Assembly (NCBI RefSeq): GCF_022402485.1
Contig: NZ_JAKRSA010000012.1
Coordinates: forward strand, 1 to 64,000
Length of the DNA: 64,000 nucleotides
Reading direction: 5' to 3'
Source: Phenylobacterium sp.
GTDB taxonomy: Bacteria; Pseudomonadota; Alphaproteobacteria; Caulobacterales; Caulobacteraceae
The notes beneath the pieces were generated by a model. It ran no database searches, had not been told where the DNA came from, and was given only the letters and a program-made list of their open reading frames with translations. The position numbers were made by a program, and so were the translations under genes. Positions 1 through 64,000 of the stretch are shown in pieces. Position 1 is the first letter of the stretch. Each line of letters opens with the position of its first letter.

Positions 1-1463
<1,463 letters not shown>

Positions 1464-1591
1464 TATGTGTCCGCCCGGTGCGTGTCTAAAAGCCACTGCG
1501 AAGGAATCTTCGCCCCAGCTAAAGGCTTGAAAGCGCTTGAAAAAGCACGGTGCCGAAAGCGGATGCCCGCCCCCGACCCTAAGCCGCGCGC

Positions 1592-1620
1592 CTGATAGCA
1601 CGCGATTTTAGGCGCCGCAA
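1592..1620 (-). promoter_or_regulatory. Putative housekeeping promoter of the atp operon
   Basis: Read on the minus strand, TTGCGGC (1620-1614), a 14-base spacer and GCTATCAG (1599-1592) resemble the Caulobacter major sigma factor consensus TTGaCgS-N10-14-GCtANAWC. It lies about 130 bases upstream of the atpH GTG. It was found by eye and a start-site map would be needed to confirm it. Confidence 0.45.
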
Positions 1621-1652
1621 CCGAACCAGCGCATGGGAATCGGGCCATCGGC

Positions 1653-1982
1653 CTAAGGGTGGCCAGGAACCTCGACCCGACGAAAGACGGCCGAGCCCGT
1701 GGCGGCCAGGGCACCATTGGCCTTCAGCACCCGGCCATGGGCAAAGACAAGGGTTCGGGTGGCCCGTTCGACCGCCGCCTCCAGGGTCACGGTCTCCCCG
1801 GCTTGAAGGGGAAAACCGTAGTCCAGCGTGAGGGAGACCGGCGAGAGGGTCTCACCGCTGACCGCGGCCAGGGCGGCCTCCAGCAGGGCTGCAGCGGCAC
1901 CCGGCCCGGCAGGGACCTGGCCTGAGCTGACCGTGGGGGCGGAAGGGGAAGCTGTGAATGAGGAGGTCATGACAGCCGCCAT
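1653..1982 (-). CDS. Degenerate hotdog-fold (PaaI-like) protein
   Basis: The 109-residue product follows the layout of PaaI-type acyl-CoA thioesterases: a helix (AAALLEAALAAVSG), strands around VSLTLDYGFPLQAGETVTLEAAVERATRTLVFAHGRV, and a C-terminal ATGSAVFRR strand. The His-Gly-Gly region that normally precedes the central helix reads GPGAAA and the catalytic Asp/His positions are not evident, so activity is doubtful. The usual length is nearer 140 residues. An alternative start is the in-frame ATG at 1970. It is codirectional with and upstream of atpH, but separated from it by 189 bases containing a promoter-like sequence. Confidence 0.6.
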   Translation of the reverse strand: MAAVMTSSFTASPSAPTVSSGQVPAGPGAAAALLEAALAAVSGETLSPVSLTLDYGFPLQAGETVTLEAAVERATRTLVFAHGRVLKANGALAATGSAVFRRVEVPGHP

Positions 1983-2081
1983 TTACGGCGCTCTCCACAA
2001 AAGGAAAGGGCGCCGGAGGTCCGGCGCCCAGTTTGGCAGGCTCAACACTCAGCTGGGAGCTGGTTCATCAAAGGCCGCTGG

Positions 2082-2420
2082 TCAGGGCATGGGGGCCTTG
2101 GCTGACGCAGGCGCGGCCGCATTGCAGGCCTCAAGCCGGGCCGCATCAAAGGCCCGGGTGCCGGACTCAAAGGCCGTCAAGGGCCCGAAGCGGCCGGCGA
2201 TATCCTTGCACGTCGACGGAATAAAGGTGCGGCTGTTGGAAACGGTGGCGACGCAGGCCTCGCCCTCACACACAAACACCGCACCACCGGCCACCAATCG
2301 GGTCCGCTCGGCCACGGGCTGGCCAAGTTTGGCGGTAACCAGGGTCTGGGCGGCCGCCTGGCCGGCCAGGGTGAGGGTCAGAAGGGCCGCGGCGGCGGTC
2401 AGGGTCGAACGGATCATCAT
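2082..2420 (-). CDS. Small exported protein of unknown function (CC_3452-like)
   Basis: The 112-residue protein begins with a clear signal peptide (MMIRSTLTAAAALLTLTLAGQAAA, cleavage likely before QT) and has a compact domain with a CEGEACVATV segment and one further pair of cysteines (STCKDIAG and LEACNAA), suggesting periplasmic disulfides. The start at 2420 has GGAGA six bases upstream. From memory, small proteins of this type sit beside the atp genes in Caulobacter and are called the CC_3452 family; I cannot verify this here. No function is assigned. Confidence 0.7.
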   Translation of the reverse strand: MMIRSTLTAAAALLTLTLAGQAAAQTLVTAKLGQPVAERTRLVAGGAVFVCEGEACVATVSNSRTFIPSTCKDIAGRFGPLTAFESGTRAFDAARLEACNAAAPASAKAPMP

Positions 2421-2513
2421 GGCGTATCTCCGGCATTGGGGAGGGGGCGGCGCAGGATGAGCGCCGGCTGGTCCGAGCCCCTGCGCTATCCCCAGCGGCA
2501 GACCCTCGAACTA

Positions 2514-2533
2514 AGCGTTGCTAAGATAACGCT
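2514..2533. promoter_or_regulatory. Inverted repeat AGCGTT-N8-AACGCT in a divergent intergenic region
   Basis: The 298-base gap between the small exported protein (start 2420, minus) and the penicillin-binding protein (start 2719, plus) contains a perfect 6-base inverted repeat at 2514-2519 and 2528-2533. A second short palindrome, CCTGC-CAT-GCAGG, occupies 2567-2579. The local sequence is AT-richer than its surroundings. Either could be an operator serving the two divergent genes. No gene is seen in this gap. Confidence 0.3.
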
Positions 2534-2718
2534 GTTAAGATCGATCGCAACCACCATTTGTGCAGGCCTGCCATGCAGGTTTGGAGGGTTGGGGCGATTG
2601 GGCGATGAGGATGAGCCGCCCTTGAACCGTCCCGTTCATCCCCCATCAATCCTGTCGCGCCTCTTGTGGGCTTCGGATAAAGAAAACCGCGCCTGGGCGC
2701 ACCCCTGCAAAAGCACCA

Positions 2719-4719
2719 ATGGCTGGGATCAAGATGGCCAACCCACAAACGCCAAGATCGCAGCGGCCCGCCAGCGGGGGCCGGACCCGGCGGACCCCGG
2801 CCCAGGCCATCCTTTACTGGTCAGCCGTTTTGTCAGTCTGGGGCCTGATCTTCATTGCGGCCTTCTTCGCGGTTTTCGCCGTAGACCTGCCCGACACCTC
2901 CAAGCTGTTTGAGGTCGAGCGCCAGCCGTCTGTCGCCTATCTGGACCGGTCTGGTGCCCTGGTGGCCGTTCGGGGTTCGCAATATGCCCCGCCGGTGGAC
3001 CTGGACACCCTGCCCGACTACGTCCCCCAGGCCTTCATCGCCATCGAGGATCGCTGGTTCTATTGGCACCCCGGCTTCAACCCCTGGGGCATCGTCCGCT
3101 CGCAGATCTACAACATGACCAGCGATGGGGGCCCCTTGCGGGGAGGCTCGACCATCACCCAGCAGTTGGCCCGCAACCTCTTTCTGACGCCGGCCCAGAC
3201 CTATCGCCGCAAGGCCCAGGAGCTGATTCTCGCTGTGTGGCTGGAGCTCAAATTCTCCAAGAAGGAAATCCTCGAGCTCTATCTGAACCGGGTCTATTTC
3301 GGTGGAGGGGCCTATGGGATCGAGGCCGCTTCCCAGCGCTATTTCAATAAGCCAGCGCCGCAGCTGACCATCGGGGAATCGGCGTTGCTGGCCGGCATGA
3401 TGAAGGGCCCCTCACGCTACAGCCCCGTCTCAGCCACCGAACGCGCTGCCCGGCGCGCCACCATCGTTCTCGATGAGATGGTCCGGCACGGGGCGATCAC
3501 CGAGGCCGAGCGGGCTGAAGCCTTCAACAATCCTGTCCGGGTCAATCCGACCCTGGCCAACCAGCGGGCCCAGTATTTTGTCGACTGGCTCGATGTGGAG
3601 GTTCGGGCCCTGGTGGGCGAGCCGACCGACGACCTGGTGGTCGAGACCACCCTCGACCTGCCGATCCAGACGGCCGCCGAGCAAGCCGTTCGCCGCGGCG
3701 TCGCCGCAGGTGCCGACCAGGGAATCGGCCAGGGCGCCCTGGTGGCCCTGGATGGCGAAGGTCGGGTTCGGGCCTATGTGGGCGGGGCCGACTATGCCGA
3801 AAGCCAGTTTGACCGGGCCGCCATGGCCCAGCGCCAGGCCGGATCGGCCTTCAAGCCCTTTGTCTATCTGACCGCCATGGAGCAGGGCCGGACCCCCAAT
3901 GTCCGGATGGTCGACGAGCCCCTTCGCATCGGCGACTGGCAACCGCAAAACTACAACGGCGAGTTCCGCGGGGAAATGTCCCTGGAGCAGGCCCTGGCCC
4001 AGTCGACCAACACCATCGCCGCGCGCCTGGCTGGCGAGGTTGGCACTGGCAATGTGGCGACCACCGCCCGGCGGCTCGGGATCACGGGCAAGATCCAGCT
4101 GGACCCGTCCATGGCCCTGGGCGCCGTCGAGGTCACGCCCCTGCAGATGGCCCAGGCCTATGCGCCTTTCGCCAATGGCGGCTTCAAGGCGCAGGGCTAT
4201 GGCATCGAGCGCATCCGGACGGCCGACGGCCGGGTGCTCTATGATCACAATGTCGACAAGCCTCAGCGGCAGGCCGTGATCGGGTCTCCGGCGCTGCAGT
4301 ACATGAACCAGATGATGCGCGGGGTCGTCACCAACGGAACGGGCACAGCAGCCCAGGTCCCCAACTACGATCTGGCCGGAAAAACCGGCACCACCAACGA
4401 TTATCGGGACGCCTGGTTCGTGGGCTATACTGGCGGCTTTGTGGCGGCGGTCTGGGTGGGCAAGGACGACAACACCACCATGCGTCGGGTGTCCGGCGGC
4501 GGTGCCCCGGCTAGGATCTGGCGGGATTTCATGGGCGCAGCCCTGCCCCGGCTCAATGCCCAGCCGATCCCCGGCGGAGTTATTGAAGCCCCCCCGACAG
4601 CCCCGGCGGTCGATCCCATCGGCGACCTGCTGGATGGCGTTGGCGGTATGATCGACAGCAGCCCTGCGCCGGCCCAGCCTGCCCCAGTTCAAGGCGCGGG
4701 CGAGTCGATTCCCTACTGA
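2719..4719 (+). CDS. Class A penicillin-binding protein (PBP1A-like glycosyltransferase/transpeptidase)
   Basis: This bifunctional peptidoglycan synthase has 666 residues. A cytoplasmic basic tail and one transmembrane helix (about 28-52) are followed by a GT51 domain with catalytic Glu110 in EDRWFYWHPG and the GGSTITQQLARN motif. The transpeptidase domain has the nucleophile Ser376 in SAFK, Ser429-Thr-Asn431 and Lys555-Thr-Gly557. A proline-rich tail closes the protein. It would act in the inner membrane facing the periplasm. Start ATG 2719 is chosen for length; ATG 2734 is equally possible because neither has a strong Shine-Dalgarno. Its stop overlaps the convergent zinc peptidase gene by 7 bases. 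Which of the several Caulobacter paralogues it is cannot be decided here. Confidence 0.93.
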   Translation: MAGIKMANPQTPRSQRPASGGRTRRTPAQAILYWSAVLSVWGLIFIAAFFAVFAVDLPDTSKLFEVERQPSVAYLDRSGALVAVRGSQYAPPVDLDTLPDYVPQAFIAIEDRWFYWHPGFNPWGIVRSQIYNMTSDGGPLRGGSTITQQLARNLFLTPAQTYRRKAQELILAVWLELKFSKKEILELYLNRVYFGGGAYGIEAASQRYFNKPAPQLTIGESALLAGMMKGPSRYSPVSATERAARRATIVLDEMVRHGAITEAERAEAFNNPVRVNPTLANQRAQYFVDWLDVEVRALVGEPTDDLVVETTLDLPIQTAAEQAVRRGVAAGADQGIGQGALVALDGEGRVRAYVGGADYAESQFDRAAMAQRQAGSAFKPFVYLTAMEQGRTPNVRMVDEPLRIGDWQPQNYNGEFRGEMSLEQALAQSTNTIAARLAGEVGTGNVATTARRLGITGKIQLDPSMALGAVEVTPLQMAQAYAPFANGGFKAQGYGIERIRTADGRVLYDHNVDKPQRQAVIGSPALQYMNQMMRGVVTNGTGTAAQVPNYDLAGKTGTTNDYRDAWFVGYTGGFVAAVWVGKDDNTTMRRVSGGGAPARIWRDFMGAALPRLNAQPIPGGVIEAPPTAPAVDPIGDLLDGVGGMIDSSPAPAQPAPVQGAGESIPY

Positions 4720-5465
4720 GCCGAGACGCCGGCACCGACGGCATGCAGCCGCGCCCCATGGGCTCTCAGCCAGGCACGATGCGGGGCGGGGTCGCCGATC
4801 AGGGCCTCCACCAGCGCCCAGAAGCGCGGCCCGTGGTTGAGCTCCAGCAGGTGGGCGCACTCGTGGGCCGCCACATAGTCGGCCACCGGCAGGGGGGCCA
4901 GGGCCAGCCGCCACGAATAGCGGATCACGGCGGGCCCGCCGCCGACAGACGGCTTGCACGACCCCCACCGGGACCGGGCGTCAGTGAGCGCCACCTTGGG
5001 CATCGGTGCCCCCAGGGCCCCGGCGTGGATCCGTGTGAGGTCGCTCAGCCCTTCCAGCGCGCGACGACGCAGGAGCCTTTGGACGGCGCGGGAGAAGCCT
5101 TCCCCCTCGCCTTGCGCGGTGATCTCGTCAGGGGCCTCGCCCGTGGCCGTCAGCCAACGGGCGCGGCCCGGCGCATAAGCCAGCCGCACGGTTTGCCCCA
5201 TGACCGTTAGCTCAGCACCGGGGATCAGAGGCTGGGGGGCGGGAAGCTCAGCCAGACGCGCACTGATCCAGTCGATCCGGTCCCGGGCGAAGGCGGCCGC
5301 CTCGGCAAGGCGGCGCAGGGATGGGGCGGTGGCCACAACCTCGCGGCGGCTGCGGTCCAGGCGCAAGGAGACCCGTCGCGCCCGGGCGTGAACGCTCAGG
5401 CGGATGACCGCGCCAGCGATCTCGATCCGGTCGCCATCGGAAAAGGTGCGGCCAAAGGGACTCAT
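4713..5465 (-). CDS. YgjP/SprT-like zinc metallopeptidase (M48-type, DUF45)
   Basis: The 250-residue protein carries HECAHLLELNHGPRFW near its C-terminus, the HExxH zinc motif with the downstream NHGxxFW that characterises the YgjP/DUF45 family. The upstream core SRWGSCKPSVGGGPAVIRYSWRL is also typical. There is no signal peptide, so it is probably cytoplasmic. The start ATG 5465 is chosen because the frame further upstream overlaps phaZ and is not conserved-looking. It follows phaZ after 10 bases and is likely cotranscribed with it. The biological substrate is unknown. Confidence 0.87.
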   Translation of the reverse strand: MSPFGRTFSDGDRIEIAGAVIRLSVHARARRVSLRLDRSRREVVATAPSLRRLAEAAAFARDRIDWISARLAELPAPQPLIPGAELTVMGQTVRLAYAPGRARWLTATGEAPDEITAQGEGEGFSRAVQRLLRRRALEGLSDLTRIHAGALGAPMPKVALTDARSRWGSCKPSVGGGPAVIRYSWRLALAPLPVADYVAAHECAHLLELNHGPRFWALVEALIGDPAPHRAWLRAHGARLHAVGAGVSAQ

Positions 5466-5475
5466 GCCCTCGGAT

Positions 5476-6747
5476 TTAGGGGCGGTCGGCGGTGTTGTGG
5501 AAGCGGCTTTCGTGCAGGGCGATGAACTCCCGCACCCGAGGATAGATTTCTTCCCGGAACCGGCGGCCGTTGAACACCCCGTAATGGCCCACATGGGGCT
5601 GAATGTAATCGGCCTTCAGATCGCCGGGCAGGTTGGCGCAGAGGTCGTGGGCCGCCTGGGTCTGGCCTATCCCAGAGATGTCATCATTCTCCCCTTCGAC
5701 GGTGAGCAGGGCGACATCTGTGATCTGGCCGGGATCCACGCGCCGGCCCCGGTGCACCAGCTCCCCCTTGGGCAGCAGGTAGCGCTGGAACACGTAGTCC
5801 ACGGTCTGGAGATAGAATTCTTCGGTCAGGTCCAGGACCGACAGATACTCGTCGTAGAACTCCAGGTGCTTGTCGGCGGAGTCCCCATCATCGGCCATCA
5901 GGTGGTCCAGATACTTCAGATGGGCCTCCTTATGACGGTCGAGGTTCATCGACATGAAGGAGTAGAGCTGGACAAAGCCCGGATAGACCCGTCGGCCCAT
6001 GCCCGGATAGGGCGGCGGCGCGGTATAGATCATGTTCGAGGCGAACCAGGCGAAGGGACGTTGCTCCGCCAGTTGGTTGGTCACCGTTGGCGAAAACCGC
6101 GCATCAATGGGCGAGCCCATATAGGTCATGGAGGCCGGACGGGCGTCGTCATTGTCCTCCGCCATCAGGCTGACGGCGGCCAGTACCGGCGGGCCAGGCT
6201 GGCAGACGGCCACCACATGGGCCCGCGGACCGACCACCTGCAGCATCTGGCGCACATGGTCGATATAGTCGTGGAAGTCGAAGCGCCCCTCGAGCACGGG
6301 CACCGAGCGGGCGTTCTCCCACTCGGTCACATAGACCTCGTGGTCCGGCAGGAAGGCCTGAACCGTACCGCGCAGGAGGGTCGCATAGTGCCCCGACAGC
6401 GGCGCGACGATCAGCACACTGGGCTGTATGGCTCGCGCACCGGCCCGGCGCAGGGCACCGGGGTCCCTGGCGAAATGGGTCAGCTTTACCCAGGGCGAGC
6501 TCCAGACCGTCTTGGCCGCTACGGGCACCGACTGACCACCGATCGTCGTGGCATCAATGCCCCACTCGGGCCGTCGATAGCGTCGGGTGATGTTGGAGAA
6601 CAGGTCAGCCGTGGCGAAGATTCGCCGGCCAAGGTCGGTGTTTCGCGCCGGATTCAGCGGCGAACTCCAGAAATCGCGGGTCAACTGCGCCGTCAGACGA
6701 AGGGGCGCGGCCCCGTAATAGCTGGTCTCGTGCAGGGTGTAGAGCAT
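5476..6747 (-). CDS. phaZ: Intracellular polyhydroxyalkanoate depolymerase
   Basis: The 423-residue protein matches the PHB depolymerase family that mobilises intracellular storage granules. It starts MLYTLHETSYYGAAPLR, typical of the family, and has the nucleophile-elbow sequence VCQPGPP with Cys182 in place of the usual lipase Ser. A Cys nucleophile is also found in the Ralstonia enzyme. The C-terminal HVGHYGVFNGRRFRE provides the expected His. There is no signal peptide, as expected for a granule enzyme. It heads a likely two-gene unit with the zinc peptidase. Identity is secure; in vivo chain-length preference is unknown. Confidence 0.94.
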   Translation of the reverse strand: MLYTLHETSYYGAAPLRLTAQLTRDFWSSPLNPARNTDLGRRIFATADLFSNITRRYRRPEWGIDATTIGGQSVPVAAKTVWSSPWVKLTHFARDPGALRRAGARAIQPSVLIVAPLSGHYATLLRGTVQAFLPDHEVYVTEWENARSVPVLEGRFDFHDYIDHVRQMLQVVGPRAHVVAVCQPGPPVLAAVSLMAEDNDDARPASMTYMGSPIDARFSPTVTNQLAEQRPFAWFASNMIYTAPPPYPGMGRRVYPGFVQLYSFMSMNLDRHKEAHLKYLDHLMADDGDSADKHLEFYDEYLSVLDLTEEFYLQTVDYVFQRYLLPKGELVHRGRRVDPGQITDVALLTVEGENDDISGIGQTQAAHDLCANLPGDLKADYIQPHVGHYGVFNGRRFREEIYPRVREFIALHESRFHNTADRP

Positions 6748-6838
6748 CTGCGAGGGATCCTTGTGCGCCGCAGCATAACACGGGGAGCCTTAACGGAGTC
6801 CAGCCATGGTCGATTTCCAGGGCCGGGAGGTGTGCGCG

Positions 6839-7438
6839 TCAGCCTCCCGCCATGGCCTCACGGATCAGCCGGGCCATCTCATCGGGGGCGATGCCATAGG
6901 CCAGAACCCGATTGAATCGCCCCTTGGGATCCATCAGATAGGCCGCCGTCGAATGGTCGACGGTGTAGTCGGGCCCCTCGCCGGACTTGCGGTAGAAGAC
7001 ATAGTAGGACTTGGCCACCTGCTCGATCTGTTCGGGCGAACCGGTGAGGCCGATCACCCCATCGGGAAAGGCGTCCAGGCTGAGATAGGTCTTCAGCTGC
7101 TCTGGGGTATCGCGCTCCGGGTCCACGGAAATGAACACCGTCTGCAATTCGTCTGCCCTCGGTCCCAACTGGGCCTGGGCGGCAGACACCGACTGCAGCG
7201 TGGCCGGGCAGATGTCGGGGCAATAGGTGAAGCCGAAGAACACGATGCTCCAGCGCCCCTCAAGAATCGACTGGTCCACCGTCTGCCCATCCTGGTTCAC
7301 CAGCTCGAAGGGGCCACCCACATCAGCCTGGGTGTGCGATCCGGTGGTTGGGGCCTCGATCCGCCAGAACAGGGCCGCACCGGCCGCGAGGCCAAGCGCC
7401 GCCACCAGGGCGATGATCATCAGAGCGCGTTTCGACAT
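6839..7438 (-). CDS. senC: SCO1/SenC family copper-binding thioredoxin-like protein
   Basis: The 199-residue protein has one N-terminal membrane anchor (about 5-22) and a periplasmic thioredoxin fold with the copper-binding TYCPDICPA motif (CxxxC) and the distal His in DHSTAAYLMD. SCO proteins deliver copper to the CuA site of cytochrome oxidase. ATG 7438 is chosen because the upstream extension lacks a signal-like start. It is divergent from regB with an 81-base gap, so the SCO gene, regB and regA form the same cluster as prrC/prrB/prrA in Rhodobacter, consistent with respiration-linked redox sensing. Confidence 0.93.
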   Translation of the reverse strand: MSKRALMIIALVAALGLAAGAALFWRIEAPTTGSHTQADVGGPFELVNQDGQTVDQSILEGRWSIVFFGFTYCPDICPATLQSVSAAQAQLGPRADELQTVFISVDPERDTPEQLKTYLSLDAFPDGVIGLTGSPEQIEQVAKSYYVFYRKSGEGPDYTVDHSTAAYLMDPKGRFNRVLAYGIAPDEMARLIREAMAGG

Positions 7439-7519
7439 GGGCGCGGCCTTTGGCAAGGGGAGGCGATCTCTCGTTTGGGGCTCGCCAGGACCGCCGATCT
7501 CGGTGATCCTGTCTGAGCC

Positions 7520-8908
7520 ATGGCCCTGAAGAACGACGGATCGGCGGGCCTGAAGGATCCCTTGGGTCTGGATAGGCAAAGCACCGCCCTACTGCAAGGT
7601 GAGCTCGCCTGGGACGAAGCTGTCGTCGGCCAGGGCCGCCTGCGGATTCGCACGGTTGTCACCCTGCGCTGGTGGCTTCTGTCGCTGCAGGGGGCCGGGC
7701 TTGTCCTGGAATCCACGGTGCAGCAGATCCCGGCCCCCTACGCCATCTGCTTTGGCATGCTGGGTCTGATCGCCTGGCTCAACCTCCTGGTCAGCCATGC
7801 CAGCCCTGGGCAGCGGCTGCTGCATCCCGCCGAAGCCGCCCTGCAGCTGGGCTTTGATGTGGTCTGGATCGCCGGCCTGGCCGCCCTGACCGGCGGGATC
7901 GTCAACCCCTTCGTGATCCTTGTCCTGCCGCCGCTGGCCTTGGCCGCCGCTACCTTGCCCTTTCGACCGACGGCGGTTCTGGGCGCGGTCGCGGCCGGCG
8001 CTCTGCTGGTGGTCAGCGTTCTGGCCCCGCCCCTCGCCGACATGGGCACCACAGACTATGCCTTTGGGGGTCAGTTGGCGGCCCTGTTTGCCCTGTTGCT
8101 GGCCATGGGGATCACCACCACCTTTGTGCGCGAGGCGGCCCAGGAAACCGCCCGCCGCGCCCTGGCTCTGGATGTCACTCAGGCTGTTCTGGCCCGGGAA
8201 CGAAGACTGTCAGCCCTGGGGGGGCTGGCCGCCGCCGCCGCCCATGAACTGGGCACCCCCCTCGCCACCATCGCCATCGTCGCCAAGGAGATGGCCCGGG
8301 AAGCCACGGATGCCCAGGTCCGTGAGGACGCCGAACTGCTGATGGCCCAGGCCCAGCGCTGCCGGGAAATTCTGGCCCGCCTGACCCAGACGCCCGGGGC
8401 CTCCGATGAGGTTCATGAACGGATGAGCCTGCTGCAACTGTTGCAGGAGGTGATCGAGCCTCACCGGGACGTAAAGGGCGTCAGACTGGAGGCCATCGTC
8501 ACCGGTGCCCCGGGTGCGGGTTCGGTTTCGGCCAAGCCCGCGATCAAGCGCATGCCGGAGGTCGTCCACGCGATTTCCTCTTTCGTCGAGAATGCCGTGG
8601 ACTTCGCCGCGTCCGAGGTGCTGGTCACGGCGAGGTTCGACGCTGACACCATCTCCTTGGAGGTCCGCGATGACGGACCTGGCATCGCGCCCGAGATTCT
8701 GGCCCGGCTCGGGGAGCCCTACGTCACCAGCCGTCCAGGGGCCGAAGGCTCCCGCACGGGCCATGTGGGCATGGGGCTGGGCTTTTTCATTTCCAAAACC
8801 CTGCTTGAGCGCACCGGGGCCAAGGTCAGTTTCCAGAACGGTCGCCCCCGAGGTGCTGTTGTATCGGTCCGCTGGCCCCGAAGCCGCATTGAGTCTGGCC
8901 GTGTGTAG
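7520..8908 (+). CDS. regB: RegB/PrrB/ActS family redox-sensing histidine kinase
   Basis: The 462-residue sensor has a six-helix membrane region (roughly 40-205) containing GGIVNPFVILVLPPLALA, the quinone-sensing signature of RegB. It continues with the dimerisation/phospho-acceptor helix AAAAHELGTPLATIAI (His242), a nearby Cys281 in RCREILARL at the place expected for the redox-active cysteine, and a C-terminal ATPase domain with N (VENAVDF), DDGPGIAP and GMGLGFFISK boxes. It would phosphorylate RegA when the quinone pool is reduced. It is divergent from senC and lies 92 bases upstream of regA. The start lacks a strong Shine-Dalgarno. Confidence 0.93.
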   Translation: MALKNDGSAGLKDPLGLDRQSTALLQGELAWDEAVVGQGRLRIRTVVTLRWWLLSLQGAGLVLESTVQQIPAPYAICFGMLGLIAWLNLLVSHASPGQRLLHPAEAALQLGFDVVWIAGLAALTGGIVNPFVILVLPPLALAAATLPFRPTAVLGAVAAGALLVVSVLAPPLADMGTTDYAFGGQLAALFALLLAMGITTTFVREAAQETARRALALDVTQAVLARERRLSALGGLAAAAAHELGTPLATIAIVAKEMAREATDAQVREDAELLMAQAQRCREILARLTQTPGASDEVHERMSLLQLLQEVIEPHRDVKGVRLEAIVTGAPGAGSVSAKPAIKRMPEVVHAISSFVENAVDFAASEVLVTARFDADTISLEVRDDGPGIAPEILARLGEPYVTSRPGAEGSRTGHVGMGLGFFISKTLLERTGAKVSFQNGRPRGAVVSVRWPRSRIESGRV

Positions 8909-9000
8909 CCCTGGGAAACGCCCCCCCTTGCCCAAGGGACCCGGTGCACGCCAATATCCCTGCACGCACCGAGGGAGGCCCGCACGCGCGGGTGGCGGCG

Positions 9001-9558
9001 ATGACCGACCTGAGCACCCAGATCGAGGGCCTGGCCGACAAGAGCCTGCTTCTGCTCGATGATGACGTCGCCCTGCGCACCCGCCTCGGGCGCGCCCTTG
9101 AAGGCCGTGGGTTCGAGCCGGTGCTGGCCGCCAGCGTCACCGAGGCCCTGGCGGCGGTGAAGGTCTTCCCGCCAGCCTTCGCCGTTCTGGACATGCGGCT
9201 GGAAGATGGGACGGGGCTGAAGGTGGTCGAGGCCGTGCGCGAAGCCCGCCCCGACGCCAAGATCATCATGTTGACCGGCTATGGGAACATCGCCACCGCC
9301 GTAGCCGCGGTTAAGGCCGGGGCCGTGGATTATCTGTCAAAGCCCGCCGACGCCGATGATGTGGCCCGGGCCCTGCTGGCCCTGCCGGGGGATGTGGCGG
9401 CCCCGCCGGACAATCCCATGAGCGCCGACCGGGTGCGCTGGGAGCATATCCAGCGGGTCTATGAACTCTGCGGCCACAATGTCTCTGAAACCGCCCGGCG
9501 GCTGAACATGCATCGGCGCACCCTGCAGCGGATTTTGGCCAAGCGCGCGCCGCGCTGA
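9001..9558 (+). CDS. regA: RegA/PrrA/ActR family response regulator
   Basis: The 185-residue protein has an N-terminal receiver domain with acidic pocket LLLDDDVALR, phospho-acceptor Asp64 in AVLDMRLEDG, the switch Thr in MLTGYG and Lys in LSKPADA. The C-terminal Fis-type helix-turn-helix (GHNVSETARRLNMHRRTLQRIL) is nearly diagnostic of RegA/PrrA. It is the partner of the adjacent regB and is expected to regulate respiration and redox genes. ATG 9001 is preferred over an in-frame ATG at 8944, which would add 19 unconserved residues. It ends 7 bases before the convergent mmcB stop. Confidence 0.94.
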   Translation: MTDLSTQIEGLADKSLLLLDDDVALRTRLGRALEGRGFEPVLAASVTEALAAVKVFPPAFAVLDMRLEDGTGLKVVEAVREARPDAKIIMLTGYGNIATAVAAVKAGAVDYLSKPADADDVARALLALPGDVAAPPDNPMSADRVRWEHIQRVYELCGHNVSETARRLNMHRRTLQRILAKRAPR

Positions 9559-9565
9559 TCCCCGG

Positions 9566-10018
9566 TCACAGACTGAGGCTGGCCCCTGCCCGCAGGGCCG
9601 CCAGCCGCCCAAAGGCCACGGTCAAGGCCTTGCGCCTGGCCCCCGCCAGGGTCGCCACCGGTGCCTCCCGCAGCACCGCGCCGCCAAAGGCGTCGGCCAC
9701 GATCAGCCCGGGGTCTTCAGGCAGGATGTCCTGGGGAAACTCCGGCGCCACGGCGAAGGCGAAGGCATCGCAATAGGGCTCATATTCCCGCCATTTCTGG
9801 TCGGCGCGGTAGTCTTCCAGCCCCGATTTCACCTCGACGATGAACAGGTCACCCCGCCGCCCAAGCGCCATCAGGTCAGCTCTGCGCCCATTGGGCAGAC
9901 AGACCTCAGTGAGCGGCGCATAGCCCAGCGCCGCCAGCAGGCGGGCCGCCCCCCGCGTCACCGCCTGGGTGATCTCAGGTCGGGTGGTTGGGGCGTATGT
10001 GGTGAGAACCAGATCCAT
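9566..10018 (-). CDS. mmcB: MmcB family DNA repair protein (PD-(D/E)XK fold)
   Basis: The 150-residue protein contains RRADLMALGRRGDLFIVEVKS, a PD-(D/E)XK-type nuclease core, and matches the MmcB family, known from Caulobacter crescentus as an SOS-regulated protein needed for mitomycin C resistance. The start MDLVLTTYAP (ATG 10018) lies 10 bases from a perfect LexA box at 10029-10043, which supports both the start and the assignment. It is convergent with regA with a 7-base gap. Direct nuclease activity is inferred from fold only. Confidence 0.9.
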   Translation of the reverse strand: MDLVLTTYAPTTRPEITQAVTRGAARLLAALGYAPLTEVCLPNGRRADLMALGRRGDLFIVEVKSGLEDYRADQKWREYEPYCDAFAFAVAPEFPQDILPEDPGLIVADAFGGAVLREAPVATLAGARRKALTVAFGRLAALRAGASLSL

Positions 10019-10028
10019 ACCCCACCAT

Positions 10029-10043
10029 GTTCGGGCTTCGTTC
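10029..10043. promoter_or_regulatory. LexA box GTTC-N7-GTTC upstream of mmcB
   Basis: GTTC at 10029-10032 and again at 10040-10043 with exactly 7 bases between is the alphaproteobacterial LexA operator. It sits 10 bases upstream of the mmcB start codon, so LexA binding would block its transcription or early elongation. This matches the known SOS control of mmcB in Caulobacter. Confidence 0.8.
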
Positions 10044-10079
10044 TCCGCGCAAGGGGTCTGTCGTGGCGGGCGCGCGGGC

Positions 10080-10628
10080 CTATTGAACCTGCTGGGGGAA
10101 TTCCAGTTTCGAGGTGTCGTAGCCCAGCTGGCGGATCCGGGCGATGGCCTGGTTGCGCACGGCAGCGCTGAGCTGCGGGGCCTTGGACAGGAGCCAGACA
10201 TAGTTGCCCCCCGGCGTGCCCATGATCAGCCAGCCCTCGTCGGTGCGATGGTCGAGGACCCAGTACTCCTGGTTCATGACGCCGCCGAAGAAGCTGAGCT
10301 TGAACTTGGCGTTCTTCACCGGATCGACAGGCGTGGCGCTGGCCTTCCATTCCTTCTTCGGGCCATCCGGGGTGCCCCGGCGACAGGTCTGGATCACAGA
10401 ATAACCTGCACCGGCGCGGGTCCAGTCGGCAGTGGCGGCCTCACAGGCCCTCTGCATGGCGTTGGGGGTGCGGGCCACCTCGTACCAGCGGCCGGTCATC
10501 TTGGTCAGCTCGACCCGATTGGCCGGCTCAGGGGCTGCTGCATGCACCATCGTTGTCTGACCAGCCAACAGGGCGAAGGCCAGCAGAAGCGGCGGGACGA
10601 TGGAGGACGGGATGGTGGCGCGCGACAT
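10080..10628 (-). CDS. Bacterial lipocalin (Blc-like), exported
   Basis: The 182-residue protein has a signal peptide (about 1-30, hydrophobic core PPLLLAFALLAG, cleavage near VHAAA) and the lipocalin signature GRWYEVARTPNAMQRAC, followed by the conserved NAKFKLSFFG and YWVLDHRTDEGWLIMGTPGGNYVWLLSKAPQ strands. Unlike Blc there is no lipobox, so the protein is probably soluble in the periplasm. Lipocalins bind hydrophobic ligands such as fatty acids or lysophospholipids. It reads toward mmcB, but the LexA box in the 61-base gap argues for separate control of mmcB. Confidence 0.9.
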   Translation of the reverse strand: MSRATIPSSIVPPLLLAFALLAGQTTMVHAAAPEPANRVELTKMTGRWYEVARTPNAMQRACEAATADWTRAGAGYSVIQTCRRGTPDGPKKEWKASATPVDPVKNAKFKLSFFGGVMNQEYWVLDHRTDEGWLIMGTPGGNYVWLLSKAPQLSAAVRNQAIARIRQLGYDTSKLEFPQQVQ

Positions 10629-10664
10629 GTCGGCAACCTAGAAAAACAATGCGCCAGGAACAAG

Positions 10665-10693
10665 GACGCCCGCCGAGATCCTCGGCGGGCGTC
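10665..10693 (-). terminator. Hairpin terminator after the first ferritin-like gene
   Basis: A perfect 13-base inverted repeat (10665-10677 and 10681-10693) with a 3-base loop begins 23 bases past the stop of the first ferritin-like gene. On the minus strand the following bases are CCTTGTTCC, a poor U-tract, so termination may be partial. Confidence 0.6.
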
Positions 10694-10715
10694 GCAGGCT
10701 TGCCTGAACCACAGC

Positions 10716-11846
10716 CTATTCGGCGGCGATGGTGACGGGCTTTAGGGCCCGCTCCTTGAAGTTGATGGCCTGGAGATAGATGATGCCTTCCTCGGCAATG
10801 TCGTCGCCGACCATGCGGTCGCCTTCGTTCTTCAGCTCTTCCATGTCCACATACATGCCGTAGAAGGCCCGGGTGCGGTCGGTGATGATCCCGGCGTTCA
10901 GCAGAGTCTTGATCAACACGCGGAAGATGTTGGTGGACTCCTTCATGTCCTCCCGACGGGCCTCGTCGGTGGCCAGGAGCTGGATCTCGGCGAGGACCCG
11001 GTCGGGATCGAGGCCGAACTCCTCATAGAGATCCCGCTGCTCGCTGGGGGACACGAGGTTGAACAGCAGCACCTGGAAACAATGGGCCGCCCAGTCCTCG
11101 ATGATCTCGTGTTCCTGCGGGCTCAGCTTGGGGATGGTGCGGTCGGCCCAGATCTTCCCGAACTTGTGGTGGAAGGCCTCGTCGGTCATGACCAGCTGCA
11201 TCAGCTTGCGGCCCAGGGGATCATTGAGCTTCTGGTAGAAGGTGGCGAAGGCGCCCATGGCGAGGCCTTCCACCAGCATCTGCATGCCAATGATCTTCTT
11301 ATAGACCTCCGGGCTGCCGATGATGTCCACCAGCAGGGTCTGCAGCACCTGGGTGCATTCCACCGGCCGGCCCCAGCGGGCCTTGATGTACTTGGCAAAG
11401 GCCGTGACGTGGCGGGCCTCTTCCCGGGTCTGGTTGGCGGCGTATTCCTGCGCCCCCTGGTCCAGGAGGACGTGGCAGAGGCTGGCCGACAGGTTCAGGG
11501 CCCCCTGCTCGCCGTGCAGGATCGAGGAGAAGGACCGCAGCAGCGACTTGTTGATGAACTGGGCCCGGAGGCTCGGGGTGTTCAGGTGGTTGCTGACATA
11601 TTCGGTCTGCAGGGCGACGTTCAGTTCCTCGGGCACCAAGGGCTGGTTGTCCATGTCCCAGGGCTCATCGAAGTCGATGTACTTCTTGTCCAGCGGATCC
11701 CAGAAATGATCGTGGGTGGCCGAGATGATCTTGTCGAAGGCGGTCGAGCGGTTGTTGTAGCGGTCCAGCTCGAGCATCGACTCGAAGTCATCGGGGGCCA
11801 CGGCGTCGTAGATCAGGTCCTTGGTGATGTTGCCGTCGGCGGCCAT
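10716..11846 (-). CDS. Ferritin-like diiron protein (R2-like), paralogue 1
   Basis: The 376-residue protein has the ligand pattern of carboxylate-bridged diiron four-helix bundles: Glu113 (LHGEQGALN), Glu143-x-x-His146 (REEARH), Glu193 (VEGLAMGAF) and Glu223-x-x-His226 (TDEAFHH). It is therefore likely a cytoplasmic diiron oxidase or oxygenase related to ribonucleotide reductase R2/ferritin-like enzymes. Substrate is unknown. The start MAADGNITKD (ATG 11846) is preceded by AGGAGG. The downstream neighbour on the coding strand is a hairpin terminator. A close paralogue lies directly upstream, and both share an upstream palindrome. It lacks the radical-site features needed to call it NrdB. Confidence 0.8.
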   Translation of the reverse strand: MAADGNITKDLIYDAVAPDDFESMLELDRYNNRSTAFDKIISATHDHFWDPLDKKYIDFDEPWDMDNQPLVPEELNVALQTEYVSNHLNTPSLRAQFINKSLLRSFSSILHGEQGALNLSASLCHVLLDQGAQEYAANQTREEARHVTAFAKYIKARWGRPVECTQVLQTLLVDIIGSPEVYKKIIGMQMLVEGLAMGAFATFYQKLNDPLGRKLMQLVMTDEAFHHKFGKIWADRTIPKLSPQEHEIIEDWAAHCFQVLLFNLVSPSEQRDLYEEFGLDPDRVLAEIQLLATDEARREDMKESTNIFRVLIKTLLNAGIITDRTRAFYGMYVDMEELKNEGDRMVGDDIAEEGIIYLQAINFKERALKPVTIAAE

Positions 11847-11965
11847 GGGATCCTCCTGAGGGTTCTGGGCGGTGTGGGCGACCTCACCGACAGGGAGGCG
11901 GTCGGTCACCACTTTAACGTGGGCGGGAGCCTGACTCGATGACCGACGTTCGTCAAAGGAATCCG

Positions 11966-11979
11966 TGACGCCGGCGTCA
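11966..11979. promoter_or_regulatory. Palindrome TGACG-CCGG-CGTCA upstream of ferritin-like gene 1
   Basis: A perfect 14-base palindrome lies 119 bases upstream of the ferritin-like gene 1 start, immediately upstream (in the direction of transcription) of a TTGAC block that also occurs in front of paralogue 2. An identical 14-mer occurs at 18422-18435 upstream of the ferredoxin reductase gene. It is likely the operator of a dimeric regulator, identity unknown. Confidence 0.6.
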
Positions 11980-11997
11980 GTTTTGCGTTCGAACATG

Positions 11998-12028
11998 AAA
12001 AACGCCCGCCGGGGTTCCGACGGGCGTT
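11998..12028 (-). terminator. Rho-independent terminator after ferritin-like gene 2
   Basis: On the minus strand, an AACGCCCG/CGGGCGTT stem (12001-12028) with a GC-rich inner loop is followed by a run of five T. It begins 25 bases after the stop of the second ferritin-like gene and separates the two paralogues transcriptionally. Confidence 0.8.
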
Positions 12029-12053
12029 GATCAAAGACAGATCCGAAGGGGAC

Positions 12054-13184
12054 CTATTCGGCGGCGATGGTCACCGGCGCGGCGTGGCGATCCTTGAAGT
12101 TGATCTCCTGGAGGTAGCGAATGCCCTCCTCGGCAATGTCGTCGCCCACCATGCGGTCGCCCTCGGCCTTCAGCTCATCCATGTCCACATAGATGGCGTA
12201 GAAGGCCCGGGTGCGGTCGGTGATGATACCGGCGTTCAGAAGAGTCTTCACCAGCACCCGGAAGATGTTGGTCTGTTCCTTCATGTTCTCCCGGCGGGTG
12301 GCATCGGTGACCATGGCGGCCATCTCGACGATCACCTTGTCGGGATCGAGACCGAACTCCTCATAGAGGTCGCGCTGCTGGCTGGGGGACACCAGGTTGA
12401 ACAGAAGGGTCTGGAAGCAGTGGGCCGCCCAGTCCTCGATGATCGCGTGCTCTTCGGGGGTCAGATGCGGAATGGTCCGATCGGCCCAGATCTTGCCGAA
12501 CTTGTGGTGGAAGGCCTCATCGGTCATCACCAGCTGCAGCAGCTTCTTGCCGGTCGGATCCTTGATGTTGTTGAAGAAGGTGGCGAAGGCACCCATGGCC
12601 AGGCCCTCCACCAGCATCTGCATGCCGATGATCTTCTTATAGACCTCCGGGCTGCCGATGATGTCGACCAGCAGGGTCTTGAGGGTCGGGCCGCATTCCA
12701 CCGGCCGGCCCCAGCGGGCCTTGATGTACTTGGCAAAGCCGGTGACGTGCCGGGCTTCCTCGCGGGTCTGGTTGGCGGCGTATTCCTGCGCCCCCTGGTC
12801 CTTCAGCACATGGCAGAGGCTGGCCGACAGGTTCAGGGCCCCCTGCTCGCCGTGCAGGATCGAGGAGAAGGACCGCAGGGCCGACTGGTTGACGAAGCGA
12901 ACCCGGGTCTTCCAGTCCGACAGGTGGTTGGAGACGTAGTCGGTGGACATGGAAATGATCATCTCCTCCGGGAGGATCATCTCGTTTTCCATGTCGAAGG
13001 GGGTGTCGAAGTCGATGTACTTCTTGTCCAGCGGATCCCAGAAGTGATCGTGGGTGGCCGAGATGATCTTGTCGAAGGCCGTCGACCGGGCGTTGTAGCG
13101 GTCGAGCTCGAGCATCGACTCGAAGTCGTCGGGCGACACCGCGTCGTAGATGATGTCCTTGGTGATGTTGCCGTCAGCGGCCAT
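12054..13184 (-). CDS. Ferritin-like diiron protein (R2-like), paralogue 2
   Basis: The 376-residue product is colinear with its neighbour, differing mainly around residues 60-105 and in the last third. The ligand set is conserved: Glu113 in LHGEQGAL, the REEARH Glu-x-x-His, VEGLAMGAF Glu and TDEAFHH Glu-x-x-His. The two proteins start with the same MAADGNITKD and end with the same PVTIAAE, so they arose by tandem duplication. ATG 13184 has GGAGGA upstream. It has its own terminator and its own upstream palindrome, so it is probably regulated in parallel rather than as one operon. Confidence 0.8.
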   Translation of the reverse strand: MAADGNITKDIIYDAVSPDDFESMLELDRYNARSTAFDKIISATHDHFWDPLDKKYIDFDTPFDMENEMILPEEMIISMSTDYVSNHLSDWKTRVRFVNQSALRSFSSILHGEQGALNLSASLCHVLKDQGAQEYAANQTREEARHVTGFAKYIKARWGRPVECGPTLKTLLVDIIGSPEVYKKIIGMQMLVEGLAMGAFATFFNNIKDPTGKKLLQLVMTDEAFHHKFGKIWADRTIPHLTPEEHAIIEDWAAHCFQTLLFNLVSPSQQRDLYEEFGLDPDKVIVEMAAMVTDATRRENMKEQTNIFRVLVKTLLNAGIITDRTRAFYAIYVDMDELKAEGDRMVGDDIAEEGIRYLQEINFKDRHAAPVTIAAE

Positions 13185-13290
13185 GACTTCGTCCTCCAGG
13201 AACTTGGGGCAGGCTCTGCGGCCCAGGCTCCGCACCTTGCGGGCAGCCCCCTTGATCTACACGGCAGCCTTGCAGATGAACGCCGTTCAG

Positions 13291-13746
13291 TCAAGAAGAT
13301 GACGGGTGCGTCAACTTCTCTGCGGGGGCGTCATCATCCGCCTCCGCTGCGGCCTCAATGGCCTCGATCTGCGCGTCGGAGAGGCCGAAATGGTGGCCGA
13401 TCTCGTGCACCAGGACGTGGCTGACCAGTTCCTCCAGAGTCACGTCCCCCCGGGCCGCCCACTCATCGAGGATGGGGCGGCGATAGAGCAGAACCATGGA
13501 CGGGTGCGTCTCGGGATCCATCACCGAACGATGGGCCAAGTCTACCCCATGATAGAGGCCCGTGAGGTCGAAGGGATCCTCGATCTCCAGGGCGTCCAGG
13601 GTGTCTTGATCAGGAAAGTCATCCACCCGGAACAGCACATGGCCGGTCATCGCCCGAAAGGGGGCCGGCAGGCGGGCAAAGGCGGCTTCAGCGAGGTCGG
13701 CCATGTCGTCCAGGCTTGGGGCGAGCCCCGTGACGGTGCGGGTCAT
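13291..13746 (-). CDS. Small zincin-like metallopeptidase family protein
   Basis: The 151-residue protein has VHEIGHHFGLSDAQIEAIE, the HExxHxxGxxD motif of the Zincin_1 (PF06262-type) family, preceded by the conserved LYHGVDLAHR and VLLYRRPILDEW segments. No signal peptide is present. Substrates of this family are not established. Its start overlaps the stop of the upstream gene by 4 bases (ATGA), so the two are translationally coupled. The last codons contain the TGACG-N4-CGTCA site that precedes ferritin-like gene 2. Confidence 0.87.
   Translation of the reverse strand: MTRTVTGLAPSLDDMADLAEAAFARLPAPFRAMTGHVLFRVDDFPDQDTLDALEIEDPFDLTGLYHGVDLAHRSVMDPETHPSMVLLYRRPILDEWAARGDVTLEELVSHVLVHEIGHHFGLSDAQIEAIEAAAEADDDAPAEKLTHPSSS
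13300..13313. promoter_or_regulatory. Palindrome TGACG-GGTG-CGTCA upstream of ferritin-like gene 2
   Basis: The 5-base arms match the 11966 and 18422 sites, with a different 4-base centre. It is 115 bases upstream of the ferritin-like gene 2 start, almost the same distance as the site for gene 1, although it falls inside the final codons of the zincin gene. A TTGAC-AACG-CG-TCATC block follows in both copies. Confidence 0.55.
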
Positions 13747-14333
13747 TCGTCAGCAATCAGGATGTGGGGGGCCTCGGGCGTGCGCACCTCGAACAGGCCG
13801 ATGTCCAGGGGCTGCTGGGGCCGGACGGCGCGCAGGGGCTGACGGGTCAGGGCGTCCAGGGTTTCCCGGTCAGGCTCAGCGCCCGTCCGGCGAACCCGGC
13901 GGGCCTGGGGTCCGTCCGGGGAGAGCTCGACGGCAGCGCCGACCTTCCAGAAGGAAACCTGCAGACGCCAGACGGTGACGATCGGGTTGGCTGGCGGAGC
14001 CGGCCAACGCCGCCCCTCCAGGAGCGTCGGTTGGGCCGGTGGGGGCAAAGGGCGCCGCCGTCCCACCTGAGCGGCCAGTTCCGCCAGCCGACAGTAGCGA
14101 TCCTCCGGCGGCAGGCTCAGCAGACGCCCGGGGCGGTCGTCCTCCACCTTGCCCGCATAGGCGTCCAGGGCGGCTTCCCGGCTGGCGAAGTCTGGGCCTA
14201 CGGGGCGTGTCAGGAAGGTCACCGCCTCGCCGCCAGCCAGCCGCTGGGCCTCCCGTGCCCGGGCGGCCCGGCCCAAGGGGGCGGCCAGGGCGGCTTCCGC
14301 GTCAACGGCGACCGGGTAAAGGATGGCGCTCAT
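13743..14333 (-). CDS. Conserved hypothetical protein
   Basis: The 196-residue soluble protein is not recognised. It starts MSAILYPVAVDAEAALAAPLGRAARAREAQRLAGG and has a repeated pattern of Leu/Ala-rich helices followed by a C-terminal stretch of short strands (VTVWRLQVSFWKVGAAVELS). ATG 14333 is chosen because the longer frame enters the divL promoter region. It overlaps the downstream zincin gene by 4 bases. It diverges from divL with a 122-base gap. No catalytic motif is visible. Confidence 0.65.
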   Translation of the reverse strand: MSAILYPVAVDAEAALAAPLGRAARAREAQRLAGGEAVTFLTRPVGPDFASREAALDAYAGKVEDDRPGRLLSLPPEDRYCRLAELAAQVGRRRPLPPPAQPTLLEGRRWPAPPANPIVTVWRLQVSFWKVGAAVELSPDGPQARRVRRTGAEPDRETLDALTRQPLRAVRPQQPLDIGLFEVRTPEAPHILIADE

Positions 14334-14455
14334 AGGTCCATTGTCGCTCAAACTCGCGGCCCTGGGAACGGACCGTACGTGCGGCGGCTCGCTTTGGGTC
14401 CTATGTTGGCAAATGATTGATTCGCATCGGCGCAAGCGTTGTCGATGGAGTGGTG

Positions 14456-16777
14456 ATGAACGCAGATGAACTGATCCTGGCGGCGGCCGCCGGCGCGGTG
14501 TGCCTGGCCATCTGCGCCACGGTCTGGGCTCTGGCCCAGCAACGCCTGGGGCGTCGTCGCCTGCAAGGCCTTCAAAGCCGGGTATCCGAGCTCGAGATGC
14601 GGGCCGAGGTGGCCCAGTCTTCGGCCGAAGCTTTTGACTCCGCCCTGCTGGCGGTGGAGGACGGTCGCGCGCTCCTGGCGTCTGGCGAGGAAAGTCTGGC
14701 GGTCTGCGCCACGGCCCTCGATCTGGGTGAGTCCGACGCCCAGGGCCTGGTCAACGCGCTGATGCGGGCCGACCCTGACCATGCCCGCCGATTGCGCGCC
14801 CTGTTCGAGCGGGGTGAAGCCTGCGCCTTCGAAGTGCGCGGCCCTGCTGGCGTGGTCTCCGTCGAGGGCCGGGCCGCCGGAGCCCTGGCCTGGCTGCGCC
14901 TGTCAGCGGTGATCGGCGAGGACGCCGGCCTGCCCACAGCCCCGCGCTTTGCCGCCCTGCTGGACGCCCGTCCTGGCCCGGCCTGGATCGCCTCGGCTGA
15001 CGGTGCCCCGGTGTGGGTCAACGCCGCCTGGCTGGCCGCCGTGGACGCCACCAGTCTGGATGAGGCCGCCGCCAGAGGCCTGACCTTCGACAAGGCCTGT
15101 GATGAGATCGCCAGTGAGGCCGCCAATCTGGCCCAGGTGCGCGAGACCACCCGCTGGCTGACCCTCGGAGGCCGGCGTCGGGCCTTCCATGTTATCGCCA
15201 GGCCCCTGGAAGGGGGCGGGGTCGGGGTCTGGGCTGAGGACGCCACCGAGACCGAGGAGATGCGCGAAGCCCTCAAGCGTCATGTGGCCGCCCATGACGA
15301 GACCCTGAACCATATCGCTGATGCGGTGGCCATCTTCGGCGCCAACAAGAAGATGATCTTCCACAACACCGCCTTTGCCGAGCTCTGGGGTCTGGAGCCT
15401 GCCTGGCTTGGGGAGCGGCCCGGACATGGGGAGCTGCTCGACCGCCTACGCCAGCGCCGGCGGCTGCCGGAGACGGCCGACTACGTGAAGTGGCGGGCTG
15501 CAGAGCTTGACCGATACGAGGCCCTGGGCTCGAGCCCCGATGATCTCTGGAGCCTGCCCGACGGCCGCACCCTGCGGGTGGTGCGCCAGCCCCATCCCAT
15601 GGGCGGGGTGCTGCTCCTGTTCTCCGACATCACCGACGAGCTGAAGCTCAAGGCGCAGTACAACGCCCTCATCCAGGTGCAGCAGGCCACCCTGGACAAG
15701 CTCAACGACGCGGTGGCGGTGTTCGGTTCCGACGGTCGACTGAGGCTGCATAACGAGGCCTTTGAGCGGTTCTGGAACGTCACCCCGATCCAGCTGGATA
15801 TGGCCGTGGACTTCGAAGGCGTGGTGGAGCTCTGCGTGCCGCGCCTGCACGACCTGAACTTCTGGCGGGAGCTGAAGGGGCGGGTCGCCGACCCCGACCC
15901 TAGCGCCCGGGCACCGATTTCCGGCGAGGTGAAAACCTCAGACTCCCGGATTGTGGCCTATCAGTCGCGCCCCCTCCCTGACGGGGCCACCCTGATCGCG
16001 TTCACCGATGTCACCGACGCCCGCAAGCTGGAGAGCGCGCTGGCTGACCGGTCCGCGGCCCTGGCCGACGCCGAGCGGCTGAAGCGGGACTTTGTGGGCA
16101 ATGTCTCCTATGAGCTGCGCACCCCGCTCACCACCATCATCGGCTATTCCGAGCTTCTGGAGCGGTCGGGGGAAAACCTGTCTGAACGGGGCCGGGGCCA
16201 TGCCTCCGCGGTACGCATGGCCGCCACCCAGCTGGCCCGCTCCATCGATGACGTGCTGGACATGGCCCAGATTGACGCCGACGAAATGGCCCTGGATCTG
16301 GAGGATGTGCGGGTCGCCGAGCTGATCGCGGGTGCCGCTAGTCGCTGGTCCCGCGCGGCCGATGAGGGCAAGGTCATCCTTAAGGTGGATCATGCCCAGG
16401 AGATCGGGGTCATCCGGGCCGACGCCCACCGGCTGGACCAGATCCTTGATCACCTGATCGAGAATGCCATCCGTCAGACCCCGCCGGAGGGGACCATTTC
16501 CATCTCCGCCCGCCGGGCGCTGGGAGAGGTGCAACTGCAGGTCAGCGATACGGGCCGGGGCATTCCCTTCCACGTCCAGGCGCACATTTTCGACCGCTTC
16601 ATTGGCCGCGAGCGGGGGGGGCCTGGCCTAGGTCTCGCCCTGGTCAAGGCACTGACGGAACTGCATGGGGGTTGGGTGGCTCTGGAAAGCGAGCCGGGCG
16701 CTGGCGCGACCTTCACCTGCCACCTGCCAGAGCTGGCCCAGGCCGAAGCGGCGTCGCATCGGGAACTGGAGTTCTAG
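14456..16777 (+). CDS. divL: DivL cell-cycle pseudo-histidine kinase
   Basis: The 773-residue membrane protein has an N-terminal transmembrane helix (about 8-27), two visible PAS-type segments (about 290-400 and 410-530), a dimerisation helix and a C-terminal ATPase domain. The phospho-acceptor position reads NVSYELRTPLTTIIGYSELL, with Tyr552 instead of His. This His-to-Tyr change defines DivL, which in Caulobacter modulates CckA and thereby CtrA at the new pole. The ATPase boxes (VENAIRQ-like N box, DTGRGIP, GPGLGLALVKAL) remain. The start MNADELILAAAAGAVCL matches the usual N-terminus. An in-frame ATG at 14417 is less likely. Confidence 0.94.
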   Translation: MNADELILAAAAGAVCLAICATVWALAQQRLGRRRLQGLQSRVSELEMRAEVAQSSAEAFDSALLAVEDGRALLASGEESLAVCATALDLGESDAQGLVNALMRADPDHARRLRALFERGEACAFEVRGPAGVVSVEGRAAGALAWLRLSAVIGEDAGLPTAPRFAALLDARPGPAWIASADGAPVWVNAAWLAAVDATSLDEAAARGLTFDKACDEIASEAANLAQVRETTRWLTLGGRRRAFHVIARPLEGGGVGVWAEDATETEEMREALKRHVAAHDETLNHIADAVAIFGANKKMIFHNTAFAELWGLEPAWLGERPGHGELLDRLRQRRRLPETADYVKWRAAELDRYEALGSSPDDLWSLPDGRTLRVVRQPHPMGGVLLLFSDITDELKLKAQYNALIQVQQATLDKLNDAVAVFGSDGRLRLHNEAFERFWNVTPIQLDMAVDFEGVVELCVPRLHDLNFWRELKGRVADPDPSARAPISGEVKTSDSRIVAYQSRPLPDGATLIAFTDVTDARKLESALADRSAALADAERLKRDFVGNVSYELRTPLTTIIGYSELLERSGENLSERGRGHASAVRMAATQLARSIDDVLDMAQIDADEMALDLEDVRVAELIAGAASRWSRAADEGKVILKVDHAQEIGVIRADAHRLDQILDHLIENAIRQTPPEGTISISARRALGEVQLQVSDTGRGIPFHVQAHIFDRFIGRERGGPGLGLALVKALTELHGGWVALESEPGAGATFTCHLPELAQAEAASHRELEF

Positions 16778-16788
16778 GGTGGCCTTGC

Positions 16789-16820
16789 GGGCGCGCAGAC
16801 GGCCTTGGCCGCGCGCGCCC
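16789..16820. terminator. GC-rich stem between convergent divL and ferredoxin genes
   Basis: GGGCGCGC (16789-16796) pairs with GCGCGCCC (16813-16820), with an inner GGCC-TT-GGCC palindrome. There is no T-run on either side. The location between two convergent stops suggests a bidirectional transcription barrier or mRNA 3'-end structure. Confidence 0.4.
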
Positions 16821-16828
16821 CTCAAGAC

Positions 16829-18399
<1,571 letters not shown>

Positions 18400-18421
18400 G
18401 CCGTTCCCCGATGCAGAAAAA

Positions 18422-18435
18422 TGACGCCGGCGTCA
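18422..18435. promoter_or_regulatory. Palindrome TGACG-CCGG-CGTCA upstream of ferredoxin reductase gene
   Basis: This 14-mer is identical to 11966-11979 and lies in the 61-base gap between the sdhB stop and the reductase start. At 22 bases from the start codon it could overlap the promoter or leader and act as a repressor site. Confidence 0.55.
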
Positions 18436-18460
18436 ACTTGGGAAAAGCACGGGGCCGACT

Positions 18461-19243
18461 TTAGACGACCCGATCGACCAGCATCTTCTTCACCTCAGCG
18501 ATCGCCTTGGCCGGATTCAGGCCCTTGGGGCAGACCTGGGCGCAATTCATGATCGTGTGGCAGCGATAGAGCTTGAACGGGTCTTCCAGGTCGTCAAGGC
18601 GCTCGCCAGTGGCCTCGTCACGGCTATCGATCAGCCAGCGATAGGCATGCAGCAGGGCCGCCGGACCCAGATACTTGTCGCCGTTCCACCAGTAGCTGGG
18701 GCACGAGGTGGAGCAGCAAGCGCAGAGAATGCACTCATAGAGGCCATCCAGCTTCTCCCGGTCCGCTGGGGTCTGCAGCCACTCGCCCTGGGGCTCGGGG
18801 GTCTTGGTGTGCAGCCAGGGCTCGATGGAGGCATACTGGGCGTAGAACAGGGTCATGTCCGGGACCAGGTCCTTGATCACCGGCATGTGCGGCAAGGGGC
18901 TGATGGTGCAGGTCTGACCCGGCACCTCATCCCAGCCATGGGTGCAGGCCAGGGTGTTGCGCCCGCCAATGTTCATGGCGCAGGAGCCGCAGACCCCCTC
19001 ACGGCACGAGCGCCGGAAGGCCAGGGTCGGGTCCATGGTGTTCTTGATGTAGATGAGGGCATCCAGGACCATGGGTCCGCAGGCCTCGATATCCACGTCA
19101 TAGGTGTCCCAGCGGGGGTTCTCGGCCCCTTCGGGATCATAACGATAGACCTTGAAGGTACGGACCTTCTGGGCGCCGGCCGGGGCCGGGTGGTGGCGGC
19201 CCTTCTGGACGCGGGAATTCTTCGGCAGGGCGAGTTCGACCAT
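18461..19243 (-). CDS. sdhB: Succinate dehydrogenase iron-sulfur subunit
   Basis: The 260-residue subunit carries the three clusters of complex II: [2Fe-2S] ligands in [22 protein letters not shown], and the [4Fe-4S] and [3Fe-4S] ligands in [16 protein letters not shown] and [17 protein letters not shown]. It passes electrons from the SdhA flavin to quinone at the membrane subunits. It is the last gene of the sdhCDAB set, separated from sdhA by 96 bases. Length and motifs are normal. Confidence 0.97.
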
Positions 19244-19339
19244 CGGAGGCGTTCCTTAGGCGAAGACCCCGGACCCCGCGCGGGCGGCGCGTTCGGTCCG
19301 AGGCCGGGAGTGGGCGACGAAGGGGGCCATGGACCCGAC

Positions 19340-21127
19340 TTAGTAAACCCGCGCTTTCGGCGGGATATAGGCCACGTCATTGCTGAGCGTGTAGGCGTGC
19401 ACAGGACGGTCATCCATACGCACCTTGCCAGTGGTGTCGTCGAACCAGGTGAGCGTGTGCTTCATCCAGTTCTCGTCGTCTCGATCGGGATAGTCCTCCC
19501 GGGCATGCGCGCCGCGGCTTTCGGTGCGATGCAGGGCCCCGTTCACGGTGACGGCGGCCTGGCCGATAAGATTATCGAACTCCAGGGTTTCGACCAGATC
19601 GGTGTTCCAGATCAGACCCCGGTCGGTGACCTGGATGTCGCTGCGCTGGCCATGGATTTTGTCCAGACGGGCGACGCCAGAGGCCAGGCTCTCGCCGGTG
19701 CGGAACACCGCAGCGTCCTCCTGCATGGCCTTTTGCATGTCCAGACGCAGCTGCGCGGTCGGCGTACCGCCCTTGGCGTTACGCAGGCGGTCAAACCGGG
19801 CCAGGTGAGCCTCAGTCTGGGCGGGCTTGAGGTCCGGCTGCTTGGCGCCCGGCGTCAGGATATCAGCGGCCCGCAGCGCGGCGGAGCGGCCAAACACCAC
19901 AAGGTCGATCAGGGAGTTGGACCCCAGGCGGTTGGCCCCGTGCACCGAGACGCAGGCGGCCTCGCCCACGGCCATCAGGCCAGGGATGACGCTGTCGGGG
20001 TTGTCGCCGTCGCGGGTGACCACCTCGGAATAGAAGTTCGTCGGGATTCCGCCCATGTTGTAGTGGACGGTGGGCAGCACCGGGATCGGGGCCTTGGTCA
20101 CATCGACGCCGGAGAACACCCGGGCGCTCTCAGAAATCCCGGGCAGGCGTGCGGCCAGGACCTTGGGGTCCAGGTGGTCCAGGTGCAGGAAGATGTGATC
20201 CTTGCCGGGCCCAGCCCCGCGGCCTTCGCGGATTTCGATGGTCATGGCGCGGCTGACCATGTCCCGGGGGGCCAGGTCCTTCACGGACGGGGCATAGCGC
20301 TCCATGAAGCGCTCGCCCTCGGAATTGGTCAGATAACCGCCCTCGCCCCGGGCGCCTTCGGTAATCAGGCAGCCGGCCCCATAGATGCCGGTGGGATGGA
20401 ACTGCACGAACTCCATGTCCTGCAGGGGCAGGCCGGCCCGCAGGACCATGGCGTTGCCATCCCCGGTGCAGGTGTGGGCGCTGGTGCAGGAGAAGTAGGC
20501 CCGGCCATAGCCGCCGGTGGCCAGAATGACCATCTGGGCCTGGAACCGGTGCAGAGTGCCGTCGTCCAGCTTCCAGGCGGTGACACCCCGGCAAACGCCG
20601 TCTTCCATGATCAGGTCGAGGGCGAAGTACTCGATGAAGAACTCGGTATTGTTGGCCAGGGACTGGCCATACATCGTGTGCAGCATGGCGTGACCGGTCC
20701 GGTCGGCGGCCGCGCAGGTGCGCTGGATCGGGGCCTCACCATAGTTGCTGGTCATGCCGCCGAAGGCGCGCTGGTAGATCTTGCCATCCTCGGTGCGGGA
20801 GAAGGGCACACCCCAGTGCTCCAGCTCATAGACGGCGGCCGGGGCATTGCGGCAGAGGTACTCAATGGCATCCTGGTCGCCCAGCCAGTCCGACCCCTTG
20901 ACGGTGTCGTACATGTGCCAGCGCCAGTCATCCTGGCTCATATTGCCCAGGCTCGCCGAAATGCCGCCCTGGGCGGCCACGGTATGCGAGCGAGTCGGGA
21001 AGACCTTGGAGACGCAAGCCGTCCGAAGTCCAGCCTGGGCACAGCCCAGGGCCGCCCGAAGGCCAGAGCCGCCTGCGCCGACGACGACGACGTCAAACTT
21101 GTGATCAATGAATTCGTAAACGGCCAT
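19340..21127 (-). CDS. sdhA: Succinate dehydrogenase flavoprotein subunit
   Basis: The 595-residue catalytic subunit has the FAD-binding [14 protein letters not shown] (residues about 13-26), the covalent flavin His48 in [11 protein letters not shown], and the substrate-site [21 protein letters not shown] and [19 protein letters not shown] motifs. It oxidises succinate to fumarate in the TCA cycle on the cytoplasmic face of the membrane. ATG 21127 follows the sdhD stop by 2 bases. The frame extends upstream only as overlap with sdhD. Confidence 0.98.
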
Positions 21128-21129
21128 GC

Positions 21130-21522
21130 TCAGTAAGCTCCGCCGGTAAGGGCGACCTTCAGGATGGAGAAGAGGGCGAGCGCGCCAAACAGCGCGCAGA
21201 CGAAGAGATTGAGCAGCAGCAGGCCGGTCTTGGTCAGCCGCCGGTGGATATAGTCCTCGACCACCACCCGCATGCCCGAATGCATGTGCATGAAGCTGAC
21301 CACCGTCAGCAGGGCCAGCAGGACGGCATTGATCGGCGAAGCGAGCCACATCACCGCCATCTCATAATCACTGCTGGCCAGGCGCAGGGCAGCGAAGACG
21401 CCCCACAGGACGAGCGGGATGAGGGCGACCGAGGAAACGCGCTCGGCAATCCAGTGGCTGACCCCGTGGCCAGCGGCACCCAGGCCCAGGGCCCGGGAGC
21501 GGGGGGTGCGGAAATCGGTCAT
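21130..21522 (-). CDS. sdhD: Succinate dehydrogenase membrane anchor subunit
   Basis: The 130-residue protein has three hydrophobic helices and the [20 protein letters not shown] segment, which contains the heme/quinone-site residues of SdhD. It anchors the SdhAB dimer in the inner membrane with SdhC. It is 2 bases from both the upstream sdhC and the downstream sdhA, so the genes are one operon. Confidence 0.93.
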
Positions 21523-21524
21523 GC

Positions 21525-21932
21525 TCAGAGCGCTCCCGTCATGGCGGCGATGATCCAGACCACCACGGTGGCCACGAGGGCAAAGGCCAGGGTCGCCACA
21601 GCGCCCGCATTGGCCGCCGGCAGCTTCAGCGCCAGGCCGGTGTCCCAGATCAGATGCTGGATGCCCTTGGCCAGGTGGAAGAAGACCGCAAAGCTCAGGC
21701 CAAACATCACCACTTTGCCAAGCGGCGAGCCGAGCAGGCCCATATAGGCAGCGTAGGACTCAGGTCCGAAAGCCAGAGCGATCGCCCAGCCGGCCAGGAT
21801 CAGGGTGCCACCATAAAGGGCGACCCCGGTGATCCGGTGCATGATCGAGGTGATGGCGGTGAGATGCCAGCGCCACACCTGGATGTGCGGCGAGGTGGGC
21901 CTGGCCCGGATGGTCTTCGAGACGTCCGACAT
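21525..21932 (-). CDS. sdhC: Succinate dehydrogenase cytochrome b556 subunit
   Basis: The 135-residue subunit begins MSDVSKTIRARPTSPHIQVWRWHLTAITSIMHRITGVAL, the conserved SdhC N-terminus, and has three membrane helices with the heme-ligand His in FFHLAKGIQHLIWD. It heads the sdhCDAB operon. ATG 21932 is chosen over a frame extending to 22058 whose extra residues overlap the promoter-like elements at 21975-22003. Confidence 0.94.
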   Translation of the reverse strand: MSDVSKTIRARPTSPHIQVWRWHLTAITSIMHRITGVALYGGTLILAGWAIALAFGPESYAAYMGLLGSPLGKVVMFGLSFAVFFHLAKGIQHLIWDTGLALKLPAANAGAVATLAFALVATVVVWIIAAMTGAL

Positions 21933-21974
21933 CGGTTCTACAGCCGCTCCCTGTTGCCCTGCGCATGCCTGGCT

Positions 21975-22003
21975 GCTTTTACGCCGCCGACCGGGGGTGT
22001 CAA
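21975..22003 (-). promoter_or_regulatory. Putative promoter of the sdhCDAB operon
   Basis: On the minus strand, TTGACAC (22003-21997), a 12-base spacer and GCGTAAAAGC (21984-21975) fit the Caulobacter housekeeping consensus. The -10 element is about 43 bases from the sdhC start codon. Found by eye. Confidence 0.45.
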
Positions 22004-22118
22004 CGCAGGCCCCAAACGAGATCGCGACCCACGCCCTTCGCGGATGGGCGAACATCATGGCTTTCTACCTCCCGTGCAATGCGTCTTTGCTGTAGGCTTC
22101 CTTCGTGGGAGGCGAAGG

Positions 22119-23012
22119 ATGCGCTACGATCTGGTGGACTTGCGGTTGTTCTGTGATGTGGTTGAGGCCGGCTCGATCACCCGCGGCGCCGAGCGCGCGG
22201 CCCTGGCCCTGGCGGCGGCCTCGACCCGAATCAGGGGCATGGAACAGTCCCTGGGGACGGCTCTCCTGACCCGGTCCCGGCAGGGGGTGACGCCAACCCC
22301 GGCCGGACTGCTCCTCCTCAAGCACGCCCGCGCCCTGCTGGAACAGAGCGCCCGGATGCAGGACGAGCTCGGCGTCATGGCCGAAAGCGGTGCCGCCGAG
22401 GTCCGGGTCCTGGCCAACACCAATGCCCTGACCGAGTTTCTGCCTGAGGCCCTGTCCTCTTTTCTCGCGTCTCATCCCCAGGTCAGCGTCGACCTGGAGG
22501 AGCGCCTGTCGGACGAGATCGTCGGCCTGGTGGCCGAGGGGGCCGCCGATGTGGGCATTGTGGCCGGCACGGTGGATGTGGGCGCCCTGGAAACCTTCGC
22601 CTTTCGCACAGACCGGTTCGTGGTGGTGACCGCCCTCGATCATCCCCTGGCGCAGAATGTCAGCGCCGCCTTCGCCCAGGTTCTGGACTACGACCTGGTG
22701 GGCCTGGACCGGGCCAGTTCCCTGCAACGCTTCCTGGCCGCCCGCGCCGGGCGAGAGGGGCGGCGCCTCAGGCTGCGGGTCCAGCTGCGCAGCTTCGATG
22801 CGGTCTGCCGACTGGTGGAGTGTGGGGTGGGCGTCGGGGTGGTCCCGGAAACCACAGCCGCCCGGGCGGTCTGCACCATGAACCTGGCCATTGTCGCGCT
22901 CACTGACGACTGGGCGGCCAGGGAGCTGAAGATCTGTGTCCGCAGCCTGAACGAACTTCGCCCCATTGCCCGCCAGCTGGTGGAGAGCCTGCAGAACCAG
23001 CCCGCGCCCTAG
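22119..23012 (+). CDS. LysR family transcriptional regulator
   Basis: The 297-residue protein has an N-terminal winged helix-turn-helix (LRLFCDVVEAGSITRGAERAALALAAASTRIRGMEQSLGTALLTRS) and a C-terminal effector-binding domain (about 90-290). ATG 22119 has GGGAGG upstream. It diverges from sdhC with a 186-base gap, so it may regulate sdh or respond to a TCA-related metabolite; that is only positional. Its TAG stop shares the tetranucleotide CTAG with the stop of the convergent zapE gene. Confidence 0.9.
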   Translation: MRYDLVDLRLFCDVVEAGSITRGAERAALALAAASTRIRGMEQSLGTALLTRSRQGVTPTPAGLLLLKHARALLEQSARMQDELGVMAESGAAEVRVLANTNALTEFLPEALSSFLASHPQVSVDLEERLSDEIVGLVAEGAADVGIVAGTVDVGALETFAFRTDRFVVVTALDHPLAQNVSAAFAQVLDYDLVGLDRASSLQRFLAARAGREGRRLRLRVQLRSFDAVCRLVECGVGVGVVPETTAARAVCTMNLAIVALTDDWAARELKICVRSLNELRPIARQLVESLQNQPAP

Positions 23013-24130
23013 GGCAAGTCCCGATCGGCCAGCCAGTCGGCTGAGCGCATCTCCTGCAGGCGCGAGGCAGTGCGTTCGAATTCAAACGCCCCGTCGCCTT
23101 CGGGATAGAGGGCGGTGGGCTCTGCTTCAGCCAGGATGATCAGCCTGATCCGCGCCTCGTAAAGCGCGTCGATAAGGATGACGAATCGTCGGGCCTCCTC
23201 CCGCCTGGCCGGCGTCAGGCGGGGGACGTGATCCAGAAACACCGTATGGAACCGCTCGGCCAGGGCCAGATAGTCGTTGGGGCCAAGCGCCACCCCGCAG
23301 AGGCTGGTGAAGCTGGCCCGCAGGAGCCCCCCCGTGGCCCTGGGCAGGTGGATCTTGCGGCCCAGAACCTCAAGGGTCTCGCCGGACTCCGCCTCACCGT
23401 CCAGCATATCGGCCCAAAGGCGGTCAAAGACCCGCTCATGGTCCCGGTCGATGGGAGAAAACCACACCCCGGCGGCCCGCAGGCGGTCGAGGCGGTAGTC
23501 GTGCTCGCCGGCGACAGAGACCACCTCGGCCTGGGCCTTCAGCAGGTCGATGAACGGCAGGAAGAGCTGGCGATTGATGCCGTTCTTGTAGAGGGCTTCG
23601 GGCACGCGGTTGGAGGTCGCCACCAAGGTGACCCCGCGGTCGAACAGGGCGGTGAACAGCCGCCCCAGAATCATGGCGTCAGCGATGTCTGTGACCTGGA
23701 ACTCATCAAAGCAGAGCAGGCGGGCCTGGCTGGCCACCACATCGGCCACGGGCGGTATGGGATCATCCCCCCGGTGCTGACCAAAGGTCGCCTTGCGGGC
23801 GGCGGCGTCACCCTTGCGCCAGGCGTCGATGAGCCGGTGAACCTCGCCCATGAAGATATGAAAGTGGGTGCGGCGCTTTTTCGCCACCGGCGCGGTCTCA
23901 TAGAACAGGTCCATGAGCATGGACTTGCCCCGCCCCACTGGCCCCCACAGATAGATTCCCCGCTGGCTCTCCGGCTTGCGGAACCGGCCGAGCAGACCGC
24001 CGGGTTCGCTGGCCGCAAGATCGGCCTCAAGACGAGCCAATGCCGGCAGGGCGGCGGCCTGGGCCGGATCAGGCCTAATCTCCCCACGGTCCAGGCGGTC
24101 GCGGTAGGCGGTTTCAAGGGCGGAGGTCAT
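23009..24130 (-). CDS. zapE: Cell division protein ZapE (AFG1-like ATPase)
   Basis: The 373-residue P-loop ATPase has Walker A GPVGRGKSMLMDLF (from about residue 63), Walker B LLCFDEFQVTDIADAMIL and the sensor region TLVATSNRVPEALYKNG, all characteristic of ZapE/AFG1. In bacteria ZapE associates with the Z-ring under low oxygen or heat. The family gene often sits near sdh/mdh in alphaproteobacteria, as here. Its stop is shared with the convergent LysR gene through CTAG. Confidence 0.94.
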   Translation of the reverse strand: MTSALETAYRDRLDRGEIRPDPAQAAALPALARLEADLAASEPGGLLGRFRKPESQRGIYLWGPVGRGKSMLMDLFYETAPVAKKRRTHFHIFMGEVHRLIDAWRKGDAAARKATFGQHRGDDPIPPVADVVASQARLLCFDEFQVTDIADAMILGRLFTALFDRGVTLVATSNRVPEALYKNGINRQLFLPFIDLLKAQAEVVSVAGEHDYRLDRLRAAGVWFSPIDRDHERVFDRLWADMLDGEAESGETLEVLGRKIHLPRATGGLLRASFTSLCGVALGPNDYLALAERFHTVFLDHVPRLTPARREEARRFVILIDALYEARIRLIILAEAEPTALYPEGDGAFEFERTASRLQEMRSADWLADRDLP

Positions 24131-24231
24131 GTCCCCGCCCCTAGCCTGACAGGGCCCAGATCACAATTGCCCAATCCCGTCCAAGCCCCGGCCTTAAGCC
24201 TGGTGCCGGGCGCAAGGCACCTGGCAGCGGT

Positions 24232-24960
24232 TCAGATCTGGGCCGGTTGGGCGGCGGTGATCGGAGGTGGCGCGGGCGTACCGTCCTCCTCCCCGGCCGG
24301 AATCAGCGGGGTCTGGCTCTGGGCCGGAAGGCCAAGATCCTCGCGGATATAGCGATAGGTTTCCCGCCGTTCGCAGGCGCAGGCCTTCATCTGACCCTCC
24401 TGGTCCCACCAGACCAGCAGGGGGTAGGCGAAGTCGACGCCATTGTCCTTCAAGAGCGGGATCAACTGGTCGACCATGTCGCGGCCAGCCTCCACCACCG
24501 CCGTCCGGGCGATGTCACCATCAGCGGGAGGCACGCCCGGTGCCGTCCAGGCGGCCGTTGGGACCGCCCCCCAACGCTCCAGCAGGGTCCAGTCGCGGTT
24601 GAGCCAAAGCTCGGCCATGGTGGCCCGTTCCTGGGGGGTGGAGCGTTCCAGCCCATTGGCCGGCCGTCGGGTGACCTCGATGACCCGGGTGTCGACGCCC
24701 GCAGCGTGAAGATCGGGGAACTGCTCGGCCTTGTAGCGGATGCAGTCGGGGCAGCCTCGGAACGACACCATATAGATGGCGCGGCCTTCGATGCCCGGCG
24801 ACACCCAGCCGGCGCTTTCCAGCAGGCGGGCGATCTCGGCCTGGTTCTTGGTCATGGTGGTCGGTCTCCAGCGCAGTTCGAAGTTCCAATAGGCATAGGC
24901 ACCCAGGCCGACCAGGGTCACGACCAGGGCCAGACCCGCCCAGAGACGAAAATTCTTCAT
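24232..24960 (-). CDS. Membrane-anchored thioredoxin-fold protein of unknown function
   Basis: The 242-residue protein has an N-terminal transmembrane helix (about 5-25) and a probable periplasmic domain with SFRGCPDCIRYKAEQFPDLHAAGVDTRVIEVTR, a CxxC thioredoxin/DsbC-like active site. A second Cys pair (KACACERRE) is near the C-terminus, followed by a Pro-rich tail. It resembles disulfide isomerase-like proteins without a clear family name. ATG 24960 starts just before the anchor. It is read separately from mmsA, which lies 49 bases upstream on the same strand. Confidence 0.7.
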   Translation of the reverse strand: MKNFRLWAGLALVVTLVGLGAYAYWNFELRWRPTTMTKNQAEIARLLESAGWVSPGIEGRAIYMVSFRGCPDCIRYKAEQFPDLHAAGVDTRVIEVTRRPANGLERSTPQERATMAELWLNRDWTLLERWGAVPTAAWTAPGVPPADGDIARTAVVEAGRDMVDQLIPLLKDNGVDFAYPLLVWWDQEGQMKACACERRETYRYIREDLGLPAQSQTPLIPAGEEDGTPAPPPITAAQPAQI

Positions 24961-25009
24961 GCGGGATTGCTCCAAAGTCCTGACTGGCCTGTCGGCCAAG
25001 GCCAGGGAT

Positions 25010-26521
25010 CTATTTCATGGTCGGGATGACAAAGGCCTGGTCGCTCACCTCGCCCTCCGGCCAGCGGGCGGTGACCGTCTTGACCTTGGTGTAGAAGCGG
25101 ACGCCCTCCATTCCGTGCTGGTTGGCGTCGCCAAACACACTGCGCTTCCAGCCGCCAAAGCTGTGATAGGCGACGGGTACCGGGATCGGCACATTGATCC
25201 CCACCATGCCCACATTGACTCGGGAGGCGAACTCTCGGGCGGCGCGTCCGTTCCGTGTGAAAATGGCCACGCCGTTGCCATAGGCATGTTGCGACGGCAG
25301 GGCGAGGGCCTCTTCGAAGGTCTCGGCTCGCACAATCTGCAGCACCGGGCCAAAGATCTCGTCCTGATAGGACCGCATGGACGGCAGCACATGGTCAAAC
25401 AGGCTGGGGCCGATGAAGAACCCCTTCTCGTGTCCTTGCAGCGCGAAATCGCGGCCATCGACCACGAGCTCGGCCCCTTCATCCACCCCCATCTGGATAT
25501 AGTCGGTGATCCGCCGACGGTGAGCGGCGGTGACCACCGGGCCGTACTGGGCAGACGGATCTGAGGAGACGCCGACCTTCAGAGTCTCGATCTTGGCGCA
25601 CATCAATTCGCGGAAGGCCGCGGCGGTGGCTGCGCCCACCGGCACGGCCACCGGCAGGGCCATGCAGCGCTCTCCAGCCGACCCGAAGGCTGCCCCCAGG
25701 ATATCGTTGGCTGCAGCCTCCAGATCCGCATCCGGCAGCAGGACCCCGTGGTTCTTGGCGCCTCCCATGGCCTGGACGCGTTTCCCGTGGGCTGAGGCGG
25801 TGGCGTAGACATATTGGGCGATGTCGGAGGAGCCCACGAAGCTGACGGCGGCGATGTCAGGGTGGGTCAGGATCGCATCCACGGCGACCTTGTCCCCATG
25901 GACCACATTCAAGACCCCGCTGACCTCAACCCCGGCCTCGGCCCCAGCCTCCATAAAGAGCTCAGCCAGCCTGACCGGCACGCTGGGATCTTTCTCCGAC
26001 GGCTTGAGGATGAAGGTGTTGCCCACCGCCACCGCCACCCCGAACATCCACATGGGAATCATGGCCGGGAAGTTGAACGGCGTGATCCCGGCCGCCACCC
26101 CCAGGGGCTGGCGCATGGAATAGACATCAATGCCGGGACCGGCCCCCTCCGTGTATTCGCCCTTGAGCGCATGGGGGATGCCACAGGCGAACTCGATCAC
26201 CTCCAGCCCCCGCTGGATGTCCCCGCGCGAGTCGGCGACGACTTTGCCGTGCTCGGCCGACAGGCGCGCGGCCAGCTCCTCCATCCGCGCCTCTACCAGC
26301 CGCTTGAAGGCAAACATCACCCGCGCCCGGCGCTGGGGGTTGACCGCCGCCCAGGCGGGTTGCGCCTGAAGGGCCGCCTGAACCGCAAAATCCAGTTCGG
26401 CGGCCGAGGCCAGGGCGACCCTCGCCTGCACCTCCCCGAGATTGGGATCGAAGATGTCGCCGAAGCGGCCCGAGGTGCCGGCCACGGCGGCACCGGCGAT
26501 GAAGTGGCTGATCTCACGCAT
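25010..26521 (-). CDS. mmsA: Methylmalonate-semialdehyde dehydrogenase (CoA-acylating)
   Basis: The 503-residue aldehyde dehydrogenase superfamily protein has catalytic Cys286 in FGSAGERCMALP, the family-specific ITPFNFPAMIPMWMFGVAV and the C-terminal YTKVKTVTARWP. MmsA converts methylmalonate semialdehyde to propionyl-CoA and malonate semialdehyde to acetyl-CoA in valine and inositol catabolism. The length is normal. No other valine-pathway genes adjoin it here. The start ATG 26521 is the only good candidate. Confidence 0.94.
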   Translation of the reverse strand: MREISHFIAGAAVAGTSGRFGDIFDPNLGEVQARVALASAAELDFAVQAALQAQPAWAAVNPQRRARVMFAFKRLVEARMEELAARLSAEHGKVVADSRGDIQRGLEVIEFACGIPHALKGEYTEGAGPGIDVYSMRQPLGVAAGITPFNFPAMIPMWMFGVAVAVGNTFILKPSEKDPSVPVRLAELFMEAGAEAGVEVSGVLNVVHGDKVAVDAILTHPDIAAVSFVGSSDIAQYVYATASAHGKRVQAMGGAKNHGVLLPDADLEAAANDILGAAFGSAGERCMALPVAVPVGAATAAAFRELMCAKIETLKVGVSSDPSAQYGPVVTAAHRRRITDYIQMGVDEGAELVVDGRDFALQGHEKGFFIGPSLFDHVLPSMRSYQDEIFGPVLQIVRAETFEEALALPSQHAYGNGVAIFTRNGRAAREFASRVNVGMVGINVPIPVPVAYHSFGGWKRSVFGDANQHGMEGVRFYTKVKTVTARWPEGEVSDQAFVIPTMK

Positions 26522-26598
26522 GTGGGGAGCTTAGGCCGGCACCGCGCCCTCGCCTAGCGCTTGCCCAAATTGCAGGCTCAGGCGCATTGTTCCGCGCC

Positions 26599-27474
26599 AT
26601 GAGCGTCGCCACGACCACCGATATCCTCAACCCGTCCCGGAACGCCCGCGACCATATTGTCGACGTGCTGATCGCCGAGCGCGCGCCAGCGCTCAGCCGG
26701 CACCCGACCTGGCCCCTGCTGAGGCCTATGCTCTATGGCCTGCTGGACTATGGAAAAGCCCGGCGCATGGCCGATGCCATTGGGCCCCTGCCCGGCCACG
26801 ACGCCCTGGAGCGGGTGGCTGGCCTGCTGCAGGTGCAGCTGTCGGTAAGCGGTCTGGAACGCCTGCCCAGCCAGGGCCGTGTCGTGGTGATCGCCAATCA
26901 TCCCACCGGGATCGCCGATGGGGTGGCCGTGTTCGACGCCTTCAAGGCCCGGCGGCCTGACCTCTGTTTCTATGCCAATTCGGACGCCCATCGGGTGGCC
27001 CCGGGGTTTTCCGATGTGCTGATTCCGGTGGAATGGGTCGAGGAAAAGCGCACCCGCGAACGCACCCGCCTGACCCTGCAGCGCACCCGCGAGGCCATGG
27101 AGGCCGAACGCGCCCTGGTGATTTTCCCGTCTGGCCGCTTGGCGCGGCGCGGGGCCGATGGCCTGCTGGCCGATCCCCCGTGGATGAGCAGCGCCATCTC
27201 CATCGCCCGCAAGTACGAGGCACCGATTATCCCGCTGCATGTCGCCGGCCCCTGGTCGACCTTGTTCCACCTGTTCAACCGTTTTTCAGCCGAGCTGCGG
27301 GACATCACCCTGTTCCATGAACTGTTGAACAAGCGCGGGGGGCGCTATGGCCTGATCCTGGGCCAGGCGGTGTCCCCCGACGCCCTTGCCGGAGACGCCC
27401 AGGCGGCGACCGACGCCCTGAAAGCCTATGTGGAGCGGGTGTTGCCCGCCGATCCTGACCGGCCCTTTGCATGA
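26599..27474 (+). CDS. Lysophospholipid acyltransferase family protein
   Basis: The 291-residue protein contains the PlsC-like block NHPTGIADGVAVFD followed by FPSGRLARRG and PIIPLHVAGP, as in glycerol-3-phosphate/lyso-lipid acyltransferases related to OlsA-type and hemolysin-type enzymes. The His and Asp are separated by five residues, a known variant. It likely acylates a lipid acceptor at the inner membrane; acceptor unknown. It begins a run of six overlapping plus-strand genes (through addA). ATG 26599 is preferred over ATG 26587. Confidence 0.8.
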   Translation: MSVATTTDILNPSRNARDHIVDVLIAERAPALSRHPTWPLLRPMLYGLLDYGKARRMADAIGPLPGHDALERVAGLLQVQLSVSGLERLPSQGRVVVIANHPTGIADGVAVFDAFKARRPDLCFYANSDAHRVAPGFSDVLIPVEWVEEKRTRERTRLTLQRTREAMEAERALVIFPSGRLARRGADGLLADPPWMSSAISIARKYEAPIIPLHVAGPWSTLFHLFNRFSAELRDITLFHELLNKRGGRYGLILGQAVSPDALAGDAQAATDALKAYVERVLPADPDRPFA

Positions 27475-27932
27475 GGCCCTGCCGCGCAGAAGACCTGCGC
27501 CTGGAGGACGAGGCGGCCACAGCGCGGCTGGGGACCGCCCTGGCTGCGGTCCTCGGTAGGGGCGACGCCATCTGCCTGACTGGGCCGCTGGGGGCGGGCA
27601 AGTCGACCCTGGCCCGGGCTCTGATCCGCGCCCGCACCACCCCGGACGAGGATGTGCCGAGCCCCACCTTCACCCTGGTGCAGTTCTATGAGGGGGCGGA
27701 CCTGTCTATCGCCCATTTCGATCTTTACCGGCTGACCAGCCCCGATGAGGCCTTTGAGATCGGCCTGGATGAGGCCCTGGAGGACGGGGCGGTAATCATC
27801 GAGTGGCCGCAGCGCCTGGAGGGTCGCCTTCCCCCCCATCGGCTGGATATAGAGTTGGTTCTGGATGGCGCAGCGCGGCGGGCGCGGCTGGTGCCCCATG
27901 GTGCCTGGGAAGGACGTACGATTGAGTTCTGA
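27471..27932 (+). CDS. tsaE: tRNA threonylcarbamoyladenosine biosynthesis ATPase TsaE
   Basis: The 153-residue protein has Walker A GPLGAGKST (about 39-47), the conserved SPTFTLVQFYEG, and HFDLYRL. TsaE works with TsaB and TsaD in t6A37 modification of ANN-decoding tRNAs. It overlaps the acyltransferase stop by 4 bases (ATGA) and its own end overlaps the TTG start of the kinase gene. A tsaE-amgK-murU order is common in alphaproteobacteria and pseudomonads. Confidence 0.95.
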   Translation: MRPCRAEDLRLEDEAATARLGTALAAVLGRGDAICLTGPLGAGKSTLARALIRARTTPDEDVPSPTFTLVQFYEGADLSIAHFDLYRLTSPDEAFEIGLDEALEDGAVIIEWPQRLEGRLPPHRLDIELVLDGAARRARLVPHGAWEGRTIEF

Positions 27933-29010
27933 TCGTGAGGGTCTGAAGGCTGCGTTTCTGGAGCAGCATGGCTTGGCCAACGCCGCGCGGATTCCCCTGG
28001 CCGGGGACGCCTCCACCCGGCGCTATGAGCGTCTGGTTCGCCCGGGACAGGCCAGCTTGATCTTCATGGACCAGCCGCCGGTGGAAACCGCGCCCTGCCC
28101 GCCGGACGCCAGTCCCGACCAGCGGCGGGCGGCGGGCTACAACGCCATGGCGCGCCTGGCCGCTGGCCGGGTCGACGCCTTTGTGGCCACCGCCGGTTGG
28201 CTGCGCGGCCAGGGGCTGTCAGCCCCGGAAATCATCGCCCATGAGGCTGGCGAGGGGCTGGCAGTGCTGGAGGACCTGGGGGATGATCTCTATGCCCGGC
28301 TGATCGAGACCGGGACGGATGAGACCCCACTCTACGAGGCCGCCGTCGAGGTTCTGGCCCAGCTGCATCAAGCGGTTCCGCCGCCGGTGCTGGAGGCCCA
28401 GGGGGCCTCCTGGCCGTTCCTGACCTATGATGACCTGGCGCTGCGCACCGGGGGCGACATGTTCCTGGAATGGTGGCCCAAGTTCTCGGGCCTCGCCCCT
28501 TTCTCGCCAGACGTCATGGCGCACTGGGAGGCCCTGTGGGCCCCGATCCGCGCCCGCGGAGAGGCCGGGGCCAGTGTCTTCTGTCACCGGGACTATCACG
28601 CCGAAAACCTGATCTGGCTGCCGCAACGGTCCGGGGCGGCGCGGGTGGGTCTGCTGGACTTCCAGGACGCGGTCAGGGCCCATCCAGCCTGGGACTTCTC
28701 CATGCTGCTGCATGACGCCCGGCGCGATGTGACCCCTGAACGAGAGGCTGTGGCCCTGGCTCAGTATCTGGCAATCCGCAGCGAGATCGATGCTGACGCT
28801 TTCCGCGCCGATTATCACGCGCTGGGTGCCCTCAACTCGGCCCGGATTCTGTTCATCTTCGCCCGCCAGGTGGCCGGCTTTGGCAACCCGCGCTACGCGG
28901 CGTTCATGCCTCGCACCTGGCGCTATCTCGAGCGCTGTCTGGCGGACCCTGAACTGGCACCGGTCAAGGCCTGGTTTGACGCCCACATTCCCCCCGAGGC
29001 CCGCCGATGA
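27922..29010 (+). CDS. amgK: N-acetylmuramate/N-acetylglucosamine anomeric kinase (AmgK-like)
   Basis: The protein of 362 residues has an aminoglycoside-phosphotransferase fold with the catalytic loop FCHRDYHAENLIW and the metal-binding GLLDFQDA. Next to murU it fits AmgK, which phosphorylates MurNAc at C1 in the cell-wall recycling route that bypasses MurA and thus affects fosfomycin sensitivity. The start is taken as TTG 27922, with GGAAGGA seven bases upstream and an 11-base overlap with tsaE; ATG 27898 is an alternative. Assignment rests on motifs plus context. Confidence 0.85.
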   Translation: MSSDREGLKAAFLEQHGLANAARIPLAGDASTRRYERLVRPGQASLIFMDQPPVETAPCPPDASPDQRRAAGYNAMARLAAGRVDAFVATAGWLRGQGLSAPEIIAHEAGEGLAVLEDLGDDLYARLIETGTDETPLYEAAVEVLAQLHQAVPPPVLEAQGASWPFLTYDDLALRTGGDMFLEWWPKFSGLAPFSPDVMAHWEALWAPIRARGEAGASVFCHRDYHAENLIWLPQRSGAARVGLLDFQDAVRAHPAWDFSMLLHDARRDVTPEREAVALAQYLAIRSEIDADAFRADYHALGALNSARILFIFARQVAGFGNPRYAAFMPRTWRYLERCLADPELAPVKAWFDAHIPPEARR

Positions 29011-29729
29011 GCGGCGGCGGCTTCCCCAGGACCGCCATGGTCATGGCGGCGGGCCTGGGCACCCGCATGCGCCCGCTGACCGACCACCGGCCTAAGCCCC
29101 TGGTGGAGGTGGCCGGCCGCGCCCTGATCGATCACGTCCTGGACCGGCTGGTGGAGGCTGGGGTCGAGACCGCGGTGGTCAATGTGCATCACTTCGCCGA
29201 CCAGATGGTGGCCCACCTGGCCCGCCGGGACGATATCCGCATCAAGATCAGCGATGAGCGCGCCGCCCTGCTGGATTCTGGCGGCGGCATCGCCCATGCC
29301 CGCAGCCTGCTAGGGAACGATCCGATCCTGGTGGCCAATATCGACTCCCTCTGGAACGGCGGGACCACGCCACCCTTGCAGACCCTGGCGCAGGCCTGGA
29401 ACCCCGAGCTGATGGATGTGCTGCTGCTGCTGGTCCCCCGTGGCCAGGGCATCGGGTTTGAGGGACCTCAGGGATTCTTCCGGGACGCGGCCGGTCGCCT
29501 GACCCATTCGGCGGCACCGGAGCCCCCGACCCCCTTTGCCAATGTGGGGTTCCAGATCCTCAAGCCACAGATCCTCGATGAGGTCCGGGAGACCGTGTTT
29601 TCTATCGTGCCCCTCTGGCGCAAGCTGTCCGAGCAGGGTCGCCTGCATGGGGCGGTGATGGACGCCTTCTGGATGCATGTGGGCGATCCCGCCGCCCGGG
29701 AGGCCGCAGAAGCCAAGCTCGCGCCGTGA
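29007..29729 (+). CDS. murU: N-acetylmuramate-1-phosphate uridylyltransferase
   Basis: The 240-residue nucleotidyltransferase has the signature MVMAAGLGTRMRPLTDHRPKPLVEVAGR and the DSGGGIAHA and NIDSLW motifs. With AmgK it converts MurNAc-1-P to UDP-MurNAc in peptidoglycan recycling. It overlaps amgK by 4 bases (ATGA) and addB by 4 bases (GTGA). Other NTP sugar transferases share the fold, so the specific substrate is inferred from the neighbour. Confidence 0.9.
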   Translation: MSGGGFPRTAMVMAAGLGTRMRPLTDHRPKPLVEVAGRALIDHVLDRLVEAGVETAVVNVHHFADQMVAHLARRDDIRIKISDERAALLDSGGGIAHARSLLGNDPILVANIDSLWNGGTTPPLQTLAQAWNPELMDVLLLLVPRGQGIGFEGPQGFFRDAAGRLTHSAAPEPPTPFANVGFQILKPQILDEVRETVFSIVPLWRKLSEQGRLHGAVMDAFWMHVGDPAAREAAEAKLAP

Positions 29730-32700
29730 GCCGAGCACCCTCGCTCTTTTCCGGCTCTGAACCGCGCTGGTTCAATATTCCAGCCCACCGTCCCTTTGTC
29801 CGCGACCTGGCCCAGGGGCTCCATGACGCCCTGGCCCCCTTGGGTCCGGAGGCCCTGTCCCAGGCCACCGTCCTGACCCCTACCCGGCGGGGTGCCCGGG
29901 TCCTGGCCGACGCCTTCCTGGCGGCCGGCGGGGGGCTGGCCATGCTGCCACCGCAGATCCGGCCCCTGGGGGATCTGGACGCGGGCGAGCCCCCCTTCGA
30001 GCCGGGGGATCTGGCCGCAAAGCTGCCAGCCGCCATCGACCCTCTGCGCCGGCGGCTGGAGCTGACCCGGCTGGTGAAAACCCACGAAAACCTGCTCTCC
30101 CGCGACCTGGACGCCTCGGCCGCCCTGGAGCTGGCCGACGCGCTTGGGGGATTTCTCGACAGCCTGCAGATCGAGGAGGTGGACGCCTCCGGGGCCCTGG
30201 CGGGTCTGGTGGACGCCGAGCTGGCCGAGCACTGGCAGGTCTCCCGCAGTTTCCTGGAAACCGCCCTGGCCGCGTGGCCTGAGCGCCTGGCGGCGTTGGG
30301 CGTCGTCGACACCAGCCAGCGCCGGGTCGCCCTGCTGCGGGCTCTGGCCGAACAGTGGAACCTGCGACCGCCCTCGGGGGTCCTGGTCGCCGCCGGCTCC
30401 ACCGGCACGGCGCCAGCCACAGCCGAGCTGCTGGCGGTGATCGCCAGGGCACCCCAGGGCTGCGTGGTCCTGCCGGGCCTTGATGAGAGCCTGGCCCAGA
30501 CCGCCTGGGACAAGGTGGATGAGCAGCACCCGCAAGGGGCGCTGAGCCGGCTGCTGACCCGGGCGGGCCTTAGCCGGGACTCGGTGAAGACCTGGCCGGC
30601 ATCCGCCCCCTATCAGAGCCAGGGCCGCTGGCGACGGCGGGTGATCAATGAGGCCCTGCGCCCGGCTGAGGCCACCGCCGACTGGCTGAGCGTGATCGAG
30701 AACCTGCGGGCCGAGGGCGCCAAGGAAGGGGTAGACCCCATCGCCGAGGGTCTGGCGGGCCTCTCGGTGGTCACCGCCCGCAGCGAGGAGGAGGCCGCCA
30801 CCGTGGCCGCCCTGCTGCTGCGGGAAACCCTGGAAATCCCAGGCGCGACCGGGGCCCTGGTGGCGCCTGACCAGAACCTGGCCCGTCGGGTGACGTTGAA
30901 GCTCGCCCGGTGGGGAATCGTTCCGGACTCTTCGGTGGGCATGCCCCTGATGGCCTGTCCCGCCGGGGTGCTGGCGGGTATGGTGGCGAAGCTGGCCGCC
31001 GAACCGCTCCATCCCGTGCTGATGCTGGGGGTCCTCAAACACCCCCTGACCCGGCTGGGCGAGCATCAGGACGCCCTGGAGCCCCGACTGATCGACCTGG
31101 AGCGTTTTGGCCTGCGCGGATCAAGGCCGGTCGACTGGGGCGCCCTCACCCGGCGTCTGGAGGCCGGTCTTTCCGACGAGACCCGGCGGGCAGGGGCCAG
31201 TGGCCTGATTACCGCCCTGCGCAGCGCCCTCACCCCCCTCACCGACCTGAGCGCCCCGGCCCCCGCGGCGGAGCGGGCGCGGGCCCTGGCCCTGGCGTTG
31301 GAGGCCCTGGCCTTGGAGGCCGGCGGCGGCTCTGGACGCCTGTGGGGCGGGGCCGGGGGCGAGGCGCTGTCCCAGCTGCTGGCCGGGTTGATGGCGGAGG
31401 CCGGAGCCCTGCCGCCGGTGACCCCCAAGGGCTTCGCCGACCTGCTGATCCGGTTGATGGGGGACGAGACCATCCGGGTCGGCGGGGCCACCCATCCCCG
31501 GCTGCGGATTCTTGGGGCCATCGAGGCCCGTCTGGTGCGGGCCGACCGTCTGGTGGTGGCGGGTCTGGAAGAGGGCGTCTGGCCGCAAGGCGCGCCGCTG
31601 GATCCCTTCCTGTCGCGGCCCATGCGCAAGCAGCTGAACCTGCCGCCGCCGGAGCGCCGGGTCGGGCTGGCCGCCCACGACTTCGCCCAGGCCGCCTGCG
31701 CCCCCAATGTAGTCCTGCTGCATTCTGAGCGTCGGGATGGGCAGCCGACGGTGAAGTCCCGCTGGCTCTGGCGGCTGGAGACCCTGGCCCGGGGGGCAGG
31801 CCTTGTCCTGCCAAGCCGCCCTGAGGTTCTGGACTGGGCCAGGGCCCTGGACGCCGCCCCAGACTATGCCCCGATCGCCCGCCCGGCCCCGCGGCCACCG
31901 GTGGCCGATCGGCCCACTCAGTTTGCCGTCACCCGCATCGAGTCTTTGACCCGGGACCCCTATGCCGTCTGGGCCAGGGACATTCTGCGGCTCTACCGCC
32001 TGGACCGCCCCGATGAACCTGTGGAGGCCCGGGCCCGGGGCACGGCTATCCATGAGGCCTTTGAGACCTTCGCCCGCCGCCACCCCAAGGCCCTGCCGCC
32101 GGACCCTGCGCGAGAGTTCGCCGCGCTCTATCTCGAAGCCCTGGCCGCCGCTGGTGCGCCACCGGAGTCCCTCGCCCGGGAGCAGGCCCTGGCCCAGGAG
32201 GCTGCGGCCTGGGTGGTGGCCCTGGAGGCCGAGCGGCGGGCCGACGGGCGCGATATCCATGTGGAGGCCAACGGCCAGATCACGGTGCGTGCCGGGGACC
32301 GGGACTTCATCCTGACCGCCAAGGCCGACCGGATCGAGACCGGCCCCGACGGCTACGCCCATGTTCTGGACTACAAGACCGGCCAGGCGCCGTCGAAGAA
32401 GATGGTCCAGACGGGCTTTTCCCCCCAACTGACCCTGACCGGGGCCATCGTCGCCCGGGGCGGGTTCAAGGACGTGCCGGCCACGCCCCCCGGCGACCTC
32501 GTCTATCTGCAGGTCACCGGCCGCCGCCCCGCCGGCAAGGTCGAGGTGCGGGCGGTCGCCGGCGAGGACAGCCAGGACGCCGCTGAACAGGCCCTGGCCG
32601 GCGCCATCAACCTGCTGACCCAGTTCGACGACCCCGAACGCCCCTATCTGTCGCGGACCGCCCCGCAGTTCGTCCACGACTATGCGGGCGATTATGGCCA

Positions 32701-32758
32701 TCTGGCCCGGGTGTTTGAGTGGTCCACCAGCGGCGAAGATGGCGAGGGGGAGGGATGA
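29726..32758 (+). CDS. addB: Double-strand break repair protein AddB
   Basis: The 1010-residue subunit of the AddAB helicase-nuclease starts with GTG overlapping the murU stop. The N-terminal part (FNIPAHRPFVRDLAQGL, LTPTRRGARVLADAFL) is the alphaproteobacterial AddB form with a degenerate helicase. The C-terminal nuclease has HVLDYKTGQAPSKKMVQTG, with the catalytic Asp and Lys of the PD-(D/E)XK fold. With AddA it processes broken ends for RecA loading. It overlaps addA by 4 bases (ATGA). Confidence 0.95.
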   Translation: MSRAPSLFSGSEPRWFNIPAHRPFVRDLAQGLHDALAPLGPEALSQATVLTPTRRGARVLADAFLAAGGGLAMLPPQIRPLGDLDAGEPPFEPGDLAAKLPAAIDPLRRRLELTRLVKTHENLLSRDLDASAALELADALGGFLDSLQIEEVDASGALAGLVDAELAEHWQVSRSFLETALAAWPERLAALGVVDTSQRRVALLRALAEQWNLRPPSGVLVAAGSTGTAPATAELLAVIARAPQGCVVLPGLDESLAQTAWDKVDEQHPQGALSRLLTRAGLSRDSVKTWPASAPYQSQGRWRRRVINEALRPAEATADWLSVIENLRAEGAKEGVDPIAEGLAGLSVVTARSEEEAATVAALLLRETLEIPGATGALVAPDQNLARRVTLKLARWGIVPDSSVGMPLMACPAGVLAGMVAKLAAEPLHPVLMLGVLKHPLTRLGEHQDALEPRLIDLERFGLRGSRPVDWGALTRRLEAGLSDETRRAGASGLITALRSALTPLTDLSAPAPAAERARALALALEALALEAGGGSGRLWGGAGGEALSQLLAGLMAEAGALPPVTPKGFADLLIRLMGDETIRVGGATHPRLRILGAIEARLVRADRLVVAGLEEGVWPQGAPLDPFLSRPMRKQLNLPPPERRVGLAAHDFAQAACAPNVVLLHSERRDGQPTVKSRWLWRLETLARGAGLVLPSRPEVLDWARALDAAPDYAPIARPAPRPPVADRPTQFAVTRIESLTRDPYAVWARDILRLYRLDRPDEPVEARARGTAIHEAFETFARRHPKALPPDPAREFAALYLEALAAAGAPPESLAREQALAQEAAAWVVALEAERRADGRDIHVEANGQITVRAGDRDFILTAKADRIETGPDGYAHVLDYKTGQAPSKKMVQTGFSPQLTLTGAIVARGGFKDVPATPPGDLVYLQVTGRRPAGKVEVRAVAGEDSQDAAEQALAGAINLLTQFDDPERPYLSRTAPQFVHDYAGDYGHLARVFEWSTSGEDGEGEG

Positions 32759-35700
32759 GCCCCGTTATCGACATCGGCATCGACATCAACCCCCAGCGCA
32801 CGGCGGCAGACCCCGAGCTGTCGGCCTTCGTCACCGCCAATGCGGGCTCGGGCAAGACCAAGACCCTGATCGACCGGGTGGCCCGGCTGCTGCTGGCCGG
32901 CGCAGCGCCGGCCGCCATACTGTGTGTCACCTACACCAAGGCCGCCGCCGCTGAGATGCAGCGGCGGCTGTTTGACCTCCTGGGCCAGTGGTCGGTGTGC
33001 GACGACGGGGCGCTACGTCAGGCCCTGGCCGCGCTGGAGGGCCGCAAGGCCGGCGACTATGACGCTACGCGGCTATCGGCGGCCCGGGCCCTGTTTGCCC
33101 AGGCCCTGGAAACGCCGGGCGGTCTGAAGATCCAGACCATCCACGCCTTCTGCGAAAAGCTGCTGCGGCGGTTCCCCCTGGAGGCCGGCATCTCGCCCGG
33201 GTTCCGGGTGATGGATGACCCGGCCGCCGCCCTGATCGCCAGGGCCGCCCGTCAGGCCGTGGCCCGCCATGCCCTGAGCGGCGAGGGCAGCGTGGCCCAG
33301 GCCTATGCGCGGTTGTCGGTGAGCCTGGATTTCCGCGCCTTTGAGCAGATGTTCGCCACCTTTGAGGCCCGCAGAGGAGCCCTGGACGCTTTCGTCGCCC
33401 GTGAGGGGGGGCTGAGTGGCGCGCTGGCCTGGATTTGGGACGCCTGCGGTTTTAGGGGCGAGACCGATCCCGAGGCCGTGGCCCTCGCAGCCATGGCTGA
33501 CCTTGACCGGGCCCTGTGGCGGGAGGCCGCCGAGGTCCTGGCCCTGGGGGGCAAGACCGACCAGGCCAATGCAATGACGCTGGCCGCCGTGGCGGCCGAC
33601 CCCGAGGCGACCCTGTCCGACGCCCTGAAGGCCCTGTTCACCGTCGGGGGCGAGGGCACGCCTGCCACCTGGGTGGGCAAGACCAAGGCCTTTGCCGCCG
33701 CCGAGCCCCTGCGCCAGGCCCTGCTGGCCGAGCAGGCGCGGCTGGCCCTGGCCCGCGATCAGGTCCGGGCGGCCAATATCGCCTGGGACAGCGCCTATGT
33801 GCTGGTCCTGGCCCAGGCCTATCTGACGGCTTACGGCCAGGAAAAGGCCGCCGCCGGGGCGCTGGACTTCGGCGATCTGATCGAAAAGACTCGGGCCCTG
33901 GTGGCCGAGCGCCCCATGGCCGCCTGGGTGCTTTACAAGCTGGACGGGGGCATCGATCACATCCTGCTGGACGAGGCCCAGGACACCGCGCCTGAGCAGT
34001 GGGAGATCCTCAGCGCGCTCACCGCCGAGTTCTTTGCCGGCGAAGGCCGCGAGCGCCAGAAGGCCCGCAGCCTGTTCGTGGTCGGCGACGAAAAGCAGTC
34101 GATCTATTCCTTCCAGGGGGCCGCGCCCGAGCGCCTGCGCCTGGAGACCGAGACCTATCTGGCCCGCATCCAGGACGCCGGCGGCCGCGCACAGAGCGTG
34201 CCCCTGGCCGCCTCCTGGCGCTCCACCATCGATGTGCTGAACTATGTGGATGCGGTGTTTTCAGCCCCTGAAACCCAAGCCGGCGTGCCGCCTGCCCGGG
34301 GGGAGGAGGCCGTGCGCCACATCCCCATGCGCCGCGACCACCGGGGCTGTGTCGATATCTGGCCCCTGGAGCGGGAGCCCAAGGGCGAGGACCGGGAGGC
34401 CTGGGACGCGCCGCTGGACGCCGACGGCCCGGCCAGCGCCAACCGTCGCCTGGCCGAAAACATCGCCCGGGAGATCGAGGACCTTGTGGCCAGGGGGGAC
34501 GGGGTGTTCGACAAGGATCTGGACGGCGAGGACGGCACCCGCGGCGCCTGGCGCCCGGCCCGCTATGGCGATGTCCTGATCCTGGTCCGCCGGCGCAAGG
34601 CGTTGTTCGAAGACATCCTGCGGGCCCTGAAACGGCGCGGCGTGCCGGTGGCCGGCGCCGACCGCCTGGCCCTGTCGGAGCACATCATCTTCGATGACCT
34701 GCTGGCGGTGGCGCGCTTTGTGCTGTTCCCCCAGGACGAGCTGACCCTGGCGGCCCTGCTGAAAAGCCCGTTCTGCGGCCTGGACGATGAGGCCCTCTAT
34801 GCTCTGGCCAAGCCCCGCAAGCCCGGCGACCTGTGGAGCGCCCTGCAGGCCCGCGCCCCAGAGCGTCCAGACTGGACCGACGCCCTGGCTTTCCTCAAGG
34901 CCGCCCGGGAGGAAGCCCAGCGCCGGCGGCCCTTCGAATTCTATGGCCGGCTGCTGTCCCTGCGCGACGGGGCCGGCGCCTCCATGCGCCAGAAGATCGT
35001 GCGCAGGCTCGGCACCGAGGCCGAGGACGCCCTGGACGAATTCCTGGCCCAGGCCCAGGCCGCCGAGCAGCGGGGCATCTGCGACCTGGAAGGCCTGACT
35101 GACGCGCTGGCCGGCCTCAACATCACCGTCAAGCGGGAGATGGAGGCGGCCAGGGACGAGGTCCGCGTCATGACCGCCCATGGCGCCAAGGGGCTGGAGG
35201 CGGCCATCGTCTTCCTGCCCGAGACCACCCTCTCAAGCCTTGGTCGAGGCTCGCCCCTGCTGGAAACCGAGGACGGCGGCTTCCTGTGGTGTGCGTCCAA
35301 GGCCCTGGACTGCGCCGCCTCGGCGAAGGCCCGGGAGCGCCGGGCCAGCAAGGATGAGGAGGAGGCCTACCGCCTGCTCTATGTGGCCCTGACCCGTGCC
35401 CGCGACCGGCTGGTGATCTGCGGCCGGATCGCCGCCGACGCCAAGGAAGACAACCTCAAGGGCTGGTGGGCGGCGATCCAGGCGGGTTTTGCGCACCCCG
35501 ACATTGCCCCGCATCTGCGGCCGGCCGCCTGCGGCCAGGTCATGGCCCAGCGGTTTGGCGAGGACCCGCAGGTCCTGGGTAAGGGCACCCGTGCGGCCCC
35601 GAGCGCCGCCGCCCTGCCGGCCTGGGCCCGCAGCGACGCGCCCCTCGACCCGATGGCGCGCCTGGCCTCCCCCGCCGACCTTGGGGAGGTCCAGGACGTC

Positions 35701-36258
35701 CTCGCCCCCTCCCCCCTGGCCCGGGTCGGCGGGCTGGGCCGGTTCAGGCGCGGCGACCTGATCCACCGGCTGTTGCAGATCCTGCCCGACCTGCCCCTGG
35801 AGGGCCGCGCCGCCGCCGCCGCCGCCATCCTCGCCCGGGAGCCCGACCTCACCGACGACCAGCGGGCCGAGATGGCGGGCGCGGCGCTGGCCGTCCTGGC
35901 CGATCCGCGCTTTGCCGATGTGTTTTCCGCCGACGGCCGGGCCGAGGTGGCCATCGCCGGGGGGGCTACCACCCTGCCCCCTGGCCTGCAGATCTCCGGC
36001 CGCATCGACCGGCTGGTGGTTCGCCCAGACCGGGTTCTGGTGGTGGACTTCAAGACCAACCGCCCCTCGCCCGACGCCATCGAGGACGCCCATCGCGCCT
36101 ATATCCGCCAGATGGCGCTCTATGTGGCCGTGCTCGCCGAGGTGTTCCCCGGCCGGGCCATTGAGGCGGCGCTGGTCTGGACCGATGGCCCGAAGCTGAT
36201 GGCGGTGCCAGAATTCCTGATGGCCCAGGCCCTGGCTGATCTGGGGTCTGAGAGTTGA
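32755..36258 (+). CDS. addA: Double-strand break repair helicase-nuclease AddA
   Basis: The 1167-residue UvrD-type helicase has motif I ANAGSGKTKTLIDRV, Ia TYTKAAAAEM, II LLDEAQDTAPEQW, III GDEKQSIYSFQGA, V VMTAHGAKGLEA and VI LLYVALTRARDRLVI. The C-terminal PD-(D/E)XK nuclease core reads VLVVDFKTNRP. It unwinds and resects double-strand ends with AddB. The start ATG 32755 overlaps the addB stop. It is the last gene of a six-gene overlapping set; trxA follows after 80 bases. Confidence 0.97.
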   Translation: MSPVIDIGIDINPQRTAADPELSAFVTANAGSGKTKTLIDRVARLLLAGAAPAAILCVTYTKAAAAEMQRRLFDLLGQWSVCDDGALRQALAALEGRKAGDYDATRLSAARALFAQALETPGGLKIQTIHAFCEKLLRRFPLEAGISPGFRVMDDPAAALIARAARQAVARHALSGEGSVAQAYARLSVSLDFRAFEQMFATFEARRGALDAFVAREGGLSGALAWIWDACGFRGETDPEAVALAAMADLDRALWREAAEVLALGGKTDQANAMTLAAVAADPEATLSDALKALFTVGGEGTPATWVGKTKAFAAAEPLRQALLAEQARLALARDQVRAANIAWDSAYVLVLAQAYLTAYGQEKAAAGALDFGDLIEKTRALVAERPMAAWVLYKLDGGIDHILLDEAQDTAPEQWEILSALTAEFFAGEGRERQKARSLFVVGDEKQSIYSFQGAAPERLRLETETYLARIQDAGGRAQSVPLAASWRSTIDVLNYVDAVFSAPETQAGVPPARGEEAVRHIPMRRDHRGCVDIWPLEREPKGEDREAWDAPLDADGPASANRRLAENIAREIEDLVARGDGVFDKDLDGEDGTRGAWRPARYGDVLILVRRRKALFEDILRALKRRGVPVAGADRLALSEHIIFDDLLAVARFVLFPQDELTLAALLKSPFCGLDDEALYALAKPRKPGDLWSALQARAPERPDWTDALAFLKAAREEAQRRRPFEFYGRLLSLRDGAGASMRQKIVRRLGTEAEDALDEFLAQAQAAEQRGICDLEGLTDALAGLNITVKREMEAARDEVRVMTAHGAKGLEAAIVFLPETTLSSLGRGSPLLETEDGGFLWCASKALDCAASAKARERRASKDEEEAYRLLYVALTRARDRLVICGRIAADAKEDNLKGWWAAIQAGFAHPDIAPHLRPAACGQVMAQRFGEDPQVLGKGTRAAPSAAALPAWARSDAPLDPMARLASPADLGEVQDVLAPSPLARVGGLGRFRRGDLIHRLLQILPDLPLEGRAAAAAAILAREPDLTDDQRAEMAGAALAVLADPRFADVFSADGRAEVAIAGGATTLPPGLQISGRIDRLVVRPDRVLVVDFKTNRPSPDAIEDAHRAYIRQMALYVAVLAEVFPGRAIEAALVWTDGPKLMAVPEFLMAQALADLGSES

Positions 36259-36338
36259 TCGCCGGGCCGCAGGGCCTTACATCCGTGGATCAAGAGGCGC
36301 CCGGCGCGCGTTAGGCCCCAGTCGCAAAAGGAGCTTCC

Positions 36339-36674
36339 ATGAGCACCGTCACCGTCACCGACGAGTCCTTCGAAAAAGACGTGCTGCAGGCGCAACGCCC
36401 GGTCCTGGTGGACTTCTGGGCCGAGTGGTGCGGCCCCTGCAAGCAGATCGCGCCCGCCCTGGAGCAGATCTCCGAGGAACTGGCCGGCCAGGTCACCATC
36501 GCCAAGCTGAACATCGAAGACAGCCCCACCACCCCGTCCCGCTACGGCGTGCGCGGCATCCCGACCATGATGCTGTTCAAGGACGGCCAGATGTCGTCCA
36601 TGAAGGTCGGCGCCATGCCCAAACAGAAGATCCTGGAGTGGCTGTCGGAAGCGGGTGTGCAACCGGCGGCGTGA
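36339..36674 (+). CDS. trxA: Thioredoxin
   Basis: The 111-residue protein has the active site WCGPC at residues 30-34, the DFWAEW strand before it and the cis-proline region GIPTMMLFKDG. It is a cytoplasmic disulfide reductant. AAGGAG precedes ATG 36339. It follows addA and is closed by a strong intrinsic terminator, which marks the right end of the conserved block before the lower-GC island. Confidence 0.97.
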   Translation: MSTVTVTDESFEKDVLQAQRPVLVDFWAEWCGPCKQIAPALEQISEELAGQVTIAKLNIEDSPTTPSRYGVRGIPTMMLFKDGQMSSMKVGAMPKQKILEWLSEAGVQPAA

Positions 36675-36703
36675 GGCGGTAGCGTCAGACGTGAGAGATT
36701 GCG

Positions 36704-36731
36704 AAAGGGTCGGCGAAAGCCGGCCCTTTTT
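36704..36731 (+). terminator. Rho-independent terminator after trxA
   Basis: The stem AAAGGGTCGGC pairs with GCCGGCCCTTT around a GAAA tetraloop and runs into a T-tract at 36727-36731. It lies 29 bases after the trxA stop. The rest of the gap to 36887 shows no gene; it holds an inverted repeat CGTCAATTTGACG at 36808-36820. Confidence 0.88.
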
Positions 36732-36887
36732 CGTTTGGGGCATGGCGGCGGCGATGCGCCAGGAGTGGACGTTGGGATCACGCCGCAACCCGGACATTCG
36801 AAGCCAGCGTCAATTTGACGGGGGCACTGATAGTAGCGCCCACACTGCACGCCCTCTGCGCCCCGACAGTAAGCCCGGAGCGGACTA

Positions 36888-38051
36888 CTAGCCGCGATTA
36901 ACGACGAAGAAGCTGTCCATCCGCTTTTCGCTTGCGGCGCGGAATGGACTCCGCTCAGCCAGCGTCGCGTCCATCTCCGGATCCTGGGCCCAGGTCTGCT
37001 CGATCAGGCACCAGTCGATGGTGACGTGCTCGCCCTCATAGCCGACCTGGATGCCGACTCCCTTCGGCGATTTGTGGTCGTACATGGCCAGGTGGGTCAG
37101 GTTCCGCAGGCCCGTCACGCGCGCCTTCTCGCGTTCGGGCTCGTCCTTGGGGATGTCCGGATGTAACGGGGTGATCATGAAGGTGCACTGGCTGCCCGGG
37201 AACGTTAGGCGGTAGGGCATTTCGAACTTGCCGGCCTTGGCAGCCTCCAGCGATAGCAGGAATCGCTCCTTGATCGCGCGCCATACCGAGCGCGGGACGA
37301 CGGCGAACTGCAACATGATCCGATAGTAGGCGAGCGGCTGGTCGTCCTTCTCAATGTGGTCGTGCAGGTTGCCGACCAGCATCGAGAGATCGAAGGCGTC
37401 GTAGTCCTGCACCAGCCGCCTGAGGATTTCGCGCATCCCCGCTTCAGGAACCACGGCCTCGGCGATGAAGGCCCCCATGATGTCGGGCTCGATCACCGCC
37501 GGATCCGCGATCTTGCCCGCGACCTGCTCGCGGTAGACGAAGTAGCGGCGGATGTCCTCTGGCACCCGCAAGGTGTGCAGCACCCCACGATAGTCATCGA
37601 TGTCCAAGAGGTGAATGAAGCCCGCCGTGCGACTGACGTGGAAGCGCTTGAGTGCCAAGTCGTCCGGCAGCGCCTTGCCAGGCTGGAAGACGACGATCTT
37701 CAGGATGTCGACGAGGTCTACGCGCCGGATGTCGAATGCCTGGCCTCGCTCGTTGGTAATGCTGATCTGCGGCTCTTCGTCCAGAAAGCGAAGGGTGTCC
37801 CTCACCTGGCTTGTCGCCTTGTCGAGGACCTTCTTCTTGAACCAGCTCGCCTCAGTGTCGGCGTCCTCCGTCGGCGTCTCACGCTCCTTCAACTGGAGGG
37901 CGATTGCGAAGTCGCCGAACCAGACTAGGTTGTCGGCCAACTCAAGCTCCTGTCCGGGCTTCGGCGCGAACTTGTTCTCGGCGAAGGTGAACTCTTTCCA
38001 AAACGCTGCCCCGTTGACCTGAGCGACATGGTCTTCAAGGGTCATAGTCAT
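36888..38051 (-). CDS. Unrecognised nuclease-like protein (NERD/PD-(D/E)XK-type N-terminus)
   Basis: The 387-residue protein is not recognised as a named family. Its N-terminal region, FTFAENKFAPKPGQ then ELADNLVWFGDFAIALQLKERE (about residues 21-58), has the order expected of a restriction-endonuclease-like fold: Glu/Asp40, Asp47, and Gln53-x-Lys55 in the place of the usual Glu-x-Lys. WFKKKVLDKATSQVRDTLRF follows. The middle and C-terminal parts are mixed alpha/beta with no clear motif. It is divergent from a second nuclease-like gene with a 246-base shared promoter region. Base composition is lower in GC (about 57% in a sampled line) than the neighbours. A role in defence is an inference. 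Confidence 0.6.
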   Translation of the reverse strand: MTMTLEDHVAQVNGAAFWKEFTFAENKFAPKPGQELELADNLVWFGDFAIALQLKERETPTEDADTEASWFKKKVLDKATSQVRDTLRFLDEEPQISITNERGQAFDIRRVDLVDILKIVVFQPGKALPDDLALKRFHVSRTAGFIHLLDIDDYRGVLHTLRVPEDIRRYFVYREQVAGKIADPAVIEPDIMGAFIAEAVVPEAGMREILRRLVQDYDAFDLSMLVGNLHDHIEKDDQPLAYYRIMLQFAVVPRSVWRAIKERFLLSLEAAKAGKFEMPYRLTFPGSQCTFMITPLHPDIPKDEPEREKARVTGLRNLTHLAMYDHKSPKGVGIQVGYEGEHVTIDWCLIEQTWAQDPEMDATLAERSPFRAASEKRMDSFFVVNRG

Positions 38052-38297
38052 TGTTCAAACCGCATCAGTCCCAGCAACAGAAGAGATTCCTGACTTTCCG
38101 ACTCTTCGGCAGGAAAGCCCAACAAAATTGAGCCCACCACCCTTAAGGCTTTTCCGCACCGTCAGCAGCTTCTCGATTGGCGTCATGCTCGCCGCACGCG
38201 ACTTCTCGGAGGTGCGCCTATTGCAGGAAGCCTGGCTCGGGACCGTCCGCCCACCTTCATTTGCAGCGTATGACACCACGTTGGAAATCGAGGCTCC

Positions 38298-40454
38298 ATG
38301 AGCGACACCTACAAGCGATCACCTCCGCGAGACGAAGCGACAGTCTTTGCTGCCCTCGCGAGCCTCTGTGCGGAGCCGGGATTTGCGGAGGCGATCGCCA
38401 CTATCCGCTCAGGCGAGGCCGTGATCGAACCTAAAGGTGGTCTAACCGGCGCGTCCCTCGCCCACCTGTATGGCACCGACAGGCTAATCCGCACCGAAGT
38501 CTCAACGCTCGTTGGCCTCCTAGCGCAGTCGACGATCGATGAAGCCACGCCGCCGCCGGCGGTAACTGCTGAACAGGTGCGGCGCGCCGAGGCCTTGCTA
38601 GCCGAGATGCACGACGTCCTTTCCGCGCCGTTCCGACAGACGATGCGTGACCTCGTGGACGGCAAGGGCTCAGTACCCGGCCGCGACAGCGGCGAGGCAT
38701 TGCGGGAGCCCTTTTTCTATTCCGGCGAGGCCGCATTTAGCTTCCAGTACCGGGATTTCGCGGTGCCCCGGTATGGTGCGGATGACGCCTGGTTGCGCAA
38801 GCACAAGGGCTTCAGCATGGCCTTCGCTCGGGATGTCGTGATGGCCGTCGAAGAACGGCTCGTGCGTCAGATCCAAGCGGTCAGCGTGGCGCGCAAGGCC
38901 GGCGCGGCGGGTCCTTGGCTACCTGCGTTCGCCTTTTCCGCAGCGGACATCGCACGCGATCTCCGCACCACCGTGGTTCGGGTGACGCCAGTGCTTGAGG
39001 CGTTTGCCCTACCGCTTGACGCCGGCAACCCTTCGTTCCAGGGCGTTCAGCACTTCAACGCAACCAACGCCATGCCGCTGCTCAGGCTTTCCGGCGAACG
39101 TTACGTGCTTTTTCAGATCTACAGCTTGGCCGAAGCGCTCTACGAGAGCCCCGCCTTCTGGATGGCCGCAGATGGGGAGTATTTCGACACGGCCAACCGC
39201 CACCGCGGTGACTATCCAGAGCAATTTGCGAAGAACTGTCTCGCTGGGGTGTTCGGCAAGGCAGCCGTCCACCGTAACGTCATCCTACCTGGCCCGAACC
39301 GTACTCGACGGCGCGGCGAGATCGACACCTTGGTGGTGTTCGGGGAAATGGCGCTCGTCGTCCAAACTAAGGCCAAGCGCCTGACGCTCAAGGCGCGACA
39401 GGGCGACGACGGCCAGATCGAAACCGACTTCCGCGGGGCGATCCAGGACGCTTGCGATCAGGCCCGCGACTGTGCACTCGCCTTGCTTGAGGGCCACGAG
39501 CTTCGCGACGAACACGGCGTGAGCTTGCAGCTAACCTGCCCGATTCGCCGGGTGTTCCCTGTCTGTCTGGTCGCCGACCACTATCCAGCCCTGGCGGCCC
39601 AGGTCCGGCAGTTCCTTACCTGGATCCCGGCGGATCACGTGGCCGCACCGCTGGTAACCGACCTGTTCGCTCTCGACACGATCTGTGAGATGCTCGGCAG
39701 CCCGCTCCGGCTGCTGAACTATCTGCACCTGCGCGACCTGTTCGGCGACAAGCTCATGTTCAACCATGAGGTCGTCCTCTTGGGCTTCCACTTGCGCCAA
39801 AACCTCTGGATGGGAGAGGACCAAGATTTCGGGCTTCTGGACGACAGCCTCGCCGCGGACCTAGAAGCGGCGATGGCGGTCCGCCGCGTCGGCTTGCCCG
39901 GCCCGCGCACACCTCCAGGAATCCTGACCCGACTGCAGGATAGCAAGTTAACGGTCATCATCGAGCAGGTCGCGCGTGAACCGCGCGCCGCTGCGCTCGG
40001 GCTATTCCTCTTGCGGCTGGGCGAAGACTCTCACCGATCCCTCAGCGCCAGCCTGGGTAATCTGGCCACCCTCGCGAGCCGTGATTCCAAGCTCCATGAC
40101 ATGAGCTTCGCTGTCGGCGACGAGGGCATCTGCATTCATATCACGGCGAACATCGACTTAGGTGCCCGGCAACGCCTCGAAGCGCACTGCGAAATCAAGA
40201 AGCACCAGCAGCGCGTCAACGGCTGGTACGGACTGTTGCTGAACCCCGACCTACGGGTGTGCGGCGCTATGGGCCTGAGGCGGCCCTGGGCACCCGATCC
40301 CGAGCTGGAGGAGTTCGCGAAGAACTTCACCAAGCCGCCCGTACCGCGCGCTGTGCTCGCACAGATGCGGCCACCGAAGCTCCGTCCCAATGCGCCCTGC
40401 CCGTGTGGCAGCGGACGCAAGTACAAGAAGTGCTGCCGCTTGGCGGAGACCTAA
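38298..40454 (+). CDS. Nuclease-like protein with C-terminal SEC-C zinc motif
   Basis: The 718-residue protein has a long N-terminal helical region, then RRRGEIDTLVVFGEMALVVQTKAKRLTL (Glu341, Asp343, Gln356-x-Lys358), a PD-(D/E)XK-like core with the same Q-x-K variation as the divergent neighbour. After this come a region with few clear motifs and a C-terminal SEC-C motif, APCPCGSGRKYKKCC, which binds zinc in SecA/YecA-type proteins. Pipelines may mislabel it as SecA because of this tail. ATG 38298 has GAGGCT upstream. Low GC and isolation from conserved operons suggest acquisition. The catalytic role is not shown. Confidence 0.65.
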   Translation: MSDTYKRSPPRDEATVFAALASLCAEPGFAEAIATIRSGEAVIEPKGGLTGASLAHLYGTDRLIRTEVSTLVGLLAQSTIDEATPPPAVTAEQVRRAEALLAEMHDVLSAPFRQTMRDLVDGKGSVPGRDSGEALREPFFYSGEAAFSFQYRDFAVPRYGADDAWLRKHKGFSMAFARDVVMAVEERLVRQIQAVSVARKAGAAGPWLPAFAFSAADIARDLRTTVVRVTPVLEAFALPLDAGNPSFQGVQHFNATNAMPLLRLSGERYVLFQIYSLAEALYESPAFWMAADGEYFDTANRHRGDYPEQFAKNCLAGVFGKAAVHRNVILPGPNRTRRRGEIDTLVVFGEMALVVQTKAKRLTLKARQGDDGQIETDFRGAIQDACDQARDCALALLEGHELRDEHGVSLQLTCPIRRVFPVCLVADHYPALAAQVRQFLTWIPADHVAAPLVTDLFALDTICEMLGSPLRLLNYLHLRDLFGDKLMFNHEVVLLGFHLRQNLWMGEDQDFGLLDDSLAADLEAAMAVRRVGLPGPRTPPGILTRLQDSKLTVIIEQVAREPRAAALGLFLLRLGEDSHRSLSASLGNLATLASRDSKLHDMSFAVGDEGICIHITANIDLGARQRLEAHCEIKKHQQRVNGWYGLLLNPDLRVCGAMGLRRPWAPDPELEEFAKNFTKPPVPRAVLAQMRPPKLRPNAPCPCGSGRKYKKCCRLAET

Positions 40455-40659
40455 ACAGTCAGGGCGGCACGTTCCGGCAGAGACCCTCGGCCCCGGACAG
40501 GCTCAGCGCCTACCAGCGGACACACTGAAGGTCCGTTGTGAGCCCATCGGAGACATCCAGGCGATCGACATCCTCACCCCACCCCCCCCCCTTGCACACG
40601 CCCCCCATTCCGGCCACGGCTCCGACCCAACAAGCACAAGCCCCCGGGGAGGAGCCGCC

Positions 40660-41637
40660 ATGAAGACCCGCATCACTGAATTGCTCGGCGTGGAGCATCC
40701 GATCGTCCAGGGGGGCATGCACTATGTGGGCTTTGCCGAGATGGCTGCGGCGGTGTCCAATGCCGGCGGGCTTGGCATCATCACCGGTCTGACCCAGGGG
40801 ACGCCGGAGAAGCTGGCCGCCGAGATCGCCCGGTGCCGGGGGATGACCGACAAGCCGTTCGGGGTGAACCTGACCTTCCTGCCCTCGGTCACGCCGCCGG
40901 ACTATCCGGGCTTTGTGGAGGCCATCGTCAAGTCCGGCGTCAAGATCGTCGAGACGGCGGGCAACAATCCGCAGAAGTACCTGCCGGCCCTGAAAGAGGC
41001 GGGCATCAAGGTGATCCACAAGTGTACGGCGGTTCGCCACGCCCTGAAGGCCCAGGCCATCGGCTGTGACGCGGTCAGCGTCGACGGCTTTGAATGCGGC
41101 GGCCATCCGGGGGAGGACGACGTGCCGAACTTCATCCTTCTGCCCCGGGCGGCCGATGAGCTGGAGATCCCGTTCCTGGCCTCGGGCGGCATGGCCGATG
41201 GGCGATCCCTGGCCGCAGCGTTGTGCCTCGGCGCCGACGGGATCAATATGGGGACGCGGTTCATCGCGACGCAGGAAGCGCCTGTGCACCCCAATGTGAA
41301 ACAGGCCCTGGTGGAGGCCAGCGAGCTCGACACCCGGCTGATCATGCGGCCCCTGCGCAATACCGAGCGGGTGCTGGTCAATGCCGGCGTGGAGCGCCTG
41401 TTGGCCAAGGAAAAGGAGATGGGGGCCGCCCTGACCTTTGCCGACATCGCGCCGGAAGTGGCGGGCGTCTATCCGGCCATCATGCGCGACGGTCAGATGG
41501 ACGCCGGGGGCTGGTCCTGCGGCATGGTCGCGGGCCTGATCCACGACATCCCGACGGTGAAGGACCTGATCGACAAGATCATGGCCGACGCCGAGGCCAT
41601 CCTGCGCAAGCGGGTGGGCCAGTTCGAACTGGCTTGA
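40660..41637 (+). CDS. Nitronate monooxygenase family flavoprotein
   Basis: The 325-residue FMN-binding TIM barrel starts MKTRITELLGVEHPIVQGGMHYVG and carries the phosphate-binding PFLASGGMADGRSLAAALCLGADGINMGTRF. The VSVDGFECGGHPGEDD segment is typical of 2-nitropropane dioxygenase/nitronate monooxygenase proteins. It probably oxidises alkyl nitronates, though many members have other or unknown substrates. ATG 40660 has GGGGAGGAG upstream; the frame extends upstream without a credible start. The 205-base leader contains a run of ten C at 40582-40591. Confidence 0.88.
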   Translation: MKTRITELLGVEHPIVQGGMHYVGFAEMAAAVSNAGGLGIITGLTQGTPEKLAAEIARCRGMTDKPFGVNLTFLPSVTPPDYPGFVEAIVKSGVKIVETAGNNPQKYLPALKEAGIKVIHKCTAVRHALKAQAIGCDAVSVDGFECGGHPGEDDVPNFILLPRAADELEIPFLASGGMADGRSLAAALCLGADGINMGTRFIATQEAPVHPNVKQALVEASELDTRLIMRPLRNTERVLVNAGVERLLAKEKEMGAALTFADIAPEVAGVYPAIMRDGQMDAGGWSCGMVAGLIHDIPTVKDLIDKIMADAEAILRKRVGQFELA

Positions 41638-41690
41638 GGCGCGCGGTCGGTCAGGTGGGCCTCGGGCGGCGGACCTGAGGCGGTAAACGT

Positions 41691-41705
41691 GTTCTTTTTT
41701 TGTTC
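41691..41705. promoter_or_regulatory. LexA box GTTC-T7-GTTC upstream of the toxin-like gene
   Basis: GTTC at 41691-41694 and 41702-41705 are separated by exactly seven T, matching the alphaproteobacterial LexA operator. It is 86 bases before the TTG start of the toxin-like gene and 53 bases past the nitronate monooxygenase stop. The region 41706-41791 contains no other gene and would hold the promoter and leader. Confidence 0.72.
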
Positions 41706-41791
41706 TTGCAGGCCGCGCTTCTTGTGGTAGTGTTTTTCCTGTGTGCGCCCCTAGGGTGCGTGCAGGGGAGGCCCCATGACAGGAGCGCGGT

Positions 41792-43126
41792 TTGAGAAAC
41801 GTTCACGTTGGCGTTCGCCAAGGTGCCAGTGCCTTTGAGGGCTGGATCGAGGCGCAGCAGGCCAACGCCCAGCGCCACCTTGAAGATGCCGAGCGGCGCA
41901 TTGAGGCCGAACGGCAGAAGGCGGTTCGGCGGGCCCAGGCGCTTGCCCAGACGGTAGTTACCCAGGCCGAGCGGGTGGTTGACGAGGCTGCTCGGCGGTT
42001 CACGCCCCCCGTGGCGCCAGCGCCGCCGCCCCGGCCCGCCGCCAGGGCCCCGCAGCCGGCGCGGCCAACGCCGACTGTGCGGCCCACAGTAAAAGACGAT
42101 GGCTTCCTGGACGAGACCCGGGCCCAGCTGGGTGCCGCCGCCCGCGGCGCGCAGGACGCCTTCACGCTGGGCCTGGGCGACCGGGCCTATGCGGGCCTCG
42201 GCGCCCTAGGCGATGCCCTTCAGGGTGAGCCCCTGGCCGCCGCTTTTCACCACAAAATGGAACAGGAGCGGGCGCGGGACGCGGCGGATGCTCAGCAGTA
42301 TGGCGCGGCAAGAGCCACCGGACAGGTTCTGGGGGTTGGCGCTCAGGTGATCGGCCTGGGCGCGTTTCTGGGGCCTGGGGCACTTCTTGCTTCCGCTGCG
42401 CGCGGGGGTCGCATCGCGCAGGCCTCCCCCTTGATCCTGCGAGAGTACGCCGCCCTGGCAGGGGCTGGCGGGGCGCTCGGCGGCGTGGGTCAAGTTGCTC
42501 ACGATGCCCAGAAGGGGGCCTTGGGAACGCCAGCGGATTATGGCGGCGCCGTCCTAGGCGGGGCGCTTGGCGCCGCGGCGCTCTCGCGGGGCCATGTCGT
42601 CCAGGCCAGCGGCATGGCCGGGCTCACCCAGACGGTCGCCCAGGACACCCTGAACGGCGGCGTCAACGCCCAGACCGCGACAGAGGGCCGAGAAGCGGCC
42701 GCCACAGCGGCGATGATCGGAGGCATCACCGGAGGAATGGCGACCAAATATAGCGACAACATGTCAAGAACGGCCAAAGAGGTCGCTGGGGAGACCGTGT
42801 CTAAAATCAGAAACCTTGCGCGTGGAGATAAGACTGAAGGTGGACGAAAACGGAAAGAAGACCTGCCCTTGGGCGGTTACACCATTCCGGACATGCGATC
42901 TTATCGTAACGGCGAGGTGCACGAGGTCATTGAGTCTAAGTTTGGGCGCTTTGCAAGGCTCTCCAAACGCCAAGCCGAAGCCCACGCGCAGCTCAAGAAT
43001 TACCGTGTCGATCATACCCTTCCCCAAGATGTTGGCGCAGCGGTCGGGCTGCCGGCTGCGCTCTTTTTCCCATGGGACCGGGCGAAGGCCGACAAAACAT
43101 CAGGATGGGAAGGGACTGCGCCATGA
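41792..43126 (+). CDS. Polymorphic-toxin-like protein with C-terminal PD-(D/E)XK nuclease domain
   Basis: The 444-residue protein is modular. Residues about 15-70 are a charged coiled coil; about 72-100 are Pro/Ala-rich; about 110-320 are Gly/Ala-rich with amphipathic and hydrophobic stretches (LGLGDRAYAGLGALGDAL, GAQVIGLGAFLGPGALL, GGAVLGGALGAAAL), as seen in membrane-active translocation regions of toxins. The C-terminal domain (about 350-444) has YTIPDMRSYRNG, EVIESKFG and RLSKRQ, matching a PD-...-ExK nuclease core of Tox-REase type. A TTG start with AGGAG six bases upstream is used. It lies behind a LexA box and overlaps the next gene by 4 bases. GC falls sharply in the C-terminal coding part. 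No secretion signal is visible. Confidence 0.7.
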   Translation: MRNVHVGVRQGASAFEGWIEAQQANAQRHLEDAERRIEAERQKAVRRAQALAQTVVTQAERVVDEAARRFTPPVAPAPPPRPAARAPQPARPTPTVRPTVKDDGFLDETRAQLGAAARGAQDAFTLGLGDRAYAGLGALGDALQGEPLAAAFHHKMEQERARDAADAQQYGAARATGQVLGVGAQVIGLGAFLGPGALLASAARGGRIAQASPLILREYAALAGAGGALGGVGQVAHDAQKGALGTPADYGGAVLGGALGAAALSRGHVVQASGMAGLTQTVAQDTLNGGVNAQTATEGREAAATAAMIGGITGGMATKYSDNMSRTAKEVAGETVSKIRNLARGDKTEGGRKRKEDLPLGGYTIPDMRSYRNGEVHEVIESKFGRFARLSKRQAEAHAQLKNYRVDHTLPQDVGAAVGLPAALFFPWDRAKADKTSGWEGTAP

Positions 43127-43800
43127 GAGCGACTTGGATTGCCGTTCAGGGCGCAAGCCGGGACGAGGTTCTGGCGGCGCTGCAGCTTGAGGTCCTCCCC
43201 GATGGGGAGGCGGGTAGCTGGTTTGAGGGCAACTATAGCTGCCGGGCGTTTCCGGGGGGCTGGTTGGTCGTGGCCAGCCAGGAGGGCCTGGACCTCGCCT
43301 CGGACCTGGCCAGCGCGGCGGCCACCACACAGCGGTTGGCGTTGGGCGCCGAGATGAGCACCATCGTCATGTTTTCTGAGGCCTGCGGTTACCAGGACGG
43401 TCAGCGTCAGTGGTCCATGATCCATGACCCGGAGGATGAAGACGACCCCCTGGCCATAGAGGGCGAACCGCCGGCCATCGTGGCTGAGCTGAAAGCCAAG
43501 GCCTTGGAGGACCCAGACGATGATGACGGCGCCGACATCGTCTTCGAAGCCCCCATGCAGGTGATCGCCCACTATACGGGGTTCGTCTATGACGAGGATG
43601 AGGCCACCGACTGGGTCCGTCTGCGGGCCACCGCTGCGCGACCGGTGGCCCGTGACCGGCCCAAGCCCCCCAGACCCCCTGGGCCACCTGTGCAGAGCGA
43701 ACAGCCAAGGCCCAGCCTCTTGAGCCTTCTAGCGCTCGCGATGGCTACAATCATCCTGGTGGGCTGGGGGGTGCAAACGATCCTCCGACTGGTGCTCTAG
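43123..43800 (+). CDS. Putative immunity protein partner of the nuclease toxin
   Basis: The 225-residue protein overlaps the toxin stop by 4 bases (ATGA), the usual arrangement for toxin-immunity pairs. It is acidic (EDEDDPLAIEGE, DPDDDDGAD), as expected for an inhibitor of a basic nuclease domain. Unusually, it ends in a Pro-rich linker and a C-terminal transmembrane helix (LLSLLALAMATIILVGWGVQTILRL), so most of it would be a cytoplasmic domain tethered to the membrane. No family is recognised; the role is inferred from position and charge. ATG 43123 is preceded by a purine-rich stretch. Confidence 0.55.
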   Translation: MRATWIAVQGASRDEVLAALQLEVLPDGEAGSWFEGNYSCRAFPGGWLVVASQEGLDLASDLASAAATTQRLALGAEMSTIVMFSEACGYQDGQRQWSMIHDPEDEDDPLAIEGEPPAIVAELKAKALEDPDDDDGADIVFEAPMQVIAHYTGFVYDEDEATDWVRLRATAARPVARDRPKPPRPPGPPVQSEQPRPSLLSLLALAMATIILVGWGVQTILRLVL

Positions 43801-43861
43801 GGATGGAGATGGGCTTTTGCGCCCCGGCCCTGGCCGACCGATCGACCTCGCGCCGCCGCGC

Positions 43862-44191
43862 TCAGCGGCCTTCGGCATCGACGACGATGGCGACGGTCTT
43901 GCCCCGGGACAGGGGTTCCCAGCCTGCCGCGATGGCCGAGGTGATGGCCCGGGCCACCAGGTCTGTGGAGATGTGCGCGGGCTGAAGCTGGGGGGCACCG
44001 TAGCGGCGCTGGGGACCGGGCGGAAACTCCACCACCGCCTCCCGCTGACCCTCCACATGGCGGACGGCCAGCGCCATGCCGCGCCACCCTGCCGTGTCGC
44101 TGGACCACTGGGGCTGGCGCTGCAGCCGCCAGACATAGGGGTCCCCGTCCACCGTGATGGGAAACTCAGGATTCAGCTTGGTGCGCGCCAT
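43862..44191 (-). CDS. Conserved hypothetical protein
   Basis: The 109-residue soluble protein is not recognised. It starts MARTKLNPEFPITVDGDPYVWRLQRQPQWS and has alternating strands followed by a C-terminal helix and strand (STDLVARAITSAIAAGWEPLSRGKTVAIVVDAEG). It follows folC after 58 bases on the same strand and may be the last gene of that unit. It is convergent with the putative immunity gene; the 61-base gap shows no clear terminator. Confidence 0.65.
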   Translation of the reverse strand: MARTKLNPEFPITVDGDPYVWRLQRQPQWSSDTAGWRGMALAVRHVEGQREAVVEFPPGPQRRYGAPQLQPAHISTDLVARAITSAIAAGWEPLSRGKTVAIVVDAEGR

Positions 44192-44249
44192 GGGAAGGCC
44201 TTAGCCCGATCAGCCGCCACAGGCCACCCCGGCACGCCCGGTCGGGGGC

Positions 44250-45569
44250 TCAGCGGGGCCAGGTCTCCGGGTCCATGGCCAGGACATCCCCGGCAAAGTG
44301 CAGCCCGCCGCAGATCAGAATATGCGGGGCGGGACCCTCCTGCGACAGGGCGGCGGACAGGGCCGCGGTGACATCGTCGGCGATCTGCGCGTCCAGCCCG
44401 GCGGTGCGGGCGGCGGTGGCGATCTCCTCAGCCGGGGCAGCATTGGGGGAGTCAAAGCTGGTGGCCACCACCCTGGGCCGCAGGTCGGCGAAGGGGGCGA
44501 AGAAACCGACGGCGTCCTTGCGGGCGAACATGGCGGTGATCAGCACCACCGGGCGGGGATCCCGCGCCGTCAGCCGCAGCAGCGACTGGGCTAGGGCCGC
44601 GCCCGCGTGGGGGTTGTGTCCGCCGTCGAGCCACAGGACCGCGCCGCGATCTGCCGCCATCTCGCCCAGGCGGCCCTGGGTCAGGCGCTGGAACCTGGCC
44701 GGCCACTGGGCGCTGGCCACACCCCGGCCCATGGCGGCCTCATCAATGCGCGGATCGTTCAGGGTCAGAAGGGCGGCCACCGCCACCCCGGCATTGTCGA
44801 ACTGATGGGGGCCAAACAGGGCCGGGGGCGGCAGGTCCAGCAGGCGCTCGCCCAGCTGGACCAGCAGCCGGCCATCGGCCTCCCAGGCGTCGGCGTCGAC
44901 GCCCATCAGGGTCATGGGCGCGCCCAAGGCCTCGGCCTGGGCCTTGACGACGTCCAGACCTTCTTCCATCTGATGGGCGACCACCACCGGACGGCCGGCC
45001 TTGATGATGCCGGCCTTCTCCCAGGCGATCTTGGACAGCTCCGGCCCCAGCATCTCCAGATGGTCATAGTCCACCGGGGTGATCACACAGAGGTCCGGAG
45101 CGTCGAAGACATTGGTGGCGTCAAACCGCCCGCCAAGCCCCACCTCGATCAGGCACAGATCCGCCGGCGTCTGGGCAAAGGCCTGCAGGGCGATCACCGT
45201 GGTGATCTCAAAGAAGCTGATGGGCTGGCCGGCATTGACCGCTTCGACCTCGCCGATCAGGGCCTCCAGCCGCGCATCGGTGATCAGTTCCCCGGCCACG
45301 CGGATGCGCTCGGCAAAGCGGACCAGATGCGGCGAGGTGAGCACATGGACCTTGAGGCCCGCCGCCTCGGCCATGGCGCGCATATAGGCCACCGTCGAGC
45401 CCTTGCCATTGGTGCCCGCCACATGGATCACCGGCGGCAGCTGACGCTCCGGGTGGCCAAGGGCGGCCAGCAGCCGCTCCACCCGCCCGGTGGTCAGGTC
45501 GATCAGGCTGGGGTGGTTGGCGCGCAGACGGGCGATCACCGCGTCTGAGGCCCGGATCGGATCATACAT
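44250..45569 (-). CDS. folC: Folylpolyglutamate/dihydrofolate synthase
   Basis: The 439-residue Mur-ligase-like enzyme has the P-loop VAGTNGKGSTVAYMRAMAEAAG, the adjacent TSPHLVRFAERIRV and the conserved GLGGRFDATN. It adds glutamate to dihydropteroate and to folates in the cytoplasm. It lies 41 bases downstream of accD; the accD-folC pairing is conserved in many bacteria. Confidence 0.96.
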   Translation of the reverse strand: MYDPIRASDAVIARLRANHPSLIDLTTGRVERLLAALGHPERQLPPVIHVAGTNGKGSTVAYMRAMAEAAGLKVHVLTSPHLVRFAERIRVAGELITDARLEALIGEVEAVNAGQPISFFEITTVIALQAFAQTPADLCLIEVGLGGRFDATNVFDAPDLCVITPVDYDHLEMLGPELSKIAWEKAGIIKAGRPVVVAHQMEEGLDVVKAQAEALGAPMTLMGVDADAWEADGRLLVQLGERLLDLPPPALFGPHQFDNAGVAVAALLTLNDPRIDEAAMGRGVASAQWPARFQRLTQGRLGEMAADRGAVLWLDGGHNPHAGAALAQSLLRLTARDPRPVVLITAMFARKDAVGFFAPFADLRPRVVATSFDSPNAAPAEEIATAARTAGLDAQIADDVTAALSAALSQEGPAPHILICGGLHFAGDVLAMDPETWPR

Positions 45570-45610
45570 GGCGAGGGCTCTGGCGGCGGGGCCTTGGGTG
45601 TTGGGAGGTA

Positions 45611-46522
45611 TCAGGCGGCGCGGGAACGGGCGCGTCCGAGCATCAGGGTCTTCAGGATCGAGCCCAGCATGGCCGGCAGGTCGGGGCGGCTGACCACCCG
45701 ATCGACCATGCCGCGTTCCGCCAGGAACTCTGAACGCTGAAAGCCCGGCGGCAGGATTTCACGGATGGTCTGCTCGATCACCCGGCGGCCGGAAAACGCG
45801 ATCATGGCGTTGGGCTCGGCCAGGTGCACGTCGCCGAGCATGGCGTAGGAGGCGGTCACCCCGCCAGACGTGGGGTCGGTGAGCACGACGATATAGGGCA
45901 GGCCCGCAGCCTTCAGCTCATTGACCGCCAGGGTCGTGCGGGTCATCTGCATCAGGGACAGGGTCCCCTCCTGCATCCGCGCGCCCCCGGAGGCCGTGAA
46001 GATCACGAAGGGGCACTGCCGGGCGATGGCCTCATGGGCGGCCTTGATGAAGGTCTCACCGGCCGCCATGCCCAGGGAGCCGCCCATGAAGGCGAAGTCC
46101 TGGACCACCACCACAGCCGTCTGGCCCTGGATCTTGCCGACCCCGATGGCCATGGCGTCATGTTCGCCGGTGGCCTTGCGGGCGGCCTTCAGCCGTTCGC
46201 CATAGGGCCGGTCATCGGGGAACTTGAGCGGGTCTTCGGTCACATGCGGGGTGGCGATGCGCTCGACCACACCGTCATCGAAGGTGATCTTCAGCCGTTC
46301 CTTGGCCCCGATGCGCATGTGGTGCCCTGATGGGGTCACCCACAGGGCGGCCTCCAGGTCGGGGCGATAGATCATCTCCCCGGTGTCAGGGCATTTGACC
46401 CAGAGGTTCTCCGGGGTCTCGCGCTTGACGAAGGCGTTGCGGATCCCCGGCGCAATCCGGGACAGCCAGCCGCCCTGAGAGCCTTGCGGGCGGGCGGGCT
46501 TTTCGTTCTTCTGATCTGCCAT
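45611..46522 (-). CDS. accD: Acetyl-CoA carboxylase carboxyltransferase subunit beta
   Basis: The 303-residue subunit has the crotonase-like core (GMAAGETFIKA, FTASGGARMQEGTLSLMQM, DPTSGGVTASYAMLGD, AFSGRRVIEQT). It pairs with AccA to carboxylate acetyl-CoA for fatty acid synthesis. The N-terminal zinc-ribbon region reads KCPDTGEMIYRPDLEAALWVTPSGHHMRIG, so only one of the four cysteines known from E. coli AccD is present. It follows trpA after 12 bases. Confidence 0.96.
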   Translation of the reverse strand: MADQKNEKPARPQGSQGGWLSRIAPGIRNAFVKRETPENLWVKCPDTGEMIYRPDLEAALWVTPSGHHMRIGAKERLKITFDDGVVERIATPHVTEDPLKFPDDRPYGERLKAARKATGEHDAMAIGVGKIQGQTAVVVVQDFAFMGGSLGMAAGETFIKAAHEAIARQCPFVIFTASGGARMQEGTLSLMQMTRTTLAVNELKAAGLPYIVVLTDPTSGGVTASYAMLGDVHLAEPNAMIAFSGRRVIEQTIREILPPGFQRSEFLAERGMVDRVVSRPDLPAMLGSILKTLMLGRARSRAA

Positions 46523-46534
46523 CTCGATCGGGGT

Positions 46535-47364
46535 CTAGGCCGGTATGGAGCCGGCGCGGGCCATACGGACAGCCTTAGCCAGGGATTCAACTTTGGAAAG
46601 CACCCGGGCGGTCACGTCTTCGTTGCGCTCCAGGGCGTCGGCCACCTCGTCCACCAGGGCCGAGCCGACCACGGCAGCGTCGGCCACCTGGGCGATAGCG
46701 CCGGCGCGCTCCGGCGTCCGAATGCCAAAGCCCACCGCCACCGGCAGACCAGACGCAGCGCGGATGCGGGCCACGGCCGGCCGCACGGCCTCGGCGTCGG
46801 CCTCCTTGGCACCAGTCACCCCGGTCACGGAGACATAATAGACAAAGCCCGAGGTCCGCCGCAGGACCACCGGCAGGCGCTTGTCGTCGGTGGTAGGCGT
46901 CGCCAGCCGGATCAGGGAGATGTCGGCGGCGTCCAGGGCGTCGGCCAGGGGGTCGGCCTCCTCCGGCGGGCAGTCGACGACGATCAGCCCGTCAATGCCG
47001 GCGGCCGATGCGGCCTGGGCAAAGCCCTCAAAGCCCCAGGTCACCAGGGGATTGAGATACCCCATCATGATCAGGGGCGTGGTCTGATCGGTCTGGCGAA
47101 ACTCCGCAGCCAGGTCCAGTACGCCCTTCAGGGTCATGCCATTCTTGAGGGCGCGCTGGGCGGCCTTCTGGATCGGCGGGCCCTCGGCCATGGGATCGGA
47201 GAAGGGAAAGCCCAGCTCAATCAGATCAGCACCGGCGGCCGGCAGACCCTGCAGGATTTTCAGGGCCGTGGCCCGGTCCGGATCGCCAGCCATCACATAG
47301 GCGACAAAGGCGGCGCGATCCTGCGCCTTCAGCGCGGCAAACCGGGCGTCGATACGGGATTTCA

Positions 47365-47365
<1 letters not shown>
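46535..47365 (-). CDS. trpA: Tryptophan synthase alpha subunit
   Basis: The 276-residue TIM barrel has the catalytic Glu in [22 protein letters not shown] and the active-site Asp in [13 protein letters not shown]. It cleaves indole-3-glycerol phosphate and channels indole to TrpB. It begins within the trpB stop (1-base overlap), so the subunits are translationally coupled. Confidence 0.97.
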
Positions 47366-48606
<1,241 letters not shown>

Positions 48607-48634
48607 CGTCTTGCGCGTCCTTGCAAAGAGCTCG

Positions 48635-49285
48635 TCATGCGCGGCGCACGGCGTCTAGAAATGCCGTGATCAAAGCCGGGTCCTTTAGTCCGGGACCGCG
48701 CTCCACGCCAGAGGAAACGTCCACGGCGGGCGCGCCCGAGAGGCTGATGGCCTCAGCGACGTTCCAGGGATCAAGGCCGCCGGCCAGGAACCACGGCCTG
48801 GAAAACCGGCGACCCGATAACAGGGTCCAGTCGAAGCGGGCACCGACGCCGCCGGGCAGGGTTGCATCCTTGGGGGGGCGGCCCTCAAACATCAGGTGGT
48901 CTGCGGCACTCTCATAGGCGCTGACGCTGGTGAGGTCGTCTGGCCCGGACACCGGGATCACCTTGATGGTCTTTGCGCCGGTGCGCTGGCCGATGGCGGC
49001 CACCCGGGCCGGGGGCTCGGCCCCATGCAGCTGGATCAGGTCCGGGCGCAGGTGGGTCATGATCTGGTCGATGAGCGTATCGGACGGATCGACGCTGACC
49101 GCCACCACCTGGGCCTCGCCACGCACCGGCGCGGTCAGGGCACCGGCGGCTTCCGGGGTCACATTGCGTGGGCTGGCGGCAAAGAAGATGAAGCCCAGAT
49201 AGGCCGCACGCCCCTCCAGGGCGGCAGTGACCGCCTGCGGCGTGGACAGGCCGCAGATCTTCGAGGCGATGCGGGGGGCGCTCAT
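48635..49285 (-). CDS. trpF: Phosphoribosylanthranilate isomerase
   Basis: The 216-residue TIM barrel starts with [15 protein letters not shown] (catalytic Cys in KICG) and has [10 protein letters not shown] and [15 protein letters not shown]. It catalyses the isomerisation step of tryptophan synthesis. It is followed by trpB. Length is normal. Confidence 0.96.
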
Positions 49286-49336
49286 GTCTCGTCGATTAGG
49301 GGATCAGAACCCCGGTCCGCAAGGCGCCGGCGCAAA

Positions 49337-49795
49337 TCAGGTCTTGGGGGGCACCTTGGGCTTTGCGGGCGCCTTTAGGTCAGCCTGAGCTTTCAGCTGA
49401 TCCCGGATCTCCATCAGCAGCACCTCGGTAGGCGTGGGGGCCGGCTGGGCTTCCGGGGGCTTTTCAGCCTCGTTGCGCCGAATGGTGTTGACCAGCTTGA
49501 CCAGCAGGAAGACCGCCCAGGCCACGATCAGGAACTGGATCACCGTATTGATGAAGGCACCGTATTGGATGGCCACCAGTTCCACCGCCTCGGTGGCGGG
49601 ATCCTCCGGCCTCAGCACCCAGGTCAGGCGGGAAAAATCTACGCCGCCGGTGAGCAGCCCAATGGGAGGCATGATCACCTGGTCCACCAGGCTTTTGACG
49701 ATGGAATTGAAAGAGGCACCGATGATGACGCCTACGGCCAGGTCGATGACGTTACCGCGGGAGATGAACTCGCGGAATTCCGAGACGATGCTCAC
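49337..49795 (-). CDS. mscL: Large-conductance mechanosensitive channel
   Basis: The 152-residue protein starts MSIVSEFREFISRGNVIDLAVGVIIGASFNSIVKSLVDQVIMPPIGLLTGG, the conserved S1 and TM1 pore region of MscL, followed by a second helix (INTVIQFLIVAWAVFLLVKLVNTIRR) and a C-terminal helix. It forms the pentameric emergency channel of the inner membrane opened by hypo-osmotic stress. It lies 51 bases upstream of trpF on the same strand. Confidence 0.97.
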   Translation of the reverse strand: MSIVSEFREFISRGNVIDLAVGVIIGASFNSIVKSLVDQVIMPPIGLLTGGVDFSRLTWVLRPEDPATEAVELVAIQYGAFINTVIQFLIVAWAVFLLVKLVNTIRRNEAEKPPEAQPAPTPTEVLLMEIRDQLKAQADLKAPAKPKVPPKT

Positions 49796-49847
49796 GGGGG
49801 ACAGTCCTAGGGGTTAGGGAATCAAGGGACGCGGAACATCCCGCCGA

Positions 49848-50129
49848 TCAGTCGGCGTTAAGGCGCTCGCGCAGTTCCTTGCCGCTCTTGAAGAACGGGA
49901 CATGCTTGGCCTCGACGTCGACAGGCTCCCCTGTCCGCGGGTTGCGCCCGGAGCGGGCATCCCTGGCGCGGACCGACAGGGCGCCAAAGCCCCGCAGTTC
50001 GACGCGGCCCCCCTGTTCGAGGGCGACGATCATCTGCTCCAGGACGACGCCCACGACCCGCTCGATATCGCGCTGGGTCAGATGGGGGTTTTCCTCGGCC
50101 AGACGGGCGATCAGTTCAGATTTGATCAT
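49848..50129 (-). CDS. ihfB: Integration host factor subunit beta
   Basis: The 93-residue HU/IHF-fold DNA-bending protein starts [23 protein letters not shown] and has the beta-arm [12 protein letters not shown] with the intercalating proline. It pairs with IhfA. ATG 50129 is the conserved start; the frame runs to 50480 only through the rpsA terminator region. The rpsA-ihfB order is widely conserved, but here a strong terminator separates them. Confidence 0.95.
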
Positions 50130-50232
50130 CGTACTTTCCGGAGGTTCGGCGGGGGCGACCATGGGCGAGTCCCTGAGGATGTTCAAGGCCATATGCGGCC
50201 CCACCGTCCAGGAACCCGGCCCTCCGGACACG

Positions 50233-50263
50233 AAAAAGCCCCGCCCGGAAATCCGGACGGGGC
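50233..50263 (-). terminator. Rho-independent terminator after rpsA
   Basis: On the minus strand GCCCCGTCCGG pairs with CCGGGCGGGGC (50263-50238) and is followed by five T (50237-50233). It lies 30 bases past the rpsA stop and about 104 bases before ihfB, implying that ihfB has its own promoter in 50130-50232. Confidence 0.88.
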
Positions 50264-50292
50264 CTTTCCTCATCATGGAACAGGCAGGACGA

Positions 50293-52005
50293 TCAGTCCT
50301 TGCCGGCGCCCTTTTCACGGAGAGCCGCGCCAAGGATGTCCCCGAGGGACGCGCCGGAGTCCGACGAGCCGAACTGCTCGATGGCTTCCTTTTCCTCGGC
50401 CATTTCCAGGGCCTTGATCGACAGGGACAGGCGACGGGCACCCTTGTCGACATTGGCCACCTGAGCATCGACGCGGTCACCCACGGCGAAGCGCTCGGGG
50501 CGCTGGTCGGCCCGGTCGCGGGACAGGTCAGACTTGCGGATGAAGGCCGTCATCGGGGCTTCATCATCGCCGAGCCGGACTTCGATGCCGCCCGAAGTGA
50601 CCTCGGTGACGGTGACCGTCACGGTCTGGCCCTTGCGGTAGGCGTCGCCAGCCATGGGATCACCAGCCAGCTGCTTGATGCCGAGCGAGATGCGCTCCTT
50701 TTCGACATCAACATCCAGCACCTGCGCCTTGACCATCTCACCCTTCTGATAGCGGGTGATGACCTCTTCGCCGGGCGCGGTCCAGTCCAGGTCGGACAGG
50801 TGGACCATGCCGTCGATGTCGTTCTCCAGGCCGATGAACAGGCCGAACTCGGTGGCGTTCTTGACTTCGCCCTCGACGGTGGAGCCGACCGGATGGGTTT
50901 CCAGGAAGGCGTCCCAGGGGTTGGCCATGGCCTGCTTCAGGCCCAGCGACACGCGACGCTTGGACGGATCGACGTCCAGCACCACCACGTCGACTTCCTG
51001 CGAGGTGGAGACGATCTTGCCCGGATGGACGTTCTTCTTGGTCCAGGACATTTCCGACACGTGCACCAGGCCCTCGACCCCGGCTTCCAGCTCCACGAAG
51101 GCGCCGTAGTCGGTGATGTTGGTGATGCGGCCGGTGAACTTGGCACCGACGGGATACTTGGCTTCCACGCCGTCCCAGGGGTCGGACTGCAGCTGCTTCA
51201 TGCCGAGCGAGATACGCTGGGTGTCGGGGTTGATCTTGACGATCTGCACCTTGACCGTGTCGCCCACCGCCAGAACCTGGCTCGGATGGTTGACGCGCTT
51301 CCAGCTCATGTCGGTGACATGCAGCAGGCCGTCGATGCCGCCCAGGTCCACGAACGCACCGTAATCGGTGATGTTCTTGACCACGCCTTCGCGGACTTCG
51401 CCTTCCAGCAGCTGAGCCACCAGCTCGGTGCGCTGCTCGGCGCGGGCCTCTTCCAGAATGGCCCGGCGGGAGACAACGATATTGCCCCGGGGACGGTCCA
51501 TCTTGAGAATGGCGAAGGGCTGTTCCTTGCCCATCAGCGGGCCGACGTCGCGGACCGGGCGGATATCGACCTGGCTGCCCGGCAGGAAGGCCGAGGCGCC
51601 GCCGAGATCGACGGTGAAGCCGCCCTTCACGCGGCCGACGATGGAGCCCATGACCGGCTCGTTCAGGGCATAGACCCCTTCCAGACGGGTCCAGGCCTCT
51701 TCGCGGCGGGCCTTGTCGCGGCTGATCACCGCTTCGCCCATGGCGTTTTCGACCCGCTCGAGGAAGACCTCGACCGTATCGCCGATGGCCACAACGGCCT
51801 TGCTGTCGTCTTCGCCGCCGAATTCCTTCAGCAGGACGCGGCCCTCGGTCTTGAGGCCCACATCGATGATGGCGAAGTCCTTTTCGATGCCCACCACCAG
51901 GCCCTTGACCACGGTGCCTTCCATGAAGTCACGGCCGCCAAGCGACTCGTCGAGGAGGGCGGCGAAGTCGTCGCGGGAGGGGGAGAGGCTCATATCGTCA
52001 GCCAT
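50293..52005 (-). CDS. rpsA: 30S ribosomal protein S1
   Basis: The 570-residue protein is built of six S1 RNA-binding domains, visible as repeated blocks such as [41 protein letters not shown] and [21 protein letters not shown]. It helps mRNA binding on the 30S subunit. ATG 52005 starts [21 protein letters not shown]. The length is typical. It is downstream of cmk with a 175-base gap that probably contains its promoter. Confidence 0.98.
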
Positions 52006-52180
52006 AGTGTTCTTTCGTTCGAATTGACCTCGGGCGCCTGGCCGCGCGCGGTCTCAGGACGGATTCCCGGTGTCAGGTTAGGGGTTGCAACCGAAAACGT
52101 GAGGCGAGCCTCTCGCGATGAATTCGCCCGCAGCCGACGAGGAAAAGGCGCGGTTGGATTTGCTCGCCCAGCTGCCCTGT

Positions 52181-52828
52181 TCAGGAAAGTTGGGCGGCGC
52201 GCGCCGCCTCGACGATGCGGCGGGCCGCATCGGCGGCTTGGTCTATAGTCATTTCCGAGGTGTCCAGCAAGACAGCGTCCGGCGCCGGTGCCATGGGTGC
52301 CGCCGCCCGGCCGGAGTCGCGGGCGTCACGGACCCGGATATCGGCCAGCACCTCGGCCAGGTCGACCCCCTCGCCCTGGCCCGTCAGCTGGCGCCAGCGG
52401 CGCTCAGCGCGCACCTCCGGCCTGGCGGTGACATAGAGCTTGGCCCCAGCCGTGGGGCAGATCACCGTACCCATGTCGCGCCCGTCCAGCACCGCCCCCC
52501 CGGGTTGTTCGGCAAAGTCCCGCTGCAGGGCCAGCAGCACCTGACGAACCTCGGGATGGACAGCCACCTGGCTGGCGGCCTCGCCGGCGGCGCGGGTGCG
52601 AAAGGCGTCCTGGTCCAGGGCCTCTGGCCGCAGGTCCCGGGCGATGGCGGCGGCGGCCAACGGGTCACCCAGATCCCCGCCGGCCTGCTGCAGCAGCACT
52701 CCGACGGCCCTATAGAGCAGGCCTGAGTCCAGCACAGGCAGGCCATAAATGCGGCCCAGTCCTGCTGCGATCGTGCCCTTACCCGAGGCCGCAGGACCAT
52801 CAACGGTGATCACCTGGGAGCCGCTCAT
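52181..52828 (-). CDS. cmk: Cytidylate kinase
   Basis: The 215-residue kinase has the P-loop [18 protein letters not shown], the CMP-binding YRAVGV and [22 protein letters not shown]. It phosphorylates CMP and dCMP. It overlaps the aroA stop by 4 bases (ATGA) and precedes rpsA, as in many proteobacteria. Confidence 0.97.
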
Positions 52829-54177
52829 GCGGTCAGGCGGTCCGCCACGGTGATCTGACCGCCCAGACCGCTCATCATCTCGACAAAGCCCGGAAAGCTA
52901 GTGGCGATCATGCCAGGCTCGTCCACGGTGACCGGCGCCTCGGCGGCCAGCCCCAGGACCAGGTGAGCCATGGCGATGCGGTGATCCCCGTGGGTGGTCA
53001 CCTGAGCCCCCCCGGCCACCGGATGGTTGGCCCGGGCCGTCCCGCTGACAATCAGGCCCTCAGGCTCCTCCTCGACACTGACTCCGCAGGCCGCGAGGCC
53101 CGCAGCGGTCAGGGCGATGCGGTCGCTTTCCTTGACCCGCATCTCGCCGATGCCACGCATGATGGTTGGCCCTGAAGCGCAGGCGGCGGCGACCGCCAGG
53201 ATCGGATATTCATCGATCATGGCCGGGGCCCGCTCCGGGGGCACGACCACGCCGTGCAGGGACGAATGGCGGGCCGTGATGTCCCCCACCTGATCGCCGC
53301 CTTCGTCCCGGACGTTGGAGATCACCAGATCGGCGCCCATCTCCTGCAGGGTCAGGAACAGGGCGGTCCGCAAGGGATTGAGCAGCACCCCCTCCACGGT
53401 CACCTCAGAGCCTGGCGTAATCAGCGCCGCCACCAGGGGGAAGGCCGCCGAGGAGGGATCGCCGGGGACCGCCACCTGAGCGCCGCTCAGGGTTTGAGCG
53501 CCGGGCACAGTGATCAGGCGGGCGCCATCGGCCATCAGCTCGATCTCGACCTTGGCCCCGAAGGCCCGCAGCATGCGTTCGGTGTGATCACGGGTGGCCT
53601 CAGGCTCAATGACCTGGGCACCGCCTGCCGCATGCAGGCCCGCCAGCAGCACCGCCGACTTCACCTGTGCCGACGGCTCGGGCAGCCGATAGGCGATGGT
53701 TTTCAGACCGCCGCCCCGCAGGGTCAAAGGCAGCCGCCCGCCGGAGCGGGCGATCCAGGTCGCCCCCATTTCCCCCAGGGGCTTGAGCACCCGGTTCATT
53801 GGGCGCCCCCGAAGGGAAGCATCGCCGGTGAAGGTGGCGCTGAGGTCGAAACCGGCAGCTGCCCCCATGATCAGCCGCACCCCGGTGCCGGCATTGCCGC
53901 AATCGACCACGTCCAGGGGCTCAGCAAAGCCCCCCTGGCCCTCGACGCGCCAAGCGCCAGGCCCCAGGCGCTCGACGCGGGCACCAAAGGCCGCCATTGC
54001 CTGGGCGGTGCGCTTGACGTCCTCGCCCTCGAGCAGGCCGGTGATATCTGTGGTTCCGCTGGCCATGGCACCCAGGATCAGGGCGCGATGGGAAATGGAC
54101 TTGTCGCCGGGAGCGCGGACACGGCCCCGCAGCGGGCCGCCGCGGGTCGCGGTCAGTCCAGCCGCCGTGATGGAAAT
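52825..54177 (-). CDS. aroA: 3-phosphoshikimate 1-carboxyvinyltransferase (EPSP synthase)
   Basis: The enzyme of 450 residues, sixth step of the shikimate pathway, has [34 protein letters not shown] and [17 protein letters not shown]. No ATG, GTG or TTG lies at the expected N-terminus. A strong GAGGAGG sits five bases before an in-frame ATT at 54177, and translation from there gives (M)[17 protein letters not shown], which by memory lines up with the MSLAGLKSAPGG start of Caulobacter AroA. The only in-frame alternative upstream, TTG 54297, lacks a ribosome site and adds 40 unconserved residues overlapping a divergent gene. The enzyme call is secure; the ATT start is a proposal. Confidence 0.9.
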
Positions 54178-54290
54178 GGACGCCTCCTCAAGGCCTTGGG
54201 TTTGTCCGTGGGGCTTTGCTTTTGACAGCCGCCCTGGCCCGTGGCAAGGGAGCCGGCTTCTGTCAAACCGCTCTTTAGGGGATCGCCCAC

Positions 54291-54761
54291 GTGGCAAATC
54301 CAGAGTTGGGCGCCAAGCAGGTTTGCCCGAACTGCCAGGCCAAGTTCTACGACCTGACCAAGCGACCGGCTGTGTGCCCCAAGTGCCATCACGAATTTGA
54401 TCCCGATGAGGCGGTCAAAACCCGCCGCGTTCGCGGTCGCGCGCCCATGCCAGAGCCGGAGGCCGAGGCCGAAGATCAGGTCAAGGCCCGCGGCGAGGAC
54501 GACGAGGACGAGGACGAGGACCTCGGCACGCCCGAGATCGACGAGATCGAAGATCCCGCCGTCGAGGACGATGAGGATGAGGACGCCGAGCCCGTCGAGC
54601 GCGTGGCCAAGAAAAAGTCCCCCGACGCCGACCTGGCCGGCTTCAGCGATGAAGACGACCTGGAAGACGACGACGACGAGGCCGTGCCCTTCCTCGAGGA
54701 AGAGGACGAGGATTTTGACGACGCCGATCTCGAGGGAATCCCCGAACCGGACGAAGATTGA
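54291..54761 (+). CDS. TIGR02300 family acidic zinc-ribbon protein
   Basis: The 156-residue protein starts (GTG 54291) [40 protein letters not shown], a CxxC...CxxC zinc ribbon with the FYDL signature, then a very acidic tail rich in Asp-Glu runs. This architecture defines the alphaproteobacterial TIGR02300 family, whose function is unknown. It diverges from aroA and precedes a tRNA-Ala gene, as in related genomes. Confidence 0.93.
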
Positions 54762-54791
54762 GGTCCCGGCGATCAGCCCTGAAAATGGTGC

Positions 54792-54819
54792 TTGATCGCC
54801 GCAAGACCTTTGACTAGGT
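54792..54819 (+). promoter_or_regulatory. Putative promoter of tRNA-Ala
   Basis: TTGATCG (54792-54798), a 13-base spacer and GACTAGGT (54812-54819) resemble the Caulobacter housekeeping promoter consensus. It is 48 bases upstream of the tRNA. Confidence 0.45.
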
Positions 54820-54828
54820 TCCGCGCCT

Positions 54829-54854
54829 CTTCGGGAGGGCAAGCCCGCCCGAAG
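54829..54854 (+). other. Hairpin in the tRNA-Ala leader
   Basis: CTTCGGG-A-GGGC-AA-GCCC-G-CCCGAAG folds on itself with one A-G mismatch (arms 54829-54840 and 54843-54854), ending 12 bases before the mature tRNA 5' end. There is no T-run. It may protect the precursor or influence RNase P processing. Confidence 0.4.
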
Positions 54855-54866
54855 AACCCAGGACCT

Positions 54867-54942
54867 GGGGCTATAGCTCAGCTGGTAGAGCGCTTGAATG
54901 GCATTCAAGAGGTCAGCGGTTCGACTCCGCTTAGCTCCACCA
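54867..54942 (+). tRNA. tRNA-Ala (anticodon GGC)
   Basis: A 76-base cloverleaf: acceptor GGGGCTA pairs with TAGCTCC, the D-arm is AGCTCAGCTGGTAGAGC, the anticodon stem CTTGA/TCAAG frames loop ATGGCAT with anticodon GGC, and the T-arm contains GGTTCGACTCC. The discriminator A and CCA (54940-54942) are encoded. It reads GCC alanine codons, abundant in this genome. Confidence 0.97.
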
Positions 54943-54946
54943 TGGA

Positions 54947-54980
54947 GGCCCGCAGGTAACCCTGCGGGCCTTCGCCTTTT
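54947..54980 (+). terminator. Rho-independent terminator after tRNA-Ala
   Basis: GGCCCGCAGG-TAAC-CCTGCGGGCC (54947-54970) forms a perfect 10-base stem and is followed by TTCGCCTTTT. It begins 5 bases after the tRNA CCA end. Confidence 0.85.
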
Positions 54981-55175
54981 GTGGATGATGCACTCTGTCA
55001 ATGCTGAGGCACAGCGGCGCTGCGGTTGCAATCGTGGCTCAGGCCGGGCATAGCCGACCCCATCGACGGACCCGGCTTGCCGGGTGGCTCGGCCGGGCGC
55101 CTATCCCCCGGACAACGCACGGCCCCCTGAGGCGCTCGCTGCCCTGGGCCCGATGAATGACTGAAACCCGAACAT

Positions 55176-56660
55176 ATGACTCTCCTCGCTAAGCTGAGGC
55201 GCGATTGGCTGTTCAATGTGCGCGGCGATGTCCTGGCCGGTATCGTGGTCGCCCTGGCCCTGATCCCCGAAGCCATCGGCTTTTCGGTGATCGCCGGAGT
55301 TGACCCCCGCGTCGGCCTCTATGCCTCTTTTTCCATTGCCGTCATCATCGCCTTCACGGGCGGGCGGCCCGGCATGATCTCGGCGGCCACCGCGGCCATC
55401 GCCCTGCTGGTCGGTGACCTGGTCCGGGATCACGGGGTGGAATACCTGTTCGCCGCCACCGTCCTGATGGGCGTGCTGCAGATCGGCGCGGGCCTCGCCA
55501 AGCTGGGCGGGCTTATGCGCTATGTGTCCCGCTCGGTGATCACCGGCTTCGTCAATGCGCTGGCCATCCTGATCTTCATGGCCCAGCTGCCTGAGCTGAT
55601 CGGCATGGGCTGGCAGACCTACGCCATGGTCGCGGCTGGCCTCGGGGTGATCTATCTGTTCCCCCGCCTGACCCGGGCCATCCCCTCGCCCCTGGTGGCC
55701 ATCGTGCTGCTTTCGGGGGTCGCGATCTATATGGGTCTCGACGTCCGCAGGGTGGGCGATCTCGGTGAACTGCCCACCAGCATCCCGTTCTTCCATTTCC
55801 CGCAGGTGCCTCTGACCCTGGAGACCCTGCAGATCATCTTCCCCTATGCCGCGACCATGGCCGTGGTCGGCCTGCTGGAAAGCCTGCTGACCGCCACCAT
55901 CATCGATGACCTGACCGATACGGGCTCCGACAAGAACCGCGAGTGTCGCGGCCAGGGGATCGCCAACTTCGCCACCGGCTTCCTGGGGGGCATGGGCGGC
56001 TGCGCCATGATCGGCCAGTCGGTGATCAATGTGAAATCTGGCGGTCGGGGGCGACTGTCGGCCCTGGTGGCTGGGAGCTTTCTGCTGTTCCTGATCGTGG
56101 TTCTGGGGCCGTGGGTGGCCCAGATCCCCATGGCCGCCCTGGTGGCGGTGATGATCATGGTCTCGATCGGCACCTTCAACTGGGGCTCGATCCGCAACCT
56201 GCGCAGCCATCCGTGGTCATCCTCAGTGGTCATGGTTGCTACGGTGGTGGTGGTTGTCGCCACCCATGACCTGGCCCGCGGCGTCCTGGTGGGCGTCCTG
56301 CTCAGCGGCATCTTCTTCGCCCGCAAGGTCGCCCGGATCGTGGCCGTGCAGAGCGCCTTGAGCCCCGATGGCCGTACCCGGACCTATGACGTCGAGGGCC
56401 AGATTTTCTTTGCGTCCGCTGACACCTTCGCAGCCGCCTTCGACTTCAAGGAGGTGATCGAGAACGTGGTGATCAATGTGTCCCAGGCTCATTTCTGGGA
56501 CATCTCGGCCGTGGGCGCTCTGGACCGGGCGGTGCTCAAGTTCCGCCGGGAAGGGACCACGGTCGAGGTCGTCGGCCTGAACGCCGCCAGCGCCACCCTG
56601 GTTGATCGCTTCGGTGAACACGACAAGGACGGCGCCGAAATCCAGCTCGGGGCCCACTGA
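55176..56660 (+). CDS. SulP family anion transporter with STAS domain
   Basis: The 494-residue inner-membrane protein has the SulP/SLC26 transmembrane core starting [35 protein letters not shown] and about 10-12 further helices, then a C-terminal STAS domain (about 385-494, with [23 protein letters not shown]). It imports sulfate, bicarbonate or another anion; which one cannot be read. It is followed after 12 bases by a universal stress protein gene and likely forms an operon with it. Confidence 0.92.
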
Positions 56661-56672
56661 GGAGGATCAAGC

Positions 56673-57527
56673 ATGCCCAAACTGCTTTGCGCCATCGACG
56701 CCTCAACCTACGGCCCCAGCCTCTGTGACCACGCCGCCTGGTTCGCCAACCGCATGGGTGCCCGCGTGGATGTGCTGCATGTCCTCGACCGGGCCGAAAG
56801 AGGGGCAGGTGCCGGCCTTGACCTCTCCGGCAGTGTTGGCCTCGGCGCCAGCGAGGTGTTGCTGGAACAACTGACCAAGGCCGATGAGGCCAGGGCGCAA
56901 GCGGCCCAGGCCCATGGCCGGGACATGCTGGAAAGCGCCGCTCGCCGACTGACCGACGCCGGCGTTGCCGACGTCAGCCTTCTCCACCGCCACGGGGAGG
57001 TCGCCGAGACGATCATCGAGTTGGCAGCCAGCTTCGACCTGGTGATCATCGGCAAGCGGGGCGAGGGGCGAAATTTCGAGGAAGGCCGGCTAGGTGCCAA
57101 GGTCGAACGGGTGGTGCGCGGCAGCGCGCGGCCGATCCTGGTGGCGCCACGGGTGTTCATGCCCATCACTCGGGTGGTGGTGGCCTTTGACGGCGGGACC
57201 AGCGCAACCAAGGCCCTGACCCACGTGCTGAGCAATCAGGCCTTCGCCGATCTCGAAATTGTCGTGGCAATCGTCGCGGACGCCGGCACCCAGCGCGACG
57301 TCCGCGTCGAGGCGGCACAGGGGCTCCTGGCCGGCCGGGCCGACGCCGAGGTGAAGACGCTGCAAGGCGATGTTGAAGCTGTGCTCAAGGGCGAGCTGAG
57401 GCAAGGCGCTGGCGACCTGCTGGTCATGGGTGCCTATGGCCACTCGCGGATCCGCGAATTGTTCCTTGGCTCCACAACGACGGCAATGATCCGCACCGGC
57501 AAGGTTCCGGTGCTGTTGTTCCGCTAG
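56673..57527 (+). CDS. Universal stress protein (two tandem Usp domains)
   Basis: The 284-residue protein has two UspA folds. The first (about 1-155) ends LVIIGKRGEGRNFEEGRLGAKVERVVRGSARPILVAPR; the second (about 158-284) ends LLVMGAYGHSRIRELFLGSTTTAMIRTGKVPVLLFR, with the G-x2-G-x9-G-(S/T) ATP-binding pattern. Such proteins increase survival under starvation or low oxygen. It is 12 bases after the SulP gene with AGGAGG before its ATG, and stands in a stress-related group with Hsp20. Confidence 0.93.
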   Translation: MPKLLCAIDASTYGPSLCDHAAWFANRMGARVDVLHVLDRAERGAGAGLDLSGSVGLGASEVLLEQLTKADEARAQAAQAHGRDMLESAARRLTDAGVADVSLLHRHGEVAETIIELAASFDLVIIGKRGEGRNFEEGRLGAKVERVVRGSARPILVAPRVFMPITRVVVAFDGGTSATKALTHVLSNQAFADLEIVVAIVADAGTQRDVRVEAAQGLLAGRADAEVKTLQGDVEAVLKGELRQGAGDLLVMGAYGHSRIRELFLGSTTTAMIRTGKVPVLLFR

Positions 57528-57649
57528 AGCCGGCTGAGACATTGAAACCTGGCCGCCTCATCGCCAGATAAAGTCCAACCGAAAGTCCTGCGCCAGCGTG
57601 ATGGGTGGGGCTTCCGGGGAGTCGCTTGCTGATGAGGACTCGAGGACAG

Positions 57650-58072
57650 ATGACCCGGACGATCCTATTCGACAGCCCTTTTCTCCTGGGCTTTGAGCAC
57701 ACTCGCGCCCGGATTGAGCGCGCTGCCAAGGCCGCCGCCGAGGCCTATCCCCCCTACAATGTGGAAGATTGCGGCGCGGGGCGGCTGCGCATCACCCTGG
57801 CCGTGGCCGGCTTCACGCCGGACCAGCTGCATGTGAATGTGGAAGACCGCCAGCTGGTGATCGCCGGCGCCCGCAAGGACGAGGCGGGCAAGGACGAGGA
57901 CGCCTATCTGCACCGGGGAATCGCGGCCCGGGGCTTCCTGCGCACCTTTGTCCTGGCCGATGGCATGGTGGTCGAAGGCGCCACCCTGGAGCATGGCCTG
58001 CTGCACATTGACCTGGCCCGGCCCGAACCGGAGACCGTGATCAAGCGCATTCCCATTCGCACCGCGGGCTGA
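57650..58072 (+). CDS. Hsp20/alpha-crystallin small heat shock protein
   Basis: The 140-residue chaperone starts MTRTILFDSPFLLGFEHTRARIERAAKAA, the N-terminus of the alphaproteobacterial IbpA/HspD-type sHsp, and has the alpha-crystallin domain (RLRITLAVAGFTPDQLHVNVEDRQLVIAG to GFLRTFVLADGMVVEGATLEHGLLHIDLARPEP). ATG 57650 has GAGGA upstream and is preferred to ATG 57605. The DUF1150 gene that follows is a regular partner of this Hsp20 class. Confidence 0.93.
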   Translation: MTRTILFDSPFLLGFEHTRARIERAAKAAAEAYPPYNVEDCGAGRLRITLAVAGFTPDQLHVNVEDRQLVIAGARKDEAGKDEDAYLHRGIAARGFLRTFVLADGMVVEGATLEHGLLHIDLARPEPETVIKRIPIRTAG

Positions 58073-58196
58073 GTTTCATCGCCCCTGCCGCGCGCCCTAA
58101 CCCCTTGGCCAGCCTGACCGGCGGCCGCGCAGACGCCAGACCCCCGGCTGAACCGGCGAGGCTCCGGCGCGTTGCCAATCCATGGAGGTGCTCATC

Positions 58197-58454
58197 ATGA
58201 CACCGATCTTGTCGACCGAAGACTTCGCTGCCCTGGGCGGCCCCGACCTTGTCTATGTCCGCCCGATCTCGGCGGCAGAAATCCTGGCCAGCGTCCCGGT
58301 GCACGGGGAGGCCATAAAACTGGACCTGAACCCGAACCAGACCTTCTATGCCGTCCATCGGGCTGACGGCGAACGCCTGGCGGTGCTCAACGACCGCAAT
58401 GCGGCCATGGCTGCGGCTCTGGCGCACGAACTGGCCCCGGTCTCCGTCCACTGA
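58197..58454 (+). CDS. DUF1150 family protein
   Basis: The 85-residue protein begins MTPILSTEDFAALGGPDLVYVRPISAAEI and ends with the conserved FYAVHRADGERLAVLNDRNAAMAAALAHELAPVSVH, the DUF1150 pattern. ATG 58197 has GGAGGT upstream; an in-frame ATG at 58182 is less likely. Function is unknown, but genes of this family commonly follow hsp20 in alphaproteobacteria, as here. Confidence 0.9.
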   Translation: MTPILSTEDFAALGGPDLVYVRPISAAEILASVPVHGEAIKLDLNPNQTFYAVHRADGERLAVLNDRNAAMAAALAHELAPVSVH

Positions 58455-58494
58455 GGGAAAGTGCCCGGCCCTGGTTTCTGACCGGGGCGGGTGC

Positions 58495-58959
58495 CTAAGC
58501 TGCCGAAGGGGCCGATTCCTGGACCAGCAGGGCGTGCAGGGCGTCCGGCGTCTTGGCCTGGCGCAGGTGAGCACGCAGGTCGGGGTTTCGCAGCATACGG
58601 GACACTCGCGCCAGGGCACGCAGGTGCTCGGTGCCAGCCTCCGGCGGAGCCAGCAGGGCGAAGATCAGATCGGCCGGCTGGTCATCGATCGACTCAAAGG
58701 CCACTGGCTGGTCGACCCGCAGGAACACGCCCCGAATCCGGTCCAGCCCCTCGATCCGGGCATGGGGCACGGCCACCCCATGGCCGATCCCCGTGGAGCC
58801 GGCCTGCTCGCGTTCGGTGAGGGCGTCCAGCACGGCTGCCGCCTCGAGTCCAAAGTGACGGGCCGCCAGGTCGGCCAGGTGCGCGAGGATCTGGCGCTTG
58901 TCGGTAGCGCTGACGCGCACCGCAATGGCACCGCGATCCAGAATGTCGCCGATTTGCAT
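58495..58959 (-). CDS. ptsN: Nitrogen-regulatory PTS enzyme IIA
   Basis: The 154-residue EIIA-Ntr protein has the phospho-acceptor His66 in GHGVAVPHARIEGL and the family N-terminus MQIGDILDRGAIAVRV. It takes phosphate from NPr and signals nitrogen or potassium state and, in Caulobacter, links nitrogen starvation to (p)ppGpp. It is the last gene in the hpf-ptsN unit, 89 bases after hpf. Confidence 0.95.
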   Translation of the reverse strand: MQIGDILDRGAIAVRVSATDKRQILAHLADLAARHFGLEAAAVLDALTEREQAGSTGIGHGVAVPHARIEGLDRIRGVFLRVDQPVAFESIDDQPADLIFALLAPPEAGTEHLRALARVSRMLRNPDLRAHLRQAKTPDALHALLVQESAPSAA

Positions 58960-59048
58960 GCTTGCGTCGGAAAGCCTGTTCTACGGGTCCGAACCCGCAC
59001 GGTTTACGGCGACAGAGGGGGCCTTTGCAGCCGCCTTTAGGCGACGCC

Positions 59049-59672
59049 TCAGCTACCCGTTCCGTTCACCGGCCTCGTGCGCTCGGGATCAATCCACCCG
59101 ATGTTTCCATCGGGCCGGCGATATACCACGGACAAACCGCCATGCGCGGCGTTCCTGAACACGATTGTTTGAGCACCGGTCATGTCGAGCTCCAACACCG
59201 CCATAGAAACCGTCATTTCACGGATCAGGCGCTCAGTTTCGGCGATGACCATGGCAGCGGGCGAGCCCTCTGCCCCCGGCTCCACGCCTTCGTCCCAGTC
59301 GGGCTCATCCTCACCCTCGGGGGTCCGGAGCACGAAATAGGCGGCGGTCTCGGCCTGTTTGGCGAGAGCCTGCTGGTGATGGTCTTTCAGCCGGCGCTTG
59401 TAGCGCCGGACCCGGGTCTCGATCTTGTGGAGGGCCGCATCAAAAGCGGTATGGGCGTCTGTGCCTGTGCCCTGGCTTTGAAGCTGCTGGCCAGAGGCCA
59501 GGGTCAGGGCACAGTCCACCTTGAAGGTGTAACCCTCCCGACTGACCACCACGTCGGCCCCGCCGCCCGCGCGATCAATATATTTTCCAATACTATTGGT
59601 GAGTTCGTCGGTGACCCGCAGTCGCAGGGCCTCTCCAACCTCGACATGTTTGCCGGTGACTTGGACTTGCAT
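59049..59672 (-). CDS. hpf: Ribosome hibernation-promoting factor (long form)
   Basis: The 207-residue protein starts MQVQVTGKHVEVGEALRLRVTDEL (HPF/YfiA domain) and has a C-terminal dimerisation domain (MVIAETERLIREMTVSMAVLELDMTGAQTIVFRNAAHGGLSVVYRRPDGNIGWIDP). Long HPF dimerises 70S ribosomes into 100S particles in stationary phase. ATG 59672 is the conserved start. It precedes ptsN, and rpoN is nearby, a common association. Confidence 0.95.
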   Translation of the reverse strand: MQVQVTGKHVEVGEALRLRVTDELTNSIGKYIDRAGGGADVVVSREGYTFKVDCALTLASGQQLQSQGTGTDAHTAFDAALHKIETRVRRYKRRLKDHHQQALAKQAETAAYFVLRTPEGEDEPDWDEGVEPGAEGSPAAMVIAETERLIREMTVSMAVLELDMTGAQTIVFRNAAHGGLSVVYRRPDGNIGWIDPERTRPVNGTGS

Positions 59673-59713
59673 AACCCCATGAACGCGCCGGACCGGGTCT
59701 GGTGTCAAGTGCG

Positions 59714-60361
59714 TCAAAAGCCGCTGACCGCTGCTACGAAAAGCCTGTGGATAACCCCAGCCGCCAGGGCCAGAACCCCAAGACTGACCAGGGTGACCGC
59801 ATAACCGGCCAGGGCCAGGACACCATCCCGCTGGATCAGGGCCAGGGCGAAAAGACTGATGGCGGCGGCCGGGAGCAGGTTGCCAAGCGGCAGGGGCAAG
59901 AGCAGCACCAGGGCCAGGATCGAGCAGGCCACCCCGATGAGGCGGTCCCCCAGGGGGCCAAACAGAAAGGTCAGCCGGGCGCAGGAGATCTGCTCCACTT
60001 TTTCAACCTGGGGAATCAGTTTGAGAAAGGCACCGCGCAGGGGGGTCATTTCCAGCCGCCGCCGCCGTAGAGCCGCAGGCATCCAGGGGCTTCTCACCCC
60101 CAGGGCCAGCTGCGGGGCAAACAGCAGCAAAGGGGCGCCAAGAAACGTCGAGGACCCCGGGGGCAGGGGCAGCAGGTTGGGGGCGGCGAACAGGAACAGC
60201 AGCGCCCCGAAGGCACGGCGTCCGAAGCGGCCAATCAGGGTCCCGAAGTCTTCGGTCGCATGGGACAGGTCAGTGAGATCCCGCAGGATCTCCGAGAGGC
60301 TGACCCGCCGCTCCCGATGCGGGTCCTGACCCGAGAGTCCAAGGGGTTCTGGGGCTGTCAT
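59714..60361 (-). CDS. exoD: ExoD-like exopolysaccharide biosynthesis membrane protein
   Basis: The 215-residue inner-membrane protein has the ExoD-family block FGRRAFGALLFLFAAPNLLPLPPGSSTFLGAPLLLFAPQLALG and several further helices to the C-terminus. ExoD was linked to exopolysaccharide production and alkali tolerance in Sinorhizobium; the molecular role is unknown. It lies 41 bases upstream of hpf on the same strand, with the asd leader on its other side. Confidence 0.88.
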   Translation of the reverse strand: MTAPEPLGLSGQDPHRERRVSLSEILRDLTDLSHATEDFGTLIGRFGRRAFGALLFLFAAPNLLPLPPGSSTFLGAPLLLFAPQLALGVRSPWMPAALRRRRLEMTPLRGAFLKLIPQVEKVEQISCARLTFLFGPLGDRLIGVACSILALVLLLPLPLGNLLPAAAISLFALALIQRDGVLALAGYAVTLVSLGVLALAAGVIHRLFVAAVSGF

Positions 60362-60456
60362 CCCGACGGGGTATGGCCGCGTCGGTGATGCCCTGCAATG
60401 CGCATCCGGGCAGAGGGGCGCTTTACAGGGGGGGCCGGAAGCCCTATCGGGGCGTC

Positions 60457-60546
60457 ATGCTGCATTTCGCCGCCATGACCATGATTATTAAAACCACTGC
60501 GCCTGGGGGCGCAGGGGTCTGGTCCTGGCTGCCCGCAGCCGACTGA
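60457..60546 (+). CDS. Putative asd leader peptide
   Basis: A short frame upstream of asd. From ATG 60475 it gives 23 residues, starting MTMIIKTT; an in-frame ATG at 60457 adds six residues (MLHFAA). Codons 1-8 from 60475 all specify amino acids made through Asd: Met, Thr, Met, Ile, Ile, Lys, Thr, Thr. It ends at TGA 60544-60546. No strong Shine-Dalgarno is seen (GGGG at 60449-60452 precedes ATG 60457). It could be a regulatory leader whose translation speed reports the supply of aspartate-family amino acids; this is inference from composition and position. Confidence 0.5.
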   Translation: MLHFAAMTMIIKTTAPGGAGVWSWLPAAD

Positions 60547-60624
60547 CGATCCCTGCTTGACCCCGCCGGAAGGATGGGGTCGGCCAAGGAAAAGCCAGCC
60601 TCCCTCCGGCCAGACCCCCGGAGG
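60511..60624 (+). promoter_or_regulatory. Candidate four-segment attenuator in the asd leader
   Basis: Four complementary segments: A GGGGTC 60514-60519, B GACCCC 60559-60564, C GGGGTCGGCC 60576-60585, D GGCC-A-GACCCC 60608-60618. A pairs with B, B with C, and C with D (10 base pairs with one bulged A). D directly adjoins the asd Shine-Dalgarno GGAGG (60620-60624). A:B plus C:D and the exclusive B:C pairing are thus alternative folds, as in amino-acid attenuators. There is no T-run after C:D, so control would be of translation. Confidence 0.5.
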
Positions 60625-60629
60625 CTCCC

Positions 60630-61721
60630 ATGCCACAGTCCCTGTCCAGCCCCCTGGCGCAATCCCGGTCGCCTTCCCCGGCGACGCCGACCATGACGCG
60701 GCCCTTGACCATTGCCATTGTCGGGGCCACAGGTGCCGTGGGGGCCGAGCTGATCGCCTGTCTGGAGCGGCGGGCCTTTCCGGTGGGCGAGCTGCGCCTG
60801 TTTGCCTCCCCGCGCTCGGCGGGCAAGACCCTGACGTTCCGTGGCGCGCCAGTCATGATCCAGGCCCTGGAGGAGACGAGCTTCGCCGGCGTCGACGTCG
60901 CCTTCTTCTCCGCCGGCGCCAGCCTGTCCCGGCACTACGGCCCCCTGGCCGTGGCCGCGGGGGCCTGGGTGGTGGACAATTCCTCCGCCTTCCGCATGGA
61001 CGCCGACACCCCGCTTGTGGTGCCCGAGGTCAATGGCTGGCGGCTGGGCGAGACGCCGGGCCGGCTGGTGGCCAACCCCAACTGCGTGGCCGCCATCGCC
61101 GCTGTGGTGCTGGCTCCGCTGCACGCCCGCCGGCTGATTGTCCGGCTGGTGGGCTCGACCTATCAGGCGGCCTCTGGCGCGGGAGCTGCCGCCATGGCCG
61201 AACTGCGGGACGCCACCGCTGCGGCCCTGGCCGGGGAGACCTATGCCCCCCAGGTCATGGCCCACCCCTACGCCTTCAATCTGTTCAGCCATGACGCCGG
61301 CATCGATCCGGAGACCGGCTATAACGGCGAGGAACTGAAGGTCATGGCCGAGCTTCGCCGGCTGCTGGGGGCGGCCGACCTGCCGGCCAGCTTCACCTGC
61401 ATCCGGGTGCCGGTGCTACGGGCCCACGCCATGGCCCTGACCGTCCGGTTCGCTGAGCCGGTGAGCGTCGACGACGCCAGGGCGTGGCTGGCCGAGGCAC
61501 CGGGTGTGCGTCTGGTGGATGACCGCGAGGCCAATCACTTTCCCATGCCCGGCGAGGCCTCAGGCCGTGACGATGTGTTGGTGGGCCGGATCCGCACCGA
61601 CCTGTCGGACCCCTCGGGGCGCAGCCTGTCCCTGTTCATCGCCGGCGATCAGCTGCTCAAGGGTGCCGCGCTCAATGCGGTGCAGATTGCTGAGTCGCTG
61701 GTGGAGGCGGGCCAGGTCTAG
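60630..61721 (+). CDS. asd: Aspartate-semialdehyde dehydrogenase
   Basis: The 363-residue enzyme reduces aspartyl phosphate to aspartate semialdehyde, the branch point to Lys, Met, Thr and Ile and to diaminopimelate. It has the NADP-binding IAIVGATGAVGAELI, NSSAFRMDADTPLVVPEVN and the catalytic Cys in LVANPNCVAAIAA. ATG 60630 has GGAGG five bases upstream; this adds 21 Ser/Pro-rich residues before the usual start, and ATG 60693 is the conserved-length alternative but has no ribosome site. It shares CTAG stop bases with the convergent rpoN. A leader-peptide-like frame lies just upstream. Confidence 0.95.
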   Translation: MPQSLSSPLAQSRSPSPATPTMTRPLTIAIVGATGAVGAELIACLERRAFPVGELRLFASPRSAGKTLTFRGAPVMIQALEETSFAGVDVAFFSAGASLSRHYGPLAVAAGAWVVDNSSAFRMDADTPLVVPEVNGWRLGETPGRLVANPNCVAAIAAVVLAPLHARRLIVRLVGSTYQAASGAGAAAMAELRDATAAALAGETYAPQVMAHPYAFNLFSHDAGIDPETGYNGEELKVMAELRRLLGAADLPASFTCIRVPVLRAHAMALTVRFAEPVSVDDARAWLAEAPGVRLVDDREANHFPMPGEASGRDDVLVGRIRTDLSDPSGRSLSLFIAGDQLLKGAALNAVQIAESLVEAGQV

Positions 61722-63211
61722 ACCGCTTCCTTCATCGCCCGCCGCCGCTCCACCGAGGAGGGAATCCGCATGGCTTCCCGGTACTTGGCCACCGTGCGGC
61801 GGGCGATGTCGACGCCAGCCGCCTTCAGGATGTCGACGATCTGGTCGTCGGAGTGCACGCCGGCCCCCTGAGCTTCGGCATCGATCAGCTGCCGGATCTT
61901 GTGCCGGACGCTCTCGGCCGAGTGGGCTTCGCCGCCGGAGGATGAGGCGATGGAGGAGGTGAAGAAGAACTTCAGCTCAAACAGGCCCCGGGGCGTGGCA
62001 ATGTACTTGTTGGAGGTCACCCGGCTGACGGTGGACTCGTGCATGCCGATGGCCTCGGCCACGGTCTTGAGGTTCAGGGGCCGCAGGTGCTCAACCCCAT
62101 AGGCCAGGAAACCGTCCTGCTGGCGGACGATCTCACTGGAGACCTTGAGGATGGTCTTGGCCCGCTGGTCGAGGCTGCGGACCAGCCAGTTGGCAGTGGC
62201 CAGGCAGTCAGCGACGAAGGTCTTTTCCTGGTCCGAGCGCGCGCCCCCCGACACCCGGGCATGATAGCGCTGGTCCACCAACAGTCGCGGCAGGGTGTCG
62301 CCGTTGAGCTCCACCAGCCACAAGCCGCCAGGGCCTTCCCGAACGAAGACGTCAGGCGAGACCGGCTGGCTGGGCTCACCACCAAAGGCAGCGCCGGGCC
62401 GTGGGGTTAGGGCGCGGAGCTCGGCGAGCATGTCGCGCAGGTCCTCATCATCGACCCCGCAGGCGCGCTTCAACCCCGCCATGTCCCGGCGGGTCAGGAG
62501 ATCAAGATTGTCCAGCAGGGCGGACATGGCCGGATCGCAGCGATCGCGCTCGATCAGCTGCAGCCGCAGACACTCGGCCACATCCCGGGCGAAGACGCCG
62601 GTGGGCTCCAGGCCCTGTAGCTTGGTGAGTACTGTCTCGGCCAGGGCCAGATCGCAGCCCAGTCGCTGGGCGGTTTCGGCCAGGTCCAGGCGCAGATAGC
62701 CCCCCTCATCCACCCCATCGATCAGGACAGACGCGATCGCCATCTCCACGGCGGACAGGTTCAATAGCGCGGCCTGATCGGTCAGGAACTCGGCCAGGGT
62801 CTTTTCATGGGCGGCCAGGGCGTCGAGGCCATCGCCGTCACCCTCAAAGGTTCCGCCCTTGCCGGCCTGGGACCAGTCTATGGCCCCCCCGGCCTCGGCC
62901 CCGTCGCCGGTGGCCCGCTCGCCAGGCGACACCTCGTCATGGGCCGTGTCCATATCGCTATGGGCGGCACCGGCGGCGACTTCGTCGAGGGCCGCCTCTG
63001 CGCGGGCTTCACCCACTTCATTGGCGGCGTCTTGGGTCGGCTCAGCCTCGCCTTCGTCCCGGGCCAGCAGGGGGTTACGCTCCAGCTCGCCCTCGACATA
63101 AGCCTCCAGCTCAAGGTTCGACAACTGCAGCAGCTTGATGGCCTGCTGCAGCTGGGGGGTGATGACCAGCCCCTGCCCCTGACGGATCTCGAGTCGCGCG
63201 CTGAGCGCCAA
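61718..63211 (-). CDS. rpoN: RNA polymerase sigma-54 factor
   Basis: The 497-residue protein has the Gln/Leu-rich region I (RLEIRQGQGLVITPQLQQAIKLLQLSNLELEAYVEGEL), an acidic region II, the core-binding domain, the HTH (TVSRVTSNKYIATPRGLFELKFFF) and the RpoN box ARRTVAKYREAMRIPSS. Start TTG 63211 has GGAGGG upstream and gives the conserved (M)ALSARLEIRQGQGL. It directs transcription with enhancer-binding proteins, including flagellar and stalk genes in Caulobacter. In many genomes it adjoins hpf-ptsN; here asd and exoD lie between. Confidence 0.96.
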   Translation of the reverse strand: MALSARLEIRQGQGLVITPQLQQAIKLLQLSNLELEAYVEGELERNPLLARDEGEAEPTQDAANEVGEARAEAALDEVAAGAAHSDMDTAHDEVSPGERATGDGAEAGGAIDWSQAGKGGTFEGDGDGLDALAAHEKTLAEFLTDQAALLNLSAVEMAIASVLIDGVDEGGYLRLDLAETAQRLGCDLALAETVLTKLQGLEPTGVFARDVAECLRLQLIERDRCDPAMSALLDNLDLLTRRDMAGLKRACGVDDEDLRDMLAELRALTPRPGAAFGGEPSQPVSPDVFVREGPGGLWLVELNGDTLPRLLVDQRYHARVSGGARSDQEKTFVADCLATANWLVRSLDQRAKTILKVSSEIVRQQDGFLAYGVEHLRPLNLKTVAEAIGMHESTVSRVTSNKYIATPRGLFELKFFFTSSIASSSGGEAHSAESVRHKIRQLIDAEAQGAGVHSDDQIVDILKAAGVDIARRTVAKYREAMRIPSSVERRRAMKEAV

Positions 63212-63379
63212 GTTCAGCCCTCCTGGCCTGCTTCTTGCTGGCAAGGCTAGACGGCGATCCCACACCGATTGGTTAACTCCGGCGGGGTTGGCGACAATTC
63301 CCTCGCTGGTTTCAGGCGCCAGCCCGCCCGTGCTAGGCGCTGTCCCTCAGAACACGACATTGAATGAGGGAAGACGCCC

Positions 63380-64000
63380 ATGTCCGAGACCACGCCCCTG
63401 CGCCCGGAAACCCTGGTGATCCATGCCGGCGCAACGCCCGATCCGGTGACCAAGGCCCGCGTCACCCCGATCTATCAGACCACCTCCTACGTCTTCGACG
63501 ATGCTGACCATGCTGCGGCCCTGTTCAATTTGGACGCCCCCGGCAACATCTACTCCCGCCTGGGCAATCCGACCTCGAGGGTTCTGGAGGCCCGGCTCGC
63601 CACCCTGGAAGGCGGGGTCGGTGCCCTGGCCGTGGCCAGTGGACATGCGGCCCAGCTGCTGGTGTTTCACACCCTGATGGAGCCCGGCTGCAACATCGTG
63701 GCCTCCCGCAAGCTCTATGGCGGCTCCATCACCCAGCTGAGCCAGAGCTTCAAACGCATGGGCTGGGGGGTGACCTTCGTCGAGGACCTCGAGCCCGAGG
63801 CCTTTGCGGCCGCGATCAATGATCAGACCCGGGCGGTGTTCATCGAATCCATCGCCAATCCCGGCGGCGTGGTCATGGACATTGCCGGCATCGCCGCCGC
63901 CGCCCATGCCCGGGGCGTGCCGCTGGTGGTGGATAACACCCTGGCCACCCCCTATCTCTGCCGTCCGCTGGATCATGGAGCCGACATCGTCGTCCACTCC
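63380..64000 (+). CDS. metY: O-acetylhomoserine aminocarboxypropyltransferase (partial, 3' end outside window)
   Basis: The first 207 residues are present of an enzyme that usually has about 430. It is a PLP-dependent Cys/Met-metabolism enzyme: PETLVIHAGATPDPVTKARVTPIYQTTSYVFDDADHAAALFNLDAPGNIYSRLGNPTSRVLEARLATLEGG is typical of MetY. The PLP-binding Asp appears in VPLVVDNTLATPYLCRP; the Schiff-base Lys is beyond the window. It makes homocysteine from O-acetylhomoserine and sulfide. GAGGGAA precedes ATG 63380. The 168-base gap to rpoN shows no SAM-II-like riboswitch by eye. Confidence 0.93.
   Translation, partial: MSETTPLRPETLVIHAGATPDPVTKARVTPIYQTTSYVFDDADHAAALFNLDAPGNIYSRLGNPTSRVLEARLATLEGGVGALAVASGHAAQLLVFHTLMEPGCNIVASRKLYGGSITQLSQSFKRMGWGVTFVEDLEPEAFAAAINDQTRAVFIESIANPGGVVMDIAGIAAAAHARGVPLVVDNTLATPYLCRPLDHGADIVVHS

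Follow-up and report, generated by a model that had tools for sequence, protein, structure and literature searches.

Sequence evidence for a conserved, probable leader-peptide attenuator family upstream of asd in Alphaproteobacteria

A short reading frame upstream of a second asd gene

Aspartate-semialdehyde dehydrogenase, the product of asd, acts at the branch from which lysine, threonine, methionine and isoleucine, as well as the diaminopimelate of the cell wall, are supplied. In Phenylobacterium sp., a second asd gene is preceded by a short reading frame rich in codons for lysine, threonine, methionine and isoleucine, which raises the question of whether a ribosome translating this frame senses the supply of these amino acids and sets the expression of the gene downstream. 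Our analysis covered a 64,000-nt stretch of the genome (the window) together with related loci. The gene in question (60630-61721, + strand) encodes a protein that matches the NCBIfam profile TIGR01296 with 355.9 bits against a cut-off of 324.2, and its identity as asd is solid; the canonical asd of the same genome (G000:C3:169389-170387) is ~40% identical to it, and we refer to the second gene as asd2. The canonical gene (locus L216) has no Met/Thr/Ile/Lys leader ORF in its upstream DNA, and the best ATG-initiated ORF within 350 nt 5' of the called starts of hom and the aspartokinase gene of the same genome contains two such residues, a check that for aspartokinase is affected by the called start (a TTG), which may sit too far upstream. 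The exact 14-base pattern of the leader core, which would miss diverged copies, occurs once genome-wide, and a plasmid collection gave no DNA match and just eight distant asd matches. After the gene that neighbours asd2 lies another gene on the same strand (63380-64000, +) that, from a look at its sequence, we take to encode an O-succinylhomoserine sulfhydrylase or cystathionine-type enzyme. At the Rfam gathering cut-off its surroundings gave no riboswitch, whether SAM-II or another. Elsewhere in the window, a match to the Rfam sul1 RNA (RF03058; gathering score 36.2) at 55065-55117 (+ strand), ~125 nt after a tRNA gene (54867-54939), scores 62.9 bits.

The leader ORF (MLHFAAMTMIIKTTAPGGAGVWSWLPAAD, beginning MLHFAAMTMIIKTTAPGG...) occupies 60457-60546 (+ strand) and encodes 29 amino acids. 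Its control codons, ATG ACC ATG ATT ATT AAA ACC ACT (60475-60498, + strand), specify M-T-M-I-I-K-T-T. A preliminary description of this DNA had read these eight residues correctly but had placed the start at their first codon, giving a frame that reads MTMIIKTTAPGGAGVWSWLPAAD and ends at the stop codon at 60544-60546; ATG 60475 is instead an internal Met, and the conserved in-frame start, with an equivalent kept in relatives, is ATG 60457. Met, Thr, Ile and Lys account for 13.3% of the 2122 codons in eight coding sequences of the window, and at that frequency a run of seven of them at a particular ATG would arise with a chance of ~7 × 10^-7. Upstream of the ORF lie a -35 element, TTTACA (60422-60427, + strand), a motif that recurs before the leaders of relatives, and a -10 element, TATCGG (60445-60450, + strand), recognised by its position and by the spacing in relatives; ATG 60457 is 30 nt past the last base of the former and 7 nt past the last base of the latter. 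Of 117 leaders, 110 have TTTAC or TTGAC within 45 nt 5' of their ATG, and 106 of the 117 have it at 30-34 nt. With such spacing, transcription would begin on the leader ATG or right beside it, and we infer that the mRNA is leaderless.

An ATG-initiated ORF with at least six Met, Thr, Ile or Lys (M/T/I/K) residues at positions 2-16 is present in 120 of 155 upstream regions, compared with 21 of 3100 mononucleotide shuffles. The 155 loci comprise asd2 and some canonical asd genes, taken from genomes sampled at the level of genus, family, order and class, and from named records; three of them (L030, L128 and L163) are misplaced, with contig ends close to the gene, and entered none of the helix tests, L030 being a false positive among the 120. 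The leader set used for further counts derives from 133 ORF candidates with at least five M/T/I/K residues, after five manual exclusions; removal of ten without a usable Shine-Dalgarno (SD) start (L016, L032, L033, L055, L062, L070, L071, L089, L108 and L140) left 123, and removal of six non-leaders (L047, L056, L065, L076, L085 and L109) left 117, among which near-duplicates remain. Within the genus, all 49 asd2 matches at E<=1e-120 (101 genomes searched) carry the leader, 48 with at least six M/T/I/K residues and one with five, and the -35 motif accompanies 48 of the 49; conservation in close relatives had been put forward earlier as a check on the idea of a leader, and it is seen at every one of these matches. 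Apart from the window's own, a class-wide sample of 385 genomes yielded 27 asd2 matches at E<=1e-95; with L163 set aside for its contig end, the leader is present in 18 of 26 assessable matches and absent in eight. Several of these eight loci, which include L155 and L157, have a -35-like TTGAC no more than ~100 nt from the gene, which suggests loss or absence of the attenuator. Among the best 80 matches listed from named records, those with the leader include Bradyrhizobium, Acidisphaera, Marivivens and a metagenome entry under the label Rhizobium; loci L047-L110, mostly from other phyla, have just scattered ORFs with 5-7 M/T/I/K residues. At the level of sequence, these comparisons confirm that the leader upstream of asd is real, and together with the interchange of Met, Thr, Ile and Lys described below they uphold its earlier characterisation as a peptide of aspartate-family residues.

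Predicted alternating helices from the leader to the Shine-Dalgarno sequence

The RNA downstream of the control codons contains a series of complementary segments, all on the + strand. Segment 1 (TGCGCC, 60498-60503) can pair with the 5' part of segment A (GGCGCAGGGGTC, 60508-60519), with a probability of 0.45 in free RNA. Segment A can pair with segment B (GACCCCGCC, 60559-60567), both being supported by sequence, folding and the permutation test described below, and in the window's clade its bases 60511-60519 can form 9 bp with a further segment, B' (GATCCCTGC, 60548-60556). Segment C (GGATGGGGTCGGCC, 60572-60585) pairs either with B, in a helix that corresponds to the terminator hairpin of Bradyrhizobium, or with segment D (GGCCAGACCCC, 60608-60618). 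Sequence and folding further indicate a helix, D:E, between an anti-SD strand (CCTCCGG, 60603-60609) and segment E (CCGGAGG, 60618-60624), which includes the asd SD sequence GGAGG (60620-60624) and is thereby masked. C:D and D:E exclude each other, and C:D leaves the SD unpaired; the chain of helices A:B, B:C, C:D and D:E is mutually exclusive from one step to the next and ends on the asd SD. The preliminary description had named GGGGTC (60514-60519), GACCCC (60559-60564), GGGGTCGGCC (60576-60585), GGCCAGACCCC (60608-60618) and GGAGG (60620-60624), and all five are in place. Its statement that D touches GGAGG does not hold, since a single base separates the end of D (60618) from it, and the description overlooked D:E, the helix that does cover the SD; the translational attenuator that it had proposed before asd is nonetheless retained, in the form of this SD-hiding helix and the alternation of helices upstream.

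A plain thr-type transcription attenuator was rejected for the window because B:C is followed by GGGGTCGGCCAAGG, with no U-run. A riboswitch or other known RNA family was rejected for lack of an Rfam match: covariance models including Thr_leader and the lysine riboswitch found nothing in the region at the gathering cut-off, the matches below it were just two to miRNAs, far under threshold, and a search of six relatives at E<=1 gave no match.

The two strands of D:E vary in concert between loci, with CUCCGG/CCGGAG, CUCUGG/CUGGAG, GCGUUUCC/GGAGACGU and CGUUUC/GAAACG as alternative pairs. Covariation was assessed on a set of 87 loci of the order, two of which (L014 and L015) come from another of its families; the set omits the terminator-type loci L124, L126 and L127, as well as L031 and L043, which share contigs with L114 and L125, and without three loci that lack a recognised Lys motif it becomes a set of 84. 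In segment-swap cycles over 84-87 loci, a test that counts related loci many times, favourable and unfavourable cycles numbered 2803 and 552 for A:B, 2566 and 476 for B:C, 3161 and 374 for C:D, and 2653 and 564 for D:E. Control pairings were nearly balanced, with 1690 and 1626 (A:C), 1822 and 1587 (A:D) and 1787 and 1526 (C:E), and B:E was strongly unfavourable (653 and 2787). In a set of 12 loci dissimilar to one another (11 in the case of A:B), the number of permutations, out of 5000, that equalled the loci's own pairings was 0 for A:B, 0 for B:C, 0 for C:D and 2 for D:E, compared with 1584-5000 for control pairings; these loci were picked by greedy thinning, single linkage having given three clusters, which were uninformative. 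Smaller locus sets weaken the support: with seven loci of the order the four helices were matched by 1, 2, 0 and 103 of 5000 permutations (controls down to 483), and with six other loci by 114, 114, 779 and 363 (controls 2066-3978). Taken singly, C:D outperformed 95 or more of 100 shuffled versions of D (the best 5%) at 58 of the 87 loci, and D:E did so at just 44.

Inside aligned groups, paired cells make up 90.7% and 96.6% for D:E and 99.1% for C:D, and the variation is mainly from G-C to G-U. Strict two-sided compensation is rare there, amounting to two cells in D:E and one in C:D among 43 sequences, and to none among 30. The compensatory changes that had been suggested as a check are accordingly found between divergent loci, by the permutation test, and seldom within aligned groups. 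Between divergent loci, covariation appears to have kept the mutually exclusive helices past the control codons. In L034, a record labelled Rhizobium sp. that has a leader and in which C:D and D:E may pair, C holds GAGACGGGG and the SD region E holds GAGACG, such that, as a pairing partner of D, E looks like C.

Modelled ribosome position, helix choice and the amino acids probably read

We consider it likely that a ribosome-sensing attenuator controls translation of the second asd gene. When threonine, lysine, isoleucine or methionine is scarce, a ribosome would stall on the control codons and leave A free; free A would take B, the released C would take D, and the SD would be open and asd translated. 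With ample supply, the ribosome would run on, B:C and D:E would form, and the SD would be closed. The ON state would thus consist of A:B and C:D, and the OFF state of B:C, which in the window's family permits D:E. As in the preliminary description, we infer that the net effect of shortage is to turn asd on.

Equilibrium folding, which takes no account of co-transcriptional order, is consistent with such a response among the relatives. In a scan of stall positions over 84 loci, SD opening peaked with the A site at Lys, Thr and Thr of the conserved motif (medians 10^0.87, 10^1.38 and 10^1.36); it was 10^0.65 one codon before Lys, and 10^-0.51 to 10^0.29 at other positions. Stalling in silico led to loss of B:C in 56 of the 84 loci and gain of C:D in 45. 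The 52 loci of the KTTR-and-other group had median probabilities of 0.99 for B:C, 0.00 for C:D and 0.96 for D:E with a ribosome at the stop codon, and of 0.00, 0.80 and 0.45, respectively, with a stall at the first Thr. When the footprint edge is shifted 3 nt either way, the peak moves by one codon (74 loci outside the window's clade). On this modelling of the relatives, the stall that triggers the ON state would lie at or within one codon of the conserved Lys-Thr-Thr.

We aligned 112 leaders on the Lys of their K-T-T motif. At offsets -5 and -4, which were not used for anchoring, 85% and 91% of residues are M/T/I/K, with 58-76% at offsets -3 to -1; at -5 and -4 the four amino acids replace each other, and codon 11 varies between Ile, Thr and Met within the window's clade. 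It is possible, although we do not favour it, that the element reads chiefly threonine and lysine, and that the Ile and Met codons of Caulobacteraceae are secondary, or are just filler that is A/U-rich and open. The codons at which stalling is effective in the order set are Lys-Thr-Thr, and of six Bradyrhizobium leaders, five combine Thr and Lys codons with no Ile or Met past the start, the sixth having a single Ile. Codon choice, which we also count in favour of the attenuator, fits filler of this kind as well, AAA being preferred to AAG by 164:45 and ATT to ATC by 130:39 in leaders, opposite to the bias of the window's coding sequences (AAA 18%, ATT 23%). In addition, the Sinorhizobium meliloti ORF SEP5 is described, in the accessible part of its source, with Thr and Lys codons (PMC10117765). 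What speaks against reading Thr and Lys alone is that Ile and Met come back at the variable control positions, codon 11 of the window's clade among them. Given the Bradyrhizobium leaders, Thr and Lys seem to be the shared core of the sensed codons and Ile and Met a frequent extra, and we retain the proposal that shortage of any of the four would stall the leader ribosome.

The window and its own clade fold without a switch. In the window, B:C has a probability of 0.96-1.00 and C:D of 0.00 in every modelled ribosome state, and none of the ten clade loci gains C:D or loses B:C on stalling at Lys or at either Thr; B:C is not lost because A prefers B', leaving B free. SD opening in the clade is flat and high before Lys (median 10^1.6 to 10^1.9) and drops from Lys on, such that the control codons are not singled out, and in the window its rise over free RNA is just 10^0.27. 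The fold with B:C and D:E has an energy of -80.3, compared with -75.1 for the fold with C:D, a gap of ~5 kcal/mol. Such pair probabilities, in the window (L001) as in its clade, are what would be expected if the switch were broken or hard-wired here, with A:B' and B:C coexisting and the SD shut regardless of the leader ribosome. We think this unlikely, because the element outconserves the gene: between the window and nine clade members, the leader core is 93% and the spacer 92% identical, compared with 83% for the asd coding sequence from nt 76 and 47% for DNA further upstream, and the class of the control codons is conserved too. Moreover, SD opening in the window is 1.7 × 10^-3 with the A site at I10 and 4.8 × 10^-6 with a ribosome at the stop codon, although it is 9.4 × 10^-4 in free RNA. 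By homology and strong conservation, the attenuator mechanism probably holds in the window's clade, possibly as a kinetic effect, with the loss of B:C upon stalling presumed to occur as in its homologues.

In assigning B:C to the OFF state we depart from the preliminary description, which had the same leader with B:C as ON and C:D as OFF, on the grounds that C:D touches the SD. Segments A to D are indeed present as it stated, and GACCCC lies between SD and ATG in some IKTT loci (e.g. L005). In Bradyrhizobium and other relatives, however, the B:C hairpin is followed by a U-run and forms an intrinsic terminator, which makes B:C the OFF state in these relatives; a U-run follows B:C in 17 of 117 leaders, and in 5 of 88 of the window's family (f1), by a mechanical count that is slightly low, the automated hairpin search having passed over the L037 terminator. 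The same sensor would end there in a terminator that replaces or adds to the SD hairpin. In the window, the SD is paired by D:E, not by C:D. Finally, when B is removed in folding and C is freed for D, the SD becomes more open in 79 of 87 order loci, by >5-fold in 59 (and >5-fold less open in four). The gain has a median of 10^1.9, whereas folds with a shuffled D reach 10^0.28; opening also rises in 69% of the shuffled-D cases, and the observed gain tops all eight of a locus's own shuffles in 42 of the 87 loci. Taken together, the terminators of relatives, the folds without B and the D:E helix led us to reject B:C as the ON state, and we regard that assignment as improbable. In three of the Bradyrhizobium loci (L037, L038 and L040), a ~45-nt, partly palindromic stretch (GCATGATCCGGAAAAG...GATCATGC) separates the leader terminator from asd; it is absent from L036, L039 and L042, and looks like an inserted repeat element.

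That the ORF encodes a small functional peptide, with the RNA structure incidental, is very improbable: a comparable S. meliloti ORF does yield a detectable tagged protein, according to the accessible part of PMC10117765, but conservation lies mainly in the control region and in the Gly codons that form A, the ends and length vary, and the four downstream helices co-vary.

Scope of the family and comparison with known attenuators

The sequence comparisons argue that a conserved family of asd leader-peptide attenuators in Alphaproteobacteria is real, known in kind and, by the searches made, new as a family. We lean, with some reserve, towards a broader reading: across the class, one leaderless ORF would sense charging for all four aspartate-derived amino acids and pass the signal through a modular relay (1:A, B:C and D:E versus A:B and C:D) to a terminator or, via an extra domino step, to the asd SD, with the output swapped in evolution and the sensor kept. 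Leader stalling for any of several end products would place control of a branched pathway directly at its base. The swapping of four amino acids at the control codons lends itself to a test of which tRNAs are read, and terminator and SD versions of one sensor would show how attenuators may swap their output in evolution.

The thr operon attenuator of Escherichia coli (Thr_leader) combines a leader peptide of Thr and Ile codons with alternating helices upstream of an aspartate-pathway gene, and a thrA attenuator of Pasteurellales, reportedly described by Vitreschak in 2004, is said to have Thr, Ile and Met codons. The asd leader shares with these thr-type attenuators the leader peptide with Thr and Ile (and Met) codons, the alternating helices and the aspartate-pathway gene; it differs in its gene, asd, in its Lys codons, in having no U-run in the window and an SD as its predicted output, in its apparently leaderless leader, and in having no Rfam match. 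In translational attenuators of the ermC type, a stalled leader ribosome alters a helix that hides a downstream SD. The asd leader would follow the same logic of an SD-hiding helix, with amino-acid supply rather than an antibiotic as its signal and with the C:D/D:E alternation as an extra step.

Within Alphaproteobacteria, the Sinorhizobium trpL attenuator (rnTrpL/peTrpL), presented in the accessible part of PMC10117765 as an attenuator sRNA that encodes a functional leader peptide, resembles the asd leader in its leaderless leader ORF and in amino-acid attenuation, but concerns tryptophan and trpE. The actinobacterial LEU element and translational ileS T-boxes also belong to amino-acid genes for which control through SD pairing has been proposed (PMC1262725, in its accessible part); as described there, they are unrelated to the asd leader in structure, gene and phylum.

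The asd leader goes unmentioned in the accessible parts of a Caulobacter ribosome profiling study (PMC4117421), PMC1273637 and PMC2965389, and the terms related to it that were sought do not occur in PMC4833913. Among the matches listed in our literature search, we judged none but PMC10117765 a direct precedent; it took in few subscription papers, in which an earlier description is possible. The closest prior observation is S. meliloti SEP5, an ORF in the 5'-UTR of an 'aspartate dehydrogenase' gene that contains six Thr and three Lys codons; Ribo-seq and Western blot showed SEP5 to be translated, and it was suggested that it might be a leader peptide (PMC10117765, in its accessible part). In view of SEP5, the earlier statement that no leader of this kind has been described for asd was too strong. 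The 'aspartate dehydrogenase' is probably aspartate-semialdehyde dehydrogenase, and by description SEP5 and the asd leader are then both short Thr/Lys-rich ORFs 5' of what is likely the same gene. The accessible part of PMC10117765 gives SEP5 as conserved in Sinorhizobium only and describes no RNA structure or mechanism for it, whereas the asd leader recurs in many alphaproteobacterial families with a defined, predicted helix relay; an isolated observation in S. meliloti would thereby become one of a family with testable structure.
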